Below are positions 1-64,000 of a stretch of 64,000 nucleotides of DNA, piece by piece. Below the pieces are notes generated by a model, which saw only the letters and a list, made by a program, of their open reading frames with translations, made no database searches and was not told the origin of the DNA. This stretch comes from Melioribacteraceae bacterium (GTDB lineage: Bacteria; Bacteroidota; Ignavibacteria; Ignavibacteriales; Melioribacteraceae). Positions within the stretch are counted from its first letter, which is position 1; each line of letters begins with the position of its first letter. Location: contig JALVFE010000021.1 of NCBI GenBank assembly GCA_027030245.1, forward strand, positions 124,001-188,000, given 5' to 3'. Made by a program: the position numbers and the translations under genes.

Positions 1-175
1 TCTGGCAGACCGGAAAAGCAGCCGCTAATTCGCAAATAAAAAAAATCGGGGACGAAGATTTTCGTCCCCCACGTCTCACGTCTTACGTCTCACGTTTTAC
101 GTCTCGCGTCTCGCGTTTCACGTTTGGTCAATCGTCATCGGTTATTTGGAATTTGGGATTTGTTATTTGGAATTT
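1..175 (+). repeat. Composite heptad repeat, copy 1
   Basis: The first 70 bases match 1407-1476 with two differences. They end in a stem-loop at 48-69 (GGGGACGAA / TTCGTCCCC). From 71 to 175 the sequence reads as 15 consecutive 7-bp units without a break: eight of the type RCGTYTN, then GTCAATC, GTCATCG, GTTATTT, then GGAATTT, GGGATTT, GTTATTT, GGAATTT. The window begins exactly at the first base shared with the second copy, so the left end of this copy cannot be defined. No coding potential. Confidence 0.85.
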
Positions 176-480
176 CTTTCTTTTGTGACTTTGAGGGTTT
201 TTACTTTGTGTGCTTTGTGGTTTAAAGATGAACCACGGATTCCCACAGATTAAACACAGATTTTCACAGAATAGAACATGTCATCCCGACCACCTACGGT
301 GGTTTTATTTACAAAATGGTATTATCCACCTTCGGTGGTTTATTTCGGGATCTAAAGGGACTCTCGATTTATATCTGCAAACGCCGTAGGCGTGACATAT
401 TTATAGAACAATCATTCTAACACAAAATCAAAACTCCGGAGGAGTGACACAAAAATATCATTGATTAGCAGTTAAATGTT
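176..480. repeat. Gap with palindromic units and mini-hairpins
   Basis: There is no gene here. 181-273 carries the 'tttgtggtttaaag / aaccacggatt' type of dispersed filler. 279-353 is a TGTCAT-CCCGA ... TTTCGGG-ATCT unit whose middle is expanded by two small stems, CCACC-tac-GGTGG (290-302) and CCACC-ttc-GGTGG (327-339). 381-393 (ACGCC-gta-GGCGT) and 433-445 (ACTCC-gga-GGAGT) are two mini-hairpins separated by the conserved stretch 'tttatagaacaatcattctaa'-like sequence. The same order recurs at 1950-2030 and, inverted, at 11419-11480 and 44401-44475. Confidence 0.75.
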
Positions 481-487
481 ACAAAAC

Positions 488-1330
488 CTATTTCAAAAAC
501 ATCATTTTTCTTCTTTGAACAGCTTTATCTGTCCTTAATTCATAGATGTACATTCCTGAAGGAAGTTGTGAGCCGTCCTTTTTCCTTGCATCCCACACTA
601 CTTTGTATGTCCCTGCGTTTTGAGGCAGGTCTTTGAATTGTGCTATTCTCTGCCCTTGTATGTTGTATATGTCAAGTTCAATGTTTTTAACAGGTTCATC
701 CAAAGAGTATTCTATCGTGGTGCTTGGATTGAAAGGGTTTGGATAGTTCTGCTTTAACATGAATTTGTCCGGAAGCTCATTTTTTCTTTCTGTTTCCACA
801 CTTGTAACTACAATATTGTCTTTCTTCACAGGCAAAAGCAGTCTTTTTGAAAAATGCCCAGTTGAATCAGTATAAATAGGACCCTCATCTAAGTAGTAAT
901 TTCCCAAAAACCAACCACTCATATCCGGACCTAAGTCGGAGTATGCATCATAAATATTAACTCCTGCTCCTTCTATCGGAGTGTCCTCAGGCCACCTGCA
1001 TACTTTTCCTGTTACAAGAACAGTGTCCCATTCCAAACCAGTGCCATCAACCCCGAACCCTGAACCATAAATCAAACCAGGAAGAGGCCATGGAGCAGTA
1101 TCAGTGTAAAGTTTTCCGAAGTCTATAACCTTGCGAACAACAGGGACTCCGTCTTTAAGCTCCCAAACAGGCTGTCTTGCCCTGTTAGGACCTCTGTTTT
1201 CAGGTGCATAACCATATTCAACAGTTATGCTATCAACAGGGACATCAGGCCTGGAATATTGAGCATTCACATTATTCGTGCCTGCAAAATAAAGCAAAGG
1301 AAGAAGTATTATGAATTTTATGTTTTTCAT
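488..1330 (-). CDS. Secreted protein with type IX secretion C-terminal domain
   Basis: 280 residues. An N-terminal signal peptide (hydrophobic residues 4-17, then a NAQ-type cleavage region near 22-24) is followed by a unique region of about 165 residues. The segment around VLVTGKVCRWPEDTPIEG resembles a carboxypeptidase-regulatory-like beta-sandwich, but this is weak. From about residue 185 there is a canonical T9SS type A sorting domain: the linker QNYPNPFNPSTTIEYSL, then LDIYNIQGQRI, then a terminal SGMYIYELRT strand and basic end. The protein is probably exported by the type IX system and cleaved or anchored at the surface. Its own function is not recognisable. The gene stands alone between near-identical direct copies of the composite repeat (1-70 and 1407-1476). 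Confidence 0.85.
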   Translation of the reverse strand: MKNIKFIILLPLLYFAGTNNVNAQYSRPDVPVDSITVEYGYAPENRGPNRARQPVWELKDGVPVVRKVIDFGKLYTDTAPWPLPGLIYGSGFGVDGTGLEWDTVLVTGKVCRWPEDTPIEGAGVNIYDAYSDLGPDMSGWFLGNYYLDEGPIYTDSTGHFSKRLLLPVKKDNIVVTSVETERKNELPDKFMLKQNYPNPFNPSTTIEYSLDEPVKNIELDIYNIQGQRIAQFKDLPQNAGTYKVVWDARKKDGSQLPSGMYIYELRTDKAVQRRKMMFLK

Positions 1331-1406
1331 CCCAAAACAAATTTTTTAATAAATAAGTAAACCAAAAATTAAAGAATTTAGAAAAAATATGTAATTATTA
1401 TTTTTT

Positions 1407-1640
1407 TCTGGCAGACCGGAAAAGCAGCCGCGAATTCGCAAATAAAAAAAATCGGGGACGAAGATTTTCGTCCCCTACGTTTCACGTCTCGCGTTTCACG
1501 TCTTACGTCTCACGTCTCACGTCTTACGTCTTACGTTTCACGTTTGGTCATTTGTCAATCGTCATCGGTCATTGGTCAATTGTCATTGGTCAATGGTCAC
1601 TAGTCATTTGTTATTTATGGATTGTTATTTGGAATTTTTT
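1407..1640 (+). repeat. Composite heptad repeat, copy 2 (longest array)
   Basis: 1407-1476 repeats 1-70 with two differences, including the stem-loop at 1454-1475. From 1477 to 1637 there are 23 consecutive 7-bp units in one register: ten RCGTYTN units, then GTCA-type units (GTCATTT, GTCAATC, GTCATCG, GTCATTG and others), then GTTATTT, ATGGATT, GTTATTT, GGAATTT. The array has eight more units than copy 1 while the leader is almost unchanged, so the copies differ by gain or loss of whole units. Confidence 0.85.
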
Positions 1641-2185
1641 TCTCTCATCCCGTCCGCCTTCGGCGGATCGTTTCGGGATCTAGAAAGAACCCGTTGCCAC
1701 AATCAGATGCTGAAATAAATTCAGCATGACAGCTAGAAAGTTTCATCATCCTGTCTACTACAGTGGATTGCATTTTACCATGTCATTCCGAACTTGTTTC
1801 GGAATCTAAAAAGAACCCGTTGCCACAATTAGATGCTGAAACAATTCGCCTGCGGCGAACAGCATGACATGCTATAAATAGCATAACAGACCCAAGAATC
1901 TGTCATCCCGAATTTATTTCGGAATCTAAAAAGGACTCTCGATTTATATCCCCAAACGCCGTAGGCGTGAAACATTTATAGAACAATCATTCTAACACAA
2001 AACCCAAACTCCGTAGGAGTGGCACAAAATCATAACACAAATTTAAGGTGTCACCCCGCTGGGGTTTTAATGGTAATGGGGTTATGTTTATTATAAATAT
2101 TTCACCCCGATGGGGTTCGGTCGTTCTTTGATGTTTGAAAAATTGGCACGAATTAAAAATAATTTAATTTTACAACCGTTTGTAT
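1641..2185. repeat. Field of palindromic units and mini-hairpins
   Basis: No gene. Several TGTCAT...ATCT palindromic units occur, with stem variants CCCG/CGGG (from 1645, with an inner TCCGCC-ttc-GGCGGA stem), GCTGAA/TTCAGC and TCCGAA/TTCGGA. The inverted dimer at 1831-1927 is listed separately. 1957-2025 repeats the ACGCC-gta-GGCGT and ACTCC-gta-GGAGT hairpins seen at 381-445. 2050-2120 carries two further hairpin-like ACCCC-(c/g)-GGGGT motifs, 'caccccgctggggt' and 'caccccgatggggt'. Short reading frames here are translations of repeats. Confidence 0.7.
1831..1927. repeat. REPIN-like inverted palindrome dimer (97 bp)
   Basis: The left unit is in reverse orientation (AGATGCTGAAAC ... CAGCATGACA, with an inner TTCGCC-tgc-GGCGAA stem). 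It is joined through the spacer palindrome ATGCTATAAATAGCAT and 'aacagacccaagaat' to a right unit in forward orientation (TGTCATCCCGAA ... TTTCGGAATCT). The same 97-bp structure recurs at 2512-2608, and an 85-bp version without the inner stem at 40089-40173 and 52338-52422. Two inverted palindromes around a fixed spacer is the architecture known for REPINs. No RAYT-type transposase gene is in the window. Confidence 0.75.
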
Positions 2186-2445
2186 GGTGGTAGCAGTGAA
2201 ATTTAAACAAAGTCCCCTCTTGAGAGGGGATGTTTTTATGTGTCATTCCCGCGAAAGCGGGAATCCAGAAAATGAAACTGAAAATTGCCACGAATTCACG
2301 AATAAAAAATAATTTTCGGGACGCAAGGTTTACGTCCCCTACGTCTCACGTCTCACGTCTCGCGTTTCACGTTTGGTCATTTGTCATTCGTCATCGGTCA
2401 TTTGTCATTTGGAATTTGTTATTTGGGATTTTTGATTTGTCATTC
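2186..2445 (+). repeat. Composite heptad repeat, copy 3, with dRS3-like palindrome
   Basis: 2186-2354 is an inverted near-identical copy of 40347-40515 (three differences by eye). It contains the stem TCCCCTC-ttga-GAGGGGA (2213-2230) and, at 2246-2265, ATTCCC-GCGAAAGC-GGGAAT, which fits the Neisseria dRS3 pattern ATTCCC-N8-GGGAAT. The stem-loop GGGACG...CGTCCC at 2318-2338 is followed by 15 consecutive heptads at 2341-2445: five RCGTYTN, then five GTCA-type, then GGAATTT, GTTATTT, GGGATTT, TTGATTT and GTCATTC, which runs into the next palindromic unit. Confidence 0.8.
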
Positions 2446-2511
2446 CGTCCGCCCAAGAACTTGTCATCCCGAACTTGTTTCGGGATCTAGAAAGAACACG
2501 TAGTTTAAATC

Positions 2512-2608
2512 AGATGCTGAAACAATTCGCCTGCGGCGAACAGCATGACACGCTATAAATAGCATAACAGACCCAAGAACCTGTCATCCCGAACTCGTTT
2601 CGGGATCT
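2512..2608. repeat. REPIN-like inverted palindrome dimer (97 bp)
   Basis: This is the same architecture and exact length as 1831-1927: a reverse unit with an inner TTCGCC...GGCGAA stem, the spacer GCTATAAATAGC, then a forward unit CCCGAA-ctcg-TTTCGGG. In the right unit the outer pair is C-G where the copy at 1831 has a C:A mismatch, so the hairpin here is perfect. Confidence 0.75.
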
Positions 2609-2628
2609 AAAAGGAACAATTAAACTGC

Positions 2629-2716
2629 CGCGAATTCGCTAATAAAAAATAATTTTAGGGACGCAAGATTTGCGTCCCCTACGTCTCAACGTTTAACGTC
2701 TTACGTCTTGTGTTTG
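2629..2716 (+). repeat. Composite repeat, short array abutting a stop codon
   Basis: The leader 'cgcgaattcgctaataaaaaat' type sequence precedes the perfect nine-pair stem GGGACGCAA / TTGCGTCCC (2658-2678). Five heptads follow (2681-2716): ACGTCTC, one extra base, ACGTTTA, ACGTCTT, ACGTCTT, GTGTTTG. The array stops four bases before the stop codon of the minus-strand gene that ends at 2721. Confidence 0.75.
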
Positions 2717-2720
2717 AAAA

Positions 2721-3494
2721 CTAAAATTTCATTTTCCTTATTCCGATATGACACAAAGAGAAATCATATTTTACGGGGTCTTCGGGATTAAATTTCTTTA
2801 AGTTTTCCGTAATCTCTTCCGCCATTTTCCAAGAGACGATTTTTCTGCGGGTTAATTTTAATTCCCTGCCGATTTTTGCGATATGAGTATCAACCGGAAT
2901 AACCAATTGGTTTGTGGGGATTTCCTTCCATAATCCAAAATCAATATGATCTTTCCTTACCATCCATCGTAGGAATAAATTCATCCTTTTACACGCGCTT
3001 CCTTTCAACGGGTCGGGAAACATGAATTTAATTCCGTTCGTAATCCCGGAATTCCCCGCCAAATCAATCAAATTATTACTGAAGAAGGATATGGAATTTT
3101 TCAGGTTTTTATCTTTCGGGAAATAATAGAGCAAAAATAAATAATTCAATGAACCGTAATTCAAATATACTTTTTGCAAAACTTTAAGCAATGTTTCAAT
3201 ATCTTCCACGGTATAAAATCTGTGTTTGAATTGGATGCTAGTTTTTATCCCCGGTTTAAAATTCAAAATAAATTCATAAGGACTTTCACCTAGGACATCA
3301 TGCAATTTTTCCAACGAAGATTGAATTTGCTTAATATTTCCATAAGCAAATACGGACGAAAGGAAAGCCGAAATTTCGATATCGAAAAAATTTTTAAATC
3401 TCTTGGGAAATTCAATCGGGTCGGGTGATATTTTATTCCTATCAAATGCTTGGTAATGATATTCAAGTTTACGTTTGAGTTGATCCTTTTTCAA
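2721..3494 (-). CDS. TIGR02757 (DUF2400) family protein
   Basis: 257 residues. It matches the conserved bacterial family TIGR02757, recognisable from the sequence around SAFLSSVFAYGNIKQI, the motif FPDPLKGSACKRMNLFLRWMVR and the late segment VIPVDTHIAKIGRELKLTRR, which has the flavour of the HhH-GPD DNA glycosylase superfamily (VDTH..R). The biochemical role of the family is not established. A DNA-repair-like function is only an inference from this fold resemblance. The family is cytoplasmic and the protein has no signal peptide. It is the last gene of a minus-strand run with pdxJ upstream (66 bp gap). Its 3' end touches a short heptad repeat array. Confidence 0.8.
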   Translation of the reverse strand: MKKDQLKRKLEYHYQAFDRNKISPDPIEFPKRFKNFFDIEISAFLSSVFAYGNIKQIQSSLEKLHDVLGESPYEFILNFKPGIKTSIQFKHRFYTVEDIETLLKVLQKVYLNYGSLNYLFLLYYFPKDKNLKNSISFFSNNLIDLAGNSGITNGIKFMFPDPLKGSACKRMNLFLRWMVRKDHIDFGLWKEIPTNQLVIPVDTHIAKIGRELKLTRRKIVSWKMAEEITENLKKFNPEDPVKYDFSLCHIGIRKMKF

Positions 3495-3560
3495 TTCCTT
3501 ACCGGCATTTTAACTTCTAACAATTCATTTTTTGCTAAATGTAATTTATTGCCAAACTAC

Positions 3561-4271
3561 TTACCGTAACAGCATTATCATTTCTTTAATTGCTTTTTCC
3601 AATCCAACAAAAACAGAACGGGCAATTACCGCTTGACCGATACTTACTTCGTCAATATCTTTGATGGAAACAAATTCTTTAATGTTAAGGTAATTTAATC
3701 CGTGTCCGGCGTTTACGCCTAAACCCAGTTTTTTAGCATGTTTAGCTGCTATTCTAATCCTCTCCAATTCATCGAACATTTCTTCTTCGGATGTTGCATT
3801 GGCATATAATCCGGTGTGTATTTCAATTATATCGGCGCCAATTTCCGCCGCAGTATTTATTTGTTCCAAATCGGGTTCAATAAATAATGATACTTCAATG
3901 TCGGCATCGTGCAATTGACGAATTGCATCCGAAACCACTTCAATATTATCGATCACGTTAAGACCGCCTTCGGTGGTTAGCTCTTCTCTCCTTTCCGGAA
4001 CAAGCGTGGCAAGTTCGGGTCCCACATCGCATGCAATGTCTATTATTTCCTGAACCGCCGCCATTTCCAAATCGAGTTTTGTTTTAATTGTTTCCCGTAA
4101 CAGGCGAACATCACGCTCGTTTATATGTCTTCTATCTTCCCTAAGATGCACAACAATTCCATCCACGCCGTATTCTTCCGCCATCAAAGCGAAAGTAATG
4201 GGATCGGGATTTACTTCGCCTCGCGCATTCCGCAGAACCGCAACATGATCGACATTCAGACAAAACCTCAT
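3561..4271 (-). CDS. pdxJ: Pyridoxine 5'-phosphate synthase
   Basis: 236 residues, usual length. PdxJ condenses 1-deoxyxylulose 5-phosphate with 3-amino-2-oxopropyl phosphate to pyridoxine 5'-phosphate in the DXP-dependent vitamin B6 pathway. Diagnostic motifs are visible: the N-terminal CLNVDHVAVLRNARG, the phosphate and active-site segment HLREDRRHI at residues 42-50, and a late GLGVNAGHGLNY loop. It is a cytoplasmic TIM barrel. The start ATG at 4271 fits the conserved N-terminus. It lies 66 bp upstream of the TIGR02757-like gene and 78 bp downstream of the aldehyde dehydrogenase, without obvious functional linkage to either. Confidence 0.95.
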   Translation of the reverse strand: MRFCLNVDHVAVLRNARGEVNPDPITFALMAEEYGVDGIVVHLREDRRHINERDVRLLRETIKTKLDLEMAAVQEIIDIACDVGPELATLVPERREELTTEGGLNVIDNIEVVSDAIRQLHDADIEVSLFIEPDLEQINTAAEIGADIIEIHTGLYANATSEEEMFDELERIRIAAKHAKKLGLGVNAGHGLNYLNIKEFVSIKDIDEVSIGQAVIARSVFVGLEKAIKEMIMLLR

Positions 4272-4349
4272 GTTTTTCCCTTTCTGAATTTTTTCTAGAT
4301 AGTGCAGGCTATCCGCATTGTTCGTGCAGACAGCCTGTGAATAATTATT

Positions 4350-5882
4350 TTAAATTTCGAACTTAATACCTTGTGCCAGTGGTAATTCCGTGCCGAAGTT
4401 AATCGTATTTGTTTGACGTCGCATGTAAGCTTTCCACGCATCGGAACCGGATTCTCTTCCGCCTCCTGTGGCTTTTTCGCCGCCGAATGCTCCGCCGATT
4501 TCCGCTCCCGATGTTCCTACGTTCACATTTGCTATACCGCAATCGGAACCCCAAGGCGAAAGGAATGTTTCGGCTTCCCTTAAATTTGTAGTAAATATCG
4601 ATGACGATAATCCTTGCACAACCCCGTTTTGCAAATCGATTGCATTTTGTACATCGCCCGAATATTTAATCAAATATAAAATCGGTGCGAATGTTTCTTC
4701 TTGAACTATGTGATAATGGTTTTCCGCTTCTACCAAAGCGGGAACAACGTAACATCCGGATTCGTATCCTTCTCCTTCAAGAACTTCGCCGCCGAATATT
4801 ACTTTACCACCCTCTTTTTCAACCAAGTTAAGAGCATTCTTAAAATCCATTACTGCGGCTTTATCGATTAACGGACCGACGTGGTTGTTAACATCCATCG
4901 GATCGCCGATTTTTAAGCTCTTGTAGGCTTTTATCAAAGATTCTTTTACTTGTTCATAAATACTTTCGTGTATAATCAATCTTCTTGTGGTTGTACATCG
5001 CTGACCCGCAGTTCCAACAGCGCCGAAAACGATTGCCGGAATTGCCATTTGTAAATCAGCGTTCGGCGTAAGTATTATTGCATTATTTCCGCCCAACTCC
5101 AAGATTGCTTTACCGAATCTCTTCGCAATTACTTGCGCACCGTGTCTTCCAACCTCAACCGAACCGGTGATGGAAATTAACGGAACCCTTGTATCGTTCA
5201 ACATGCTCTCGCCAATTACCGAACCGCGACCAATTACCAAATTAAACAAACCTTCCGGTAAATCGTTTTCTTCCAAAACTTCCGATACGATTTTCTGAAC
5301 GGCAATAGCAGTAAGCGGAACCTTTGATGACGGTTTCCAAATGTTTGTATCGCCGCAAACCGTCGCTATCATTGCATTCCAAGACCAAACGGCAACCGGA
5401 AAATTAAATGCGGAGATTGTTCCAACCGGACCGAGCGGTAAATATTGGTCATACATTCTATGATTCGGACGTTCGGATTGCATCGTAAAACCGTAGAGTT
5501 GTCTCGATTGCCCGACTGCAAAATCGCAAATGTCTATCATTTCTTGAACTTCGCCCCAACCTTCTTGCAAAGATTTTCCCATTTCGTAAGAAACGAGTCT
5601 GCCAAGCGGGTCTTTATATTCTCTTAATCTCAAGCCTAATTGTCTTACTATTTCTCCCCGTTTGGGCGCCGGAACAGTTCTCCAATATTTAAAAGCTTCT
5701 TCGGCTTTAGCTGCAACTTTATCGTAATCTTCTTTGGAAGCTTGATAAACTTTTGCAATAAGTTTGCCGTCTACCGGTGAATGAACTTCCAACATTCCTT
5801 GATCAGTAGTTTTAATCCATTCACGCCCGGTGGAAGCTCCGTAATTTACTTCTTCAATTTTTAAAACTTTTAAGAAATCCAT
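4350..5882 (-). CDS. ALDH7-type aldehyde dehydrogenase (aminoadipate-semialdehyde dehydrogenase-like)
   Basis: 510 residues. NAD(P)-dependent aldehyde dehydrogenase of the antiquitin/ALDH7 type, which in characterised members oxidises 2-aminoadipate 6-semialdehyde in lysine breakdown. The substrate here is inferred only. The catalytic Glu lies in ILELGGNN (about residue 262) and the nucleophile Cys in [11 protein letters not shown] (about 296); the C-terminal [18 protein letters not shown] segment is typical of ALDH7. An ATG five codons further upstream (5897) exists, but AGAGGAG sits just before the ATG at 5882, which fixes that start. It is divergent from rsmI across about 240 bp. Confidence 0.88.
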
Positions 5883-6064
5883 ATCTGCTCCTCTCATTAT
5901 TAATTCAATAATTTTATTTAGTGCAAATATACTATAATTTTTATTTCAAGACGAAATACTCCGTTTTAATTTTTGATTTTCTTTTAGAACAGTTGAAATT
6001 TTTATTAATTATTGCTTATTTTAAGATGCAAACAATAATAAAGGATAACTTTCTTACTACTTGC

Positions 6065-6099
6065 ACGATGCGGCTCCGGGCGGAGCCGTAATCGTTTTA
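6065..6099 (+). promoter_or_regulatory. Strong stem-loop in the rsmI leader
   Basis: Paired arms ACGAT and CGGCTCC (6065-6077), loop GGGC, arms GGAGCCG and ATCGT (6082-6095), with small bulges between the two stems, followed by TTTT. It ends about 27 bases before the rsmI start. It looks like an intrinsic terminator. In this position it could attenuate rsmI, end a short leader transcript, or simply be a stray palindrome. No matching copy was noticed elsewhere in the window. Confidence 0.45.
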
Positions 6100-6125
6100 A
6101 AGTCTTTGAATAAATAAGGTAAAAT

Positions 6126-6809
6126 ATGGAACCCGAAATATTTGTAATTGCAACACCGATAGGTAATCTCGGCGATATAAGTTTCAGAGCTGTTGAAACA
6201 TTAAAAACCGTTGATTTTATTTTGTGCGAAGACACTCGGATCACTTCGCGACTGTTAAAACATTACGGAATTAAAAAAGAACTTGTTTCATTTAACGCGC
6301 AAAGCGAATCGCGGAAAATAAACAAAGTTTTGGAAAGACTGAGAAACGATGAAGTTTGCGCACTTGTTTCCGATGCCGGAACCCCTACTATTTCGGACCC
6401 TGGCGCAAGGTTAATAAACGAAGCCATAAAAAAAGGAATTAAAATTACAGGAATTCCCGGACCCAATGCCGCCATTCTCGGTTTGAGTATAAGCGGATTA
6501 CCCACTGATTCATTTGTTTTTGAAGGTTTTCTACCCCAAAAGAAAGGCAGACAAAAAAAATTGAAAGAACTTTCCACGGAAAAAAGAACAATCGTATTAT
6601 ACGAATCAACTTACCGGATTGAAAAAATAATAAAAGAATTAGTTGAGTATTTTCCCGAACGTTTTGTTGTAATTCACCGGGAATTAACTAAAATGCACGA
6701 AGAAACATGGCGCGGTTATCCTTCGGAATTAATGGAAAAATTACCTGAAAGAAAAATTAAAGGCGAGTTTGTAATAATTATTGCGCCTATTAATTGGGTG
6801 GAGAAATAA
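6126..6809 (+). CDS. rsmI: 16S rRNA (cytidine-1402-2'-O)-methyltransferase
   Basis: 227 residues, at the short end of the family. RsmI uses S-adenosylmethionine to 2'-O-methylate C1402 of 16S rRNA. The tetrapyrrole-methylase fold signatures are clear: ATPIGNLGDISFRA (residues 9-22), CEDTRITSRLL, SDAGTPTISDPGARL and IPGPNAAI. The C-terminal small helical domain of longer homologues is mostly missing, as in many Bacteroidota-type versions. The start ATG follows AAGGTAAAAT. It is a single plus-strand gene between minus-strand neighbours, with its own terminator immediately after the stop. Confidence 0.95.
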   Translation: MEPEIFVIATPIGNLGDISFRAVETLKTVDFILCEDTRITSRLLKHYGIKKELVSFNAQSESRKINKVLERLRNDEVCALVSDAGTPTISDPGARLINEAIKKGIKITGIPGPNAAILGLSISGLPTDSFVFEGFLPQKKGRQKKLKELSTEKRTIVLYESTYRIEKIIKELVEYFPERFVVIHRELTKMHEETWRGYPSELMEKLPERKIKGEFVIIIAPINWVEK

Positions 6810-6810
6810 A

Positions 6811-6840
6811 AAAGGCCGCTATTAAAGCGGCCCCTTTTCG
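6811..6840. terminator. Bidirectional intrinsic terminator
   Basis: Stem GGCCGCT (6814-6820), loop ATTAA, stem AGCGGCC (6826-6832). It is flanked by AAAAAA on the left and CCTTTT on the right, so it can serve the plus-strand rsmI and the convergent minus-strand lipoprotein gene ending at 6863. Confidence 0.85.
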
Positions 6841-6862
6841 TTAAGGTATACCAATGACAGAC

Positions 6863-7990
6863 TTACTTAAGTCCAAGACTTTTCAATGTTTCAAATGTAA
6901 TTCCGCCAACCGCCAAACCTTTTGCTTTTTGATATTTAACAATAGCTGCCTGTGTTTGCGAGCCGATTACACCATCGATTGGACCGGGATTAAATCCTGC
7001 TTTCAATAAAGCCCTCTGAATTTTTTTAACAAATTCCGGTGTAGCATTAGTTTCGCATAATACGGGTTTCCATTCCATACGTTCATCGGAAATTTTAACC
7101 CTCTTTGTAACGGTCTTATATTCGGCGGGAATTTCAATTTTACGGGTCTTTGCCGGTTCAACCAAAGTTTTAACCTTAATAGTTTTATATTCAGCCGGAA
7201 TGGTAACGGTTTTAGTAGTAGCCGGAGTTTTAACTTTTTTAACTTTTATGGTTTTATATTCAGCCGGAATGGTAACGGTTTTAGTTGTTTCAGGTTGAAC
7301 CAATACGCGTTTTCTTACGGTTTTATATTCCGCCGGAACTTCAACCAAGCACATGATTTCACCGGTGGTGTTATCAACTTTTTCGATAAGTCCTCTTCCT
7401 TTTTTCCAAACGGTGTGAGCCGGTTTAACCAAAACCTTTTCTTCTTTCCATTCGTATTTTGCCGGTACTTTAACCAATTTTGTGGTGGCGGGTTTTACCA
7501 AAACCTTTTCCTCAACCCATTCGTAAGTTGCAGGAACCGGAACAATTTTGGTCGATGCTTCTCTTACAAGAACTTTTTGTTCTTCCCACTTATACTTTGC
7601 CGGAATCACTTCCAATTTGAATGAAGGCTCTTTAACCATCACTTTTTCCGTAACGGTTTTGTATTGTGCGGGAATAAATACTCTTGCATAACATTCGCCG
7701 GGTTTTGCGTTTGGAGGTAAAAGCATTTCTTCGTCCATATCGGCGGAATTTTTGTTCATTTTCTTCATTTCTTTTTCAAATTCCGATTCTTTTGCTTTGA
7801 TTTCTTGCTCTTTTTGAGAAAGAAGCTTTTCTTTTTCGCTTAATTTGGATTGCAGCGTTGCAACTTCCTGCTCTTTTTGGCTCAATTCCGCCTGGTATTT
7901 TTCTATTTCTTCTTTACTTGCAGAGCAACCTGTAAACAGATATGCCGTAAACGCTATTAAGATTAGATGAAAGAAAAGTTTTTGTTTCAT
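6863..7990 (-). CDS. Repeat-rich lipoprotein with peptidoglycan-binding domain
   Basis: 375 residues from the ATG at 7990, which has AAAGGAG eight bases upstream and puts the lipobox LFTGC (Cys22) at the proper place; a longer frame to 8044 lacks this. After the lipid anchor comes a charged coiled coil (residues about 25-75), then eight copies of a roughly 24-residue beta-type repeat keyed by (V/I)PAxY(K/E) and VLVxPAxT. A C-terminal PG_binding_1 domain ends the protein (KIQRALLKAGFNPGPIDGVIG ... ALLK-type helix pair). It is probably anchored in a membrane and spans towards the peptidoglycan. The repeat family has no known function that I recognise. Transcribed alone. Confidence 0.82.
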   Translation of the reverse strand: MKQKLFFHLILIAFTAYLFTGCSASKEEIEKYQAELSQKEQEVATLQSKLSEKEKLLSQKEQEIKAKESEFEKEMKKMNKNSADMDEEMLLPPNAKPGECYARVFIPAQYKTVTEKVMVKEPSFKLEVIPAKYKWEEQKVLVREASTKIVPVPATYEWVEEKVLVKPATTKLVKVPAKYEWKEEKVLVKPAHTVWKKGRGLIEKVDNTTGEIMCLVEVPAEYKTVRKRVLVQPETTKTVTIPAEYKTIKVKKVKTPATTKTVTIPAEYKTIKVKTLVEPAKTRKIEIPAEYKTVTKRVKISDERMEWKPVLCETNATPEFVKKIQRALLKAGFNPGPIDGVIGSQTQAAIVKYQKAKGLAVGGITFETLKSLGLK

Positions 7991-8176
7991 ATTTGATATA
8001 CTCCTTTTTGAAAAAAATTTTATTTGAGTATGAATTTTAATCATTTTAGTTATGTTAAGATTTCACTAATTATACCAATTTTTCGTAACCGATATAATGA
8101 CAACATGTCGTATTTTTATGAAAAAATGATATTGCTTGATAATTGATAAATTTCTGAATGAATTTGCGGGACTTAA

Positions 8177-9208
8177 TTATAATGAATTCTCATACGATTT
8201 GAAAAACCTTTCAGGCATCCGGGCATAAGCTGTGACATCGAAACTGAATTTGTATCCTAATTGATGAAGTCTCATTCCCCGGTAAGCAATCATCGCAGCA
8301 TTATCACCGCAATAACTGAGATCGGGTATTACCACTTTTTTATCGAAAGCATTTCCCAGTTGTGTTATGGATTCCCGCAATGGCTTATTTGCGGCCACGC
8401 CGCCGACTAATGAAATGGATTTAACGTCGAACTCAACCAGAGCCAGCTTGGTTTTAATCAATAATGCTTCAATAATCGCTTTTTGAAATGATGCGGCAAT
8501 ATTGCATTTTGTCTCTTCGTTAAGTTCTCCGGTTTCTTTTTTAACAGATTCCACATACCGCAAAACAGCGGTTTTCAACCCGCTAAATGAAAAATCGTAT
8601 TTGTTTTTAAGTTTTGCAATCGGAAATTTTATGCTATCCGGATTCCCTTTTTCCGCATATCTTTGAATTAAAGGTCCGCCAGGATATTCAAAGCCAAGCA
8701 TTTTGGCAACTTTGTCGAAAGCCTCACCAACGGCATCGTCTATGGTTGAACCGAGTTTTATTATTTCACTATCGTTTTTAACCAAAAGTAAGAGTGTGTG
8801 TCCGCCTGAAACAACCAAACACAGATAAGGAAATTCGGGTTTCTCTTTCATCAAGAATCCTGAAAAAATATGCCCTTCAATATGATTAACGGGAACGAAC
8901 GGCACGTTTAAGCTGTAAGCTAATCCTTTCGCGAAAGATAACCCGACAAGCAGAGCGCCGATTAAACCGGGACCAGCCGTAGCGGTTACCAAATCAATTT
9001 GATTCAAAGAAATACCGGATTCCTTTAATGCTTTTTTTAATAATGGTAAAATAATCTGCAAGTGCGCACGACTCGAAAGTTCGGGAATTACGCCTCCGTA
9101 TTCCGCATGAAAATCTTGGGAAGAAATGAGATTAGCTTTTAATTCACCGTTCGAAATTACGGCTATCGAAGTTTCGTCGCAAGAGCTTTCTATACCTAAA
9201 ACATTCAT
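8177..9208 (-). CDS. tsaD: tRNA N6-adenosine threonylcarbamoyltransferase
   Basis: 343 residues, full length. TsaD transfers threonylcarbamoyl from TC-AMP to A37 of ANN-decoding tRNAs, acting with TsaB and TsaE (not in the window). It is an ASKHA-fold protein; the N-terminus MNVLGIESSCDETSIAVI, the metal ligand pair H109 and H113 in NHIEGH, the SGGHTLL loop and the late GGVAANKPLR segment are all intact. The ATG overlaps the stop of the upstream proline dehydrogenase gene by four bases, which suggests translational coupling. Confidence 0.96.
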   Translation of the reverse strand: MNVLGIESSCDETSIAVISNGELKANLISSQDFHAEYGGVIPELSSRAHLQIILPLLKKALKESGISLNQIDLVTATAGPGLIGALLVGLSFAKGLAYSLNVPFVPVNHIEGHIFSGFLMKEKPEFPYLCLVVSGGHTLLLLVKNDSEIIKLGSTIDDAVGEAFDKVAKMLGFEYPGGPLIQRYAEKGNPDSIKFPIAKLKNKYDFSFSGLKTAVLRYVESVKKETGELNEETKCNIAASFQKAIIEALLIKTKLALVEFDVKSISLVGGVAANKPLRESITQLGNAFDKKVVIPDLSYCGDNAAMIAYRGMRLHQLGYKFSFDVTAYARMPERFFKSYENSL

Positions 9209-10107
9209 TTCTTAAAACTGAAAATACTTTTTGTAACATACCACGCAATTTCCGGATTTTCTTGCATTCTGCGAATCGAGTAAGGATACCAATGTTTGCC
9301 GTATGGAACGTATATTCTTATTTTGTGCCCGTCGTTTTTAATTTTGTCTCTCAAATATTCGGTAACACCGTAAAGCATTTGAAATTCGAAACGGTTTTCC
9401 GGAATATTTTTTTCTTTGATTAATCCGTAAGCTTTGTCGATTAAATATTTATCGTGTGTGGCGATTCCCACATAACTTCCGTATTCAAACATTTTGGTGA
9501 GAGCCGCAACATAATTATCTCTTATTTTTTGACGGTCTTTGTATGCTATGGTTGGCGGTTCAATGTAAATACCTTTGCATAATCTGTAATTCGGAACCAA
9601 ATCTTTCAAGTTCTCTATGTCATCGAGCGTTCTCTTTAAATATGCTTGGAGTACAATGCCAACGTTATTAAAATCCTTACGCAAATCACGGTATAATTCC
9701 AAAGTTAAATCCGTGTAAGGCGAGTCTTCCATATCTATTCTGACAAAATTATTCAGCTCTTTTGCTTTCCCTACAATTTCCCGAACCAGCGTGTGGCAAT
9801 AAGCCTTATCGATTGCAAGACCGAGCGCTGTAAGTTTAATTGAAAGGTTGGCATCCAATTTTTCTTTATCGATTGTTTCCAGAACACGTATGCATTCGTT
9901 TTTTGTTTCTTCCGCTTCGGATGTGTTTTTAATCGATTCGCCCAGAACATCCAATGTGGCAACGATTCCTTTTTGGTTTAACTGCCTAACGACACGAACA
10001 GCATCGTCCAAGGTTTTTCCGGCAATGTATTTTTTAGCGAATGGAAAAACAACCGATTTGGGTAAAAACTTTACAACCGTAACAATAAATCTGTTTAATG
10101 AATCCAC
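9205..10107 (-). CDS. Proline dehydrogenase (monofunctional PRODH)
   Basis: 300 residues, the length of the short monofunctional enzymes of the Thermus/Deinococcus type. FAD-dependent oxidation of proline to pyrroline-5-carboxylate. The TIM-barrel signatures include VRIDMEDSPYTDLTL, LQAYLKRT, CKGIYIEPP, ATHDKYLI, FEFQMLYGV and the substrate-binding YSIRRMQENP near the C-terminus. The next enzyme of the pathway (P5C dehydrogenase, ALDH4) is not in the window; the ALDH at 4350-5882 is ALDH7-like and is not an obvious substitute. It overlaps tsaD by four bases. Confidence 0.9.
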   Translation of the reverse strand: MDSLNRFIVTVVKFLPKSVVFPFAKKYIAGKTLDDAVRVVRQLNQKGIVATLDVLGESIKNTSEAEETKNECIRVLETIDKEKLDANLSIKLTALGLAIDKAYCHTLVREIVGKAKELNNFVRIDMEDSPYTDLTLELYRDLRKDFNNVGIVLQAYLKRTLDDIENLKDLVPNYRLCKGIYIEPPTIAYKDRQKIRDNYVAALTKMFEYGSYVGIATHDKYLIDKAYGLIKEKNIPENRFEFQMLYGVTEYLRDKIKNDGHKIRIYVPYGKHWYPYSIRRMQENPEIAWYVTKSIFSFKK

Positions 10108-10246
10108 AAAAACCTCAGTATTTAATGAACAAATTTAGGATATGCATATCTACTTAGCAAGTAAAATACAATTTTCTTCAACTGAGAACTACCGGAAGTC
10201 TCATTGAATCATGTTTTCTTACAAAAGTCACGACCCGTTAATTTAT

Positions 10247-10858
10247 TTATGTTCCGGTGATTTTTTCCAAAATATTTAATACAAATTCCGCTTTGGTTTT
10301 TAAGTCACCTAACGAACCGTTATTCTCGATTATAAAATCCGATTTTGCTTTTTTTATGTTTTCCGGAAGTTGATTTTCGATTCTTTTGAGAATTTCTTTT
10401 TCCGAAAGCTTGTTTCTAGCCTTTACTCTCTCAATTTGATTTTTCTGATCGCTCGTAACGAGAATTATATAATCAAAAAGATTATCCATTTTTGCTTCGA
10501 AAATTAATGCCGCTTCAACGAAAACAATATTCCGTTTTTTCAATGCCGTTTCCATTTCATGTTTAATTCTTTCAATTGTCGGCGTATGAACAATTTCGTT
10601 TATTTTTTCCACGTTGGCGGGATTTGCAAATACTTTTTCGGACAGATATTTGATATTCGGGATTCCGTCTTTGTACGAATCTTTACCAAACTTTTCAATG
10701 ATTTTTTCTTTTACGGTTTTATCGGTGTTAAGGATTTCTTTTGCAATTTTATCTGCGAATAAAACGGTATAGCCTTTTTCCGCAAATAAATCTGCCACTA
10801 CGGATTTCCCCGTTCCAATCCCTCCGGTAAGTGCTATTTTAAGTTTTTTATCGGGCAT
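10247..10858 (-). CDS. coaE: Dephospho-CoA kinase
   Basis: 203 residues, usual length. Final step of coenzyme A synthesis: ATP-dependent 3'-phosphorylation of dephospho-CoA. P-loop GGIGTGKS at residues 12-19, followed by the DKIAKEIL segment and the helix motif VFVEAALIFEA typical of CoaE. Cytoplasmic. It sits 139 bp upstream of the proline dehydrogenase gene, with the 810-bp repeat gap upstream of its start. Confidence 0.95.
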   Translation of the reverse strand: MPDKKLKIALTGGIGTGKSVVADLFAEKGYTVLFADKIAKEILNTDKTVKEKIIEKFGKDSYKDGIPNIKYLSEKVFANPANVEKINEIVHTPTIERIKHEMETALKKRNIVFVEAALIFEAKMDNLFDYIILVTSDQKNQIERVKARNKLSEKEILKRIENQLPENIKKAKSDFIIENNGSLGDLKTKAEFVLNILEKITGT

Positions 10859-10981
10859 AATTGTATGTAAATCTAAGAAATTTAAATTTCCTTTTCATAA
10901 AATTCTAATGTAATCGAGTGAAATTCCAAACATAGAACATGAAAGACATGAGACGTGGAAACGTAAGACGTAAAAACGAAA

Positions 10982-11215
10982 GGGACTAAAATTTACTGTC
11001 CTGAAAATCATTTTTCATTAGCGAATTAGCGGCTATTCTATGGTTCTTTTTAGATCCCGAAACAATCAGCCGGGGCGGACGGGATGAGAGAAAAAAATTC
11101 CAAATAACAAATTCCACATTCCAAATAACAAATAACGAATGACTATTGACTAACGCCCAATGCCCAAACGTAAAACGTGAGACGTAAGACGTAGGGGACG
11201 CAAACCTTGCGTCCC
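10982..11215 (-). repeat. Composite heptad repeat, inverted orientation
   Basis: 11095-11192 contains 14 consecutive heptads in one register, read here as AAATTCC, AAATAAC, ... GAATGAC, TATTGAC, ... CAAACGT, AAAACGT, GAGACGT, AAGACGT, directly followed by the stem GGGACG...CGTCCC at 11195-11215. This is the reverse complement of the arrays at 71 and 1477, with the same class order relative to the stem. 10982-11090 holds a weaker GGGAC/GTCC stem and a CCCGAAAC...CGGG-ATGA palindromic unit. Confidence 0.8.
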
Positions 11216-11545
11216 TAAAATTATTTTTTATTTGTGAATTGGCGGCGGCTTCCCAAACATCAAAAACCTCCCGAACCCCGTTAGGGGTGAAATATTTATA
11301 ATAATCATAAACCCCTTTAACGTTAAAACCCCGTAGGGGTGACATTTTAAATCCCAAATAAAAAATTCCAAATTCCCAATGACCATTGACAAATGACAAA
11401 TTCCCAATGACAAAATGTGTCACTCCGATAGAGTTTTGGTTTTGTGTTAGAATGATTGTTCTATAAATATTTCACGCCTAACAGCGTTTGCGGGATGAAA
11501 TAAAGAGTTCCTTTTAGATCCCGAAACTAGTTCGGGATGACAGAA
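11216..11545. repeat. Mini-hairpins, second heptad array, palindromic unit
   Basis: 11275-11289 (ACCCC-gtt-GGGGT-like) and 11328-11340 (ACCCC-gta-GGGGT) are mini-hairpins. 11349-11418 is a ten-unit heptad array, AAATCCC through AAAATGT. 11419-11520 carries the 'gtcactcc...tgtgttagaatgattgttctataaatatttcacgcc' module, inverse of 390-445. 11516-11542 is a palindromic unit, AGATCCCGAAAC ... GTTCGGGATGACA. No gene. Confidence 0.7.
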
Positions 11546-11550
11546 AAAGA

Positions 11551-11662
11551 AATTTCAAATTCCAAATCCCAAATGACAAATGACCAATGACCATTGACCG
11601 ATGACAAGTAACAAATGACGATTGACCCAAGACCAGTGACTCATACCTAATTCCAAGTGACC
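11551..11662 (-). repeat. Heptad array ending seven bases from a stop codon
   Basis: 16 consecutive 7-bp units from AATTTCA to AGTGACC, mostly of the AATGACN/ATTGACC class. No RCGTYTY class and no adjacent stem-loop. The array ends at 11662 and the acpS stop codon is at 11669-11671. Confidence 0.75.
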
Positions 11663-11668
11663 GGAAAA

Positions 11669-12052
11669 TTATGCATTACGATTAGTGTAAACAATTGCTA
11701 CACAGGCAACATAGTTGTGGGAATGACTCATACTTATTTTTAACGATTTATCGTCACCGAGAAATCCGTTAAGTTTACCGAATAATTTTACTTTCGGCAT
11801 TCCGTTTGGCTCATTGTATATCTCAATATCTTTCCACCGGAATTCTTTGTTCCATCCCGTTGCCAAAGCTTTTGCAATTGCTTCTTTTGCGGCAAAACGT
11901 GCGGCAAGGTGTTGGTATTTGTTTTTTTTGCTCAAACAATAATCAAGTTCAATTTCGGTAAATATTTTGTTCAGAAAGTGATCTTGAAATTTTTCAACAC
12001 TTTGTTGAATCCTTTCAATCTCGATTATGTCAATTCCGATTCCGAAAATCAT
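11669..12052 (-). CDS. acpS: Holo-[acyl-carrier-protein] synthase
   Basis: 127 residues, usual length. Transfers phosphopantetheine from CoA to the serine of acyl carrier protein. The two magnesium-binding motifs are present: GIGIDIIEIERI (Asp8) near the N-terminus and RFAAKEAIAKAL. Cytoplasmic. It is the last gene of a tight minus-strand operon, 11 bp downstream of the MCE gene. The stop codon lies at the edge of a heptad array. Confidence 0.95.
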   Translation of the reverse strand: MIFGIGIDIIEIERIQQSVEKFQDHFLNKIFTEIELDYCLSKKNKYQHLAARFAAKEAIAKALATGWNKEFRWKDIEIYNEPNGMPKVKLFGKLNGFLGDDKSLKISMSHSHNYVACVAIVYTNRNA

Positions 12053-12063
12053 TCTTTTACCGG

Positions 12064-12972
12064 TTAAAAAATATTTGCGTCAACGTTTATTCCTTCGTCT
12101 TGAAGTTGCTTTATAAGTATTTCCGATAGTTTATTCAATTTTTCCAACGAAGATTTTAAATCGGTTATAATTTTATCATCATATAAAAGTTTGCCCAGAT
12201 TATTTTTCTTCGCAGTGGTTTCTTCGGAAAGTTTGTTTACTTTTTCAATCAGTTGTTTCATCTCGTTCAATACATCGCTCGAGTTTTGCAATGTCGATTT
12301 AATATTGGCTTCATTTTCAGTTATCACCATATTCATATTTTCGGCTAACTTGTTGCCGTTTTCTATTAGATTTTCAATCCCTTGTTTTTGTCGTTTAATC
12401 AATTCCGATAATTCGGTGGAAAGTTCGGATAAATCAGCAACTGAAGATTCGAGATTGCGGAAAAATTCTTTCTTCGAAAAAATTTCATTCAAGTTTGTCA
12501 AAGATATTTTAACTTCCTTTATCACATCAACCAAATCGTTTTGCACGGAGCTCAGCATTGCCATGGCAGTGGAAATATCGCCCAGGAAAATTCCCTTTTG
12601 TGTTTTATGATAGTTTAATTCTTTAGGAGAATTCCCGGGATTGATTTCAATTTTTTTTCCGCCCATTAAATCGAGCATCAATATTGAAAAGGTTGCATCT
12701 TCTTTCAAATTAACATCGTTATCAAGATTTACCGTAACAAGCACGGTATTATCTTTATTTTTAATTTCGTCCACATAACCTTTTCTTACTCCGTTAATCG
12801 TAACTGCATCACCCTTTTCCAAACCAGCAACCGAGTTAAATTCTATATTAACGATTTTTCTTTCCGAGTTAAAACGGTAATTTTTCGCCCACCCGAAAAT
12901 CCATAGAAAAAGAATTATCCCAATTGCTACGGTAATTCCTACTTTGATTTCCGTTTTTCTATTTTTGTCCAT
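12064..12972 (-). CDS. MCE (MlaD-type) domain protein
   Basis: 302 residues. A single N-terminal membrane anchor (residues about 11-28) is followed by one MCE domain (about 36-115, with VAGLEKGDAVTINGVRKGYV) and a long, mostly helical tail predicted as coiled coil with repeated Leu/Ile spacing. MlaD-type proteins form hexameric rings that shuttle phospholipids across the periplasm with an MlaE permease and MlaF ATPase. Neither partner is encoded in the window, so this is an orphan copy here. It overlaps the upstream small membrane protein gene by 14 bases. Confidence 0.85.
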   Translation of the reverse strand: MDKNRKTEIKVGITVAIGIILFLWIFGWAKNYRFNSERKIVNIEFNSVAGLEKGDAVTINGVRKGYVDEIKNKDNTVLVTVNLDNDVNLKEDATFSILMLDLMGGKKIEINPGNSPKELNYHKTQKGIFLGDISTAMAMLSSVQNDLVDVIKEVKISLTNLNEIFSKKEFFRNLESSVADLSELSTELSELIKRQKQGIENLIENGNKLAENMNMVITENEANIKSTLQNSSDVLNEMKQLIEKVNKLSEETTAKKNNLGKLLYDDKIITDLKSSLEKLNKLSEILIKQLQDEGINVDANIF

Positions 12973-13321
12973 AATTTCTTATAAGTTTTTTTACTTCGGT
13001 TAATTCTTCTGGAGTTACAACACTGTCTTTCAATATTTTTTTTATCAATTTGCTTAAACGCTCAATCTCGTTTTGTTTTTCCTCCAGATTTTCGTTCTTT
13101 AATTTGTCCATAAATTCGAACGTTATTGCTTTCAATGAATCCTTTTCCACGGAATTTTTAACGACATCAAATTTATCTTCCAAATCTGTTTTAAGCAAAG
13201 AAACCAAAGTTTCTTTCCCGAAATTAACAAATTCTTCTTTATGATATTTATAAATATAAATTCCGCCCGCAATTACAATAAAAAGCAAGATTACAAATAT
13301 TAAAAAACACCCTTTTTTCAT
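12959..13321 (-). CDS. Small single-pass membrane protein, function unknown
   Basis: 120 residues. One N-terminal transmembrane helix or uncleaved signal (residues 4-24, CFLIFVILLFIVIAGGIYI), then a charged helical region rich in Lys and Glu. I do not recognise a family. It is tightly locked in an operon: its ATG overlaps the CNNM/CorC-like gene by four bases and its end overlaps the MCE gene by 14. Association with the MCE protein in envelope lipid transport is a contextual guess. Confidence 0.7.
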   Translation of the reverse strand: MKKGCFLIFVILLFIVIAGGIYIYKYHKEEFVNFGKETLVSLLKTDLEDKFDVVKNSVEKDSLKAITFEFMDKLKNENLEEKQNEIERLSKLIKKILKDSVVTPEELTEVKKLIRNYGQK

Positions 13322-14607
13322 TTTTGTTCAGATTGTATTTTTTCAATTAAAACTTTTTGAATTCTGTTATTTTCAACTTCCTTAATGGTAAATTTATATC
13401 CTTTATGCGTAAAAGCATAACCGCTTTCGGGTATGGAGCCGGCAATATTGAAAATAAAACCGCCGAGCGAATCGTAATCTTCGTTTTCTTCGATTAACGT
13501 AAATCCTAAATATTCATTCAAATCGTCAATTGTTACTTTACCGTCAACTAAAAATTTGTCTTCATCTATTTTTTTAATCATCTCAATTTCTTTATCGTGC
13601 TCGTCTTGAATTTCTCCCACTATTTCCTCCAAAATATCCTCGAGCGTAATTAACCCGGAAGTTCCGCCGTATTCGTCAACAACAATTCCCATGTGCATTT
13701 TCTTTTCTTGGAATTCATCCATCAAATCGCTAATTAGTTTTTTTTCGGGAACAAACATACAATCGCGAGCAATTTTCTTTAACGAAAACTGTTCGCGCAT
13801 TTTTTTGTTTGAAATGAACGGCAGCAAATCCTTGGCATAAATGATTCCCAAAATATTATCCAACGATTCTTCGTATAGCGGTAGCCGGCTGTGTCCCGAT
13901 TCAGTTATTGTGTTCAAGACTTCGTCGAAAGATGAATCAACCGAAACCGCAACAATATCTACACGGGGAGTCATAATTTCCTGAACCGTTACCGTTCTGA
14001 AAGATACAACACCTTGAATAAGTTCTTGTTCTTCTTCTTCAATCATTCCCCTCTCAACGCCAATATCGGCTAGTTCAACGAAATCTTCCGTTGATAACGC
14101 CGATTCCTTTTTATCGTAACTTAACGATTCCGCAAAAAACTTTAATGTTTCGCTCAGGAATTTTGAAAGCGGAGAAAGTATGAAATTTGTCCAGTAAATC
14201 GGAACGGCAGACATTTTGGCGAAACTTAACGGATGCTTCGATGCCCAAACTTTCGGCGTAACTTCGGCAAACAGCAAAACCAAAACCGTAAGGATAATGA
14301 TTTGAACAATGAGAGCAACATCGGTAGAAAAGCCGTATTGTTTTGCAATTTTCAAAGCAAGCGCCACGGAAATTATCGACGCACCTACGTTCGTAATAGT
14401 ATTGCCGATTAGAATTGAAACCAAAAGCTTTTTCGGTTGTGCGAGCAACTTTAAAATATATCTAATCAACAAACTCTTAGTATTCCCGGATTCCTCCAGC
14501 TTTTTGGAATTGAGCGAGAAAAGAGCTACTTCCGATCCGGAAAACAGAGCCGAAAGAGAAAGCAGGATAAATAAAAATATAACTTCAGAATACCAATCAG
14601 TATCCAA
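13318..14607 (-). CDS. CNNM/CorC-type membrane protein (hemolysin family)
   Basis: 429 residues. A DUF21/CNNM membrane domain (four hydrophobic segments within residues 1-180, with SALFSGSEVALFSLN at the start) is followed by a CBS pair (about 205-330, MTPRVDIVAVSVDSSF ... IVVDEYGGTSGLITLEDIL) and a C-terminal CorC/HlyC transporter-associated domain (about 345-425). Family members are linked to magnesium transport; in Bacteroidota a relative, GldE, is associated with gliding. Which applies here cannot be told. First gene of the operon leading to acpS. Confidence 0.85.
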   Translation of the reverse strand: MDTDWYSEVIFLFILLSLSALFSGSEVALFSLNSKKLEESGNTKSLLIRYILKLLAQPKKLLVSILIGNTITNVGASIISVALALKIAKQYGFSTDVALIVQIIILTVLVLLFAEVTPKVWASKHPLSFAKMSAVPIYWTNFILSPLSKFLSETLKFFAESLSYDKKESALSTEDFVELADIGVERGMIEEEEQELIQGVVSFRTVTVQEIMTPRVDIVAVSVDSSFDEVLNTITESGHSRLPLYEESLDNILGIIYAKDLLPFISNKKMREQFSLKKIARDCMFVPEKKLISDLMDEFQEKKMHMGIVVDEYGGTSGLITLEDILEEIVGEIQDEHDKEIEMIKKIDEDKFLVDGKVTIDDLNEYLGFTLIEENEDYDSLGGFIFNIAGSIPESGYAFTHKGYKFTIKEVENNRIQKVLIEKIQSEQK

Positions 14608-14641
14608 ATAAAATTCTTGTCCCAGTTGTTAAACAAATCAA

Positions 14642-15067
14642 TTAAAACGGCAGATCGTCTTCTTCCGGCGAAGCGGTATCCATTGGTTCGGCAGGTGCCG
14701 AAACATCGGGACTACTCTGGTAACTGTCGTCTCTCGAATCCAAAGGAATAATTCCGTTTCGGTCAGCGATTATTTCGGTCACGTAAACTTTCTGACCGTC
14801 TTTATTTTCGTAATCCCGCTTGCTAATTCTGCCTTCTACGTAAACTTTTCTGCCTTTTTTAAGAACATTTTTGTAAAAATCGGAAAGCCCGAAAGCAACC
14901 ACGTTATGCCAAGTGGTTTCGTTTACCCAATTGCCATCCCGGTTCTTATAACCGTAAGTGGTAGCCACCGAAAATGAAGTAACTTCTGTATTATTGGTAG
15001 TAAACCGGTGTTCGGCATCTTGCCCCAAATTACCGATTAACATCACTTTGTTTAATGAAAAAGCCAT
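14642..15067 (-). CDS. ssb: Single-stranded DNA-binding protein
   Basis: 141 residues. One OB-fold (residues about 3-108, starting SLNKVMLIGNLGQDAE), a short disordered linker, and the acidic C-terminal tip EEDDLPF that recruits repair and replication partners. Cytoplasmic; coats single-stranded DNA in replication and recombination. The ATG follows a GAGGACAAA ribosome-binding region. It is 34 bp upstream of the CNNM/CorC gene. Confidence 0.95.
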   Translation of the reverse strand: MAFSLNKVMLIGNLGQDAEHRFTTNNTEVTSFSVATTYGYKNRDGNWVNETTWHNVVAFGLSDFYKNVLKKGRKVYVEGRISKRDYENKDGQKVYVTEIIADRNGIIPLDSRDDSYQSSPDVSAPAEPMDTASPEEDDLPF

Positions 15068-15182
15068 TTTGTCCTCACTATGGTATTTTATTTTTTAATG
15101 AAATTAAATTTATCAATAAAAAAATAATTTGCAAGTGTTTTTTTAAGCATTATTTTAAAATGGCGGGTAATCGTTTATCGTT

Positions 15183-15677
15183 TTATTCGGTAACAATAAA
15201 CGCATCGGCAAACGTTTTTGTTTTTCTTAGTTTCTCTTTCAATAATTCCGCTTCTTCTCTTGTCGCAAATGCTTTCGTCATTACTGCGAATAAATTTACA
15301 TTTTCCTTAAATTTAATTTCAAGCGGAAATTCGAATTCCTGTTGTACGGAATTGACAAAATTATTAGCCTTTTCCAGAGAAGAAAAAGCTCCGAGCTGCA
15401 CGAAGTACTTATGTGTTTCCGCTCCGGCAACGGAAAGAGTATCAGAGAGAGTTTCAGATTCGGAATAATACCCGGCGGTGTCGGTTATCGCATTCGAATC
15501 CGTAGTTTCTTCAGAAATATTCAACGCAGTTTGCACACCGGCGGTATCGACATCAGTAACATCATCGAAAACATAGATTTCTTCACCGGATTTTCCGGCG
15601 TTTTCGTTATCCACTTTGCCCGTTGCACAACCTGTAAAAGCGGTAATCAAAATTCCGTATATAATTAATTTTTTCAT
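15183..15677 (-). CDS. SPOR-domain lipoprotein
   Basis: 164 residues. Signal peptide with lipobox AFTGC (Cys17), a low-complexity acidic Ser/Thr-rich linker (residues 20-85), and a C-terminal SPOR domain (about 88-164, beginning HKYFVQLGAFSSLEKAN). SPOR domains bind denuded glycan strands at division septa, so a role in cell-wall processing or division is likely. An intrinsic terminator separates it from the GDSL gene upstream. Confidence 0.85.
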   Translation of the reverse strand: MKKLIIYGILITAFTGCATGKVDNENAGKSGEEIYVFDDVTDVDTAGVQTALNISEETTDSNAITDTAGYYSESETLSDTLSVAGAETHKYFVQLGAFSSLEKANNFVNSVQQEFEFPLEIKFKENVNLFAVMTKAFATREEAELLKEKLRKTKTFADAFIVTE

Positions 15678-15685
15678 AAACTTAA

Positions 15686-15717
15686 AATACCGCTCCGGCT
15701 ATAACCGAAGCGGTATT
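15686..15717 (-). terminator. Intrinsic terminator after the GDSL lipoprotein gene
   Basis: Stem AATACCGCT / AGCGGTATT with an inner CGG/CCG pairing. Read on the minus strand it is followed by TTTAAG. It lies directly downstream of the stop codon at 15738. Confidence 0.75.
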
Positions 15718-15737
15718 CAAATAATTACTGTTTATTA

Positions 15738-17150
15738 TTAAAACGGAAAGTTCGCAAATGCATTCTTATCGAGTTTCGGAATTCCGTATTTATCGAAAGA
15801 AACTTTAGCCAAGACCAAACTTCCGGGAATAGTTGTAACATTCACTTTCGGAATATTTGCACCGAAAGCTTCGTTAATTTTATCAATAAACAAGTTTGCG
15901 ATTATGGCATAACCTTGGCTCGTAGGATGAACTCCGTCGAGACTAAACAATCCACCCGTAACGTATTGCGTAGTGAATTTAACGCCGTTTGCAACATATC
16001 CGTTAGCGGCTGTTTGCTTAAAGAAAGCATTTACGTCAACCAAAGCCCAACCGTTTGCGGAAGCAATTCCTGCGATGGTTTGATTAAAGCTTTCCACGGT
16101 ATTATTAACTTCTTGAATTTCGGCCGGATCCAGAACAAAAGCATCGGGAATCGGATTGGCGGGATGCAAGCCAAACGGTTTTGTTGTATCGGCACCGACT
16201 AAAGCCGGATCTATTCCGTTATCCCGGTAAAATTTTCCTGTAGGTTGACCGATTAAATCGGTATAACCGTAACTGCTCAATGTAAGAGTTAGTAAAACGT
16301 CTCCTTTTACCAATGCATCTACAGTTGCAACATTGTTGGGTGCAGTAGCTCCGATTTGACCGTTAGTATTGTAAAAAACTCCTACAGCCAAACCGGCATC
16401 AACCGCTGGTTTAATTGCTTGTGCCACGCCCGGACCAACAGTCGTAAAATATGGAACGGCTTGTACACCCGGTATATTTGCAACTACAACTTTCGCGTTA
16501 GTTTGCGTTGCAATAGCGCCTGCCAATTGTCCGTACAATTGAGCAAAAAGATCCGTTGGTGTATGCGGCACTGTTCCGCCTCTTGTAGCATATCCCAGAA
16601 TATCATTATTTCCTACCCACAAAGTCATAAACGTAGGTTTAAGAGAAATAGCTTGTTCCAATTCCGTTCCATTACCCCGCAGAACAATGTCAAAAAAGAT
16701 ATTATCACCGGAAATACTGGTAGAAGCATCCTTTGCTTGAAGGAAATCCACAAGAAGTGCGCCCGGTATTCCGAGATTGTTATAAGGTTTTCCGTATGAG
16801 GTGTTTTTAGGTTGACCTAGAGTAGTATTCGTCACCACTTCGAACGGTTCAATCGATTTTACTTCGAGTCTGCCTGGTATTCCCGGATCGGAGATAAGCG
16901 GTTGAACATAATTTGCCCCGACTTGTTGAGCAATAAGATTACCGAAAGAATATTTCTGAGTGCTTTCATATAACGCTCCGTTTTGATAGCCTGCAGTTAA
17001 ACTGTTACCGAAAGAGACGAATGTTGAAAAATCGGCATTACCCAACGAAGGAGCCCCGGGTTCGGTTAAGTCCGTCCGGTCTTCGCAACTCCAGAATGCC
17101 ACTGCGAAAACAATTAAAATTCCAATGATACTAAAATTTATTTTCTTCAT
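15738..17150 (-). CDS. SGNH/GDSL-type lipoprotein hydrolase
   Basis: 470 residues. Signal sequence with candidate lipid Cys22 (AFWSC). SGNH blocks are visible: block I SFGNSLTAGY with nucleophile Ser50 (Asn in place of the usual Asp of GDSL), block III WVGNNDILG, and block V DGVHPTSQGYAI. The protein is longer than simple GDSL esterases because of inserts around residues 200-340. It is probably a surface or periplasmic esterase/lipase acting on lipids or acylated glycans. It lies 19 bp downstream of the FadL-type porin gene, which supports a lipid-related role. Confidence 0.85.
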   Translation of the reverse strand: MKKINFSIIGILIVFAVAFWSCEDRTDLTEPGAPSLGNADFSTFVSFGNSLTAGYQNGALYESTQKYSFGNLIAQQVGANYVQPLISDPGIPGRLEVKSIEPFEVVTNTTLGQPKNTSYGKPYNNLGIPGALLVDFLQAKDASTSISGDNIFFDIVLRGNGTELEQAISLKPTFMTLWVGNNDILGYATRGGTVPHTPTDLFAQLYGQLAGAIATQTNAKVVVANIPGVQAVPYFTTVGPGVAQAIKPAVDAGLAVGVFYNTNGQIGATAPNNVATVDALVKGDVLLTLTLSSYGYTDLIGQPTGKFYRDNGIDPALVGADTTKPFGLHPANPIPDAFVLDPAEIQEVNNTVESFNQTIAGIASANGWALVDVNAFFKQTAANGYVANGVKFTTQYVTGGLFSLDGVHPTSQGYAIIANLFIDKINEAFGANIPKVNVTTIPGSLVLAKVSFDKYGIPKLDKNAFANFPF

Positions 17151-17169
17151 AATTTTATTTTCCCTCCTT

Positions 17170-18435
17170 TTAAAAATTTACCGATAAATTAACAGCGAAT
17201 AAATGTGCAACCGAGTTATATACACCATTCATCGGAGCAACGCTGTCTTCTATACCACTGTAACTTTCGAGCGAATTATCAATTTTTCTCTCGCTGAATC
17301 TCAAGAACATATAAGCCAAATCGAGGGAAAGGTTATCGGCCAGTTTTATTCCCAAACCCGCATTGAAACCCAGTCTGTCTGCATCCGGTAAAGTAGGATC
17401 AACTCTTTCATCTTTTACGGGATTTTTATCATATAAAAATCCTGCTCTCAGTGTCATCATAGATGAAACAACATATTCCGCTCCGAATCGACCGATAAAG
17501 CTATCTTCATAATCTCTTACAGAGCTTGTAACCATCGGTTTACCGGTTTTGCTATCAACAAAATCTTTAAAAGTTATCTCTAGTTTGTCGTAAGTAGACC
17601 ACATAGTAAACTGTAAATCAGCAGATAAAGTTAAATTGTCACTGGGTTTTACTCCAATTCCGAAACTTAATACATCCGGTGCGGTTAAAGGCGCTTCTAT
17701 TTTACCAGTAGGTATTAAACCGTTAAATTGTTTAGGCGCAGTCACCGTTGCATCGCCTTCAAATTTGAAATTTACTCTGCTTTTATATGCGGCGCCGATT
17801 GAAAAATTCTCACTCGGTTTGAACAACAAACCGAAATTAAAGCCTGCTCCACTGCCATTTCCTTCCAGACTAATTTCTGCATCGGCATTAAAAGGACTGA
17901 GATTTTGCATTCTGGAAATTAATACATCTCCCAAAGCATAAGTAAAACCGAATCCTAATGAAAATTGTTTGGAAACCTCATAGGCGGCTACGGCATTAAA
18001 GTAGAAAGTTCTTATTTCGGTTTCTACCGCCATATATTTGCCTACCCAATCGCTAGGCCATTTGGTTCCCAAACCATAAGGGTTATTTACACTGAATCCC
18101 AAATGAAATTTTTCGGACATTTGGTGTGTTACATAAAAATTAATCGGATTGAATATTTGTTTTTCCAATTCCCATTCGGTTATTGCCGGACTTGGTCCTC
18201 TGAAAGTGGATTTCGGAACGATTAATGTAACTCCGGCCATCAGATGGGTGCCGGAAAGTTGCGTTATCCCGGCAGGGTTGAAATAAACTGCCGAGGGGTC
18301 GTTTGCCAAACCTGTAAACGCACCGCCTAATGCCATTGCACGGGCGCTGTGCTCGTTAATTTGAAAACCACTTGCGAACAATTGAGTTGTCGCAAATAGG
18401 ATTCCGAGTATTGTAACATTAATTTTCTTTAACAC
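17170..18435 (-). CDS. FadL/TodX-family outer-membrane transporter
   Basis: 421 residues. A signal peptide (to about residue 21) is followed by the FadL hatch region FQINEHSARAMALGGAFTGL and NDPSAVYFNPAGI, then alternating amphipathic strands of a beta-barrel ending LFAVNLSVNF, with the terminal Phe typical of BAM substrates. The family moves long-chain fatty acids or other hydrophobic compounds across the outer membrane. It is followed by a GDSL-type lipoprotein and preceded by biotin carboxylase/carrier genes, an arrangement that suggests uptake and metabolism of an acyl compound. Confidence 0.9.
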   Translation of the reverse strand: MLKKINVTILGILFATTQLFASGFQINEHSARAMALGGAFTGLANDPSAVYFNPAGITQLSGTHLMAGVTLIVPKSTFRGPSPAITEWELEKQIFNPINFYVTHQMSEKFHLGFSVNNPYGLGTKWPSDWVGKYMAVETEIRTFYFNAVAAYEVSKQFSLGFGFTYALGDVLISRMQNLSPFNADAEISLEGNGSGAGFNFGLLFKPSENFSIGAAYKSRVNFKFEGDATVTAPKQFNGLIPTGKIEAPLTAPDVLSFGIGVKPSDNLTLSADLQFTMWSTYDKLEITFKDFVDSKTGKPMVTSSVRDYEDSFIGRFGAEYVVSSMMTLRAGFLYDKNPVKDERVDPTLPDADRLGFNAGLGIKLADNLSLDLAYMFLRFSERKIDNSLESYSGIEDSVAPMNGVYNSVAHLFAVNLSVNF

Positions 18436-18461
18436 GAATCCTCCTATTTTTGTTGAAATAT

Positions 18462-18962
18462 TTAATTTATTTTTAGAATTAATTCTCCTTTTTCAACCGA
18501 TTTGCCTTCTTCCACAAATATTTTAGCTATCTTTCCCTTATAATGCGAACGTATTTCATTTTCCATTTTCATCGCTTCCAAAATTGCAACCGGTTCGCCT
18601 ACGTTTATTTCTTCCCCTTCGTTCTTTAATATTTTTAACAACAAGCCCGGCATGGGAGCTTTGATTTCCGTAGCCTTTGAGCCGGCATCTTTTTTCTTCA
18701 GTAGAGCATTTATTTTTTCTTCCAGTTCCGTTCTGATTGTGGTTTTAATTCTTTGTCCGTCAACATAAATATAAAAATCGTTTTCATTTATTTCGTCATA
18801 GAAAATTTCATAAATCCTGTTATTAATTTTAAAAATGATTTTGTTCGATTCGTTTTTCAGAATATCGTAAGAAATATCTTTTCCGTTCATGCTCACGGTA
18901 TTTGCATCGCGAATGTTTAATTCGATTTTGGAATTATCGATAGATATAATGTATTTATTCAT
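18462..18962 (-). CDS. Biotin carboxyl carrier protein
   Basis: 166 residues. The C-terminal biotinyl domain (about 98-166) contains EAMKMENE with the biotin-accepting Lys132, preceded by the conserved APMPGLLLK. The N-terminal 90 residues are a beta-rich region as in stand-alone carriers of acyl-CoA or oxaloacetate-type carboxylases, and lack the Ala/Pro linker of AccB. It overlaps the biotin carboxylase gene by eight bases. No carboxyltransferase gene is in the window, so the substrate (acetyl-, propionyl- or another acyl-CoA, or pyruvate) is open. Confidence 0.88.
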   Translation of the reverse strand: MNKYIISIDNSKIELNIRDANTVSMNGKDISYDILKNESNKIIFKINNRIYEIFYDEINENDFYIYVDGQRIKTTIRTELEEKINALLKKKDAGSKATEIKAPMPGLLLKILKNEGEEINVGEPVAILEAMKMENEIRSHYKGKIAKIFVEEGKSVEKGELILKIN

Positions 18963-20460
18963 ATTTCCCCAACAACCAGTTATTCTGACCGTTATGCTTT
19001 ACATCCGCAATAAGTTTATTTTGTTTCCCGCTTTCAATCAATGCTGTGGCAATTGCAGCTAACTCTTTTAACTTCTCATATTTTCCGTTTTTGTATTTTC
19101 CATCTTTAACAAGGGGTAAAAATTCTTTGTCTAAAAAGTTGTTGTCAAAAGTTCCTTCCAAAAAAACTTTATGATTCAATATCCAATCGAAAAGCTCTAT
19201 GTTAGTGGTTACACCTACAATAATATATTCCTCCAACGCTCTTTTCATACGCTCAATTGCTTCAGTTCTGGTACTTCCCCAAGCAATAACTTTGGATAAA
19301 AGCGGATCGTAATAAATCGGCACTTCCGATTCCGAGTCTATTCCCCTGTCAACTCGCACGCCGGGACCGGCTGGAAGCTCATGGAATTTAATTTTTCCGG
19401 TGGAAGGCGCAAAATTATTTTCGATATCTTCGGCATAAACTCTGCACTCTATTGCGTGTCCGTGCATTTTAATATCCCGCTGACGGAATGAAAGTTCGTT
19501 CCCTTCGGCAATGTTAATTTGTTCTTTAACCAAATCCACGCCGGTAATCAATTCTGTTACGGGATGTTCCACTTGCAAGCGTGTATTCATTTCCAAGAAG
19601 TAAAAGTTATGGTCTTTGTCCATTAAAAATTCTATTGTTCCGGCATTATAATAATTACACGCCCTTGCCGCATTAATTGCTGCTTCGGTAATTTTTCTTC
19701 GCACTTCACCGTCGACAAAAACGGAAGGAGCTTCTTCTACTACTTTTTGATGGCGTCTTTGAATGGAACATTCCCTTTCAAACAAGTGAATGTAATTACC
19801 GAATTTATCACCGAGAATTTGCACCTCAATATGTTTTGGATTTTCGATGAATTTTTCCATGTAAATATCCGGACTACCGAAAGCTTTAAGAGATTCGTTT
19901 TGTGCCCGTTCGAGAGCTTCCGGTAATTCGCTTTCCGAATAAACCAATCTCATGCCCTTACCACCGCCTCCGGCAGAGGCTTTCAGCATTACCGGAAAAC
20001 CGATTTTTTTTGCAGTGGCTATTGCATCTTCCACATCGCTTAACTTCTCGGTTGTTCCGGGAACAATCGGGACGTTATTGCTTTCCATCAAACGGCGTGC
20101 TGCGGTTTTGCTGCCCATTAATTCCACCGATTGCGAAGAAGGTCCGATAAAAATTATTCCGGCTTCTTCCACAGCTTTTATAAATTCAGCATTCTCAGAT
20201 AAAAATCCGTATCCCGGGTGAATTGCATCAGCATTAATTTTTTTTGCAAGGTTGATTATTTTTTCGATATTCAAATATGATTCGACAGCAGGTGCGGGTC
20301 CAATCAAATAAGTTTCGTCGGAAAGACGGGCATGCAAAGAAGTTTTGTCCGCTTCGGAGTAAATGGTTGCAGACCGTATTCCCAATTCTTTACAAGCAGC
20401 AATTATACGAACTGCTATTTCACCCCGGTTAACAATTAAAATCTTCTTTATCTTCTGCAT
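18955..20460 (-). CDS. Biotin carboxylase subunit
   Basis: 501 residues, somewhat longer than the 450 of E. coli AccC. ATP-grasp enzyme that carboxylates biotin on the carrier protein. Visible motifs: KILIVNRGEIAVRII at the N-terminus, HPGYGFLSEN, the glycine-rich ASAGGGGKGMR loop, ERECSIQRRHQKV and FLEMNTRLQVEHPVTE. The C-terminal extension of about 50 residues is as in propionyl/acyl-CoA carboxylase alpha chains. Translationally coupled to the carrier gene. Confidence 0.92.
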   Translation of the reverse strand: MQKIKKILIVNRGEIAVRIIAACKELGIRSATIYSEADKTSLHARLSDETYLIGPAPAVESYLNIEKIINLAKKINADAIHPGYGFLSENAEFIKAVEEAGIIFIGPSSQSVELMGSKTAARRLMESNNVPIVPGTTEKLSDVEDAIATAKKIGFPVMLKASAGGGGKGMRLVYSESELPEALERAQNESLKAFGSPDIYMEKFIENPKHIEVQILGDKFGNYIHLFERECSIQRRHQKVVEEAPSVFVDGEVRRKITEAAINAARACNYYNAGTIEFLMDKDHNFYFLEMNTRLQVEHPVTELITGVDLVKEQINIAEGNELSFRQRDIKMHGHAIECRVYAEDIENNFAPSTGKIKFHELPAGPGVRVDRGIDSESEVPIYYDPLLSKVIAWGSTRTEAIERMKRALEEYIIVGVTTNIELFDWILNHKVFLEGTFDNNFLDKEFLPLVKDGKYKNGKYEKLKELAAIATALIESGKQNKLIADVKHNGQNNWLLGKYE

Positions 20461-20567
20461 CCCGTTAAATTTTAATGAAAAATTTTACCAAATAAAGTAT
20501 TGTACAATAAGCATTTTTCAAAATAATATTTCCTTTGAAAAGACGCAAATTGTAAAAAGCTTTCTTT

Positions 20568-22913
20568 TTATTCCTCAAATTCTACGATTGTAACTCCGTC
20601 ACCACCGCTTTCTATATCTGCAAAGTAGAATTTTTTTACTTTGGGATGGTTTTCAAGAACACTTTTTACGAAAGATTTTAATACGCCGGTTCCTTTACCG
20701 TGTAAAATCTCAACGCGTTCAAGATTTGCCGCATAAGCATTATCAAGATACTTGAGCAATTTATGTTCTATGTCTTCCGGTTTTTCTCCCCGGATATCGA
20801 GTCTTAACGTTTCAACTTCCGGGGAATAATTTTTAGTAAGGATTGGTTTTTCTTGTTTGATTTTTTTATCCGGGACCAAACTGTTCAATTTTACTTTAAG
20901 TTTCAAACTGCCGCTTAGCAACAGGGCTATTTGTTTATCTTCGTCAATTTCCAGGATTTCACCGGAAGTTGTAGAATCTTTAATTCTTGCATAATCGCCC
21001 GGTTTAAATTTTTGCGGTTCGCCGGTTGTTTCTTCAACAGCTCTAAAATATTTTTTCTTTTTTTGCTTGAGTTCGGTTAATTTTTGTTTTTCTTCTTTTA
21101 TTACTTTTTTATCGGCAGAACTTTCCCGTATCCGTTTTACGGTTTGCTCGAAACTTTTATTGATTTCGGTAAGGAAACTTTCTGCTTTTGCTTCGGTTTT
21201 TTGCAGAATTTCCTTTTGCTTTTTTTGAAGTTCCTCGATTTTTGATTGATAAAGGTTTGTTAATCCTTTCAGTCTTGTATTTTCAAGTTCAAGTTTCCTT
21301 AATTTCTGAGTAAATTCATTCGATTTTTTCTCGATTTCCAAGAGAAAATCTTCAAGTTTCGATTTATCCGAATCGAGATGATTTCGCGCATCGGAAATAA
21401 TTTCTTTCGATAAACCGATTTTCTTTGCCACTTCGAAAGCGTAGCTAGATCCCGGTAAACCTTGATAAAATTCGTATGTAGGTACCAAATTTTCCGTATC
21501 GAATTTCATAGACGCATTTTGAATTCCATCGAAAGCGGTAGCTAACAATTTTAAATTTCCGTGATGAGTGGTTGCCAACACAGTTGCGCCTATTTCCAGT
21601 AACCTTAACAAAATTGCAGTTGCCAAAGCCGAACCTTCGGCGGGATCGGTTCCGGTACCGATTTCATCCAAAAGTACCAAAGATTCCGCCGATGCATTTT
21701 GGACAATAAAATTTAAATTGGAAAGGTGTGAACTAAAGGTGCTCAAATCATTCTCTATAGATTGCTCATCACCGATATCGATGAATATATCACGAAAAAA
21801 ATGCAGGTTTGTATCAGCATGTGCGGGAATATGAATACCGGATTGTGCCATTGCGATAAGAATTCCGACGGTTTTCAATACTACCGTTTTACCGCCGGCG
21901 TTTGGTCCGGTTATTATAATTATTTTCTCTTTATCAATTGTAAGGTTGAGCGGTACCGTTTTCTCGTGTCCAAGTCTTTTTTTCAGAATAGGATGATAAC
22001 CTTCAATAATTCGAAGCGGTTGAGAATCATCAAACGACGGGAAATTGCCGATAATTTCCAGTGAATATTTTGCTTTGGCAAAAAGCGAATCGAGTTTGGT
22101 AATTATGTTTAACGATTCGGTTAATTCGTAACTCCTTTCCCCGATTATTTTCGTTAAACTTTTAAGAATACGTTCTATTTCCCTTTTTTCGGCAAATTTT
22201 AATGTCAAAATTTCGTTGTTTAGTTCTAATGTTTCCTCCGGTTCAATGTAAACCGTCTGACCCGTTGCAGATTCGGAATGAATAAAACCTTTTACATGCC
22301 GTTTGTGCTCCGCTTTAACCGGGAGCACGATTCTACCGTCGCGTTGTGTCACATATTCTTCTTGAACAAGATACGAATCGCTGAGTTTTTTTAAGATTTT
22401 GCCGACTGTTTTTTTCAGATATTCCTCTTTTTCCCTAATTTCTTTTCTAATCCGTGAAAGTTCCTTGCTTGCGCTATCTATTATTTCGCCGGAAGGACTG
22501 AATACGGAATCTATATGTTTTTCAAAAACTTTATCCACAAATAAATATTGGGCAAGTTTTTTGTTAATGAGTGAATCTTTTAATTCACGGAAAAATGTCC
22601 TAAGCTTTCTCGAAGTTGATGCAAGTTTGGAAACATCCCGGATATTATTGACCGAAAGTACAATTCCTTCTATCCGGCTTTTAACTAAAGTATCATTCAA
22701 ATCCGGCAAATAGGTAAACGGCGGATAGTCTTTTTCTATCAAGATATTTTTTGCGTCCGTAACCAGATTTCCCTCTTCTTTGATTTTATCGAGGGAATCA
22801 AACGGTTTAAGCCCGAGAATTTCTTTTTTACTTTTTTCCGTAGAGGTAAACGAAGAAATGTGTTCTAAAATCTTTTGATATTCAAGTTTTTCCAGTGTTT
22901 GAAGTGAAATCAT
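20568..22913 (-). CDS. mutS2: MutS2 family ATPase/endonuclease
   Basis: 781 residues, full length. It lacks the MutS mismatch-recognition domain. It has a core/lever region (residues 1-300), the MutS-type ATPase with P-loop GPNAGGKT at 336-343 and LLDEIGTGTDPAEG, a long coiled coil (about 510-620), and a C-terminal Smr nuclease domain with RLDIRGEKPEDIE and HGKGTGVL. In other bacteria MutS2 acts on branched DNA to suppress recombination, or on collided ribosomes. This may matter in a genome so rich in repeats. Eight bases upstream of its start is the end of cvpA. Confidence 0.93.
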   Translation of the reverse strand: MISLQTLEKLEYQKILEHISSFTSTEKSKKEILGLKPFDSLDKIKEEGNLVTDAKNILIEKDYPPFTYLPDLNDTLVKSRIEGIVLSVNNIRDVSKLASTSRKLRTFFRELKDSLINKKLAQYLFVDKVFEKHIDSVFSPSGEIIDSASKELSRIRKEIREKEEYLKKTVGKILKKLSDSYLVQEEYVTQRDGRIVLPVKAEHKRHVKGFIHSESATGQTVYIEPEETLELNNEILTLKFAEKREIERILKSLTKIIGERSYELTESLNIITKLDSLFAKAKYSLEIIGNFPSFDDSQPLRIIEGYHPILKKRLGHEKTVPLNLTIDKEKIIIITGPNAGGKTVVLKTVGILIAMAQSGIHIPAHADTNLHFFRDIFIDIGDEQSIENDLSTFSSHLSNLNFIVQNASAESLVLLDEIGTGTDPAEGSALATAILLRLLEIGATVLATTHHGNLKLLATAFDGIQNASMKFDTENLVPTYEFYQGLPGSSYAFEVAKKIGLSKEIISDARNHLDSDKSKLEDFLLEIEKKSNEFTQKLRKLELENTRLKGLTNLYQSKIEELQKKQKEILQKTEAKAESFLTEINKSFEQTVKRIRESSADKKVIKEEKQKLTELKQKKKKYFRAVEETTGEPQKFKPGDYARIKDSTTSGEILEIDEDKQIALLLSGSLKLKVKLNSLVPDKKIKQEKPILTKNYSPEVETLRLDIRGEKPEDIEHKLLKYLDNAYAANLERVEILHGKGTGVLKSFVKSVLENHPKVKKFYFADIESGGDGVTIVEFEE

Positions 22914-22920
22914 TGCTTAT

Positions 22921-23481
22921 TTATTTTGGGGATGATTTTAACGAATCGGAAACAGCGGACGAATCGGGCATATCCGCACTTTCGATATAATCCCGCAGAA
23001 AACCGTTTGCATCAATTCCTTGTCCCAAAACCAAATTAATAATAGAAGGAACAACGGAATAGACGGAGGAATAAAGTACCGAGGCTTCCCTGTCTTCTTC
23101 CGATGGAAATTCAAATATATTTAAGAAAAGAAGAAACAAGCTGGCAAATATCAAAATTTGTAATGTACCGGCAATACCGCCGACAAATTGATTGATAAAA
23201 TTGTTTACTTTGTCTGCAGGATGCAAGATTCTTTTTAAGACTGACGAGAGAAAAATTATTCCCAAGAAAATAATTAATCCGCCAATGATCTGCGCTAAAT
23301 ATTGTTCGCCGTTAAAAACCGGCGTTAAGAATACACTGGCGGGACCGGAAAGCTTAACGGCAAGATAAATTCCGATAACAAAGCCGACCACTCCTATAAT
23401 TTTTCGTATTATTCCGTCTTTGTATCCCAAAATAAAGCCTACCAACAAAATACCGGCCAATATGTAATCGATGTAATTCAT
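22921..23481 (-). CDS. CvpA family membrane protein
   Basis: 186 residues. Four predicted membrane helices (residues about 3-18, 25-45, 65-85, 100-122) with the N-terminal YIDYILAGILLVGFILGYKD pattern of CvpA, then a soluble Ser/Asp-rich tail. In E. coli CvpA is needed for colicin V production and envelope homeostasis; the molecular role is unclear. Its start codon shares a base with the end of the yqeY-like gene, and mutS2 follows eight bases later, a common pairing in bacteria. Confidence 0.85.
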   Translation of the reverse strand: MNYIDYILAGILLVGFILGYKDGIIRKIIGVVGFVIGIYLAVKLSGPASVFLTPVFNGEQYLAQIIGGLIIFLGIIFLSSVLKRILHPADKVNNFINQFVGGIAGTLQILIFASLFLLFLNIFEFPSEEDREASVLYSSVYSVVPSIINLVLGQGIDANGFLRDYIESADMPDSSAVSDSLKSSPK

Positions 23482-23927
23482 TAACTCAAAATTTTTTCTA
23501 CAACTTCCTTGATTGTTTTGCCGTCCGCTTGTCCCTTAAATTTTTTAATCGCTTGAGGCATTAATTTCGGAAAATCGGTTTTATCTTTCGCTCCTATTTC
23601 CGCTGCAAGTTCTTTAATCTTTGCTTCCAGTTCTTCCTTGCTTAGTTGTGCCGGTAAGTAGCTTTGAATTATTTTTAATTCCGCTTCTTCTTTTTCAGCC
23701 AAATCGTTTCTGCCGGCATTTTTATATTGCTCTATTGCTTCTTTTCTTTTTTTCGCAGCAGTGGAAAGTAGATTTATTTCGTCTTCGGGCGAAAGTTCTT
23801 TATCTTTACCGCTTTTTTCAAATTCGAGAATTAACGCTCTTATCGAGCGAATTGTTTCCAATTTAATTTTGTCTTTTTCTTTTAGTGCGGATTTCAAATC
23901 TTCGTTTATTTTGTCTTTTAATTTCAT
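23481..23927 (-). CDS. GatB/YqeY domain protein
   Basis: 148 residues, usual length. It is recognised by KDKINEDLKSALKEKDKIKLETIRS at the N-terminus (only its first part is diagnostic), the Lys/Glu-rich helices, the SYLPAQLSKEELEAKI motif and GQADGKTIKEVVEKIL at the end. The family resembles the tRNA-binding tail of GatB but has no settled function. It is the first gene of the yqeY-cvpA-mutS2 operon, just downstream of a strong terminator that closes the ExbBD operon. Confidence 0.88.
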   Translation of the reverse strand: MKLKDKINEDLKSALKEKDKIKLETIRSIRALILEFEKSGKDKELSPEDEINLLSTAAKKRKEAIEQYKNAGRNDLAEKEEAELKIIQSYLPAQLSKEELEAKIKELAAEIGAKDKTDFPKLMPQAIKKFKGQADGKTIKEVVEKILS

Positions 23928-23942
23928 AATTTAGCCTCGTAT

Positions 23943-23980
23943 AAATAAAAAAAGCAGGTTACTAAAAATAATAACCTGCT
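23943..23980 (-). terminator. Intrinsic terminator after the ExbB-ExbD-ExbD operon
   Basis: Stem AGCAGGTTA / TAACCTGCT (23953-23961 and 23972-23980). Read on the minus strand it is followed by TTTTTTTATTTAT. It lies 22 bases after the last ExbD gene. Confidence 0.9.
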
Positions 23981-24002
23981 GTTAATTATTCCAAAACAAC
24001 TG

Positions 24003-24416
24003 TTATTCCTTCATTCTGGCAGAATAATTTATTCTTCTTGCGTCCGCCTTTCTCAATGCTTGTTGAATGTCGGTAACCAATCCCATGTTAGTATTTTTAT
24101 CGATTCGAAGGGATACGATAACGTTCGGCAGTGCCACTCTTTTCTTATACATAATATCTTGGATATCTTTCAGTTGTACAATTGCATCGTCAATTTGAAT
24201 TCTACCGTTTTTGCCGACATATATATAAGATATCAATCTTTTGTTTTCAATTTTTTCGATTGCTTTAGCCTCGGGAAGAGTAAAGGAAACGTAAACTTCT
24301 TGTTCCCTCAAAGTTGTAGCAACCATGAAAAACAAAAGAAGCATAAAAATGATATCGGGCATCGAAGAAGTCGGAATGCCTTGTTTAGTAGCTGCTCTTT
24401 TCTTTTGAAATTTCAT
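24003..24416 (-). CDS. ExbD/TolR-type biopolymer transport protein (second copy)
   Basis: 137 residues. One N-terminal membrane helix (residues about 20-38, MPDIIFMLLLFFMVATTL) carrying the essential Asp in the helix, and a periplasmic ExbD domain. It works with the ExbB-type channel encoded upstream to convert proton-motive force into movement of a TonB- or TolA-like partner. It is 15 bp downstream of a longer ExbD paralogue, so the motor may be built with two different ExbD chains. No tonB gene is in the window. Confidence 0.88.
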   Translation of the reverse strand: MKFQKKRAATKQGIPTSSMPDIIFMLLLFFMVATTLREQEVYVSFTLPEAKAIEKIENKRLISYIYVGKNGRIQIDDAIVQLKDIQDIMYKKRVALPNVIVSLRIDKNTNMGLVTDIQQALRKADARRINYSARMKE

Positions 24417-24431
24417 TAATACCTCAATAAA

Positions 24432-24971
24432 CTATTTTATTTGCTCTGGTTCGGCAATTGAAATAATAATTGGAATTTTTTCACGCAGTTCTTTTACTTG
24501 TTCATCGGTCAAATCTTTTACTTTCTTACCCCAATGGTTAAGCGCATATTCTTCTCTTACTTGAAAATAAGCGCTTTTAACCTCATCGAGGGCTTGAATA
24601 TATAAATTATAGTTTGTTTTTCTGTCCGTTTTAATTGAAACAACCAGCTTTTTGTTTTTCGGCAGATCAATTTTGCTTTTAATTCTTTCCACCAAATTAT
24701 CTTTTATTTGAGGAATAGCAATAATTTCCCCGTTCAAAAGAACATCACCGTTTTCATTAATTAACAATGCTGCCAATCTATCTTTTGAAAGCGGAGCGAG
24801 TTCTTGCTCTTCCGGCGGAATATATTCGGGTAAGGTTAAACCTATTCCCGTATCAACATCGATAACCGTGGAAACAAGAAAAAACAAAAGCAGCAAAAAA
24901 GTAATATCTGCCATGGAAGCTGTTGAAAATTCGCCGGCGCCTTCTCTTTTTCTTCTTTTTAAACTTACCAT
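24432..24971 (-). CDS. ExbD/TolR-type biopolymer transport protein (first copy)
   Basis: 179 residues. The helix STASMADITFLLLLFFLVST carries the conserved membrane Asp. The periplasmic domain is longer than in the paralogue that follows (EEYALNHWGKKVKDLTDEQ region near 130-160), and such extensions are common in Bacteroidota-type ExbD pairs. It is 28 bp downstream of the ExbB-like gene. Confidence 0.88.
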   Translation of the reverse strand: MVSLKRRKREGAGEFSTASMADITFLLLLFFLVSTVIDVDTGIGLTLPEYIPPEEQELAPLSKDRLAALLINENGDVLLNGEIIAIPQIKDNLVERIKSKIDLPKNKKLVVSIKTDRKTNYNLYIQALDEVKSAYFQVREEYALNHWGKKVKDLTDEQVKELREKIPIIISIAEPEQIK

Positions 24972-24999
24972 TTCAAAAACTCTACAAGTTATTTAGAAA

Positions 25000-25695
25000 T
25001 TATTTTTGTTTTTGCAATTCGTATAACGTGTCGATTAATTCGATAGAACTTTCTTCCATGTCTCCAACCAACTTATCGATTTTAGCTACGAAATAATTAT
25101 AGAAGAATTGAAGAATCATAGCCACAATCAAACCAAACAAAGTTGTCAACATCGCTATTGAAATACCGTTAGCAACAATTGCGGGAGACATTTGGTTAGC
25201 CGAAGCGATATCTTCGAAGGCAACGATCATACCTTGAACCGTTCCGGTAAAACCAAGCATGGGCGCCAAACTAATAAACAAAGAAATCCAAACCAGACCT
25301 CTTTCCAAGAAGCTCATTTCGATAGCGCCGTAAGCCATAATAGCTTTCTCAGCAGCTTCGATTCCTTCGTCGGCTCTTAAAAGACCGGCATGGAATACGG
25401 ATGCGATTGAACCTCTGGAGTTTTCGCATAATTTGATTGCTTCGGGAACGCCGCCGTTCTTTAAAGCATCTTTAACTTGTACGATGAATTTTTTCGTGTT
25501 TACGCTTGCTCTCGAAAGGGTCCAGAATCTTTCTATAGAAAATGCGAGCCCTAATATCAAACAGAAAAGAATAGGCCACATGAATCCGCCGCCTTGTACG
25601 AATTTTTCTTGCAAGTAACTTAATGCTCCTCCGCTGTTTGATTCAACTTGAGCAATAACTTCATAAATAAATCCCAGAATTGCTAATAATTGCAT
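25000..25695 (-). CDS. MotA/TolQ/ExbB proton channel protein
   Basis: 231 residues. A periplasmic N-terminus, a first membrane helix (about 36-56, FMWPILFCLILGLAFSIERF), a cytoplasmic loop, and a helix pair (about 130-150 and 175-200) with APMLGFTGTVQGMI and NGISIAMLTTLFGLIVAM. This is the channel ring of a TonB/Tol-type energiser. First gene of the three-gene operon. The start ATG is preceded by GGAGGATATTTCAA on the minus strand, a good ribosome-binding site. Confidence 0.92.
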   Translation of the reverse strand: MQLLAILGFIYEVIAQVESNSGGALSYLQEKFVQGGGFMWPILFCLILGLAFSIERFWTLSRASVNTKKFIVQVKDALKNGGVPEAIKLCENSRGSIASVFHAGLLRADEGIEAAEKAIMAYGAIEMSFLERGLVWISLFISLAPMLGFTGTVQGMIVAFEDIASANQMSPAIVANGISIAMLTTLFGLIVAMILQFFYNYFVAKIDKLVGDMEESSIELIDTLYELQKQK

Positions 25696-25904
25696 TTGAA
25701 ATATCCTCCGATGAATTTATTGTAATTAATTATTTTCCGATAATCAGAAAAATAAACTGAGTAACGTTAAGGATTTAATAAAAAAAAGTCAATAAGTAAA
25801 TTTATTTAATCCCCTTGCATAAGTTTACAGATTTTTTAGAAGATTAATCCGATAGATTAGACCATAAAATACGAAAATTCTCAATAAATAAAAACGGATA
25901 TATT

Positions 25905-26930
25905 TTACTTTATAATAAATTCGGCAGAAACGGGAAAATGATCCGAGAAACCTCCCAAATATCTCCTTCCGCCGTAAGTAGGTTTCGGTTTACCTTTGTG
26001 TTTCGAAGTTTTTGTAATAATGTAATCCGGTTTAATTATTTGGAACGAATCGCAAACATATTCAATATTTTTGCTTTTAATCATATTACCGTTAGCAATT
26101 ATTTGGTCTAACATATTCCAATGAGTTTTGTATTTATAAGTACCTTTCCCTTGTTGAAAAAGCTTATAAGATAAATTGTATAATTCCGCCGGTTCAAAGT
26201 TTTGAGCGCTTCCGCAATCCGCAGGTTTTGCGTCGAGTATGTTTTTTATTGAAATGTTTGCCGGCAAATCATTGAAATCGCCGGTGATAAGAATCCGGGC
26301 TTCTTTATTTGCCGATAAAATTTTATCCACGGCGGATCTCAAAACTTTTGCGGCTGCAATTCTTTTCGGTTCGGTCTTTTTTAATCCTTCCCTTCGAGAC
26401 GGCCAATGATTAACGAAAACATGCAAATCTATAATTCCGTTTAATTTGAATTCGGCGTGCAGAATGTCACGTGTCGTTTTATCTCCAGGTAAATCAATTC
26501 CAAGCGGTTCGGATTTAATCAATTTTAATTTTTTAGAATTATAAATTAATGCGCAATCAATTCCCCTTTTATCCGGCGACTCGTATTCAATTACCCGGTA
26601 ACCGTTATCTTTAAAATATTTATCAATTAACTTTTGCAATAAATATTTGTGTTCCACTTCTTCCATTCCCAAAATATCGGGACCATCGAAATCGTTCATA
26701 TATTTAATTACCTTAGCAAGATTTTTAAGTTTGATTTCCAATCTTTCTTCCGTCCAATGCCTGGGACTTTCCGGTAAGAATTCTTCATCACTCTTTTGCG
26801 GATCGTCAACCGTATCAAATAAATTCTCTACATTCCAATTTGCTACAAATAAAGAATCCGTGTATGTTTGATTGGCACAAGCTCCTTGTAAAAAGAAAAT
26901 TAAAAGCAGTACGATTCTGTAAATTTTCAT
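25905..26930 (-). CDS. Exported endonuclease/exonuclease/phosphatase family protein
   Basis: 341 residues from the ATG at 26930; a GTG three codons upstream is also possible. Signal sequence KIYRIVLLLIFFLQGACANQ, possibly lipidated at the Cys although the lipobox is poor. EEP-fold motifs: ANWNVENLFDTVDD (first Asn), GMEEVEH (metal Glu), HWPSRREG, TGDFNDLP and a final GGFSDHFPVSAEF. Probably a magnesium-dependent extracytoplasmic nuclease or phosphodiesterase. Divergent from polA across 89 bp. Confidence 0.85.
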   Translation of the reverse strand: MKIYRIVLLLIFFLQGACANQTYTDSLFVANWNVENLFDTVDDPQKSDEEFLPESPRHWTEERLEIKLKNLAKVIKYMNDFDGPDILGMEEVEHKYLLQKLIDKYFKDNGYRVIEYESPDKRGIDCALIYNSKKLKLIKSEPLGIDLPGDKTTRDILHAEFKLNGIIDLHVFVNHWPSRREGLKKTEPKRIAAAKVLRSAVDKILSANKEARILITGDFNDLPANISIKNILDAKPADCGSAQNFEPAELYNLSYKLFQQGKGTYKYKTHWNMLDQIIANGNMIKSKNIEYVCDSFQIIKPDYIITKTSKHKGKPKPTYGGRRYLGGFSDHFPVSAEFIIK

Positions 26931-27019
26931 ATCATTCACTATTGGTTATTGGTGATACAATTTTTATTTTCATTTAAGAAATTTTAGAAAATTAAAACTT
27001 ACGACACAAAGGTAATAAA

Positions 27020-29791
27020 ATGGCTAAAAAGAAAGGCAAATTTGTTATTATCGATGCAATGTCTTTAGCATACAAAGCATATTATGCGTTTATCACCCGG
27101 CCTCTTTATTCATCAAAGGGTGAACCGACTTCGGCGGTTTACGGATTCGTTGTTCAGCTTTTGAAGATTATCGAAGATACAAAACCCGATTATATTGCCG
27201 TTGCTTTCGATTCAAAAGAAAAAACTTTCAGACATGACAGATACGAACAATACAAATCGAGCAGAGCGGAAATGCCGGAAGATATGATTCCGCAAATAGA
27301 ACGGATAAAACAAATCGTAGATGCATTTAATATAAAAAAATATATTTTACCGAAATACGAAGCTGATGATATCATCGGAACGGCGGTAAAGAAAGCAGCT
27401 AAAATGGGACTCGATTCTTACGCAATTACTCCGGATAAAGATTTTGTGCAAATCGTAAACGATAGCGTAAAAGTAATTAAACCCGGCAAAACCGCAGATA
27501 ATCTTTTGGTTTTGGATAAAAAAGCGGTTCGCGAACTTTACGGTTTCGAACCCGAACAGATGATTGATTATTTGGCGTTGGTCGGCGACAGCTCGGACGA
27601 TATTCCCGGCGTTGCAGGCGTCGGACCCAAAACAGCAACACCGCTTATTCAAAAATTCGGCTCGATTGAAAATCTGTATGAAAACATCGACAAGGTTGAA
27701 AGAGAAAGCGTAAGAAAAAAATTGTTGGAGAACAAGGAAAACGCTTTTCTTTCAAAAGAGCTTGCTACAATTCACACCGATGTACCGTTGGATATTAATC
27801 TTGAAGACGCAAAATTAAAACAACCCGATTTTGAAAAAATAAAAGAAATCTTTTCCGAACTCGATTTTAAAAAATTATTGGCGCGCGTTTACAAAATTTT
27901 CAATTCTGCCGGTTCTAACATCGAAACGGAAGAAAATGAAAACAACAACGATGTTTTCGATAAATCCAAAGTAAAATATAAATTGATTGTTTCTTTGGAA
28001 GATGCGCAAAAATTAGCCGGCGAGCTCATAGCTTCCGATAAATTCGTTTTCGATACGGAAACCGATTCCTTAAATCCGCTTAAAGCCAATTTAGCAGGAG
28101 TTGCGTTCAGCTTAAAACCTTCCACGGGTTATTTTGTTGCACTTAATCCTGTGGAAACCGACGCCGGATTTTTTTCGCAGAATGTTGACGACAGACTTTC
28201 GTTGCAAGATTTTAAAAAAGTATTCTCCCCGGTTTTCAAGAGTAAGAAAATCAAGAAAATATGTCAGAACGGAAAATTCGATATAGCGGTTTTGAGAACC
28301 CAAGGAATAGAAGTTAATAATTTTTACTTCGATACTATGCTTGCAAGTTATGTTTTGGACCCCGACCAAAAACATAACATGGATGCTTTATCAAAAAAAT
28401 ATTTGAACTATTCCCCTATTCCACTTACGGATTTAATCGGCAAGAAGAAAGACGCCGTGAAAATTTTCGAAGTGGATGTCAATCAGTTAGCGGAATATTC
28501 TTGCGAAGACGCGGATATAACTTACCGTCTTTATAAAATTCTAAACGAAGAATTATTTAAACACAAGTTGGAAAAAGTAGCTTTCGATATAGAATTCCCT
28601 TTGGTTCCCGTTTTGGAAGAAATGGAAAGAACCGGAATAAAAATCGATCCGGAAATTTTGCGCGAGCTGAGCAAAGAGCTGGAAACATTAATGGATAGTT
28701 ATGCCGAAAGAATTTATCGGCTTGCGGGAGAAGAATTTAACATTAATTCCACAAAACAACTTCAGTATATTTTGTTTGAAAAGTTAAAGCTTAATCCCAA
28801 ACGCAAAACCAAAACCGGTTTCTCTACGGATGCACGAACACTTGAAGCGATGCGCGGCGAACACGAAATTATAGATTACCTTGTGAATTACCGTTTGGTA
28901 AGCAAATTGAAATCCACTTACACCGATGCGCTTCCGAAATTGGCGGATCCTAAAACACAAAGAATTCATACAACTTTCAATCAAACTATTGCATCAACGG
29001 GAAGGCTATCGAGCGTCGATCCGAATTTACAAAACATTCCGATACGCAGTGAACTCGGCAAAGAAATAAGAAAAGCATTTGTGCCGACAAACGAAGATTT
29101 TATAATCCTTAGCGCCGATTACAGTCAAATAGAACTTAGAATTTTGGCTCATCTTTCTCAAGACGAATCGTTGATGGAAGCATTCAAAAAAGGGGAAGAT
29201 ATTCACCGGAGTACAGCATCAAAAGTTTTTATGGTTCCGCCGGATGAAGTTACGGACGATATGCGGCGCAAAGCCAAAGAAGTTAATTTCGGTATTCTCT
29301 ACGGTTTGGGACCTTTCGGATTGAAAACGCGACTCGGAATATCCCAAACGCACGCAAAAGAAATTATCGATACGTATTTCAATACTTTTAAAAACGTTAA
29401 GAATTTCATTGACGAATCTATTGCTAAAGCAAAAGCCCTTGGTTACGCCGAAACAATTCTCGGAAGGAGAAGATACCTTAAAAACATTAACAGTAAAAAT
29501 TATACCGTCCGTCAATTTGAAGAACGCGTTGCGGTAAACATGCCAATTCAAGGAACGGCGGCTGATATGATTAAACTTGCAATGATTAAAATTCATAAAG
29601 AATTAATTAAAAGAAAAGCCGAAACAAAAATGGTGCTCCAAGTGCACGACGAATTGCTATTCGACGCAAAGAAAGACGAACTTGACGAACTACTTCCCGT
29701 AATTAAAAATTTAATGGAGACTGCCCTTCCGCTTTCCGTTCCGATAGTTGTGGATACCGGCACGGGTAAAAATTGGTTGGAAGCGCATTGA
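27020..29791 (+). CDS. polA: DNA polymerase I
   Basis: 923 residues. All three domains look functional. The 5' nuclease (residues 1-295) has IDAMSLAYKAYYA, YEADDIIGT and GDSSDDIPGVAGVGPKTA. The 3'-5' proofreading exonuclease (about 318-520) keeps Asp345 and Glu347 of ExoI (FDTETD), NGKFD of ExoII and YSCEDAD of ExoIII. The polymerase has motif A (SADYSQIELR), motif B (RRKAKEVNFGILYG) and motif C (VHDELL). Gap filling and Okazaki fragment processing. It is the only plus-strand gene between 6810 and 45194; a minus-strand gene converges on it three bases after the stop. Confidence 0.97.
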   Translation: MAKKKGKFVIIDAMSLAYKAYYAFITRPLYSSKGEPTSAVYGFVVQLLKIIEDTKPDYIAVAFDSKEKTFRHDRYEQYKSSRAEMPEDMIPQIERIKQIVDAFNIKKYILPKYEADDIIGTAVKKAAKMGLDSYAITPDKDFVQIVNDSVKVIKPGKTADNLLVLDKKAVRELYGFEPEQMIDYLALVGDSSDDIPGVAGVGPKTATPLIQKFGSIENLYENIDKVERESVRKKLLENKENAFLSKELATIHTDVPLDINLEDAKLKQPDFEKIKEIFSELDFKKLLARVYKIFNSAGSNIETEENENNNDVFDKSKVKYKLIVSLEDAQKLAGELIASDKFVFDTETDSLNPLKANLAGVAFSLKPSTGYFVALNPVETDAGFFSQNVDDRLSLQDFKKVFSPVFKSKKIKKICQNGKFDIAVLRTQGIEVNNFYFDTMLASYVLDPDQKHNMDALSKKYLNYSPIPLTDLIGKKKDAVKIFEVDVNQLAEYSCEDADITYRLYKILNEELFKHKLEKVAFDIEFPLVPVLEEMERTGIKIDPEILRELSKELETLMDSYAERIYRLAGEEFNINSTKQLQYILFEKLKLNPKRKTKTGFSTDARTLEAMRGEHEIIDYLVNYRLVSKLKSTYTDALPKLADPKTQRIHTTFNQTIASTGRLSSVDPNLQNIPIRSELGKEIRKAFVPTNEDFIILSADYSQIELRILAHLSQDESLMEAFKKGEDIHRSTASKVFMVPPDEVTDDMRRKAKEVNFGILYGLGPFGLKTRLGISQTHAKEIIDTYFNTFKNVKNFIDESIAKAKALGYAETILGRRRYLKNINSKNYTVRQFEERVAVNMPIQGTAADMIKLAMIKIHKELIKRKAETKMVLQVHDELLFDAKKDELDELLPVIKNLMETALPLSVPIVVDTGTGKNWLEAH

Positions 29792-29793
29792 GA

Positions 29794-30507
29794 TTATTCT
29801 ATTAGAAAATGATAAATCAGCAATCCGAAATTTACTTGCAGAACTCCAAGTGCAATTCCGCTGATTAAATCGTAATTGTTCGTTTTAGATAAAAGCGATT
29901 CGTCTTTTGTGTGCAGATATTCGTCGTAAAACTTATCGGCTTTTAATTTAAAATATGCAGATGTAGCGCCGGCTCCGACAATACCACCAAGCAAAACCTT
30001 AAACCAAATATCTTCCGTAAAATTATTTTCTTTAACCGTGTGGTTTATCTTTTTTAGATTAAATGTAAACGGTTTATCCGGGGAATTTACCGTCACCGGT
30101 TTAAAGTTTTCCTTAATCAATTTAACCGGGCCGGAATTCTTTCGCAGAAACAAAGGCGTTGAGCCGATATAATTTGAACCGGTAAAAACTTTTGCCCCGG
30201 GCGGTAATGAATTTACGAATACCACTTCCGGAATATTGTAGTTTTTCACAATGTTTTTTTCTTCACCGGAAATTATCAAAGTATCGATGATTGTATCAAG
30301 ATTCCACGAACGTAAATCTTTCTTAATTTTAATTTCGTGAAACCCGCCCGTGATTTTTACGGAAACAGAATCATCGTTGAAAACCAATGTATCAATAATA
30401 ATTACGGCTTTGCGATTTAACTTTATCGTTAAATCCGTCATGTTATTTTGCGCAAAGATATTCTGCGCTAATAAAATTATCGATATTATAAAAGTTTTAA
30501 TTTTCAT
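29794..30507 (-). CDS. PEGA-like exported membrane protein
   Basis: 237 residues. Signal peptide (to about FAQ at 18-20). A beta-rich central part includes the PEGA-like stretch NSLPPGAKVFTGSNYIGSTP, which normally forms a small surface domain. Two hydrophobic helices near the C-terminus (about 170-188 and 215-234) suggest membrane insertion. Function unknown. It is the last gene of an eight-gene cluster and overlaps the PQQ-propeller gene by four bases, so it probably works with the envelope proteins next to it. Confidence 0.7.
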   Translation of the reverse strand: MKIKTFIISIILLAQNIFAQNNMTDLTIKLNRKAVIIIDTLVFNDDSVSVKITGGFHEIKIKKDLRSWNLDTIIDTLIISGEEKNIVKNYNIPEVVFVNSLPPGAKVFTGSNYIGSTPLFLRKNSGPVKLIKENFKPVTVNSPDKPFTFNLKKINHTVKENNFTEDIWFKVLLGGIVGAGATSAYFKLKADKFYDEYLHTKDESLLSKTNNYDLISGIALGVLQVNFGLLIYHFLIE

Positions 30508-31643
30508 TTAACTTTGTAAGCTAATATTTCACCGTAATCAATTCCGAAATAAATTATACCGGAATCGTAACAAGGAGAAGATTTTGCTCTTCCTTCCAAA
30601 TTAATTGTATGGATAACTTTTCCGTTTTGCACATTTATAAAATCAACCCGCTTGAATAAGTTCGGTTGAACAAGAACATTTTTGAAAAGCAAAGGAGTAG
30701 TGTTTATCAATCCGCCGGTCGATATTCTCCAATTCTCTTTTCCCGTTTTCAAGTTTACGGAAAATACTTTACCGTTTAACGTTCCGGTAAAAATATCTTT
30801 ATTGTTGTGGACAGGAAAATTTTTAATCCCGCTTCCGGTTTCAAATTTCCATGCGATTCTTTTGTTTTCCAAATCATAGTTTATCAAAGTACCGTCTACT
30901 GTCGGTATAATCAGATTATTGTTCACAATAACCACTCCGCCTTCGAAACCTTCTGATATTTTTTTTCTAAATGTAATTTTACCTTTTTCGGATACGGAGA
31001 CAATTTCACCTTTCAAGTTTCCCCATAAAATTTGTTTGTTCCAACCGACCGGAGAAGAGACGGATTCCGTTTTGGTTTTTATTTCCCAAATTTTCTTACC
31101 GTTAAAATCAAATTTGTACAGAACTCCGTTATCGGAAAGCAAGAAAATTTTATCGTTCAATACCAGCAATTCGTTCCGGCAGCTTCCGTTAAATTCAGAT
31201 ACCACTTCTTTGCCGTTATTTAACGAATAAAAATGAACGGTAAATATTCTCTCTTTTAATTCATTAAGAACAAATACAATCTTTTTGTTTTTTAATACCG
31301 GAGCAACGGCAATTTCGCCTTTGTTTTTAATCACTCCGATTTCCTTGCCGTTTGTTTTCCGGAATGCGTAAATTCTACCGGAAAGATCGGGCGCGTAAAG
31401 TAAACTGTCATAAACAATAAACGAACTGTTTGAATAACTCCCGTGCGTTTCGGCTTCCCATAGTGAATCCGGATTATCCGAAATGGTTTCCGGAACATAA
31501 AAATTTCTGTGCGGTGTTTTTCCGAAAAATACCGCCCCCGATTTCTTAAATCTGTATTTTTGCAATATCAACGGTTTACTGCATGAAAACAGACTTAAGG
31601 CTAAAACGGTCAGTATAATTAAAATCCGTCTCAAAAATCCCAT
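30504..31643 (-). CDS. PQQ-like beta-propeller lipoprotein (BamB-like fold)
   Basis: 379 residues. Signal peptide with lipobox LSLFSC (Cys near 21), then repeated blades with the usual pattern of a Trp or Tyr strand, 'GKxxW' and 'AF/VN' turns (IYAFRKTNGKEIG, GVLYKFDFNGKKIWEI, GTLINYDLENKRIAWKF, GKVFSVNLKTGKENWRI, IYFGIDYGEILAYKV). BamB has this fold and scaffolds outer-membrane protein assembly. The neighbouring gene encodes a barrel protein, which makes a partner role plausible but unproven. Overlaps both neighbours (13 bases upstream, 4 downstream). Confidence 0.82.
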   Translation of the reverse strand: MGFLRRILIILTVLALSLFSCSKPLILQKYRFKKSGAVFFGKTPHRNFYVPETISDNPDSLWEAETHGSYSNSSFIVYDSLLYAPDLSGRIYAFRKTNGKEIGVIKNKGEIAVAPVLKNKKIVFVLNELKERIFTVHFYSLNNGKEVVSEFNGSCRNELLVLNDKIFLLSDNGVLYKFDFNGKKIWEIKTKTESVSSPVGWNKQILWGNLKGEIVSVSEKGKITFRKKISEGFEGGVVIVNNNLIIPTVDGTLINYDLENKRIAWKFETGSGIKNFPVHNNKDIFTGTLNGKVFSVNLKTGKENWRISTGGLINTTPLLFKNVLVQPNLFKRVDFINVQNGKVIHTINLEGRAKSSPCYDSGIIYFGIDYGEILAYKVK

Positions 31644-34450
31644 CCGAAGAAAAATTGATAAAACAAACCTGGTTGTAACTTTGTAAAATTATGCTCGATT
31701 TTTTTCCCAACGTCGTAGCGGAAAGTAACCGCGCCCAAAAGATTAAACCGTACGCCAACGCCGAGACTTCCCAAAGTTTCAGTGTAAACATCGTCCCAAG
31801 CATTTCCGGCATCGAAATAAACGGCTCCTCTTAAACTGGAAAAATTAATACCGATAAACGGCAATTTAATATAAATTCTATCGATCAAAGGATAGCGTAA
31901 TTCTATACTGGAAAGCCAAAGTTTTTTACCGCGCAAAGACCAACGGGGCCAGCCGCGTAAGTCCCAACTTCCACCCGCAATATACCTGTATGCTTCTTTC
32001 CCTTCGTTTATAAATATTGCGGCGCGTACGGCAATGGTTGAGCGGTATGATAATCTGAAATATTGCCTGAAGTCCGCAATAAACGAATAATAATTTGCGT
32101 TGTTAAATTTTATATCTGTTGTGTAACCCAATAAAACCCGGTATCTCGAGCCGTCCAACGGTCCGGTCGGTCCCCACAGCGAATTATCGTGCACGTAAGA
32201 AAGCGTATTTGAAAGAAGCAAAGCTTTTCTGGCAAAAAGTTCGGTTACCAAATCCCTGTCCGAATTAGCAAGGGACGTTGATATTTCCAATCTGTCGAAA
32301 GTGGAGAAGGGATAAATCATGCTGAAATATCCTCCGAACACCCTTTCATAGAAAAATTCATCCGACTGCCTCAAATCGTATCTTCTACCGCTGAAATGAA
32401 AAACGCCGTATCCGTAATTGCTTCTTCCGGAACTGTTAATCCGCGAAAGAGCAACGTTAAAGTTATCCAATATTTCGCTTTGCACTTCCGCCGTATTGTA
32501 AATGAGAAAATAATATTTGTCGTCGCCTAACAAATCGCTTAGAGCAAAAATCGCTCCTCCGCGTGCGCCGTAAACCGGATCAACGGCAACTTGACTGACC
32601 GCATAATCAAGTGTGTATTTCCGTTTATATTTTAATTTTTGTTTTTCCGGATTAATTTTAAGCCGTTCGGCAATCCACTTGTCTCCCGTTTTTCTAAAAT
32701 CAAACGAAATGAAACGGTTATTATCCGTTTTTAATTCCGATAGATTTAATTCATAAAATTGAAATGAAAATTTTTCAAAGCTTGAGAGTATTGCTTTATT
32801 TTTATCAAGGAAGGTAAAATCGAAAACACTGGTAAAAAAATGAGTGCATTGCCGCATTCCAATGGGAATTTTATTGCCATCCGTTTCAAGTTTCCAAATA
32901 TTGTTAGTTCCGTCATAATCGCTTTCGAAAAACAAAGTTTTAAAGTCGGGTGAAAACACGGGATTTCTGCAATTTGCATTTGCATAAGTTACATATTCGA
33001 TATTATGCGATGACAAATTATATTCGAACAGATTATACTTACCGGCATATTCACCGTCGGTTCTGTCTGATGAAAAAATCACGGAACTGCCGTCTTGCGA
33101 AAATACCGGATCGGTATCATCGTAGTAGTCGTTTGTAAGTCTAACTAATTGATCATTGGATAATTGATAGATGTATAAATCACTGAATCCTTTTCTATCG
33201 GTTGCATTGAAAATTAATTTATCGCCGTGTGTAGAAAACGACGGGGCGGAAATGGTAATTAAATTATCGAACCTTTTAGTTTTGAGAAGTTTTTTATCAG
33301 TAACAGAATAAAAATTAATCACATCGGATTTACCGGATTTATTTATAAAAGCCAAAACCCCTTTGCCCGAAACGGTTATTGACGGTTTCAATAAATGAAA
33401 CGATTCGAATATTTCTTCCCTTTCGCCTTCTATTAATACTTCGGGTTCCGGCGGTTCCGCCGATGCGGTATCGTATTTTAATTCATAAACGGATGTATAA
33501 CCAGTCCGGTTTGCAATAAAATAAATGTAATCAGTTGTGTCCTTCTTGAAATGAACGGGCGAAAAATTAAATCCTTCGTTTGTAATTTTCTTAGTTTTAA
33601 TCGAATACGGATAATTTTTCTCGTAGAGCGGATAATATTTTTTCTTGAGATAATAACTCCACTTTTCATCAATTTGCCCGATTGATTCTCCAAGTGTAAA
33701 TTCAATTATGTCATTGAATTTAGTGAAGCGCCAGAAGTTTTCCATCAGCTGTAAAATTTTTTCTTCGCCGTAGGTTTCGGAAACAAATTGTAAAAAATTC
33801 TGTCCTTCTTTATAAAGCAGAAACGAACCGTAAATCTTGTTGATTTCTGATATCGGAACGAAGATGTTATTCAATACCGCATCGCGCATTACCATTTCCG
33901 CTTGGGTGTCCCAGTAATACGACCAATACTCAGCCAAACCTTCCACAAACCATAACGGCGGATACCTTTCGGAAATAACGCGGTGCGTCCGCACTACATT
34001 TGATACTTTGCTCGACATAAAAACATGAACAAGTTCGTGTCTTATCACATGTTTGAATTTTTCCATCGAACCGAGATACGGAATAACCACGCGCCCTTTT
34101 AAAAATTCAAAAAAGCCTCCCACGCCTTCGGGAATAAAGCCCGGTAAAGTATTCGTCTGCTGAAAATGAATATGTGTGTTGTAAAATATAAGCGGGATTT
34201 TACGGGTTACAACATGGTTAAACTTAACTTTTAAAATATCATACGATTCTTCCGCAAACTTTGCTCCTATTTCCGCAATTTCATCAAAGCCTTCGTAGTA
34301 ATAAATATTGAAATGTTTTGTTTTCAAAACATTCCATTTGAATTTTTCGTAATGGACTTTATTTCTCCCAAAAAAATAGAATTGGGAAAAGGCAGTGTTA
34401 AATAAAAGGAAGAAAATGATAATTATGTATTTCAGTTTACCTTTTAGCAA
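31631..34450 (-). CDS. Outer-membrane fusion: zinc peptidase, TolB-like propeller, Omp85-like barrel
   Basis: 939 residues after a signal peptide (to about residue 22). Residues about 40-260 resemble a gluzincin peptidase (peptidase MA-like): HELVH at 138-142, then WFVEGLAEYW with the likely third ligand Glu at 170 or 174. Residues about 285-600 hold WD40-like TolB-type blades (DPVFSQDGSSVIFSSDRTDG, NPVFSPDFKTLFFESD). The last 300 residues look like an Omp85/BamA-type barrel (GGSWDLRGWPRWSLRGKK, AVYFDAGNAW, GSLGVGVRFN) and end in Phe. Such an enzyme would sit in the outer membrane. The substrate is unknown. Confidence 0.78.
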   Translation of the reverse strand: MLKGKLKYIIIIFFLLFNTAFSQFYFFGRNKVHYEKFKWNVLKTKHFNIYYYEGFDEIAEIGAKFAEESYDILKVKFNHVVTRKIPLIFYNTHIHFQQTNTLPGFIPEGVGGFFEFLKGRVVIPYLGSMEKFKHVIRHELVHVFMSSKVSNVVRTHRVISERYPPLWFVEGLAEYWSYYWDTQAEMVMRDAVLNNIFVPISEINKIYGSFLLYKEGQNFLQFVSETYGEEKILQLMENFWRFTKFNDIIEFTLGESIGQIDEKWSYYLKKKYYPLYEKNYPYSIKTKKITNEGFNFSPVHFKKDTTDYIYFIANRTGYTSVYELKYDTASAEPPEPEVLIEGEREEIFESFHLLKPSITVSGKGVLAFINKSGKSDVINFYSVTDKKLLKTKRFDNLITISAPSFSTHGDKLIFNATDRKGFSDLYIYQLSNDQLVRLTNDYYDDTDPVFSQDGSSVIFSSDRTDGEYAGKYNLFEYNLSSHNIEYVTYANANCRNPVFSPDFKTLFFESDYDGTNNIWKLETDGNKIPIGMRQCTHFFTSVFDFTFLDKNKAILSSFEKFSFQFYELNLSELKTDNNRFISFDFRKTGDKWIAERLKINPEKQKLKYKRKYTLDYAVSQVAVDPVYGARGGAIFALSDLLGDDKYYFLIYNTAEVQSEILDNFNVALSRINSSGRSNYGYGVFHFSGRRYDLRQSDEFFYERVFGGYFSMIYPFSTFDRLEISTSLANSDRDLVTELFARKALLLSNTLSYVHDNSLWGPTGPLDGSRYRVLLGYTTDIKFNNANYYSFIADFRQYFRLSYRSTIAVRAAIFINEGKEAYRYIAGGSWDLRGWPRWSLRGKKLWLSSIELRYPLIDRIYIKLPFIGINFSSLRGAVYFDAGNAWDDVYTETLGSLGVGVRFNLLGAVTFRYDVGKKIEHNFTKLQPGLFYQFFFGWDF

Positions 34451-35480
34451 GTTCTTCTTTCAAATAATTAATGTTGTCAATTTCGGACGGATCGTGTTTT
34501 CTTAAAATTGCCAAATAATAGGAAATCCAGTCGCCCGTGTAAATCAAATCCATAACTCTCAAACGGAAATCATCACGTTCGCTTTTTAATGTTAAAATAT
34601 CGGAATTTGATTTTTTAATTATTTTAGCAACTATTTCGAAGCGCGTTTTAATTCTAACATGATATACATCATCGTAAATGAAAATTACTTTAGCGGGAAA
34701 TTTGGATTCTTCAAATGTTTCCCACCCGATAATTTCGTTGTGGTTCATCTCCGGGATAACGTTATGAAAAGCATGAGATTTGGAATTTTCATTGAACTGC
34801 CCTTTCAAACGTAGTCCAACGCCGGAAGTATAACTTTCCGCACTGTAGATAACGGGGATATAACCGATCAGCGATTTTGCAATTTCGAGCGTAACGTTTT
34901 TCTCCTTTCCGGAAAATCTATCCGCAGAATCAACTAACAACTTTTTCGATTCCGAGATAAAGTCTTTTTGATTTGGAATAAAGTTCAGAATTTCAAAAAT
35001 CTTAATCAATGTAAAAATGGATATCCAAAAAGCGAAGCGGGGTTGAAACCCTTTTTGCAAATAAACTATACTCAGATTTTCTTTTTCCGCAATCTTTCCG
35101 ATTTCCCCGCCGGTGGTAATACAAATAATTTGTGCTTTTCTTTTTATTGCGTCATTCAGCGAAGATATTGTTTCTTCAGTGTTTCCGGAATACGAAGAAA
35201 TTATTACTAGCGTCGATTCATTAACAAACTGCGGTAACATGTAATTTCTGTTTACAAAATACGGTATGTTTAATTCCCTTCCGAATAAATTTGCGAACAC
35301 ATCCCCGGCAATTGCCGAACCGCCGAGACCCGAAACTACTATGTTTTGAATTTTTCCCGGTTGAATCTTTTCAAGCCCATATTTATTTCCCTCCGCATAT
35401 TCAATTTGTTGATAGGACTTTTTTAAAACATCGAATTGATTTTGCGGATCGTAGGATTTTACATAATCTGCGATTTCCAA
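34437..35480 (-). CDS. Bifunctional phosphoglucose/phosphomannose isomerase (SIS domain)
   Basis: 347 residues. Two SIS domains with VSGLGGSAIAGDVFANL near residue 50, SSYSGNTEETISSL near 95, and the late EMNHNEIIGWE active-site segment. It interconverts fructose 6-phosphate with glucose 6-phosphate or mannose 6-phosphate in the cytoplasm. It overlaps the outer-membrane fusion gene by 14 bases and follows enzyme I by two bases, so a carbon-metabolism enzyme is embedded between PTS and envelope genes. Confidence 0.88.
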   Translation of the reverse strand: MEIADYVKSYDPQNQFDVLKKSYQQIEYAEGNKYGLEKIQPGKIQNIVVSGLGGSAIAGDVFANLFGRELNIPYFVNRNYMLPQFVNESTLVIISSYSGNTEETISSLNDAIKRKAQIICITTGGEIGKIAEKENLSIVYLQKGFQPRFAFWISIFTLIKIFEILNFIPNQKDFISESKKLLVDSADRFSGKEKNVTLEIAKSLIGYIPVIYSAESYTSGVGLRLKGQFNENSKSHAFHNVIPEMNHNEIIGWETFEESKFPAKVIFIYDDVYHVRIKTRFEIVAKIIKKSNSDILTLKSERDDFRLRVMDLIYTGDWISYYLAILRKHDPSEIDNINYLKEELAKR

Positions 35481-35482
35481 AT

Positions 35483-37237
35483 TTATTCCTCCAATAAATT
35501 TTCTATATCGTCCATTAAATTTTCTTTGAAAAACGAATATACTTTTTCTTTAATTTCCTTTTCTGTTTTTAGGGATAAGCATTCCAGTGCAAGGTTACGC
35601 GCATCTTCGTATTTTAACGACCGGATGATTTTTTTTATTCTCGGTAATGCTGAAGCGGAAGCACTGAGCGAATCGAGTCCCAATCCCAAAAGCAGCGGAA
35701 TTGCAAAAATGTCTGCCGCCATTTCCCCGCAAATGCTAACGAAGATATTACGTTTCTTTCCTTCGGTAATTATATAATCAAGCGATTTGATAACCGCAGG
35801 GTGAAATTCTTGATACAGCTCGGAAACATTTTCGTTTCCTCTGTCAACCGCTAATATGTATTGAATAAGGTCGTTAGTCCCGATACTGAAAAACTCAACT
35901 TCTTCGGCAAATTCTTTGCTAAGCACGGCAGCGGCCGGAACTTCCACCATAATTCCAAGTTCCATATTCTTATCGAATTCCTTGCCTTCCGCGAGCAATT
36001 CGTTTTTACATTCTTCGAGTATTGCTTTTGTTTGTCTTACTTCTTCAATCGACGTAACCATGGGAATCATTATTTTAACGTTTTTTGCAATTCCGGCGCG
36101 CAAGAATGCTTTCAGTTGGGTTTTTAACAGCTCGATGTTATCCAAAAGGAAACGGATACCCCGCCAACCGAGAAAAGGATTCGGTTCTTTTATATCGATA
36201 GGTAAAAATTTATCGCCCCCGATATCGAAGGTTCTGAAAACTACCGTATGCGGATAAAGTTTTTGTGCAATCTTGGAATAAACTTCGAACTGTTCTTCTT
36301 CATCCGGGAAAGAATCGGTAACTTGAAAAATCTGCTCCGTTCTAACCAATCCGACGCCTTCGGAACCGTTGTTTATAACCAATTCGAGTTCCTCTATTAA
36401 ATCCAAATTGGCTTGAAGAAGAATTTTTTTACCGTCTAAAGTTTCGGCGGGTTTATCTTTCAGTTTTGCAAGTTCGCTGTTTAGCTCGTTTAGTTTTTCA
36501 ACCTTTTCGCGGTATTGTTTCAATTGTTCTTCGTCGGGATTAATAATCACCAAACCGTGAATGCCGTCGAGTATAAGCAAATCGCCGTTTTTAATATTTT
36601 CCGTAGCATCGTGAACGCCGACAACAGCCGGAATGTTCAACGAACGCGCAACAATCGCCGCATGCGAAGTTAATCCTCCGAAATTGGTAACGTAACCTTT
36701 TACGTTAACCCTCGAAAACAAAACCGTATCGGCAGGCGTAATCAAATCGGTAACTACAATCACATCCGATTCAATTCGGGAAACCCATTTTTTCTTTCTT
36801 AAATTTCTGATAATTCTGTTTTTAATATCTTCGATATCGTGCGAGCGCTCCTTCATGTAAAGTTCGGACGATGCATTCATTAAATTTTGATATTTTGAAA
36901 TTTCATCATTTACTACGTATTCCGGACTAAGTTTTTCGTTTCTTATGCGGGATTCAATATTTTCGATTAATATTGGGTCGTCAAGAATCATCAATTGCGC
37001 TTCAAAAATTCCGGCGCGTTTTTCCCCCATTTTATCAATCGCCAACCCGAAAATTTTTTTCAATTCCTTTTTCGATTTCTTAAGCGCATCCCTCAAATTT
37101 TTAATAGCCGAATCGGTATCGGTTATTGTTTCCTTAAGAACCGTTTCCTTATCTTTTTTATAAAGATATGCTCTGGCGATTGCAATTCCCGGTGCCGCCG
37201 GAATACCGTGCAATATGTTTTTCTTTTGAGTGTCCAT
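35483..37237 (-). CDS. ptsI: Phosphoenolpyruvate-protein phosphotransferase (enzyme I)
   Basis: 584 residues, full length. Autophosphorylates from PEP and passes the phosphate to HPr. Phospho-histidine His192 lies in GGLTSHAAIVARSLNIPAVV. The PEP-binding barrel shows GSEGVGLVRTEQIF, RTFDIGGDKFLP, GWRGIRF, EVPAAAVLS, FFSIGTNDLIQY and the late SICGEMA with the catalytic Cys. It shares one base with the HPr gene. No sugar-specific EII component is in the window, so the end acceptor is not known. Confidence 0.95.
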   Translation of the reverse strand: MDTQKKNILHGIPAAPGIAIARAYLYKKDKETVLKETITDTDSAIKNLRDALKKSKKELKKIFGLAIDKMGEKRAGIFEAQLMILDDPILIENIESRIRNEKLSPEYVVNDEISKYQNLMNASSELYMKERSHDIEDIKNRIIRNLRKKKWVSRIESDVIVVTDLITPADTVLFSRVNVKGYVTNFGGLTSHAAIVARSLNIPAVVGVHDATENIKNGDLLILDGIHGLVIINPDEEQLKQYREKVEKLNELNSELAKLKDKPAETLDGKKILLQANLDLIEELELVINNGSEGVGLVRTEQIFQVTDSFPDEEEQFEVYSKIAQKLYPHTVVFRTFDIGGDKFLPIDIKEPNPFLGWRGIRFLLDNIELLKTQLKAFLRAGIAKNVKIMIPMVTSIEEVRQTKAILEECKNELLAEGKEFDKNMELGIMVEVPAAAVLSKEFAEEVEFFSIGTNDLIQYILAVDRGNENVSELYQEFHPAVIKSLDYIITEGKKRNIFVSICGEMAADIFAIPLLLGLGLDSLSASASALPRIKKIIRSLKYEDARNLALECLSLKTEKEIKEKVYSFFKENLMDDIENLLEE

Positions 37238-37503
37238 TATAACTCGCCGAATCCTTCTTCGAAATATTTAACTATTTCTTCTGCGGCTTCTTTTTCGTCT
37301 TCGCCGTCGAAAACCAAAGTTAATTCGGAACCTTTTTCTGCGGCGAGAGTCATTACCCCGATTATACTTTTGCCGTTAATTTTCAAACCGTCTTTATAAA
37401 TATAAAAGTCGCTCTTATATTTTGCGGCAATTTTTACAATGGTTGCCGCCGGACGGGTATGAAGTCCCGCATTATTTATAATTTTAACTTTTTTCTCTAT
37501 CAT
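37237..37503 (-). CDS. ptsH: HPr phosphocarrier protein
   Basis: 88 residues, usual length. The active histidine is His15 in NAGLHTRPAA. Ser46 is conserved in INGKSIIGVM, the site that HPr kinase/phosphorylase modifies in bacteria using HPr as a regulator. Start and stop each overlap a neighbouring gene by one base. An HPr kinase gene was not seen in the window. Confidence 0.95.
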   Translation of the reverse strand: MIEKKVKIINNAGLHTRPAATIVKIAAKYKSDFYIYKDGLKINGKSIIGVMTLAAEKGSELTLVFDGEDEKEAAEEIVKYFEEGFGEL

Positions 37504-38495
37504 CAGTAATTTCTTTTAAGTAAAAAATTGGCAAACCAAAGCAAAAGGTCTTTTGCTTTTTCATTTTCGATTTCATCCAAAGATTTCAGTGCTTTTGAAG
37601 TATAATTTTTTATTTCCTTTTGCGCGTCGGTTGTAACGTTCAACTCCTCAAACATAGTTTTATATGAAGGAATTTCTTTTTTATCGATTCCTTTCCGTTT
37701 TAATAAATTTAACAACAAGTTTTTATTTTTGCCTTTCGCTTTTTCCAAAGCTCTAAGAAGCAAATAAGTTTTCTTACCTTCCAACAAATCGCCGCCAACT
37801 ACCTTACCGAATTTTTTTTCGTCGCCGAATAAATCCAAATAATCATCTTGAATTTGGAATGCCATTCCCAAATTAAGACCGTATTTTTCCAATGCTTTAA
37901 TTTGGTTTTCGGAACCGCCTCCCAATCTTGCGCCGATTGAACAACACATCGAAAGCAAGGATGCCGTTTTTTTCTTGATCATTTTTTTATAATCAGAAAT
38001 TTTAACTTCCGGTAATTCTTCGTATAATTCGTCGAGACTTTGCCCTTCGCAAACTTCTATGATTCCTTGCGTAAATGTTTCAATAACCTTTTCGCAGTTG
38101 TTGTTGCAATCCTTAAGCAAGCTTTTGTAAGCATAAGCTATCAGATTATCACCGGTTAAAATCGCAGTCGGAATATTATACTTAATGTGAACCGTAGTTT
38201 TTCCTCTCCGCTTATCGGCGTTATCCATTATATCGTCGTGCACAAGCGTAAAATTATGAAGCAATTCCACTGCAAGGGCTGCATTGTAAACACCGGAAAA
38301 CTTTCCGCTTACAGCAAAAGCGGAAACCAAAACACTAAAGGGCCTTAACCTTTTGCCGCCGCTTTCTATTATGTAAGCGCTCGGTTCGTAAAGCGAAATC
38401 GGTTTTTTATTGACGAATAACTTCCTAAAGCGATTATTTAATTTAGCTACTTCCTTCTCGTAAAGTTTACTAAAATCTTTTTTTGATTGTTTCAA
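37503..38495 (-). CDS. Polyprenyl diphosphate synthase
   Basis: 330 residues. Trans-isoprenyl diphosphate synthase with both aspartate-rich motifs: VHDDIMDNADKRRG (first) and FQIQDDYLDLFGD (second), plus GGKRLRPFSVL near the N-terminus. It elongates allylic diphosphates with IPP; product length (geranylgeranyl, or a longer chain for quinones) cannot be read with certainty. It overlaps the IPP isomerase gene by four bases and the HPr gene by one. Confidence 0.9.
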   Translation of the reverse strand: MKQSKKDFSKLYEKEVAKLNNRFRKLFVNKKPISLYEPSAYIIESGGKRLRPFSVLVSAFAVSGKFSGVYNAALAVELLHNFTLVHDDIMDNADKRRGKTTVHIKYNIPTAILTGDNLIAYAYKSLLKDCNNNCEKVIETFTQGIIEVCEGQSLDELYEELPEVKISDYKKMIKKKTASLLSMCCSIGARLGGGSENQIKALEKYGLNLGMAFQIQDDYLDLFGDEKKFGKVVGGDLLEGKKTYLLLRALEKAKGKNKNLLLNLLKRKGIDKKEIPSYKTMFEELNVTTDAQKEIKNYTSKALKSLDEIENEKAKDLLLWFANFLLKRNY

Positions 38496-39532
38496 TACAA
38501 ATCCTTTTTTAAGATTAATCTAGATTTATCGAATTCATCGAGAGTTTGCGCTCCCGTTAAAAACATTATTTTTTTTACTGTTTCGAACCAGCCGGTAATC
38601 AAATCGATAACGCTTTCGATTCCTTCGTTGATTAGAGTTTTGAGCAACATTTTAGCGGAAGCCGTAACATCGGCGCCAAGAGCAAGAGCTTTTGCGATTT
38701 CGAATCCGTTATTAATTCCGCCGGAAGCAATCAATGTAAAATTATATTTCGATTTTAATTTTCCGACCTTCCTCAGGCAATAAGCCGTGGGGAGTCCCCA
38801 ATCCCAAAACTCCGATTTGATTTTACCGTTTCTCAGTACTTCTATTCCCGCCCAACTGGTTCCACCGGCGCCGGCAACATCAATTCCTTTCACTCCGCAA
38901 TCGAGTAATGTTTTTGCGGCTTTTTTGCTTATTCCGGCTCCGACCTCTTTTACAATTACGGGTAAAGTAATTGTTTCCGTGACTTTCCGCAAATTTTCCG
39001 TTAAGTTTTTAAAAAACGGCTTCCCTTCTTTCTGCAAAAGTTCTTGTAACGGATTAAGATGAACAATCAATCCATCCGCTTCTACCAAATCAATTATTTT
39101 TTCCAAGTGGGTCATGTTGAAATTATTCGAAATTTCCGAAGCTCCGATATTTGCAAGCACAGGCACACCGGCGGCATTTTTGCGTATGATTTTGTATGAT
39201 TCATGGTGAGCATTATTTTCCAATGCTTGACGTTGGCTTCCAATTCCGATAGGTATATTTAGCTTATTAGCTACTTCCGCAAGTTTGGCGTTTATTTCAG
39301 TTGCTTTTTCCGTTCCGCCGGTCATACTCGAGATCATAAACGGGAGTGATATTTTTTTATCGAAAAAATTTGTTGACAAGTCAATCGCATCCAAATCAAC
39401 GTTTGTAACGGCATCGTGAACAAAATCGTATTTCTCGAACCCGTTTGTTTTTTCTTGAAAATTAACGTTCTGGTTCATCACAAGGTTAAGGTGGTCGTTT
39501 TTTCTTTCGGATGTTTGTGATGCCATATTCAA
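38492..39532 (-). CDS. fni: Type 2 isopentenyl-diphosphate isomerase
   Basis: 346 residues. FMN- and NADPH-dependent enzyme that interconverts IPP and DMAPP. Motifs: MISSMTGGTEKATEINAKL, IPIGIGSQRQAL, ANIGASEI, HLNPLQELLQKEG, VKEVGAGISKKAA, DVAGAGGTSWAGIE and ASGGINNGFEIAKALALGAD. The pair with the polyprenyl synthase downstream makes an isoprenoid module. It is the first gene of the eight-gene minus-strand cluster; a repeat gap of about 1.1 kb lies upstream, so the promoter must be in or next to repeat sequence. Confidence 0.94.
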   Translation of the reverse strand: MNMASQTSERKNDHLNLVMNQNVNFQEKTNGFEKYDFVHDAVTNVDLDAIDLSTNFFDKKISLPFMISSMTGGTEKATEINAKLAEVANKLNIPIGIGSQRQALENNAHHESYKIIRKNAAGVPVLANIGASEISNNFNMTHLEKIIDLVEADGLIVHLNPLQELLQKEGKPFFKNLTENLRKVTETITLPVIVKEVGAGISKKAAKTLLDCGVKGIDVAGAGGTSWAGIEVLRNGKIKSEFWDWGLPTAYCLRKVGKLKSKYNFTLIASGGINNGFEIAKALALGADVTASAKMLLKTLINEGIESVIDLITGWFETVKKIMFLTGAQTLDEFDKSRLILKKDLY

Positions 39533-39904
39533 TTATAAAATGATATTAAAATATTGGGAATCAAAATAAAAAAATTATGGAAATATTCATAGAATACTTG
39601 TTCGAACGAAAGGACGGATAAAAGTTTCAAATTCCAAAAGATCAGTGACTAGTGACTATTGACAAAAATGAATCACTTCGATGGGGTATGTTTTTTATAT
39701 TGCAATATTGTTTTATTGATTTGCCGCGCCCATAGCATTTGTTGGTTTGAATAGAGAGTTCCTTTTAGATCCCGAATAATAATTCTTCTCCTTGTCATGC
39801 TGAATTTATTTCAGCATCTCATAGAGTTCATTTTAGATCCCGTAACCAGTTCGGGATGACATGGTAATAAGCAATCCGTCGGTGGCGGGCGGGATGACAG
39901 AGAA
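39533..39904. repeat. Upstream region of fni, then repeat module
   Basis: 39533-39615 is unique AT-rich sequence and the likely promoter area of fni. 39657-39776 is a 120-bp module that recurs in direct orientation at 52721-52840 with about seven differences. It contains 'aatcacttcg', the segment 'gatttgccgcgcc' and ends in 'gttccttttagatcccgaa'. 39794-39817 is a GTCATGCTGAA...TTCAGCATCT palindrome; 39834-39861 and 39876-39900 are CCCG-type units. No gene. Confidence 0.7.
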
Positions 39905-40039
39905 AAATCCCAAATAACAAATCCCAAATGACAAATGACCGATGACAAATGACGAATAACCAAACGTGAAACGCGAGACGTTAGACGCAAGACGTAAAAC
40001 GTGAGACGTAAGACGTAGGGGACGCAAACCTTGCGTCCC
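39905..40039 (-). repeat. Composite heptad repeat, inverted orientation (16 units)
   Basis: 39905-40016 reads as 16 consecutive heptads: AAATCCC, AAATAAC, AAATCCC, then AATGAC-type units, GAATAAC, then eight of the NNNACGY class (CAAACGT, GAAACGC, GAGACGT, TAGACGC and so on). The stem GGGACG...CGTCCC follows at 40019-40039, then 'taaaattattttttattagcgaattcgcgg'. Confidence 0.85.
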
Positions 40040-40088
40040 TAAAATTATTTTTTATTAGCGAATTCGCGGCAGTTTAATTGTTCCTTTT

Positions 40089-40173
40089 AGATCCCGAAAC
40101 AAGTTCGGGATGACAGGTTCTTGGGTCTGCTATGCTATTTATAGCGCGTCATGCTGAACTTGTTTCAGCATCT
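40089..40173. repeat. REPIN-like inverted palindrome dimer (85 bp)
   Basis: AGATCCCGAAAC...GTTCGGGATGACA, the spacer 'ggttcttgggtctgctatgc' type sequence with palindrome ATGCTATTTATAGC, then GTCATGCTGAAC...GTTTCAGCATCT. It is 12 bp shorter than the copies at 1831 and 2512 because the GCTGAA unit lacks the inner stem. Confidence 0.72.
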
Positions 40174-40241
40174 GATTGTGGCAACGGGTTCTTTCTAGAT
40201 CCCGAAACAATCCGCCGGGGCGGACGGGATGACAGGAAAAG

Positions 40242-40383
40242 AAATCCCAAATAACAATCCATAAATAACAAATGACTAGTGACCATTGACAAGTGACGAT
40301 TAACCAATGACCGATGACGATTGACAAATGACCAAACGTAAGATGCGAGACGTGAGACGTAGGGGACGTAAACCTTGCGTCCC
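40242..40383 (-). repeat. Composite heptad repeat, inverted orientation (17 units)
   Basis: 40242-40360 is 17 consecutive heptads in one register, from AAATCCC through AATGAC-type units to CAAACGT, AAGATGC, GAGACGT, GAGACGT. The stem GGGACG...CGTCCC is at 40363-40383. Confidence 0.85.
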
Positions 40384-40535
40384 TAAAATTATTTTTCATT
40401 CGTGAATTCGTGGCAATTTTCAGTTTCATTTTCTGGATTCCCGCTTTCGCGGGAATGACATATAAAAACATCCCCTCTCAAGAGGGGACTTTGTTTAAAT
40501 TTCACTGCTACCACCGTCCACACGGTGGTAGAAAT
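40384..40535 (-). repeat. Leader of composite repeat with dRS3-like palindrome
   Basis: Together with the end of the previous array this makes the inverted near-identical partner of 2186-2354 (partner span 40347-40515). It contains ATTCCC-GCTTTCGC-GGGAAT (40437-40456), TCCCCTC-tcaa-GAGGGGA (40471-40488) and, only here in intact form, the perfect stem TACCACCGT-ccac-ACGGTGGTA at 40509-40530. The remaining stretch to 40657 is unique AT-rich sequence without a gene. Confidence 0.75.
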
Positions 40536-40657
40536 ATCAGAGGTAATTCTTTTTGTTTATAGATTTCCCGGGAATTAAACGGCTAAAATCCGAATCGACT
40601 AAGAAAAAGCAATACATTTAAACCGGAGAATAAATTCAACTAAGCAACTATACCAAA

Positions 40658-42490
40658 TTATTTAATTTTACTTTCAACTTTTGCCAGTACTTTCTCTACC
40701 AGAACTTTTGCTTCTTTTTCCAATTCATCGCACTTTGTTTTCATCTCGTTTACAAACTCTTCATCGGAAATATCTTTGAGATTGATAAAAACATTATACA
40801 CTCCGCCTTTCACTCCGGTATAAGCAATTTGTGCTCCAACACCAACATCGGTAATGGAATTAGGATTTCCGTATTCCACAACCGTTTCTGCAATTTTAAT
40901 GGCTTCCAAACTTTGTATTGCCGTATTTAAAGGAACCATTACCGCTTGTTTAAGTCCCTCCAGCATTGCTTTTTCCCTTTCGATTTTTTGCTCTTCGGTT
41001 TTCGCCGGAAGCCGTTTCGCATCCATAAAAGCATTGAATGCATTTGTATCGTCGTCAATCGCTTTAACCAATTTATTTTTTACTTCTTGTGCTTTATCTG
41101 CCGCTTCGTTAAGGATATCGTCAACATTTTCACTACCACGTTTATTTGCAGTAAGGTTACTCACCATACTTGAGAGCGATGCTCCAAGTGCTCCCGCCAA
41201 TGCTGCAATTGAGCCGCCGCCCGGAGCAGGCGATTCCCTTGAAACTTCATCTATGAAATCGTTAAGTTTCATTTCAACGAGATCATCTTTATTGAATTTA
41301 GGCAATCCCAGAACCCTTTCTTCAATTACAAAATCGGAAACATCGCGTAAACCGAGCGACTGAACAGCCGTTTCCAAAATATCTTTCACCGGTATACCTG
41401 TGGAACGGCCTTGTCTCTTCAGATAAAATTTCCCCGTTTCCAATAATGCCGGGAAAGGCACCATTCCTACTATTTCACTTCCCGTTACAACCAATCCCCT
41501 TTCCGCTGCCATTTTCCTTGTTTCTTCCAGAACGTGATGCATGGAAGTTACTTTGTAGTTGGTTAAATTAATTGAAATTTGTGCCCTATCATATTCTTTA
41601 ACTAACCAGCCTATCGCCTTACAATATTTGAACTTACCTTTTTTCTTCACAGATTTTCCTTCGGGCTTAGCGGGATCGATTCCATTAAGTTTTAGTAATT
41701 CAACCAAATCGTAATTATGCACATTTTTGCAATGATCGATTGTCTCTTGCATTGTTTTTCCGACAAAATCACATTCTCCGCAAGGATACTCACCATTTTT
41801 ATACTTCAAGATGTTCGGACTTTTATAATAAAACGGTTTTGAAACCGGTCGGCGAGCGGATCTACCTTTCTCTCTCAGTTCAAATGCTATATCGGTTGCA
41901 TGTAATTTTTCTCTTGTGTTCAGACTGATATTGTAGGCAATCAAGAATTCCCTAACACCAATAACCGTGGCGCCGGCTTTCGGATTAAATTCGGCCGGAC
42001 CGTAATCCGGTTTCCATTCCGGTTTTTTAAGTTTTTCGGGTAGAGCCTCATATTCTCCTTGTCTGATAAACGCTAAATTTTGTCTTTCAGGAGATGTGGC
42101 GGATTTTTCGTATAAATAAACCGGAATTTTTAATTCTTCTCCAACCCTTTTTGCAACTTCTTTGGAAATTTCAATGCATTCTTCCGTTGTTACTCCGCTG
42201 ACCGGCACAAAAGGACAAACATCGGTAGCGCCCATTCTCGGATGCGAACCATGATGTTTGGTCATATCTATTAATTCCGACGCTTTCTTGATTGCATTAA
42301 ATGCCGCTTCTTTAACTCCTTGGGGATTTCCAATAAAAGTAACCACAGTTCTGTTCATATCGGCACCCGGATCTACATCCAAAAGTTTAACTCCTTCAAC
42401 TTTTTCAATTTCGTCAGTTATTTGTTTAATAATGTTCATGTTTCTCCCTTCGGAGAAATTCGGAACGCATTCGATTAATTTTTCGTGCAT
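40658..42490 (-). CDS. ftcD: Fused glutamate formimidoyltransferase / formiminotetrahydrofolate cyclodeaminase, with zinc-finger-like insert
   Basis: 610 residues. The N-terminal formiminotransferase (CVPNFSEGRN, HHGSHPRMGATDVCPFVPV, FIRQGEYEAL) and C-terminal cyclodeaminase (about 410-610, SPAPGGGSIAALAGALGASL) are both recognisable; together they pass the formimino group of histidine breakdown to tetrahydrofolate. Between the two transferase subdomains lies an insert (about 218-290) with Cys237, Cys240, His253 and His258, spaced C-x2-C-x12-H-x4-H as in classical C2H2 fingers. The vertebrate enzyme has the same two-domain fusion but, as far as I know, no such finger. No hut genes are adjacent. 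Confidence 0.9.
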   Translation of the reverse strand: MHEKLIECVPNFSEGRNMNIIKQITDEIEKVEGVKLLDVDPGADMNRTVVTFIGNPQGVKEAAFNAIKKASELIDMTKHHGSHPRMGATDVCPFVPVSGVTTEECIEISKEVAKRVGEELKIPVYLYEKSATSPERQNLAFIRQGEYEALPEKLKKPEWKPDYGPAEFNPKAGATVIGVREFLIAYNISLNTREKLHATDIAFELREKGRSARRPVSKPFYYKSPNILKYKNGEYPCGECDFVGKTMQETIDHCKNVHNYDLVELLKLNGIDPAKPEGKSVKKKGKFKYCKAIGWLVKEYDRAQISINLTNYKVTSMHHVLEETRKMAAERGLVVTGSEIVGMVPFPALLETGKFYLKRQGRSTGIPVKDILETAVQSLGLRDVSDFVIEERVLGLPKFNKDDLVEMKLNDFIDEVSRESPAPGGGSIAALAGALGASLSSMVSNLTANKRGSENVDDILNEAADKAQEVKNKLVKAIDDDTNAFNAFMDAKRLPAKTEEQKIEREKAMLEGLKQAVMVPLNTAIQSLEAIKIAETVVEYGNPNSITDVGVGAQIAYTGVKGGVYNVFINLKDISDEEFVNEMKTKCDELEKEAKVLVEKVLAKVESKIK

Positions 42491-42757
42491 TTTAACCTCT
42501 GGTTTGGTAAGAATATCAGCTTAATGAATTTTGAAAACTATACTTTTAACTTGTGATTTGCAAGTTTTTATAACAAAACATTTGATGGAAATAAGATGGT
42601 AAGGGTGTAATTTCGGATTCAAGACTTAAAAAAACAACTCAACAAGAATTCTTTCACCGGATATTCAGGAGTTAATTGAAAAATCTAAAATGACAATCTT
42701 ACCAAAAACTAATTATTAATAAATCTCCCGAACTAACCAGTTACTCTAACATAATTT

Positions 42758-43681
42758 TCAATTATTTAGATATTCAATTACATTCAATGCAGCTACGGTT
42801 CCGTCTGCAACTGCGGTTGTAATTTGTCTGTATTTTTTATGAATGGAATCGCCGGCTGCGTAAACGCCTTCAATATTTGTTCGCAAGTCTTCGTCTACAA
42901 TTATTTCTTCTTTCTCATTTAGTTCGATGATACCTTTGAACTTTTCGGTGTTCGGGATATAACCAATTAAGATGAAAACACCGTCGATTTTCATTTCCGA
43001 GATTTCACCGGACTTCTTATCAATAATTTTCACTGCTTCCAGTTTTTCATCACCCAAAAATTCGGTTATCTCTGATTCCATGATAAAATTAATTTTGGGA
43101 TTTTCCTTTGCTTCTTTAACGGCGTGCGGGAAAGCTTGGAAATGATCAAATTGGTGAACGACCGTTACGGATGCGGCATATTTAGTTAATGCAACTGCTT
43201 CTTCCAAAGCGGAATTACCTCCGCCGACAACAATAATGTTTTGCCCCGTAAAAAAATCACCGTCGCAAGTTGCACAATATGAAATACCGTGCCCTTTGAA
43301 TTTATCTTCTCCGGGTACGTTTAATGTCTTTGATCTTCCACCGGAAGCAATAATAACAGCCTTTGCTTTATAAGTTTCTTTATTATTAATTTCTACTGTT
43401 TTTATTTTCCCTTGGAAATCAACTGCAGTAACTTTTACATTAGAGCGAACCTCACAACCGAATTTAATAGCTTGATTTTTCATAGTCCGGGCAAGTTGAT
43501 ATCCGTTAATATTTTCAATGCCCGGATAATTTTCAATTTGATGTGTAAGCACGGTTTGACCGCCAACCGTTCCTTCGTTTAGAATTACTGTATCTATTCT
43601 TGCTCTGGATAAATAAATTCCGGCGGTAAGTCCGGCCGGACCACCGCCTAAAATAATTACATCAAAATCGTATTTTCGCAT
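42758..43681 (-). CDS. trxB: Thioredoxin reductase-like flavoprotein
   Basis: 307 residues. FAD-binding GGGPAGLTAGIYLSRA near the N-terminus and the redox pair CATC (Cys136, Cys139) in GISYCATCDGDFF are intact, as is the second dinucleotide motif VVGGGNSALEEA. However, the position of the NADPH-specific HRRxxxR motif reads VVHQFDHFQAF, without the arginines that bind the 2'-phosphate. This suggests NADH, or another electron donor, instead of NADPH. It is ten bases downstream of an unusual thioredoxin-like gene, which is probably its partner. Confidence 0.85.
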   Translation of the reverse strand: MRKYDFDVIILGGGPAGLTAGIYLSRARIDTVILNEGTVGGQTVLTHQIENYPGIENINGYQLARTMKNQAIKFGCEVRSNVKVTAVDFQGKIKTVEINNKETYKAKAVIIASGGRSKTLNVPGEDKFKGHGISYCATCDGDFFTGQNIIVVGGGNSALEEAVALTKYAASVTVVHQFDHFQAFPHAVKEAKENPKINFIMESEITEFLGDEKLEAVKIIDKKSGEISEMKIDGVFILIGYIPNTEKFKGIIELNEKEEIIVDEDLRTNIEGVYAAGDSIHKKYRQITTAVADGTVAALNVIEYLNN

Positions 43682-43691
43682 AGTTCCTTTC

Positions 43692-44042
43692 TTATTCGTT
43701 ATTACCGAATTCTTCGTTTAATATTGTTGTCACTTGCTCCATAGTTTGAATACTGCTTGTTGCTTTAACGACTTTTCCATTTTTGTAATAAACGGTAAAT
43801 GGAAGTCCGGTAAAAGAACGGCATTCCGGTAAATTACGGATAACATGTGCAGCCGGAATGTCAAATTCCATGTCGGCAAATTTTACATGGGTATACTCAT
43901 TTTCAAGTTCTTCCATTATTTCATACACCGGAACGCACATCGGTCCCATTCTACCGCAACAAATCATTACGTTTTCGTTGTTTTGAAGAATTTCGTTGAA
44001 TTGTTCTTCGGAAGTAATATGAGTTAGATTGGTTTGTAACAT
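43692..44042 (-). CDS. Thioredoxin-like protein lacking the CxxC motif
   Basis: 116 residues. Overall thioredoxin fold by pattern: an N-terminal strand, the active-site helix region, MEFDIPAAHVIRNL, and the cis-Pro loop TGLPFTVYYKNGK. The active site reads CCGRMGPMCVPV (Cys28, Cys29, Cys36): the first cysteine of the usual WCGPC is replaced and only the second (Cys36) is in register, with two extra cysteines seven to eight residues earlier. It either uses another cysteine pair or has a non-disulfide function. In operon with the reductase gene. Confidence 0.8.
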   Translation of the reverse strand: MLQTNLTHITSEEQFNEILQNNENVMICCGRMGPMCVPVYEIMEELENEYTHVKFADMEFDIPAAHVIRNLPECRSFTGLPFTVYYKNGKVVKATSSIQTMEQVTTILNEEFGNNE

Positions 44043-44520
44043 GACTATCCCTTATTTTATAATGTAAAATAATCAAATTGGTTGGATGCATTTTCCGGTA
44101 AAAAGTTTCAGACTAATTTTCGAACGTAATAATTTTCTAATGTTTTTTACGAGTAATGAAGGATATGTTAAAACAACTACGAATCAATGAGAAATTATAA
44201 ACGTAAAACGTGAGACGTAAAACGTAGGGGACGCAAACCTTGCGTCCCTAAAATTATTTTTTATTTGTGAATTGGCAGCGGCTTCCCAAACATCAAAAAC
44301 CTCCCGAACCCCATAGGAGTTAAATATTTATAATAATCATAAACCCCTTTAACATTAAAACCCCGTCGGGGTGATATCTTAAATTTGTGTTGTGGTTTTG
44401 TGTCACTCTTAGCGGAGTTTGGGTTTTATGTTAGAATATTTGTACTATAAATGTTTCACGCCTACGGCGTTTGCGGGATGAAATAGAGAGTTCATTTAGA
44501 TCCCGAAATAAATTCGGGAT
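44043..44520. repeat. Repeat gap, first part
   Basis: 44043-44195 is unique AT-rich sequence, probably the promoter area of the thioredoxin-like gene. 44198-44225 holds four heptads (TAAACGT, AAAACGT, GAGACGT, AAAACGT) followed by the stem GGGACG...CGTCCC at 44228-44248. 44309-44375 carries ACCCC/GGGGT-type mini-hairpins and 44401-44475 the inverted 'gtcactc...gttagaat...tttcacgcctacggcgt' module. 44499-44524 is a CCCGAA...TTCGGG palindromic unit. Much of this repeats 11200-11520. Confidence 0.7.
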
Positions 44521-44993
44521 GACAGGTTTTATTAACTGTCATGCTGAATTCATTTCAGCATCTGATTGTGGCAACGGGTTCTTTTTAGATCCTGAAACGA
44601 TCAGCCGACGGCGGACGGGGTCATTCTTTTTTTAACCACAATGAACACAAAGGGAAAAACAAACGTGAGACGTAAGACGTGAACGTGAGACGTAGGGGAA
44701 GCAAATTTTGCTTCCCGAAATTTATTTTTCATTAGCGAATTAGCGGCTATTCAATTGTTCTTTTTTAGGTCCCGAAACCAGTTCGGAATGACAAGTTTTA
44801 TTAACTGTCATGCTGAATTCATTTCAGCATCTCATAGAGTTCCTTTTAGATCCCGAAATAAATTGGTTCTGTTCTGCGTCATGCTGTCCCGAAACATTTA
44901 AATACCATGTCATGCTGTTCGCCGCAGGCGAATTGTTTCAGCATCTGATTTTTCCTTTTAGATCCCGAAACAAGTTCGGGATGACAGACAAAA
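44521..44993. repeat. Repeat gap, palindromic units and covariant stem-loop
   Basis: 44538-44562, 44809-44833 and 44910-44947 are GCTGAA/TTCAGC or GCTG/CAGC units; the last has an inner TTCGCC-gca-GGCGAA stem. 44660-44693 is a short heptad array with one unit a base short. 44696-44716 is the stem GGGAAGCAA / TTGCTTCCC, which differs from the standard GGGACGCAA / TTGCGTCCC by one compensated pair. 44961-44988 is a CCCGAAAC...GTTCGGG unit. No gene. Confidence 0.72.
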
Positions 44994-45049
44994 AAATTAC
45001 AAGTGACAAATGACAAATGACCAATGACAAATTACAATTCCCTAATGCG
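44994..45049 (-). repeat. Short heptad array
   Basis: Eight consecutive heptads: AAATTAC, AAGTGAC, AAATGAC, AAATGAC, CAATGAC, AAATTAC, AATTCCC, TAATGCG. It directly follows a CCCGAA-type palindromic unit. 45050-45194 is unique and should hold the promoter of the next operon. Confidence 0.65.
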
Positions 45050-45194
45050 TAATATTTGTATAATTCATTTTCTAAAGAAATGAAATTGTTTTGGTATCAA
45101 TCCGGTATCCTTTATTGGCAACATGGCTCAATATAATTTGTTAAACAGATTTGTTATATTTTAATTTTAAAATCGAAACAGGTGTGCACTAACT

Positions 45195-45953
45195 ATGAAG
45201 CTCCAATACAAAATACTTTCCGGCTTTGGAATCTTAGCGGTAATGCTGCTTGTTGCCGGTATTTGGTCTATTTTTCAAGTTAAATACTTCAGCGAAAGCT
45301 TGGAAGAAATTATCGGCTCGCGCTACGAAAAGATTGGTTTTGCCAAATCTATTAATGAACTTTTTGAAAGAAACGATAGAGAAACCTTACTGACATTTTT
45401 GGAAACCGTTAAAAAACCGGAATTGCAAAAATCCGAAAGCTCTTTTCTTTCCGGTATTGCCAAGTTTAATGAGTTTAAGATTAACGGTATTGAGAAAAAG
45501 CTATTGGAAGAGCTACAATCTGAATATAAAACCTATATTAAAAATTGGGAAACTGTTTTTGCAAAACCTCTAACAACAGATCAGAAATTAGCTGCATATA
45601 AAAAATACGTAGAACCTTCGTTTAATATTGTGCAACAAAAAATCAAAAAAATCATTGAAATTAATCAAGCAAAATTAATTTCCACCGCACAAGAAATTAA
45701 AGACAGAACCCGCCGAGCAATTATCCCTGGCGTTGTTGCAATAATTGCGGCAATTGTTTTTACATTGCTCTTTAATTATTTTGTTCATCAGTATATGATA
45801 AAGCCAATAATCACCTTGAAAAAACAAGTTGATGATTTTATTTCGAAAGGCGCACCGCTTACATTCCGCCCGGTTACCGACGACGAAATCGCAAGTTTAA
45901 CCGAATCAATATATTTACTGACCTCTCATATAGATAGGGATATTAATCAATAA
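45195..45953 (+). CDS. HAMP-domain membrane protein without output domain
   Basis: 252 residues. First membrane helix at about 8-27, an extracytoplasmic helical region of about 145 residues (four-helix-bundle sensor type), a second helix at about 174-195, then a HAMP segment (IKPIITLKKQVDDFISKGAP ... VTDDEIASLTESIYLLT) ending at the C-terminus. There is no kinase, cyclase or chemotaxis output domain. The stop codon overlaps the trkH start (TAATGA-type overlap at 45951-45955), so the two are translated together. A role as a regulatory subunit of the potassium transporter is inferred from this coupling. Confidence 0.8.
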   Translation: MKLQYKILSGFGILAVMLLVAGIWSIFQVKYFSESLEEIIGSRYEKIGFAKSINELFERNDRETLLTFLETVKKPELQKSESSFLSGIAKFNEFKINGIEKKLLEELQSEYKTYIKNWETVFAKPLTTDQKLAAYKKYVEPSFNIVQQKIKKIIEINQAKLISTAQEIKDRTRRAIIPGVVAIIAAIVFTLLFNYFVHQYMIKPIITLKKQVDDFISKGAPLTFRPVTDDEIASLTESIYLLTSHIDRDINQ

Positions 45954-47401
45954 TGAGATTGTATGTAGTCTTCCGTTACATTGGTTTTGTTATTTTACTC
46001 AACGCTTTGTTCTTAGCTGTTTCCACGGCGATCTCATATTTCTACGGTGAATCATCGTTCTTTCCGCTCTTGTATTCTACAATAATTGCAGTATTATTCG
46101 GAATATTCCCGATTATTTTCGTTCCAGCCGTTGACGACATAACTCACATAGAAGGTTTGGTAATTGTTGTGGGCAGTTGGCTCCTTTCTTGTTTAATCGG
46201 AACAATCCCATATGTAATGTGGGGCGGTGAGTTTACATTCACAAATGCATGGTTCGAAAGTGTTTCCGGTTATACTACTACAGGCGCATCAATATTAACG
46301 GAAATCGAATCGTTGCCTTTGGGTATATTGTTTTGGAGAGCTTCTACTCATTGGATTGGCGGAATGGGAATCATAGTTTTCGTGTTATCCGTAATGCCTT
46401 CATTGGGTTCTGCGGGCTTAATACTTTACCGCTCCGAAATGTCTCCGGCCGCTCTACATCATTTCAAAATGAGAAGCAGGGATGCAGTCAGATTAATTTT
46501 ATGGATATATCTCGGCATCACAATTATTGAAACGGCTTTGTTATTATTAGCCGGCTTGAATTTATTCGATGCCTTAACACACGCATTTTCAACAGTAGCT
46601 ACGGGCGGATTTTCAACTAAAAATTCCAGTGTTGCCGCATTTCATTCTCTAACCGTTGAAATTATAATTATGGTTTTTATGCTGCTTTCGGGAATGAATT
46701 TCGCTTTATTGTTTTCTGCAGTTACCGGTAAATTTGAAGATGTTAAAGTTTCCACCGTTGCAAAATATTACGTGGGAATTAATTTGGTTGTTATACTTTT
46801 GGTATCTTTAAATACATACGGAAATAATTACAACAATTTCGGCGATGCGTTACGATACAGTGCGTTTCAAGTTTTATCGGTTGGAACATCAACCGGATTT
46901 GCAAACGCGGATTCATCCGTTTGGCCTCCTTTCGCTCAAATGATTTTGGTCATTTTGACATTACAATGCGCCTCGGCAGGTTCAACTTCCGGTGGGATAA
47001 AAGTCGATAGAATTATTATTTTCATTAAATCGCTTGAAAAGAAAATAAAACAAATTTTACACCCGAATGCGGTAATTACAATAACAATGGATAAAAAGAA
47101 AGTTGATGATGAATTGGTCAATTCAACAATTTTGTATATTCTGACTTACATTTTTATTGTAGCTCTTTCGGGATTAGCCGTTACTGCAATGGGCGTTGAT
47201 ATGATTTCTGCTTATTCCGGAGCTGCGGCAATGATGGGAAACGTTGGTCCCGGTTTGGGATTTGTGGGCTCCTTGGAAAATTATTCGTTAATTCCTAAGT
47301 TAGGTAAATGGGTTTATTCTTTAACAATGATTTTAGGAAGATTGGAAATTTACGGTTTAATAATTTTTTTCCTGCCTTCTACTTGGAAAAGAAAATATTA
47401 A
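45953..47401 (+). CDS. trkH: TrkH-family potassium uptake protein
   Basis: 482 residues, full length, membrane protein with four M1-P-M2 repeats. The four selectivity-filter loops are visible: SGYTTTGASIL, STVATGGFST, LSVGTSTGFANAD and MGNVGPGLGFVG. Takes up K+ (or Na+-coupled K+) across the inner membrane. The usual cytoplasmic RCK regulator TrkA/KtrA is not encoded nearby; instead the upstream gene encodes a HAMP-type membrane protein. 12 bp later a thioesterase gene follows. Confidence 0.93.
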   Translation: MRLYVVFRYIGFVILLNALFLAVSTAISYFYGESSFFPLLYSTIIAVLFGIFPIIFVPAVDDITHIEGLVIVVGSWLLSCLIGTIPYVMWGGEFTFTNAWFESVSGYTTTGASILTEIESLPLGILFWRASTHWIGGMGIIVFVLSVMPSLGSAGLILYRSEMSPAALHHFKMRSRDAVRLILWIYLGITIIETALLLLAGLNLFDALTHAFSTVATGGFSTKNSSVAAFHSLTVEIIIMVFMLLSGMNFALLFSAVTGKFEDVKVSTVAKYYVGINLVVILLVSLNTYGNNYNNFGDALRYSAFQVLSVGTSTGFANADSSVWPPFAQMILVILTLQCASAGSTSGGIKVDRIIIFIKSLEKKIKQILHPNAVITITMDKKKVDDELVNSTILYILTYIFIVALSGLAVTAMGVDMISAYSGAAAMMGNVGPGLGFVGSLENYSLIPKLGKWVYSLTMILGRLEIYGLIIFFLPSTWKRKY

Positions 47402-47413
47402 TAGGAAAATAAT

Positions 47414-47854
47414 TTGTCAAGAATTAAAGTTCTTTTACCGGAAAACTATATTTTTACCACCGAAATTCCTGTACGCATTACGGATTTAAATTACGGCGGG
47501 CATTTGGGGAACGATTCCCTTCTCTCAATCGTACACGAAGCAAGAATGCGGTTTCTTAAAAATTTCAATTATACCGAACTCAATATTGAAGGTAAGGCGC
47601 TTCTAATGGTTGACGCTCTCATAAATTTTATTAGAGAAAGTTTTCACGGTGATGTATTGAAAATTGAAATTAATATATCGAACATTGACGACAAAGGTTT
47701 TGACATGTTTTATAAAATTACAAATAAGGAAACAGGCAAATTAGTTGCCGCGGTAAAAACCGGTATGGTATTTTTCGACTACGAAAAGAAAAAATTATCT
47801 AACACTCCGGAAAAATTTAAAAGTTTTATCACAAATTTAAACAATCAAGGTTAA
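47414..47854 (+). CDS. Acyl-CoA thioesterase-like hotdog protein
   Basis: 146 residues. Hotdog fold of the 4-hydroxybenzoyl-CoA thioesterase type, recognised by TEIPVRITDLNYGGHLGNDSLLS and EARMRFLKNF. In this family the Asp/Asn-rich DxxYxGH-like loop is catalytic (here DLNYGGH). The substrate is unknown. The start is TTG at 47414 with AGGAAA about six bases upstream. It sits between trkH and a TraB-family gene with very short spacing, so probably all are on one transcript. Confidence 0.8.
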   Translation: MSRIKVLLPENYIFTTEIPVRITDLNYGGHLGNDSLLSIVHEARMRFLKNFNYTELNIEGKALLMVDALINFIRESFHGDVLKIEINISNIDDKGFDMFYKITNKETGKLVAAVKTGMVFFDYEKKKLSNTPEKFKSFITNLNNQG

Positions 47855-47855
47855 A

Positions 47856-49052
47856 TTGAACTCAAACAAAACTGAAATTACCAATACACAATCCAACGAA
47901 ATCACCAAGTTAACGGCGGGCGAAAAAAATTTTACGATTATCGGAACGGCGCATATATCGCAAAAATCTGCCGACTTGGCAAAAAAAATTATTGAAGAAG
48001 AACTACCAGATACGGTATGCGTTGAATTGGACCCCCAGCGTTACGAAGCGCTTTCAAATAAAAAACGTTGGCAAGAATTAGATATTAAAGAGATTATCCG
48101 GAAAAAACAACTTACTACGTTGGTAGTCAACTTGATTCTTGCATCCTATCAAAAAAAACTTGGCAAAAAACTTGGAGTAATGCCCGGCACTGAATTACTT
48201 ATTGCCACTCAAGTTGCCAAGGAAAACGATATTCCGATTGAGTTATGCGATAGAGATGTAAAAATTACTCTGAAACGCGCTTGGAATAAAATGTCATTTT
48301 TCCAAAAATTTAAGTTTTTAGTATCGGGATTAGCAGGCGTATTTGAAAAACAAGATCTTACCGAAGAAGATTTGGAAAAGCTAAAAGAAAAAGATGTTTT
48401 GAACGAATTAATGACAGAGCTCGGAAAAGCGATGCCCGTTCTAAAGGAAGTCTTAATAGACGAGCGCGATTCTTACATAACCGAAAAAATGAGAAATAGT
48501 AAAGGCAAGAATATAGTTGCGGTTGTTGGCGCTGGTCATGTAAAAGGAATTGTAGAGAAACTCAAATCGAACCAATCTTTTAATCTTAAAGAAATTGAAG
48601 AAATTCCGCCGTCTTCACCGGTAATAAAAATTATCGGTTGGAGTATCCCGGCAATTATTATCGGTTCGCTTATTTATATTGGTTTTACGCAAGGGCTTCT
48701 TGCAGCAAAAGCAAATTCATTATACTGGATTTTGGCAAACGGCATTCCCAGTGCGCTTGGAGCAATAATAGCTCTGGCACATCCGTTAACAATAATTTCG
48801 GTGTTTTTTGCGGCTCCTCTTACAAGTTTAACTCCGGTTATAGGCGCCGGATATGTTGCTGCGTTTGTCCAAGCTTATTTCAGTCCGCCGAAAGTCAAAG
48901 AATTTGAAAGCTTAACAGACGATTTTAATAACATCAAAATGTGGTGGAAAAACAGATTGCTGAAAGTATTTCTGGTTTTTATTCTAACCAGTTTGGGTAG
49001 CGCTTTAGGTACTTACGTAGGAGCTTATAAAATTATTTCCAATGCTCTCTAA
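47856..49052 (+). CDS. TraB family protein with C-terminal membrane domain
   Basis: 398 residues. The N-terminal TraB/TIKI-like domain (about 25-250) has the conserved GTAHISQKSADL, the Glu of CVELDPQRYEAL, the ELCDRDVKITLKRAW segment and VVGAGHVKGI. The C-terminal part has several membrane helices (about 258-275, 290-310, 312-335, 372-392). The family includes the enterococcal pheromone-shutdown protein and, distantly, metalloproteases, but the bacterial role is unclear. Start TTG at 47856, one base after the preceding stop codon, indicating coupling. Confidence 0.85.
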   Translation: MNSNKTEITNTQSNEITKLTAGEKNFTIIGTAHISQKSADLAKKIIEEELPDTVCVELDPQRYEALSNKKRWQELDIKEIIRKKQLTTLVVNLILASYQKKLGKKLGVMPGTELLIATQVAKENDIPIELCDRDVKITLKRAWNKMSFFQKFKFLVSGLAGVFEKQDLTEEDLEKLKEKDVLNELMTELGKAMPVLKEVLIDERDSYITEKMRNSKGKNIVAVVGAGHVKGIVEKLKSNQSFNLKEIEEIPPSSPVIKIIGWSIPAIIIGSLIYIGFTQGLLAAKANSLYWILANGIPSALGAIIALAHPLTIISVFFAAPLTSLTPVIGAGYVAAFVQAYFSPPKVKEFESLTDDFNNIKMWWKNRLLKVFLVFILTSLGSALGTYVGAYKIISNAL

Positions 49053-49712
49053 TTAGTTTTGTGTTATCAGATTTTTTAGCTCGGTTGTTGCCGCGGAAAC
49101 ATTATCGGAAGAAAAAATCGACGAACCCGCAACAAAAATATTGCACCCGGCATCCGAAGCTTTTTGAATGGTCTGTTTATTAATTCCCCCGTCAACTTCG
49201 ATTAAGAAATTATATCCCTTTTCTATTTTTAAATCATTTAATTTTTTAATTTTACTTAAAGTGTAATCTAAAAATTTCTGACCACCGAAACCGGGATTAA
49301 CGGACATAACCAGAATCAAATCAGCAAAGTGTAAAATTTCACCAAGCGTTTCAACCGGAGTTGCCGGATTAATTGCAACGCCGGCTTTAGCTCCTAACTC
49401 TTTAATCATGTTTAGCGTTCTATCCAAATGAATAACTTCTTCTTGATGAACGGTAATGTAATCCGCACCGGCTTTAATAAAAGCATCAATGTGTAGTTCG
49501 GGATTTTCAATCATAAGGTGAACATCAAGCGGAAGCTCGGTAATTTTATTAACGGCGGAAACTACAAGCGGACCGAAGGTAATATTCGGAACAAATTTTC
49601 CGTCCATAACGTCGCAATGAATTATATCCGCTCCGGCAAGTTCCACATAACGTATTTCCCTCTCTAAATTTGAGAAGTCAGCCGACAAAATGGAAGGTGC
49701 AAGTAATTTCAA
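49053..49712 (-). CDS. rpe: Ribulose-phosphate 3-epimerase
   Basis: 219 residues, usual length. Interconverts ribulose 5-phosphate and xylulose 5-phosphate in the pentose phosphate pathway. Motifs: LAPSILSADFSNLE at the N-terminus, IHCDVMDGKFVPNITFG (metal and catalytic Asp), LDVHLMIENP, MSVNPGFGGQKF and EVDGGINKQT (second catalytic Asp). It converges on the TraB-family gene with no gap and follows the PASTA gene by ten bases. Confidence 0.96.
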   Translation of the reverse strand: MKLLAPSILSADFSNLEREIRYVELAGADIIHCDVMDGKFVPNITFGPLVVSAVNKITELPLDVHLMIENPELHIDAFIKAGADYITVHQEEVIHLDRTLNMIKELGAKAGVAINPATPVETLGEILHFADLILVMSVNPGFGGQKFLDYTLSKIKKLNDLKIEKGYNFLIEVDGGINKQTIQKASDAGCNIFVAGSSIFSSDNVSAATTELKNLITQN

Positions 49713-49722
49713 ACCGTTTCTC

Positions 49723-50454
49723 CTATTTGGAACTTTTTGTTACAAAAACATCAACCGTTTCGCCAATCTCAACCAGTTGCCCTTTTTTAGGATATTGTGC
49801 AATCACGGTATTAGGCAATAGGTTCGGCGATTCTTGATAATTAACTTTACCCAAATAAAGCGAATTGTTTCTCAGTTCCCTTTCGGCTTCGCTTAATGTT
49901 TTGCCCATCAAATCCGGTACGCGTACTTTCCCTACGTTAGGACCGATGCTCACTTTCAAATTAATTGTAGTTCCCTTCTCAACATTCATTCCCGGATTCG
50001 GTTTTTGTCCCACTACCGTTCCGGACTTAGCTTCCGAACGTACTTCCGTAATATTTCCCACTTTTAATCCTAATCTTTCTATAGTAATCTTGGCATCGCG
50101 TAAAGTTTTATATTGTAAATCGGGAATTTTCACCAACGGATCGCCGCCGCTGATTGCAAGGTAAATTCTTCTGTTAACTTTTACTTTTGTGTTTTTAAGC
50201 GGCTTCTGGAAAATAACATGATCTTTTGGAAATTTATTGTTATATCGCGGGCCTTCGAGCACGGGTACAAGATTCAGCTCTTCAAGTTTCTTTATCGCTT
50301 CATCTTTGTGCAATCCTACCAAATCCGGAACAATTACTTCGGGTTTATCTACAACCGCCGGCATGATTACTTTATCGGTAATTATAACCACGGCGGCAAG
50401 AAACAAAACTATTGCAACAAAGGCTATTACTAATTTCTTAAATATCTTTTTCAT
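49723..50454 (-). CDS. Membrane protein with three PASTA domains
   Basis: 243 residues. One N-terminal membrane helix (about 8-28) followed by three PASTA repeats (about 40-108, 109-177, 178-243), each opening with the VPDL(V/M)GKT-type strand. PASTA domains bind peptidoglycan fragments or act as spacers in penicillin-binding proteins and PknB-type kinases. There is no kinase or transpeptidase domain here, so it may be a stand-alone wall sensor or scaffold. Located upstream of rpe on the same strand. Confidence 0.88.
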   Translation of the reverse strand: MKKIFKKLVIAFVAIVLFLAAVVIITDKVIMPAVVDKPEVIVPDLVGLHKDEAIKKLEELNLVPVLEGPRYNNKFPKDHVIFQKPLKNTKVKVNRRIYLAISGGDPLVKIPDLQYKTLRDAKITIERLGLKVGNITEVRSEAKSGTVVGQKPNPGMNVEKGTTINLKVSIGPNVGKVRVPDLMGKTLSEAERELRNNSLYLGKVNYQESPNLLPNTVIAQYPKKGQLVEIGETVDVFVTKSSK

Positions 50455-50662
50455 AAAACCAAATATAGCAAGTGAATTTTAGATTGACAAATAAACAAAA
50501 CGCAACAATATGTTCATTAAAACAATCTGACTTAATCCTTGTTCCCCCATTTTGTATGTTTTATATTTTACAATATTTATGTATTTTTGCCGAAACTTCA
50601 TAGCAAGATAGATTACGTAATATAATTGAATTTTATTTTTCGTTAATATTCAAGGAGAGTTT

Positions 50663-52162
50663 ATGTTCAAAAATCATCCAAAGGGTTTGCCCGTATTGTT
50701 TTTTACCGAAATGTGGGAACGTTTCGGATTTTACACCATGCTGGCAATTTTCGTTCTTTATTTACAAGAAAATTTCAAATGGGATACAACTACTGTTACA
50801 AGTATATACGGTACTTTCCTTGCCGCAGTATATTTTGCTCCGATTTTAGGCGGTTGGATAGCCGATAATTATTTGGGTTACGGAAAAACCATTACCATCG
50901 GTGCAATCACAATGGCAATAGGCTATTTGTTAATGGCAATTCCCACAACAATACCTCTTCAATTATACTTGGCTTTAGCCGTTGTAGTAATTGGTAACGG
51001 TTTATTCAAAGCAAATATTTCCGTTTTGGTTGGAAATCTTTATTCTCACAAAAGCGGTTCAATTAAAGATGCCGGTTACAATATATTTTACATGGGAATT
51101 AATATCGGTGCATTTTATGCACCTCAAGCCGCAAGCGGCATAAAACAATTTATGATAGATCATTTCGGGGCAACGCTTGCCGAAGGTTACAATGCCGGAT
51201 TTTCTGTTGCCGGTGTTGGGATGATAATATCTTTAATAATTTTTACGGTTTTCAAAAAGTATTACAAAGATGCCGATTACCAATCAAAGCATGAAACAAA
51301 TAACGAAAAAGATATCGTTTTAACTAAAGAACAAGAAAGAGCACGGATTGGGGCTTTGCTTACTATTTTTGCCATCGTAATTTTTTTCTGGATGTCTTTT
51401 CATCAAAACGGCGCGGCTCTTACTTTATTTGCAAGAGATTATACAAACCATTTAGTTAGTAAATACGTTTTCGTATTATTCGATTTCTTCGGTATTCACG
51501 GTTTACTTGCCGTTCTTTTGGGTGGCGGTTATTTGCTTTCAAAAAATGCTACCGGTAAATCAAAAACTTTTGCCGGTTTAGCTATTGTCATCGGCTTAAT
51601 AATTCTTGGTTGGAAAATTTCGACATTGGGAGATCACAACGAAATAGCCCCCGAACAATTCCAAGTTTTCAATCCAATGTTTATCGTTCTTCTCACACCT
51701 ATAATAGTCGGATTTTTCCGTTACTTAAATAAAAAAGGAAAAGAACCGTCATCGCCGGCAAAAATCGGTTTGGGAATGCTTTACACTGCATTGGCGTTTT
51801 TCATTATGGTTATTGCATCTGTCGGTTTGCCTCCGGCATATTCACTCAGCGGTCCTTCACCCATTACGGTTTCCCCGTTCTGGTTGATTTCATCTTACTT
51901 TGTCGTGACTATCGGAGAATTACATTTAAGCCCGATGGGACTTTCTTTTGTTTCCAAAGTAGCGCCTCCTAAAATTAAAGGTTTGATGATGGGATTATGG
52001 TTCGGCGCAACAGCCGTCGGCAATTATCTCTCCGGGTTCATCGGACGATTTTATCAAAACTGGGAGTTATGGCAATTTTTCCTTTTACTCGTAATCACTT
52101 CGTTAATTTCTGCCGGATTAATTTTATTATTCTTAAGAAGACTCAAAGAAGCAACGGAATAA
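50663..52162 (+). CDS. Proton-dependent oligopeptide transporter (POT/PTR family)
   Basis: 499 residues, about 12-14 membrane helices. PTR2 signatures: EMWERFGFYTMLAIFVLY, GGWIADNYLGYGKTI near the first cytoplasmic loop, and FYMGINIGAFYAPQ. A WFGATAVGNYLSGFIG stretch lies near the end. Imports di- and tripeptides with protons in characterised members. AAGGAGAG sits seven bases before the ATG. An intrinsic terminator follows the stop codon. Confidence 0.92.
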   Translation: MFKNHPKGLPVLFFTEMWERFGFYTMLAIFVLYLQENFKWDTTTVTSIYGTFLAAVYFAPILGGWIADNYLGYGKTITIGAITMAIGYLLMAIPTTIPLQLYLALAVVVIGNGLFKANISVLVGNLYSHKSGSIKDAGYNIFYMGINIGAFYAPQAASGIKQFMIDHFGATLAEGYNAGFSVAGVGMIISLIIFTVFKKYYKDADYQSKHETNNEKDIVLTKEQERARIGALLTIFAIVIFFWMSFHQNGAALTLFARDYTNHLVSKYVFVLFDFFGIHGLLAVLLGGGYLLSKNATGKSKTFAGLAIVIGLIILGWKISTLGDHNEIAPEQFQVFNPMFIVLLTPIIVGFFRYLNKKGKEPSSPAKIGLGMLYTALAFFIMVIASVGLPPAYSLSGPSPITVSPFWLISSYFVVTIGELHLSPMGLSFVSKVAPPKIKGLMMGLWFGATAVGNYLSGFIGRFYQNWELWQFFLLLVITSLISAGLILLFLRRLKEATE

Positions 52163-52176
52163 CATTTAATAATTTT

Positions 52177-52210
52177 GGGGATGCATATTTTGTGTCCCCG
52201 ATTTTTTTAT
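52177..52210 (+). terminator. Intrinsic terminator after the POT gene, derived from the composite repeat stem
   Basis: Stem GGGGATGCA (52177-52185) / TGTGTCCCC (52191-52199) followed by GATTTTTTTATTATCG. It is the same stem-loop that leads the heptad arrays elsewhere, but with two G:U-type pairs and without an array. Here it is placed 15 bases after a stop codon and has a T tract, so it can terminate transcription. Confidence 0.75.
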
Positions 52211-52664
52211 TATCGAATTAGCGGCAGTTTAATTGTTTATCTTAGATCCCGAAACTATACGCCAACGGGATGACAGGTTCTTCTTACCGTCATGCTGAAT
52301 TCATTTCAGCATCTAATTGTGACAACGGGTTCTTTTTTGATCCCGAAACAAGTTCGGGATGACAGATTCTTGGGACTGTTATGCTATTTATAGCATGTCA
52401 TGCTGAACTTGTTTCAGCATCTACTTAATCAATAGTTAAATTTATCTTTTGGGAAGACTTGAATAACAGCGTTTGCGGGATGAAATAGAGAGTTCTTTTT
52501 AGATTCCGAAACAATCAGCCAGTGGCGGACGGAATGACATGGTAAAATGCAATCCACTGACAGTATGACCAAACTTTCTAGCTGTCATGCTGAATTCATT
52601 TCAGCATCTAATTGTGGCAACGGGTTCATTTTAGATCCCGAAACAAGTTCGGGATGACAAGAAA
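52211..52664. repeat. Field of palindromic units including an 85-bp inverted dimer
   Basis: No gene. 52289-52313 and 52583-52608 are GCTGAA...TTCAGC units. 52338-52422 is the REPIN-like dimer: GATCCCGAAACA...TTCGGGATGACA, spacer with ATGCTATTTATAGCAT, then TGTCATGCTGAAC...GTTTCAGCATCT. 52503-52539 is a TTCCGAA...CGGAATGACA unit with the inner stem of GCC-agt-GGC type. 52634-52659 is CCCGAAAC...GTTCGGG. The end of the mini-hairpin module ('gcgtttgcgggatgaaatagagagtt') appears at 52469-52495. Confidence 0.7.
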
Positions 52665-52840
52665 AAAATCCAAATATCAAATCCCAAAAACCAAATAGCC
52701 AATGACCATTGACAAGTAACTATTGACAAAAATGAATCACTTCGTTGGGGTATGTGTTTTATATTGTTATATTGTTTTATTGATTTGCCGCGCCAATAGC
52801 ATTTGTTGGTTTGAATAAGGAGTTCCTTTTAGATCCCGAA
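52665..52840. repeat. Heptad array joined to a 120-bp duplicated module
   Basis: 52665-52727 is nine consecutive heptads (AAAATCC, AAATATC, AAATCCC, AAAAACC, AAATAGC, CAATGAC, CATTGAC, AAGTAAC, TATTGAC). The last unit opens the module at 52721-52840, a direct copy of 39657-39776. In both places the array runs straight into the module with the same junction unit TATTGAC. Confidence 0.75.
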
Positions 52841-53090
52841 ACAATCCGCCAGTGGCGGACGGAATGACAGGTTTTTCTTCCCGTCATGCTGAACTTGTTT
52901 CAGCATCTAACTCAAATTACGAGTTCATTTTTAGATCCCGAAATAAATTCGGGATGACAAGAAAAAAATCCAAATAACAAATACTAAATTCCAAATAACC
53001 AGTGACTTATAACCAGTGACAAATGACGATTGACAAATGACAAGTGACAACTGACTATTTCCCAATAACAAACCACAACATACAAACCTA
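52841..53090. repeat. Palindromic units and a 17- to 18-unit heptad array
   Basis: 52830-52869 is a CCCGAAACA...CGGAATGACA unit with an inner CCGCC-agt-GGCGG stem, 52882-52907 a GCTGAAC...GTTTCAGC unit and 52934-52960 a CCCGAAAT...TTCGGG unit. 52965-53083 is 17 consecutive heptads (AAAATCC, AAATAAC, ... CAGTGAC, TTATAAC, ... AACTGAC, TATTTCC, CAATAAC, AAACCAC, AACATAC), with AAACCTA as a possible eighteenth. The last units drift from the consensus. The rest to 53216 is unique AT-rich sequence. Confidence 0.75.
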
Positions 53091-53216
53091 CTTTTACTTT
53101 TTTAATTTTTTCTAAATATTCCCGAATCACTATTTATTCTATAGCCCACTTTAATTTTACTTTGTATTGATATTGTCGCATCCCCGCACTATTTTTACTT
53201 TTTCTTAAACACTCAC

Positions 53217-54773
53217 ATGGTTTCAAATATGGCAAAAAATAAAATCGGCATAAAAGATTTTCCAAGCACCTTTTGGGTAGCAAACACAATGGAAATTTTC
53301 GAAAGGATGGCTTGGTATGGGTTTTTCGCCGTTTCATCATTATATATAACCGGGAAAGTTGAGGAAGGCGGTTTGGGATTTACCGACGAAGACTGCGGTG
53401 TTTTACAGGGAGTGGTTACTTTTTTTCTTTATCTTTTCCCGGTAGTAACCGGCGCGTTAGCAGATAGATACGGTTTCCGGAAAATGCTTTTTGCAGCTTT
53501 TACCGTTATGGTTCCCGCTTATTATTTACTCGGTCAATTTAAAACCTTCCCCACTTTCTTTCTGGCATTTATGCTCGTTGCTCTCGGGGCGTCTATGTTC
53601 AAACCGGTAATAATCGGAACAATCTCAAAAGTTACCAACGATAGAACTTCATCGCTCGGTTTCGGGATTTTTTATATGATGGTTAATATTGGCGGTTTCA
53701 TCGGACCTATTGTTGCGGGTATTGTTCGTGCATTATCTTGGAACTACGTTTTTATCGCTTCTGCAGGTTGGATTGCCGTAAATTTCATATTCGTTAGTTT
53801 CTTTTACAAAGAACCATCGGCGGAAGCTTCTTCCGAAAATCCGAGAACCCTTAAAAAAGTAATGACAGATATGGTTGAAGTTTTAGGTAACGGTAGATTT
53901 TTTCTGTTTGTTTTCGGTCTGCTATTAATACTGGTACTCGGTTCCAAATTTACATCCGACGGAACATTTACATGGTCACATATTACTTGGATTGCTTTAG
54001 GTTGGACGGTTTTCAATTTAATATATGATTTTATTTTGCGTTATTCAAAAATCAAATCCGGCAGTTGGATTATTTCTCCAATGAAATTAGGTGACTGGAA
54101 ATTCGGATTATTTTTGCTGCTAATGTCAGGATTTTGGACTTCTTTCAATCAAATATTTTATACACTTCCATTGTACATACGGGATTTCACAAATACATCG
54201 GATTTAATGCATTTTGTAAAATCAATCTTTGAGTTTTTAGGATTACCTGAAAATGTTTACAAATCGTTTTCCGGTTCAATGGCAGAAAAAGGGCAAGTAA
54301 ATCCGGAATATTTAATCAATCTGAACGCGGGAGCAATAATTCTATTTCAAGTATTCGTATCGTATTTGGTAAGCAAATTAAAACCTTTCACAACTATTTT
54401 CTACGGAACATTGATAACAGTAATAAGTTTTTCCGTATTAATCTTTGGAGAAACCGGTTGGGTTGTTGTGTTAGGTATAATAATTTTTTCTTTCGGCGAA
54501 ATGATGGCTAGCCCCAAATCCAAAGAATACACCGGGAAAATAGCGCCGCCCGACAAAGTAGCTCTTTACATGGGATATTTTTATTGGTGCGTTGCTTTGG
54601 GAAATTTATTCGGTGGAATTTTATCGGGACAATTATACGCAACGTTTGCCAGAGATATGCAGAGACCGGATTTAATGTGGCTTGTGTTTGCTATAATTGC
54701 ACTGGGTTCCGCAATTTTGGTCTTTCTTTACGATAGGTTTATCTTAAAAACAAAACGCACAACATTAAATTAA
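53217..54773 (+). CDS. MFS transporter, POT-like
   Basis: 518 residues, about 12 membrane helices. The N-terminus SNMAKNKIGIKDFPSTFWVANTMEIFERMAWYGFFAV (only the EIFERMAWYG part is diagnostic) and FGIFYMMVNIGGFIGPIVAG resemble the PTR family, but the match is weaker than for the gene at 50663. The substrate is unknown; peptides are one possibility. A second ATG at 53229 (MAKNK) is equally possible since neither has a clear ribosome-binding site. 13 bp upstream of the next transporter gene. Confidence 0.82.
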   Translation: MVSNMAKNKIGIKDFPSTFWVANTMEIFERMAWYGFFAVSSLYITGKVEEGGLGFTDEDCGVLQGVVTFFLYLFPVVTGALADRYGFRKMLFAAFTVMVPAYYLLGQFKTFPTFFLAFMLVALGASMFKPVIIGTISKVTNDRTSSLGFGIFYMMVNIGGFIGPIVAGIVRALSWNYVFIASAGWIAVNFIFVSFFYKEPSAEASSENPRTLKKVMTDMVEVLGNGRFFLFVFGLLLILVLGSKFTSDGTFTWSHITWIALGWTVFNLIYDFILRYSKIKSGSWIISPMKLGDWKFGLFLLLMSGFWTSFNQIFYTLPLYIRDFTNTSDLMHFVKSIFEFLGLPENVYKSFSGSMAEKGQVNPEYLINLNAGAIILFQVFVSYLVSKLKPFTTIFYGTLITVISFSVLIFGETGWVVVLGIIIFSFGEMMASPKSKEYTGKIAPPDKVALYMGYFYWCVALGNLFGGILSGQLYATFARDMQRPDLMWLVFAIIALGSAILVFLYDRFILKTKRTTLN

Positions 54774-54786
54774 ACCAGGGGAACTA

Positions 54787-56292
54787 ATGACTAAACCAAG
54801 ATTATCGTTTTGGCAAATTTGGAACATGAGTTTCGGATTTTTCGGTATACAATTCGGCTTTGCTCTACAAAACGCAAACGTCAGCAGAATATTTGAAACT
54901 CTGGGTGCGAGCATCGATTCCATTCCAATTTTATGGATTGCCGCTCCGGTTACAGGTTTAATCGTTCAACCCATTATCGGACACATGAGCGATAAAACAT
55001 GGACAAGATTCGGACGCAGAAGACCTTACTTCTTAGTCGGCGCCATTTTAGCTTCCCTGTCGTTAATTGTAATGCCAAATTCCCCTGCGCTTTGGGTTGC
55101 TGCGGGAATGTTATGGATTATGGACGCTTCAATTAACATTTCAATGGAACCTTTCAGAGCTTTCGTGGGAGATATGCTGCCTTCGGAGCAACGTACAATC
55201 GGATTTTCAATGCAAAGTTTTTTCATCGGGACGGGGGCTATAATAGCTTCAGCTTTACCGTATGTTTTCACCAATTTTTTTGATGTTTCCAATATTGCAC
55301 CCGAAGGTGAAATTCCTCATTCGGTTAAATTATCGTTTTACATCGGCGCGGCGGTATTTTTCTTTTCCGTTGCATGGACGGTTTTCACATCGAAAGAATA
55401 TTCACCGGAAGAACTCAAAAAATTTGACGATACCGATAAAAAAGATACTTTCCCACAAAACAACGATAAAATTTCTTTCTCACAATCCCGTAAATTTTTA
55501 AGATATGGAATTTACTGGCTAATTACCGGGATTTTATTACTCATTGTCTTTGACAATTTTATATACATGGATTACGGTTTAATGGTTCTCTTCGGCGGTG
55601 TTGCGTTGTTCGGATTTTTACAAATTCTGGCAGGATTATTATCAAAAAAAGATGATTACGAATCCGGTTTCACGACCATAATTAACGATCTTTACAAAAT
55701 GCCTAAGACCATGCGTCAATTGGCGTGGGTGCAGTTTTTCTCCTGGTTTGCCCTTTTCGCAATGTGGATTTATACAACTCCCGCAGTAACACATCATATT
55801 TACGGCGCAACCGATACAACTTCCTCGTTATATAACGAAGGAGCCGATTGGGTAGGAATTTTAATGGCGGTCTACAACGGCTTTGCCGCTGTGATGGCAT
55901 TTTTCATAATGTGGCTTGCCAAGAAAACCAATCGCAAAACGGTTCATGCAATTAGTCTTATTACAGGCGGAATAGGTTTGGCTTCATTTTATTTCATAAA
56001 AAATCCGGACTTGCTTCTGGTGAGCGAATTGGGAATCGGATTAGCTTGGGCTTCAATATTGGCAATGCCTTACGCAATATTGACCGGCGCGCTTCCGCAA
56101 AATAAAATGGGAGTTTATATGGGAATATTTAATTTCTTTATCGTAATACCACAAATTACCGCTGCCGCTATTCTCGGTTTTTTTGTTCGCGACCTTTTTG
56201 GAAACGAAGCAATTTACGCTTTATTGTTAGGTGGAGCGTCAATGGTGTTAGCCGCCGTTCTTGTTAAATTCGTTGATGATGTGGACGAATAA
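54787..56292 (+). CDS. SLC45-type MFS sugar transporter
   Basis: 501 residues, about 12 membrane helices. The N-terminal LSFWQIWNMSFGFFGIQFGF, the loop GHMSDKTWTRFGRRRPYFLVG and the late KMGVYMGIFNFFIVIPQI are typical of the SLC45 / GPH-like sugar:proton symporters, which carry maltose, sucrose or related oligosaccharides. The cytoplasmic RFGRRRPYF motif is the family hallmark. AGGGGAAC precedes the ATG. It probably forms an operon with the transporter just upstream; no glycosidase gene is nearby to reveal the sugar. Confidence 0.85.
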   Translation: MTKPRLSFWQIWNMSFGFFGIQFGFALQNANVSRIFETLGASIDSIPILWIAAPVTGLIVQPIIGHMSDKTWTRFGRRRPYFLVGAILASLSLIVMPNSPALWVAAGMLWIMDASINISMEPFRAFVGDMLPSEQRTIGFSMQSFFIGTGAIIASALPYVFTNFFDVSNIAPEGEIPHSVKLSFYIGAAVFFFSVAWTVFTSKEYSPEELKKFDDTDKKDTFPQNNDKISFSQSRKFLRYGIYWLITGILLLIVFDNFIYMDYGLMVLFGGVALFGFLQILAGLLSKKDDYESGFTTIINDLYKMPKTMRQLAWVQFFSWFALFAMWIYTTPAVTHHIYGATDTTSSLYNEGADWVGILMAVYNGFAAVMAFFIMWLAKKTNRKTVHAISLITGGIGLASFYFIKNPDLLLVSELGIGLAWASILAMPYAILTGALPQNKMGVYMGIFNFFIVIPQITAAAILGFFVRDLFGNEAIYALLLGGASMVLAAVLVKFVDDVDE

Positions 56293-56301
56293 AGTTCTCT
56301 T

Positions 56302-57471
56302 TTAATTTGCCTTCATTAACTTTAACCGCGGAGTACTGCGCTTCATTATTTCTTTCGTATCGTTAAAACTTTGCGTCATCATTTTTACGTCTTGCGGTGT
56401 AAAATATTCCGGCAAAGATTTGTTCTCCGCAGAATCATACGGAAAAATAATATATTCTTTCCCCTGCTCCGTTTTCCCTTTGAAAACCCAAAACGGCAAA
56501 AACGATAATTGTTTAAGTTTAATTTTTCCGCTTTCCATATTTTTTGTAATGGAAAAATTTAATATTGCGGATCCGTCCGAGTATCTCCATCTCTGGTTTG
56601 AAATAAAATTTCCGAGCGAATAAGCGACAAAACCTGAATCCAAATTTCCGCCTACTGTTTTAAACATCTCTACAGGTTGAAGCGTGTGCGTATGGCTTCC
56701 CAAGATAATATCGGCTCCGTGATTAATCGCAAACTTAACTATTCTCTTTTGATATTTCGAAGGTTTTCTTTCATATTCTTTTCCGAAATGAAAGTAAACG
56801 ATTATCAAATCCGGGTTTAGTTTTTGTGCATTAACAATATCCGATTCGATTCGTACAGTATCGATTTTATTTACCAGGTAACCGTTATTTTTGTTAAGTC
56901 TGATTCCGTTCGTACCGTAGGTATAAGCCAAAAGCGCAAATTTAATTCCGTTCTTCCCGAACAATTTTATCGTTTGTCTTTCTGCGGGAGATTTATTCGC
57001 ACCGACATATTCCATCCCTTGTTTTTCGATTTTCGAAAGCGTTCTTAATAATCCCGCTTTCCCTTGATCGAGCACATGATTATTTGCAGTAAATAAAATA
57101 TCAAATCCAGCAAACGACAAAGCATCTAGAAATTGGTCGGGTGAATTAAACAAAGGATAACCCGAATAACCTAATCCTTTTCCACCAATTACCGTTTCCA
57201 AATTTCCGATAAAAAAATCGGGTTGCTCAATGTAATTTTTTATCTTTCGATAAACAGGTCGGAAATCGAAACTGTCTTTTTCAATCCAAGCATAAGCGTA
57301 TTGCGTGGAGTGACACATTATATCGCCGACAACTGAGATAGAGACGGAAGAAAGAGAATCAGCTTTCGGGGGAGCATAAAAAACAGGCTCCGGTTTCTTG
57401 TCTTCCACTTGTGCACAGAAAGAAACGAATACGGAAAAAAAAATAACCGGAATGATTTTAGTAAGTTTCAT
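56302..57471 (-). CDS. CapA-family lipoprotein (metallophosphatase-like)
   Basis: 389 residues from the ATG at 57471; a longer frame to 57507 would start inside the hairpin of the preceding terminator. Signal sequence KLTKIIPVIFFSVFVSFCAQ with a candidate lipid Cys. CapA/PgsA-like motifs: SVVGDIMCHSTQ at the start of the domain, NLETVIGG, TANNHVLDQGKAG, VYFHFGKEYE and LGSHTHTLQPVE. The family is linked to poly-gamma-glutamate capsule export or hydrolysis, but most members are uncharacterised and no pgs/cap genes are nearby. Confidence 0.85.
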   Translation of the reverse strand: MKLTKIIPVIFFSVFVSFCAQVEDKKPEPVFYAPPKADSLSSVSISVVGDIMCHSTQYAYAWIEKDSFDFRPVYRKIKNYIEQPDFFIGNLETVIGGKGLGYSGYPLFNSPDQFLDALSFAGFDILFTANNHVLDQGKAGLLRTLSKIEKQGMEYVGANKSPAERQTIKLFGKNGIKFALLAYTYGTNGIRLNKNNGYLVNKIDTVRIESDIVNAQKLNPDLIIVYFHFGKEYERKPSKYQKRIVKFAINHGADIILGSHTHTLQPVEMFKTVGGNLDSGFVAYSLGNFISNQRWRYSDGSAILNFSITKNMESGKIKLKQLSFLPFWVFKGKTEQGKEYIIFPYDSAENKSLPEYFTPQDVKMMTQSFNDTKEIMKRSTPRLKLMKAN

Positions 57472-57484
57472 GGATCCCACAATA

Positions 57485-57522
57485 AAAAAGACCGATACAA
57501 TTAACACAAGTTAACTGTATCG
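57485..57522 (-). terminator. Intrinsic terminator after the Hc1-like gene
   Basis: Read on the minus strand: CGATACAGTTAAC, loop TTGT, GTTAATTGTATCG (one G:T pair), then GTCTTTTTTATTG. It ends about 14 bases before the CapA start, so it separates the two genes and the CapA gene needs its own promoter or read-through. Confidence 0.85.
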
Positions 57523-57550
57523 ATCGTTTCAAAATGATGATGAGTTTTTA

Positions 57551-57748
57551 TTAAGAACTTTTTTCGCTCTTTCTTTGGGCTTTGATTTCCTGAATTTCAT
57601 TTCTCATGTCTTGAGCCATTTTCTTTAATTCGCTTAATGCTTTACGTACCCTTGTACCCGCAGCCGATTGACCCTTAACGTAAAATTTGTGTACATCGGT
57701 TTCCATACTTTGTACGAATTCTACAAGTTTGTTATACTTATCGCTCAT
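57551..57748 (-). CDS. Histone H1-like protein (Hc1 family)
   Basis: 65 residues, helical, rich in Lys/Arg/Glu. The signature GQSAAGTRVRKALSELKKMAQ matches the small Hc1-type proteins of Bacteroidota and Chlorobiota, named after the chlamydial histone-like Hc1. Likely a nucleoid-associated DNA-binding protein. GAGAGAAAC lies upstream of the ATG. It is followed by its own strong terminator and so is probably transcribed alone and at a high level. Confidence 0.82.
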   Translation of the reverse strand: MSDKYNKLVEFVQSMETDVHKFYVKGQSAAGTRVRKALSELKKMAQDMRNEIQEIKAQRKSEKSS

Positions 57749-57784
57749 GTTTCTCTCCTTTATTTAGTTAAAAATGAAATTTAA

Positions 57785-59785
57785 TTAAAATTGTGAATTC
57801 TCCAAAACAATCTCTGCTATATCTTTAACTTCTACCTCTTCGGTTTTCTCAAAAGTTTTCACACCGTCGTTTAACATAGTCATGCAAAACGGACAAGCCG
57901 AAGCAATTGTATCGGCATTTGTAGCCAAAGCCTCTTTTGTCCGTTCTTCATTAATCCTTGTTCCTTCAGTTTCCTCCATAAACATTCTTCCGCCGCCGGC
58001 GCCGCAGCAAAAACCTTTATCTTTACTGCGTTCCATTTCAACCAGTTCAATACCATTGATTTTTCGTAGCGGTTGTCTCGGCTCTTCGTAAACTTCGTTG
58101 TAACGACCAAGATAGCAAGAATCGTGATAAGTAATTTTACTTTTAACTTCGTCGTTTTTCAGTTTAATTTTTCCTTCGTCTATTAATTTATTAATTAATT
58201 CGGTATGATGCAAAACTTCGAAGTTGCCGCCGAACTGTGGATATTCATGTTTTAATGAATTGAAGCAATGCGGACAAGCAGTTACAATTTTCTTTACTTT
58301 ATAATTCTTTAAGGTTTCAATATTTTCTTGCATCATCATTTGCGCTAAATATTCGTTACCTAATCTTCTTGCCGTATCGCCGTTGCATTTTTCCTCATTA
58401 CCCAAAATTCTGAAATCGACACCGGCTTTTTGCATTAGTTTTGCAAAAGCAACGGAAACCTTTTGATATCGCGAGTCAAAAGAACCGGCGCAACCAACCC
58501 AGAATAAATATTCTGTGTCACTGTCTTCCGCCATGGTTTTTATGTTCAATCCGTCAGCCCAATTTGCCCTGTCTTGCCAATTAAATGCCCACGGTGTAAA
58601 ATTGGTTTCGAGATTTTTAAAAACTGTGTTGAGTTCCGGCGGGAACTGAGATTCCATCAAAACCAAATCCCTTCTCATTTCAACGATTGCATCAACGTGT
58701 TCTATGGTTACAGGGCATTCTTGCATGCAGGCACCGCAAGTTGTACAAGCCCACAATTCTTCGTCTTTAATGTAATTATGAACCAAAGTTTTTTCCATGA
58801 TTTCGGGATCATCTTTTCCCTCAACCAACAATGGAGCTTTTTCCATTGTTCTTTTGCGAATATTAATTATAATTTCACGCGGGGAAAGAGCTTTACCGGT
58901 GTTAGATGCGGGACATGCATCCCAACATCTTCCGCATTCCGTACAAGAATAACCGTCGAGCAATTGCTTCCATGTTAAGTCGTTAATATCCGCAGCGCCG
59001 AACTGTTCCGCTTCCTCGTCTTCCAAATCAAGCGGGTTAAGGGCAAATTTATGTTCGCCGACTTTATGAAAAAACACGTTAAAAACAGATGTAAGCACGT
59101 GCAGATGCTTTGAATAAGGCAGGAAATTCAAAAACGAAAAAATTACAAGAATATGCATCCACCAGAAAAACTCGTAGGCAAAGTTTGCAGTTTCGCTTTC
59201 GCCGTTGAAAAATATTTTACCAAGGAACATCGAAACCGGGCGGTATTCGTATCCGGAATTTTGAAAATTATGTCGTGCGAAATCTGCCGCATTTTCTCCC
59301 AACATTCCTATTACAACCAATAAAATCATTACAAGAATTACTGTAGCATCCAATTTACTTGCTTTTCCGTGTTCCAGTCGCGGAATGTTCAAAATATATC
59401 TGCGTACCAAAGCATAAATAACCGCTAACATTACCAAGAGAGTGAAAATATCTTGAATAAAAGTGATAACCGTATAAACCGGGCCAAGAAATTCAAAACT
59501 AAAACCGGAATAAAATCCTTGGATTATAGCTTCGAGCACGGCAAGCAGAAAAACCACGAAGCCCCAAAAAATAAAAACGTGAATGGTACCGGCAACCGGA
59601 TCGCGCAAAAGTTTTTTTTGTCCGAAAACTATTGTTACAACATTTTTTAATCTTTCGCCAATGTTATCGAATCTGTTTTCATCTTTACCGGTTTTGAGAT
59701 AGGAAATTAATCTTTTTACATTCCGGAAGAAAAATCCGAATGCGATTACGAAGACAATTACGAAGATAATATTTTTCAGTTCCAT
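57785..59785 (-). CDS. Membrane Fe-S oxidoreductase (HdrD/EMO-like)
   Basis: 666 residues. An N-terminal NarI-like membrane domain (about six helices within residues 1-235). Two ferredoxin-type clusters: CTECGRCWDACPASNTGK near 275 and CTTCGACMQECPVTIEHVD near 345. A C-terminal pair of CCG domains follows (CPHCFNSLKHEYPQFGG, HDSCYLGRYN, GFCCGAGGGRMF, CPFCMTML). This layout matches heterodisulfide-reductase-like proteins that link soluble donors, such as electron transfer flavoprotein, to menaquinone (EMO type). No etfAB genes are in the window, so the donor is inferred from the family only. Confidence 0.85.
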   Translation of the reverse strand: MELKNIIFVIVFVIAFGFFFRNVKRLISYLKTGKDENRFDNIGERLKNVVTIVFGQKKLLRDPVAGTIHVFIFWGFVVFLLAVLEAIIQGFYSGFSFEFLGPVYTVITFIQDIFTLLVMLAVIYALVRRYILNIPRLEHGKASKLDATVILVMILLVVIGMLGENAADFARHNFQNSGYEYRPVSMFLGKIFFNGESETANFAYEFFWWMHILVIFSFLNFLPYSKHLHVLTSVFNVFFHKVGEHKFALNPLDLEDEEAEQFGAADINDLTWKQLLDGYSCTECGRCWDACPASNTGKALSPREIIINIRKRTMEKAPLLVEGKDDPEIMEKTLVHNYIKDEELWACTTCGACMQECPVTIEHVDAIVEMRRDLVLMESQFPPELNTVFKNLETNFTPWAFNWQDRANWADGLNIKTMAEDSDTEYLFWVGCAGSFDSRYQKVSVAFAKLMQKAGVDFRILGNEEKCNGDTARRLGNEYLAQMMMQENIETLKNYKVKKIVTACPHCFNSLKHEYPQFGGNFEVLHHTELINKLIDEGKIKLKNDEVKSKITYHDSCYLGRYNEVYEEPRQPLRKINGIELVEMERSKDKGFCCGAGGGRMFMEETEGTRINEERTKEALATNADTIASACPFCMTMLNDGVKTFEKTEEVEVKDIAEIVLENSQF

Positions 59786-59824
59786 AACTTGAATTTAACT
59801 ATTATTAGTGAAAAACTAAACTTT

Positions 59825-60655
59825 TCATAAATATTGTTTGAAAAAATTTTCCGTTTTTGTAAGAACATTTTGAAAAGGCTCCGGCACATCTTTCATCGGA
59901 TGTGTAACATCGAACGTATGGCCGGTTTTGGGAATTAAATGAATTTCCGTTTTGCTTTTATCCGACCAATCAAATAATTGTTTTGCTTCTTCAACAGTCA
60001 CCGCCAAATCGTTTTCGCCATGAACAATTAACCAAGGAATCGCAATGCTTTTGGCGGCTTTCTCCAAATTCAGAAATCCGTTTGAATTTTGAATTATATC
60101 ATCCAAAAGAGATTTGTTCAAACGCATCACTTGTTTTGTTCTGCTGTTTATCACTTCGAAATAACCGCGTTCAACCCATTCTTTTTTCTGTCTTTCCGAA
60201 TACCGGTCGAATTTCGAGATTGCCGACCATGTGGCAAGCGCTTTAATTTTACCGGTATGGAAAGCCGAAAGTAAAGCTATCGCTCCGCCGCGGCTATGAC
60301 CAATCAACCCGATTTCCGGATTATTCACAATTCCGAAATATCCGGAATTAACCGCGTTAATAACCCAATTTAATTCTTTAACCTCAAGCGAAAACGTATT
60401 CTCTGCAAATTTATCCGGTTCGGTAAATTCCACCGGATTATCCCCGATTCCGTTATGCGAAAAATTAAACGTAATAACAGAATAGCCTAATCCTGCAAAG
60501 TAATTACCGATGTACGGGAAAAAGCCCCAATCTTTAAATCCTTTAAAGCCGTGAACCGCAATTATGAATTTCTGATTTGGAAGGTTTTCCGTTCCGTAAA
60601 GGTCTAATTTAAGCCGGTTTTTGTCGGGAGTAATCAGTTCATATCCTTTCTTCAT
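59825..60655 (-). CDS. Alpha/beta hydrolase
   Basis: 276 residues. Oxyanion region VHGFKGFKDWGFFPY, nucleophile elbow GHSRGGAIAL (Ser near 120), acid in HGENDLAVTVEEA and catalytic His in PKTGHTFDV. No signal peptide, so probably cytoplasmic. The substrate cannot be read; the sequence resembles the dienelactone hydrolase/esterase group. It is a single gene, 39 bp downstream in sequence from the Fe-S oxidoreductase start, on the same strand. Confidence 0.85.
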   Translation of the reverse strand: MKKGYELITPDKNRLKLDLYGTENLPNQKFIIAVHGFKGFKDWGFFPYIGNYFAGLGYSVITFNFSHNGIGDNPVEFTEPDKFAENTFSLEVKELNWVINAVNSGYFGIVNNPEIGLIGHSRGGAIALLSAFHTGKIKALATWSAISKFDRYSERQKKEWVERGYFEVINSRTKQVMRLNKSLLDDIIQNSNGFLNLEKAAKSIAIPWLIVHGENDLAVTVEEAKQLFDWSDKSKTEIHLIPKTGHTFDVTHPMKDVPEPFQNVLTKTENFFKQYL

Positions 60656-60769
60656 ACATCAAAAATGCCCATATATTCAATAAAATGCAAGAAAAAAGAA
60701 GACTTAAACCTCGCATATTTACATAAAATTCAACGGAAATTTAAATTTAAGAGAAATGACCCGCAATTT

Positions 60770-61309
60770 TTATTTCATGAAAAGGTACGGCTTCCAGTTC
60801 TCATCAACTCTGTTAACGGATTTTAGAAGAAACACTATAAAGTTGGGTTTATGCGGAACAACTCTCAATTTCATATTTGCTTCTTCGGGCGTGCGGTTTC
60901 CTTTTTTGTTATTGCAGCGCAAACATGCCGTTACCAAATTTTCCCAAGTATCTTTACCGCCGCGGGCTTTGGGAATTACATGATCGATAGTGAACGGTAA
61001 ATCGCTTCTTCCGCAATAAGCGCACTTGTGTCCGTCTCTTTTAAGAATATTTTTCCTTGTAAGAATAATGTTTTTGTACGGAACGGCAATATAAGATTTC
61101 AATCTGATTACGCTTGGCCACGGAAAGCTGCGCGATACCGTGCGAATCTGCTTGTTTTGGTTGCTTGCCACAAGCTCGGCTTTGTGCAGAATAATTAATA
61201 TCATTGCCTTTTTGACGTTACAAATCGTCAAAGGCTCATAGCTTTGGTTAAGAAGTAATACTTTCGCGTTTAGAAAACCGTTTTTGTGAAATTTCCCGAA
61301 TGCTTCCTC
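60770..61309 (-). CDS. HNH endonuclease, start codon unresolved
   Basis: HNH nuclease domain in the C-terminal half: CAYCGRSDLPFTIDHVIPKA with the zinc CxxC and catalytic Asp-His, then WENLVTACLRCNNKKGNR with the Asn and second CxxC. The first usable in-frame start is TTG at 61231, giving 153 residues. But the frame is open to 61309, and the upstream codons read NAKVLLLNQSYEPL then TICNV, which is the conserved family N-terminus. A strong AGGAGG lies at 61306-61311. No ATG, GTG, TTG or CTG occurs in frame between the two. It may use an atypical start, or carry an indel. Confidence 0.8.
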   Translation of the reverse strand, partial: EEAFGKFHKNGFLNAKVLLLNQSYEPLTICNVKKAMILIILHKAELVASNQNKQIRTVSRSFPWPSVIRLKSYIAVPYKNIILTRKNILKRDGHKCAYCGRSDLPFTIDHVIPKARGGKDTWENLVTACLRCNNKKGNRTPEEANMKLRVVPHKPNFIVFLLKSVNRVDENWKPYLFMK

Positions 61310-61317
61310 CTAAAAAT

Positions 61318-62430
61318 TTAATTCAAGCTCTTTACGCCCAATTTTATAATTCCGCCTGCCAAAATATAACCTTGTTCATCGTATAAAACAACAGATTGAC
61401 CTGGAGTGATTGCCCTTTTAGGTTCATAAAATTTAATCTTAAATGTGTTTTCATCAGCTTCCAATATTTCAGCTTTCGAACCTTTATCGGAATATCTGAT
61501 TTTAGCGATTACGGTATTACCCGGTTTAAGTTCGTTAACGCTAACGTGATTAATATCTTGGGCAATCAAGTAATTTTGATAAAGTGCTGATTCGTCTCCT
61601 AATTCTATCACATTCTTTTCTTTGTCTATTCTTTTCACGTAAACCGGTTTACCTACGGAAATTCCCAATCCGCGTCTCTGCCCGATTGTATAAAACGGAA
61701 TTCCCTTATGTTTTCCGACGACCTTTCCTTCGAGCACAAAGTCTCCTTCTTCAACCGATTCGACTAATTCCGGTTCCCTTTCACGTAAAAATCTTTCGTA
61801 ATTGTTATCCGCTACGAAGCAAATTTCCTGGCTATCGGGCTTTCCGGCGGTTTTAAGTCCCATTTCTTCCGCCAATTCTCTCACTTTATCTTTAGTAAAT
61901 TTCCCCAACGGGAACAGTGTTCTGCTCAAACTTTCTTGTGTCAAACCCCACAAAGCATAAGTTTGGTCTTTTTTATTATCCGCCGAATTTTTCAAACAAT
62001 ACCTTTGTGTCGATTCATTATATTCCACAATTGCGTAATGACCCGTGGCAATATATTTTGCATCGAGCGCATCGGCTTTTTGCAGTAATTCTTCCCATTT
62101 GATTTTTCTGTTACAAATAACACACGGGTTAGGCGTCCGGGCGTTAAAGTATTCTTCCACAAAATTTTCTATTACGGTTTCTTCGAAGGCTTTCGTAAAA
62201 TCAACCGTATAATGCGGGAAACCCAATTTATTTGCAATTGCTTTCGCGTCGAAAATCGCATCCAAAGAGCAGCAACCGGATTCGTGTTTTGGCGCGCCGC
62301 CGACTTCCATAAATCCCCAAGTCTTCATAGTTACGCCTATCACTTCGTAACCGGCTTTACTCAGCAAAGCTGCCGCCACGGATGAATCCACCCCGCCGCT
62401 CATTGCAACTATTACTCTATTTTCGTTCAT
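61318..62430 (-). CDS. mnmA: tRNA-specific 2-thiouridylase
   Basis: 370 residues from the ATG at 62430 (GAAAG upstream); an ATG ten codons earlier lacks a ribosome-binding site and the conserved N-terminus starts after it. MnmA thiolates U34 of Lys, Glu and Gln tRNAs. PP-loop AMSGGVDSSVAA, catalytic cysteines in NPCVICNRKIKW and SQEICFVADNN, the interaction loop GRRGLGISVGKPVYV, and the C-terminal beta-barrel ending at AGGIIKLG. The gene ends nine bases before the HNH frame opens. Confidence 0.95.
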   Translation of the reverse strand: MNENRVIVAMSGGVDSSVAAALLSKAGYEVIGVTMKTWGFMEVGGAPKHESGCCSLDAIFDAKAIANKLGFPHYTVDFTKAFEETVIENFVEEYFNARTPNPCVICNRKIKWEELLQKADALDAKYIATGHYAIVEYNESTQRYCLKNSADNKKDQTYALWGLTQESLSRTLFPLGKFTKDKVRELAEEMGLKTAGKPDSQEICFVADNNYERFLREREPELVESVEEGDFVLEGKVVGKHKGIPFYTIGQRRGLGISVGKPVYVKRIDKEKNVIELGDESALYQNYLIAQDINHVSVNELKPGNTVIAKIRYSDKGSKAEILEADENTFKIKFYEPKRAITPGQSVVLYDEQGYILAGGIIKLGVKSLN

Positions 62431-62610
62431 TTTACTTTCTTTCGATTTTTTAATTTGCAAATATACCCAATTGATTTTCGATATTCTAATTATTTGCCAT
62501 TTCTAAACTTATTATAAGTACGACAAGAACAAAAGTTTCTAAAAATTATATGCGGAATAGCAAATTTTTTGCTAATATTATTTTTCCGTTAACAATTATG
62601 AAAGAGTAAA

Positions 62611-63123
62611 ATGGTCGAGAAAATAAAAAATCTATCCCGGGAAGATTTATTAAAATTAGTTGAAGTTTACGCAAAAAACTGGCTTGCACACGACGGTTGT
62701 TGGTTTCTTTCCGCCGAAGAGACTCACGGCATGGAAACCGCGATGGATTTGGACACAAAATCGTGGGAAAAATTTGCGGAAATTGAAGCCAAAAGAATAA
62801 AAAAAGAATTTAATCTTCCCGAAAACGGCGGATTAAAGGCTCTCGAAGAAGCTTTTAATTACCGTCTTTACGCTGCGATAAACGAACAGAAAACCGAATG
62901 GTTAGACGAAAACACATTGGTTTTCAAAATGGTAAAATGCCGTGTTCAAGCCGCCCGGCACAGAAAGGGTTTACCGCTTTTCCCTTGCAAATCGGTCGGT
63001 ATCGTTGAATTTTCCACTTTCGCAAAGACGATTGATGCGAGAATAAAAACGGAAGTAATAAGTTGTCCGCCCGACGCAGTTAAAGATTTTTATTGCGGTT
63101 GGAAGTTTACAATCGAAGAATGA
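62611..63123 (+). CDS. DUF6125-like protein
   Basis: 170 residues. Matches from memory the uncharacterised family DUF6125, seen mainly in anaerobes: LSREDLLKLVEVYAKNWLAHDGCWF at the start (first part diagnostic), GMETAMDLDTKSWEKF, then a Cys-containing C-terminal half (KCRVQAARHRKGLPLFPCKS, ISCPPDAV, FYCGWKF). The spaced cysteines (near 110, 132, 154, 164) could bind a metal or cofactor. No signal peptide. Function unknown. It converges on the glycerate kinase gene with one base between them. Confidence 0.72.
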   Translation: MVEKIKNLSREDLLKLVEVYAKNWLAHDGCWFLSAEETHGMETAMDLDTKSWEKFAEIEAKRIKKEFNLPENGGLKALEEAFNYRLYAAINEQKTEWLDENTLVFKMVKCRVQAARHRKGLPLFPCKSVGIVEFSTFAKTIDARIKTEVISCPPDAVKDFYCGWKFTIEE

Positions 63124-63124
63124 A

Positions 63125-64000
63125 TTAAGATTCCAAAAAATAACTTTCCGCTATTTTTTTACAGGCAAAATCAATTCCCTTTTCGAATTGCTTGATTGAT
63201 TCTTCTTCGTTTTCGAAAAATTCGATTAATTCGATTATGTGAAAATCTTCACTTTTGTTTTCGCTGGAACCTGCTATAACAAAAATTTCACAACCGGAAT
63301 TCTTAAACTCATTTATAACAATCGCCGCACCTTTATTCATATAAGTTTGAACGTCAAATTTACCTTCGCCGGTAATTAAAATTTGCGGAGAAAGGTTTTT
63401 GTTATTTATTCCAAGTTCATTTTTAATGAAATCTTCGGCATAAATTTCTTCCGCACCGAAAAAGAGTTTTAACCCCGCAGACAAACCTCCGCCGGCACCG
63501 GATAAAACCGTATCCGCTTGTGCTCCCGTTTTAGCAAGAATATTCTTAAATCCGTTTTCCAATATTTGCATTTCGGAATCGCTTGCTCCCTTTTGTTTTG
63601 CAAACACATAATTTGCTCCGTTTGGTCCCAACAACGGATTTTCAACATCAATTATTGTTTTTATTACGAAATCAAATTCCGGTTTTTCCCAAATTATTTG
63701 ATGAATTCCGTTAAAATTTTCCGGGAAAGGAGATAGAACATCGCCTTCTTTGTTTATCAATTTCATTCCGAATGCGGAGCATGCCCCGATTCCCAAATCG
63801 CTTGTTCCCGTCCCGCCAATTCCAATTACTATTTTATCAAATTTTATTTCCCCGGAATTTTTCAATTCATTCAAACTAAACAACAATTCTCCCAAACCTT
63901 TGGAATTAAGTCTGAGCGGCTGCCTTTTTCCGGGCGGTATTAATGCAAGTCCAAGCACTTTAGCCGATTCGATAAAAACGCTTTTGTTTTTTTCGGAATA
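63125..64000 (-). CDS. Glycerate 2-kinase (GlxK type), 5' end outside the window
   Basis: The frame is open through the right edge, so the N-terminus is missing. 292 residues are visible of a usual 370-380. The glycerate kinase type-1 signatures are present: FIESAKVLGLALIPPGKR at the visible start, GIGGTGTSDLGIGACSAFG, GPNGANYVFAKQKGA, SGAGGGLSAGLKLFF and ITGEGKFDVQT. Phosphorylates D-glycerate with ATP in glyoxylate or serine-derived pathways. An apparent GTG start at 63958 is internal, because upstream codons continue the family sequence. Confidence 0.9.
   Translation of the reverse strand, partial: YSEKNKSVFIESAKVLGLALIPPGKRQPLRLNSKGLGELLFSLNELKNSGEIKFDKIVIGIGGTGTSDLGIGACSAFGMKLINKEGDVLSPFPENFNGIHQIIWEKPEFDFVIKTIIDVENPLLGPNGANYVFAKQKGASDSEMQILENGFKNILAKTGAQADTVLSGAGGGLSAGLKLFFGAEEIYAEDFIKNELGINNKNLSPQILITGEGKFDVQTYMNKGAAIVINEFKNSGCEIFVIAGSSENKSEDFHIIELIEFFENEEESIKQFEKGIDFACKKIAESYFLES

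Follow-up and report, generated by a model that had tools for sequence, protein, structure and literature searches.

Thioredoxin systems are generally taken to consist of CxxC carriers fed by NADPH, sometimes by NADH or ferredoxin. A pair of adjacent genes from a Melioribacteraceae bacterium does not follow this scheme, and the questions that it raises are from which donor its reductase draws electrons, on which thiols its thioredoxin-like protein works, and whether the two proteins serve each other. The pair lies in a stretch of 64,000 nucleotides (contig JALVFE010000021.1, positions 124,001 to 188,000), which is here called the window. A sequence-only reading of this DNA had described a reductase with CATC and GGGNSA and without the arginines of HRRxxxR, next to a thioredoxin in which CCGRMGPMC takes the place of WCGPC, and had regarded the two as a co-evolved pair.

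The reading favoured here, with a probability of roughly one half, is that the pair would form a dedicated second thiol relay of two proteins, with a reductase that prefers NADH, a partner working through Cys29 and Cys36, and a narrow range of targets. The gene pair has been kept over several phyla beside the ordinary system, with the nucleotide pocket and the carrier active site both rebuilt. If the reading is correct, a thioredoxin fold can perform thiol chemistry without a CxxC and can be tied to another electron pool. The pair apparently constitutes an undescribed second redox system which recurs in many bacteria. Its motif strings match nothing in open-licence PMC papers, and it is not named among the topic matches listed from these papers (titles and beginnings of abstracts).

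The locus and its surroundings

The two open reading frames are on the minus strand, where the sequence-only reading had placed them, with the thioredoxin-like gene first, the reductase gene second and a gap of 10 bp between them (Table 1). A formiminotransferase-cyclodeaminase gene is found 267 bp beyond the pair, and the host assembly of the window amounts to 3.8 Mb. The small protein has 135 relatives, of which the best 80 define the loci compared below; the closest record among these 80 is a Melioribacteraceae MAG whose small protein is 96% identical.

Table 1. Features of the gene pair (positions are those of the window)
Feature	Position	Strand	Evidence
Thioredoxin-like protein, 116 aa	43692..44042	-	ORF; 135 relatives, best 80 kept; AF2 pLDDT 92.6; VIA Z 15.2 to thioredoxin
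CCGRMGPMC codons (residues 28-36), at WCGPC region	43935..43961	-	sequence; GRMGPMC 91/91, C29 90/91, C28 88/91
Leu80-Pro81-Phe82 codons, cis-proline position of thioredoxin fold	43797..43805	-	P81 91/91; aligned to E. coli Ile-Pro-Thr
Thioredoxin-reductase relative, 307 aa	42758..43681	-	TIGR01292 351.9 bits (cut-off 343.45); AF2 pLDDT 90.9; VIA Z 41.0 to bacterial TrxR
CATC redox disulfide codons (residues 136-139)	43265..43276	-	CATC in 113/113 family records
GGGNSA dinucleotide (pyrophosphate) motif codons (residues 153-158)	43208..43225	-	GGGN-A 113/113 records, 82/82 distinct
HQFDHFQ codons (residues 176-182), NADPH enzymes HRRDxxR there	43136..43156	-	Arg at 177/178/182 in 0/113 records, 0/82 distinct; E. 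coli TrxB and AhpF alignment

Arrays of palindromic dispersed repeats flank the pair on both sides (39755-40471 and 44201-45062), and further repeat positions occur in the window at 1705-2608, 11516 and 52288-52959. One repeat, AGATCCCGAAACAAGTTCGGGATGACA, has 13 matches in the window with at most 3 mismatches and 0 in 100 shuffles, and another, TGTCATGCTGAA..TTTCAGCATCT, has 9 matches and again 0 in 100 shuffles.

The thioredoxin-like protein

The sequence of the small protein (...NVMICCGRMGPMCVPVYEIMEELENEY...GLPFTVYYKNGK) contains C28, C29, C36 and a candidate cis-proline, P81. Its conservation has been followed in 91 distinct sequences, the window's own included. The CxxC redox motif is absent from all of them, the loop reading CGRMGPMC or CYGRMGPMC throughout, and P81 is present in all; both the missing CxxC and the retained cis-proline of the earlier description are thus borne out. 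Trp is also missing from the active-site region, and the protein stays below the thioredoxin cut-offs of Pfam PF00085 (15.7 vs 23.5 bits) and TIGR01068 (18.4 vs 96.8). The residues G30, R31, M32, G33, P34, M35, C36, P38 and P81 are invariant (91/91). Among the cysteines, C36 occurs in 91 sequences, C29 in 90, C28 in 88 (Ile in the other 3) and C74 in 77. Neither chance nor sequencing error nor decay of the pair can account for this, since GRMGPMC, Pro38 and Pro81 do not vary among the 91 distinct sequences and Arg is found at positions 177, 178 and 182 in none of the 113 family reductase records. A search for intermediates to ordinary thioredoxins at E <= 0.001 gave none in 149 genomes of the same class, 13 of which carry the family itself.

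The AlphaFold2 model of the small protein is confident (pLDDT 92.6) and matches thioredoxins with Z up to 15.2 and an rmsd of 1.8 over 105 aligned residues; a thioredoxin fold with a cis-proline is therefore confidently predicted. Both phmmer and hhalign align C36 to the resolving Cys35 of thioredoxin, the hhalign match being weak (probability 44), and in this same hhalign match (probability 44) the nucleophilic Cys32 is left without a counterpart. The idea that C36 corresponds to the Cys32 nucleophile, which came from comparing CVPV with CGPC, was set aside as less probable than a match to Cys35, on the helix register (IMEELENEY/ILDEIADEY) and on the hhalign and phmmer alignments. In the predicted model the preceding strand ends at residue 30 and the helix begins at residue 37, so that C29 and C36 would flank the loop. 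A redox pair Cys29-Cys36 is favoured from these sequences. The pair Cys28-Cys29 is less likely, since 3 of the 91 have Ile in place of Cys28, and an essential role of Cys28 or of Cys74 is ruled out by the natural variants (88/91 and 77/91). Three sequences contain only two cysteines: C29 and C36 remain in L049 and L113, C28 and C36 in L033, which is the sole sequence of the 91 without C29 and sits on a 6.9-kb contig.

An alternative, unlikely though deserving attention, is that the small protein is no disulfide carrier. It would act instead through Cys36 alone, as persulfide, sulfenate or mixed disulfide, or through a soft-metal site made of Cys29, Met32, Met35 and Cys36, and the reductase would just keep the thiol reduced. 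Indeed, no cysteine position other than Cys36 is kept throughout the 91 sequences, both Met32 and Met35 are invariant although a simple disulfide would have no use for them, and two actinobacterial MAGs have an arsR-type gene after the pair. However, Cys29 is kept in 90/91, with L033 as the lone exception, and the arsR link is limited to few loci.

The reductase

The reductase (...FKGHGISYCATCDGDFF...VVGGGNSALEEA...VTVVHQFDHFQAF) passes the curated cut-off of TIGR01292 (thioredoxin-disulfide reductase) with 351.9 vs 343.45 bits, and its AlphaFold2 model (pLDDT 90.9) is predicted to resemble bacterial TrxR with Z 41.0. As this NCBIfam model accepts the enzyme, automatic naming likely hides its difference. 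The glycines of the FAD motif (G12, G14, G17) are invariant in 30/30 sequences. The family is defined here as the 113 records more than 50% identical to the window enzyme, which correspond to 82 distinct sequences. All 113 records keep CATC, GGGN-A, H176, Q182 and E160, so that GGGxxAxE is intact. In the HRRxxxR motif for the 2'-phosphate, Arg at 177, 178 or 182 occurs in 0/113 records (0/82 distinct). As had been claimed for this enzyme, all three arginines of the E. coli TrxB motif HRRDGFR (K-12 record) are replaced, and the window reductase reads HQFDHFQ. Residue 177 is Gln in 84 family reductases, Glu in 27, Met in 1 and Ile in 1.

The thioredoxin-docking region is partly retained. The G-x-G (G130, G132) is kept in 113/113, its middle residue being Lys or Arg in 92 and His in the window enzyme, and Ser134 and the docking-region Phe143 are likewise kept in 113/113. 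The residue after CATCDG (142) is Phe in E. coli TrxB and Asp in the window enzyme and in 110/113 family records; the replacement of this docking Phe would fit a changed partner.

The intact GGGN-A (113/113) favours NAD(P)H as donor over ferredoxin or F420, and the absence of all three arginines speaks against NADPH and for NADH. It is rather improbable that the reductase works without pyridine nucleotide and receives electrons from ferredoxin, F420H2 or another donor, like FFTR, DFTR and DvTRi. HRRxxxR is gone as in these enzymes (available portions of PMC5627308 and PMC10880999), but the GGGN-A kept here in 113/113 is highly degenerate in TRi, and its conservation is lower in CpFTR and MjDFTR, as far as the available text of PMC5627308 describes them. 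Continued use of NADPH, with other residues binding the 2'-phosphate and the motif change as neutral divergence of a duplicate, appears still less probable. It would agree with the strong overall likeness to NADPH-TrxR (Z 41.0); however, Gln182 is fixed in 113/113 and residue 177 is Gln or Glu in 111/113, which looks like constraint and not drift, and Glu would be expected to repel the 2'-phosphate.

Pairing of the two genes

The variant reductase is found downstream of the small-protein gene, on the same strand, at 71 of the 80 loci; this corresponds to 71 of the 77 with enough contig, since in 3/80 the contig ends too early to judge. The two genes are within 100 bp of each other at 54 loci, with a median of 63 bp between aligned ends. 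In a sample of the same phylum, the small protein is present in 16/296 genomes with 17 copies, and the variant reductase adjoins all of them (17/17). The pattern H(Q/E)FDHFQ has matches in 16 genomes of this sample, 15 of them in common with the small-protein set. It misses G047, which reads HQFDNFQ, and its match HQFDHFQ in G100 was put down to chance, neither kind of gene being present within the surrounding 5 kb.

The question had been raised whether the loop motif always neighbours such a reductase. It does so at 71 of 77 assessable loci, and at six the thioredoxin-like gene stands apart from any variant reductase despite sufficient room (L005, L012, L053, L057, L061, L079). Such separate homologues had been named in the earlier reading as a finding that would refute it, and they count against a strict rule. 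The sole match at E <= 1e-50 in the genomes of these six loci is not of the variant type, having HRR in five genomes and IVRK in one; all six are MAGs, and the absence of the reductase there is not proof. The pairing is strong, yet non-obligatory.

One MAG contains two pairs, L013 and L050. Among 80 and 71 compared, the nearest relatives of the L050 proteins are those of L031 and L068, both loci of Delongbacteria (83 and 81%, 75 and 75% identity). With those of L013 they share only 65 and 59% identity, so that both genes seem to have moved together. The distances of the two proteins also correlate (r 0.65, 69 loci, 0/1000 permutations as high), a relation which shared ancestry alone could produce. 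Co-evolution of the pair, as earlier proposed, therefore stands on the 71/77 loci, the 17/17 of the phylum sample and the joint movement in L050, and is weakened by the six loci without the reductase.

At 6/80 loci (L015, L039, L049, L054, L066, L072) a gene for a CxxC thioredoxin is found no more than 60 bp from the pair, with WCxPC in five and CNVC in one; the neighbour thioredoxins of L039, L049, L054 and L066 have an N-terminal hydrophobic stretch. Since G-x-G and Phe143 are kept and such genes are adjacent at 6/80 loci, the reductase may serve another partner too. That the two proteins are not partners at all, the reductase serving CxxC thioredoxins and the small protein being independent and reduced by any TrxR, can hardly be expected, for although the six orphan loci, these CxxC neighbours and the kept G-x-G and Phe143 would suit it, the pairing at 71/77 and 17/17 loci, the joint movement in L050 and the Asp that replaces the first Phe of the docking region speak against it.

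A conserved wider operon was not found. The commonest neighbours after the pair occur at only 16, 14 and 13 of the 80 loci and are, in this order, large secreted proteins that resemble TonB receptors by eye, thioredoxins and SH3/NlpC-type proteins. Neighbour families were derived by scanning 63 of 75 same-strand neighbours, and 25 of the 61 families were listed; among those listed, OsmC, GroES and glutaredoxin genes also adjoin the pair. OsmC-like genes are beside it in L039, L066 and L072. In two actinobacterial MAGs (L058 and L074), a frame of an arsR-type regulator begins about 12 bp past the aligned end of the reductase.

Distribution and coexistence with the ordinary system

Among the best 80 of the 135 relatives, the hosts of the pair belong to Ignavibacteriota, Bacteroidota, Calditrichota and Delongbacteria, with a few actinobacterial MAGs. 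In a phylum sample around one of the latter, the family is present in 1/198 genomes, namely that MAG. The carriers include the named strains Prolixibacter bellariivorans ATCC BAA-1284, Prolixibacter denitrificans DSM 27267 and Stygiobacter electus 09-Me, which makes the system experimentally testable. The small protein is also encoded in a Methanomassiliicoccales MAG (L067, 3728-4072), where the contig, 4.7 kb long, may be mis-binned. Transfer by plasmid or phage was considered and rejected: plasmids and phages gave no match, and viral_contigs gave no confirmed relative.

Besides the pair, the window's genome encodes a canonical TrxR that reads HRREGFRA, together with thioredoxins whose active sites are WCSPC and WCAPC. 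Because an HRR reductase and thioredoxins of the WCxPC type are present in the same genome, the pair represents a second system. A further TrxR is present in all of ten other pair-bearing genomes, with HRR at the site in 8 and VRR in 2.

Proposed mechanism

In the dedicated relay favoured here, electrons would pass from a pyridine nucleotide, most likely NADH, to FAD and then to the CATC disulfide of the reductase. From CATC they would be handed directly to the thioredoxin-fold partner. The working thiols of this partner would be Cys29, where a core strand ends, and Cys36, which immediately precedes the helix at the position of the resolving Cys35 of thioredoxin. The partner may then act as carrier, isomerase or sensor for a few targets. 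It should not be a general disulfide reductase, because the profile alignment gives it no residue at the place of the nucleophilic Cys32, and a general activity as insulin reductase is unlikely on this ground of sequence.

A wider interpretation, possible but doubtful, is that such pairs form a distinct and widespread class, mostly of anaerobic bacteria. An NADH-fed reductase would serve a carrier with MGPM at the place of CGPC and with a C-x6-C (Cys29-Cys36) as its redox pair. The invariant Arg and the two Met would tune the thiolate or bind a soft ligand, the targets would be private, and the carrier would serve as a readout of the NADH pool instead of the NADPH pool.

Comparison with known systems

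The window enzyme resembles NADPH-TrxR and TIGR01292 in passing the cut-off and in its FAD motifs, CATC, GGGNSA and Z 41.0, whereas it lacks all three 2'-phosphate arginines and falls in a tree group of its own. In the thinned tree (61 rows) the reductase family is one side of a branch with SH-aLRT 93, below the 95 mark, and the rows were chosen by identity, so that this grouping is partly built in. The small protein shares with the thioredoxins of PF00085 and TIGR01068 the fold, the cis-proline and the KNG turn, but it is without CxxC and Trp and below both cut-offs.

Other enzymes with a TrxR-type core also lack the same arginines, which speaks for NADH as the probable donor of the window enzyme. 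E. coli AhpF, which is NADH-dependent, has EFAPEMK at the site; it differs in that N-terminal CxxC domains belong to the same chain and AhpC is the substrate. The TrxR of Thermosipho, a genus near Thermotoga, likewise lacks HRR and reads QNLPYLT (7jyp), but these are other residues than in the window enzyme, against which it scores 237.9 bits. The TrxR of Thermotoga maritima prefers NADH (available text of PMC5627308). FFTR and DvTRi are TRs independent of pyridine nucleotides, with a GGGxxA motif that is degenerate or absent according to the available portions of PMC5627308 and PMC10880999. The missing HRR is common to them and to the window family; the latter, however, has an invariant GGGN-A (113/113) and has lost only one NAD(P)H motif.

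The Trx3 of Desulfovibrio vulgaris (DvTrx3) has the active site CPHC, which is a CxxC, whereas the small protein is without CxxC in 91/91 sequences. DvTR3 and Trx3 are an NADH-preferring TR and a non-canonical Trx, which form a dedicated pair beside the canonical system, and DvTrx3 has isomerase activity and no protein disulfide reductase activity in the available account (PMC5627308). The window pair resembles this system, as there described, in being a second one, in the lost HRR with an intact GGGxxAxE, in the adjacent atypical thioredoxin gene and in the replaced docking Phe. By the same partial description (PMC5627308), TR3 differs at three places: GR/KG is replaced by CxQ, the Ser ahead of CATC by His, and the Phe by Pro; compared with TR3 as so described, the window family keeps G-x-G and Ser134 in 113/113 and has Asp at the changed Phe in 110/113. 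Membership in TR3/Trx3 is therefore ruled out on the docking residues described for TR3, by which the two are set apart (available text of PMC5627308). The best reading is that the pair, known here from its sequence, would be a relay that is analogous in function to the Desulfovibrio TR3/Trx3 and of different lineage.

Two further frames have been observed near this group of enzymes. A thioredoxin-TrxR fusion (L117, 25-1173, genome G302) has HQFATLTAN at the HRRDxxR site. In the tree it stands beside the reductase family, but its branch is long and the placement unsure. A TrxR-like frame with HYCATCDGPFY and ESSDELRAS (L170, 1501-2421, genome G305) resembles features described for TR3/dcTR1 in the available portion of PMC5627308.
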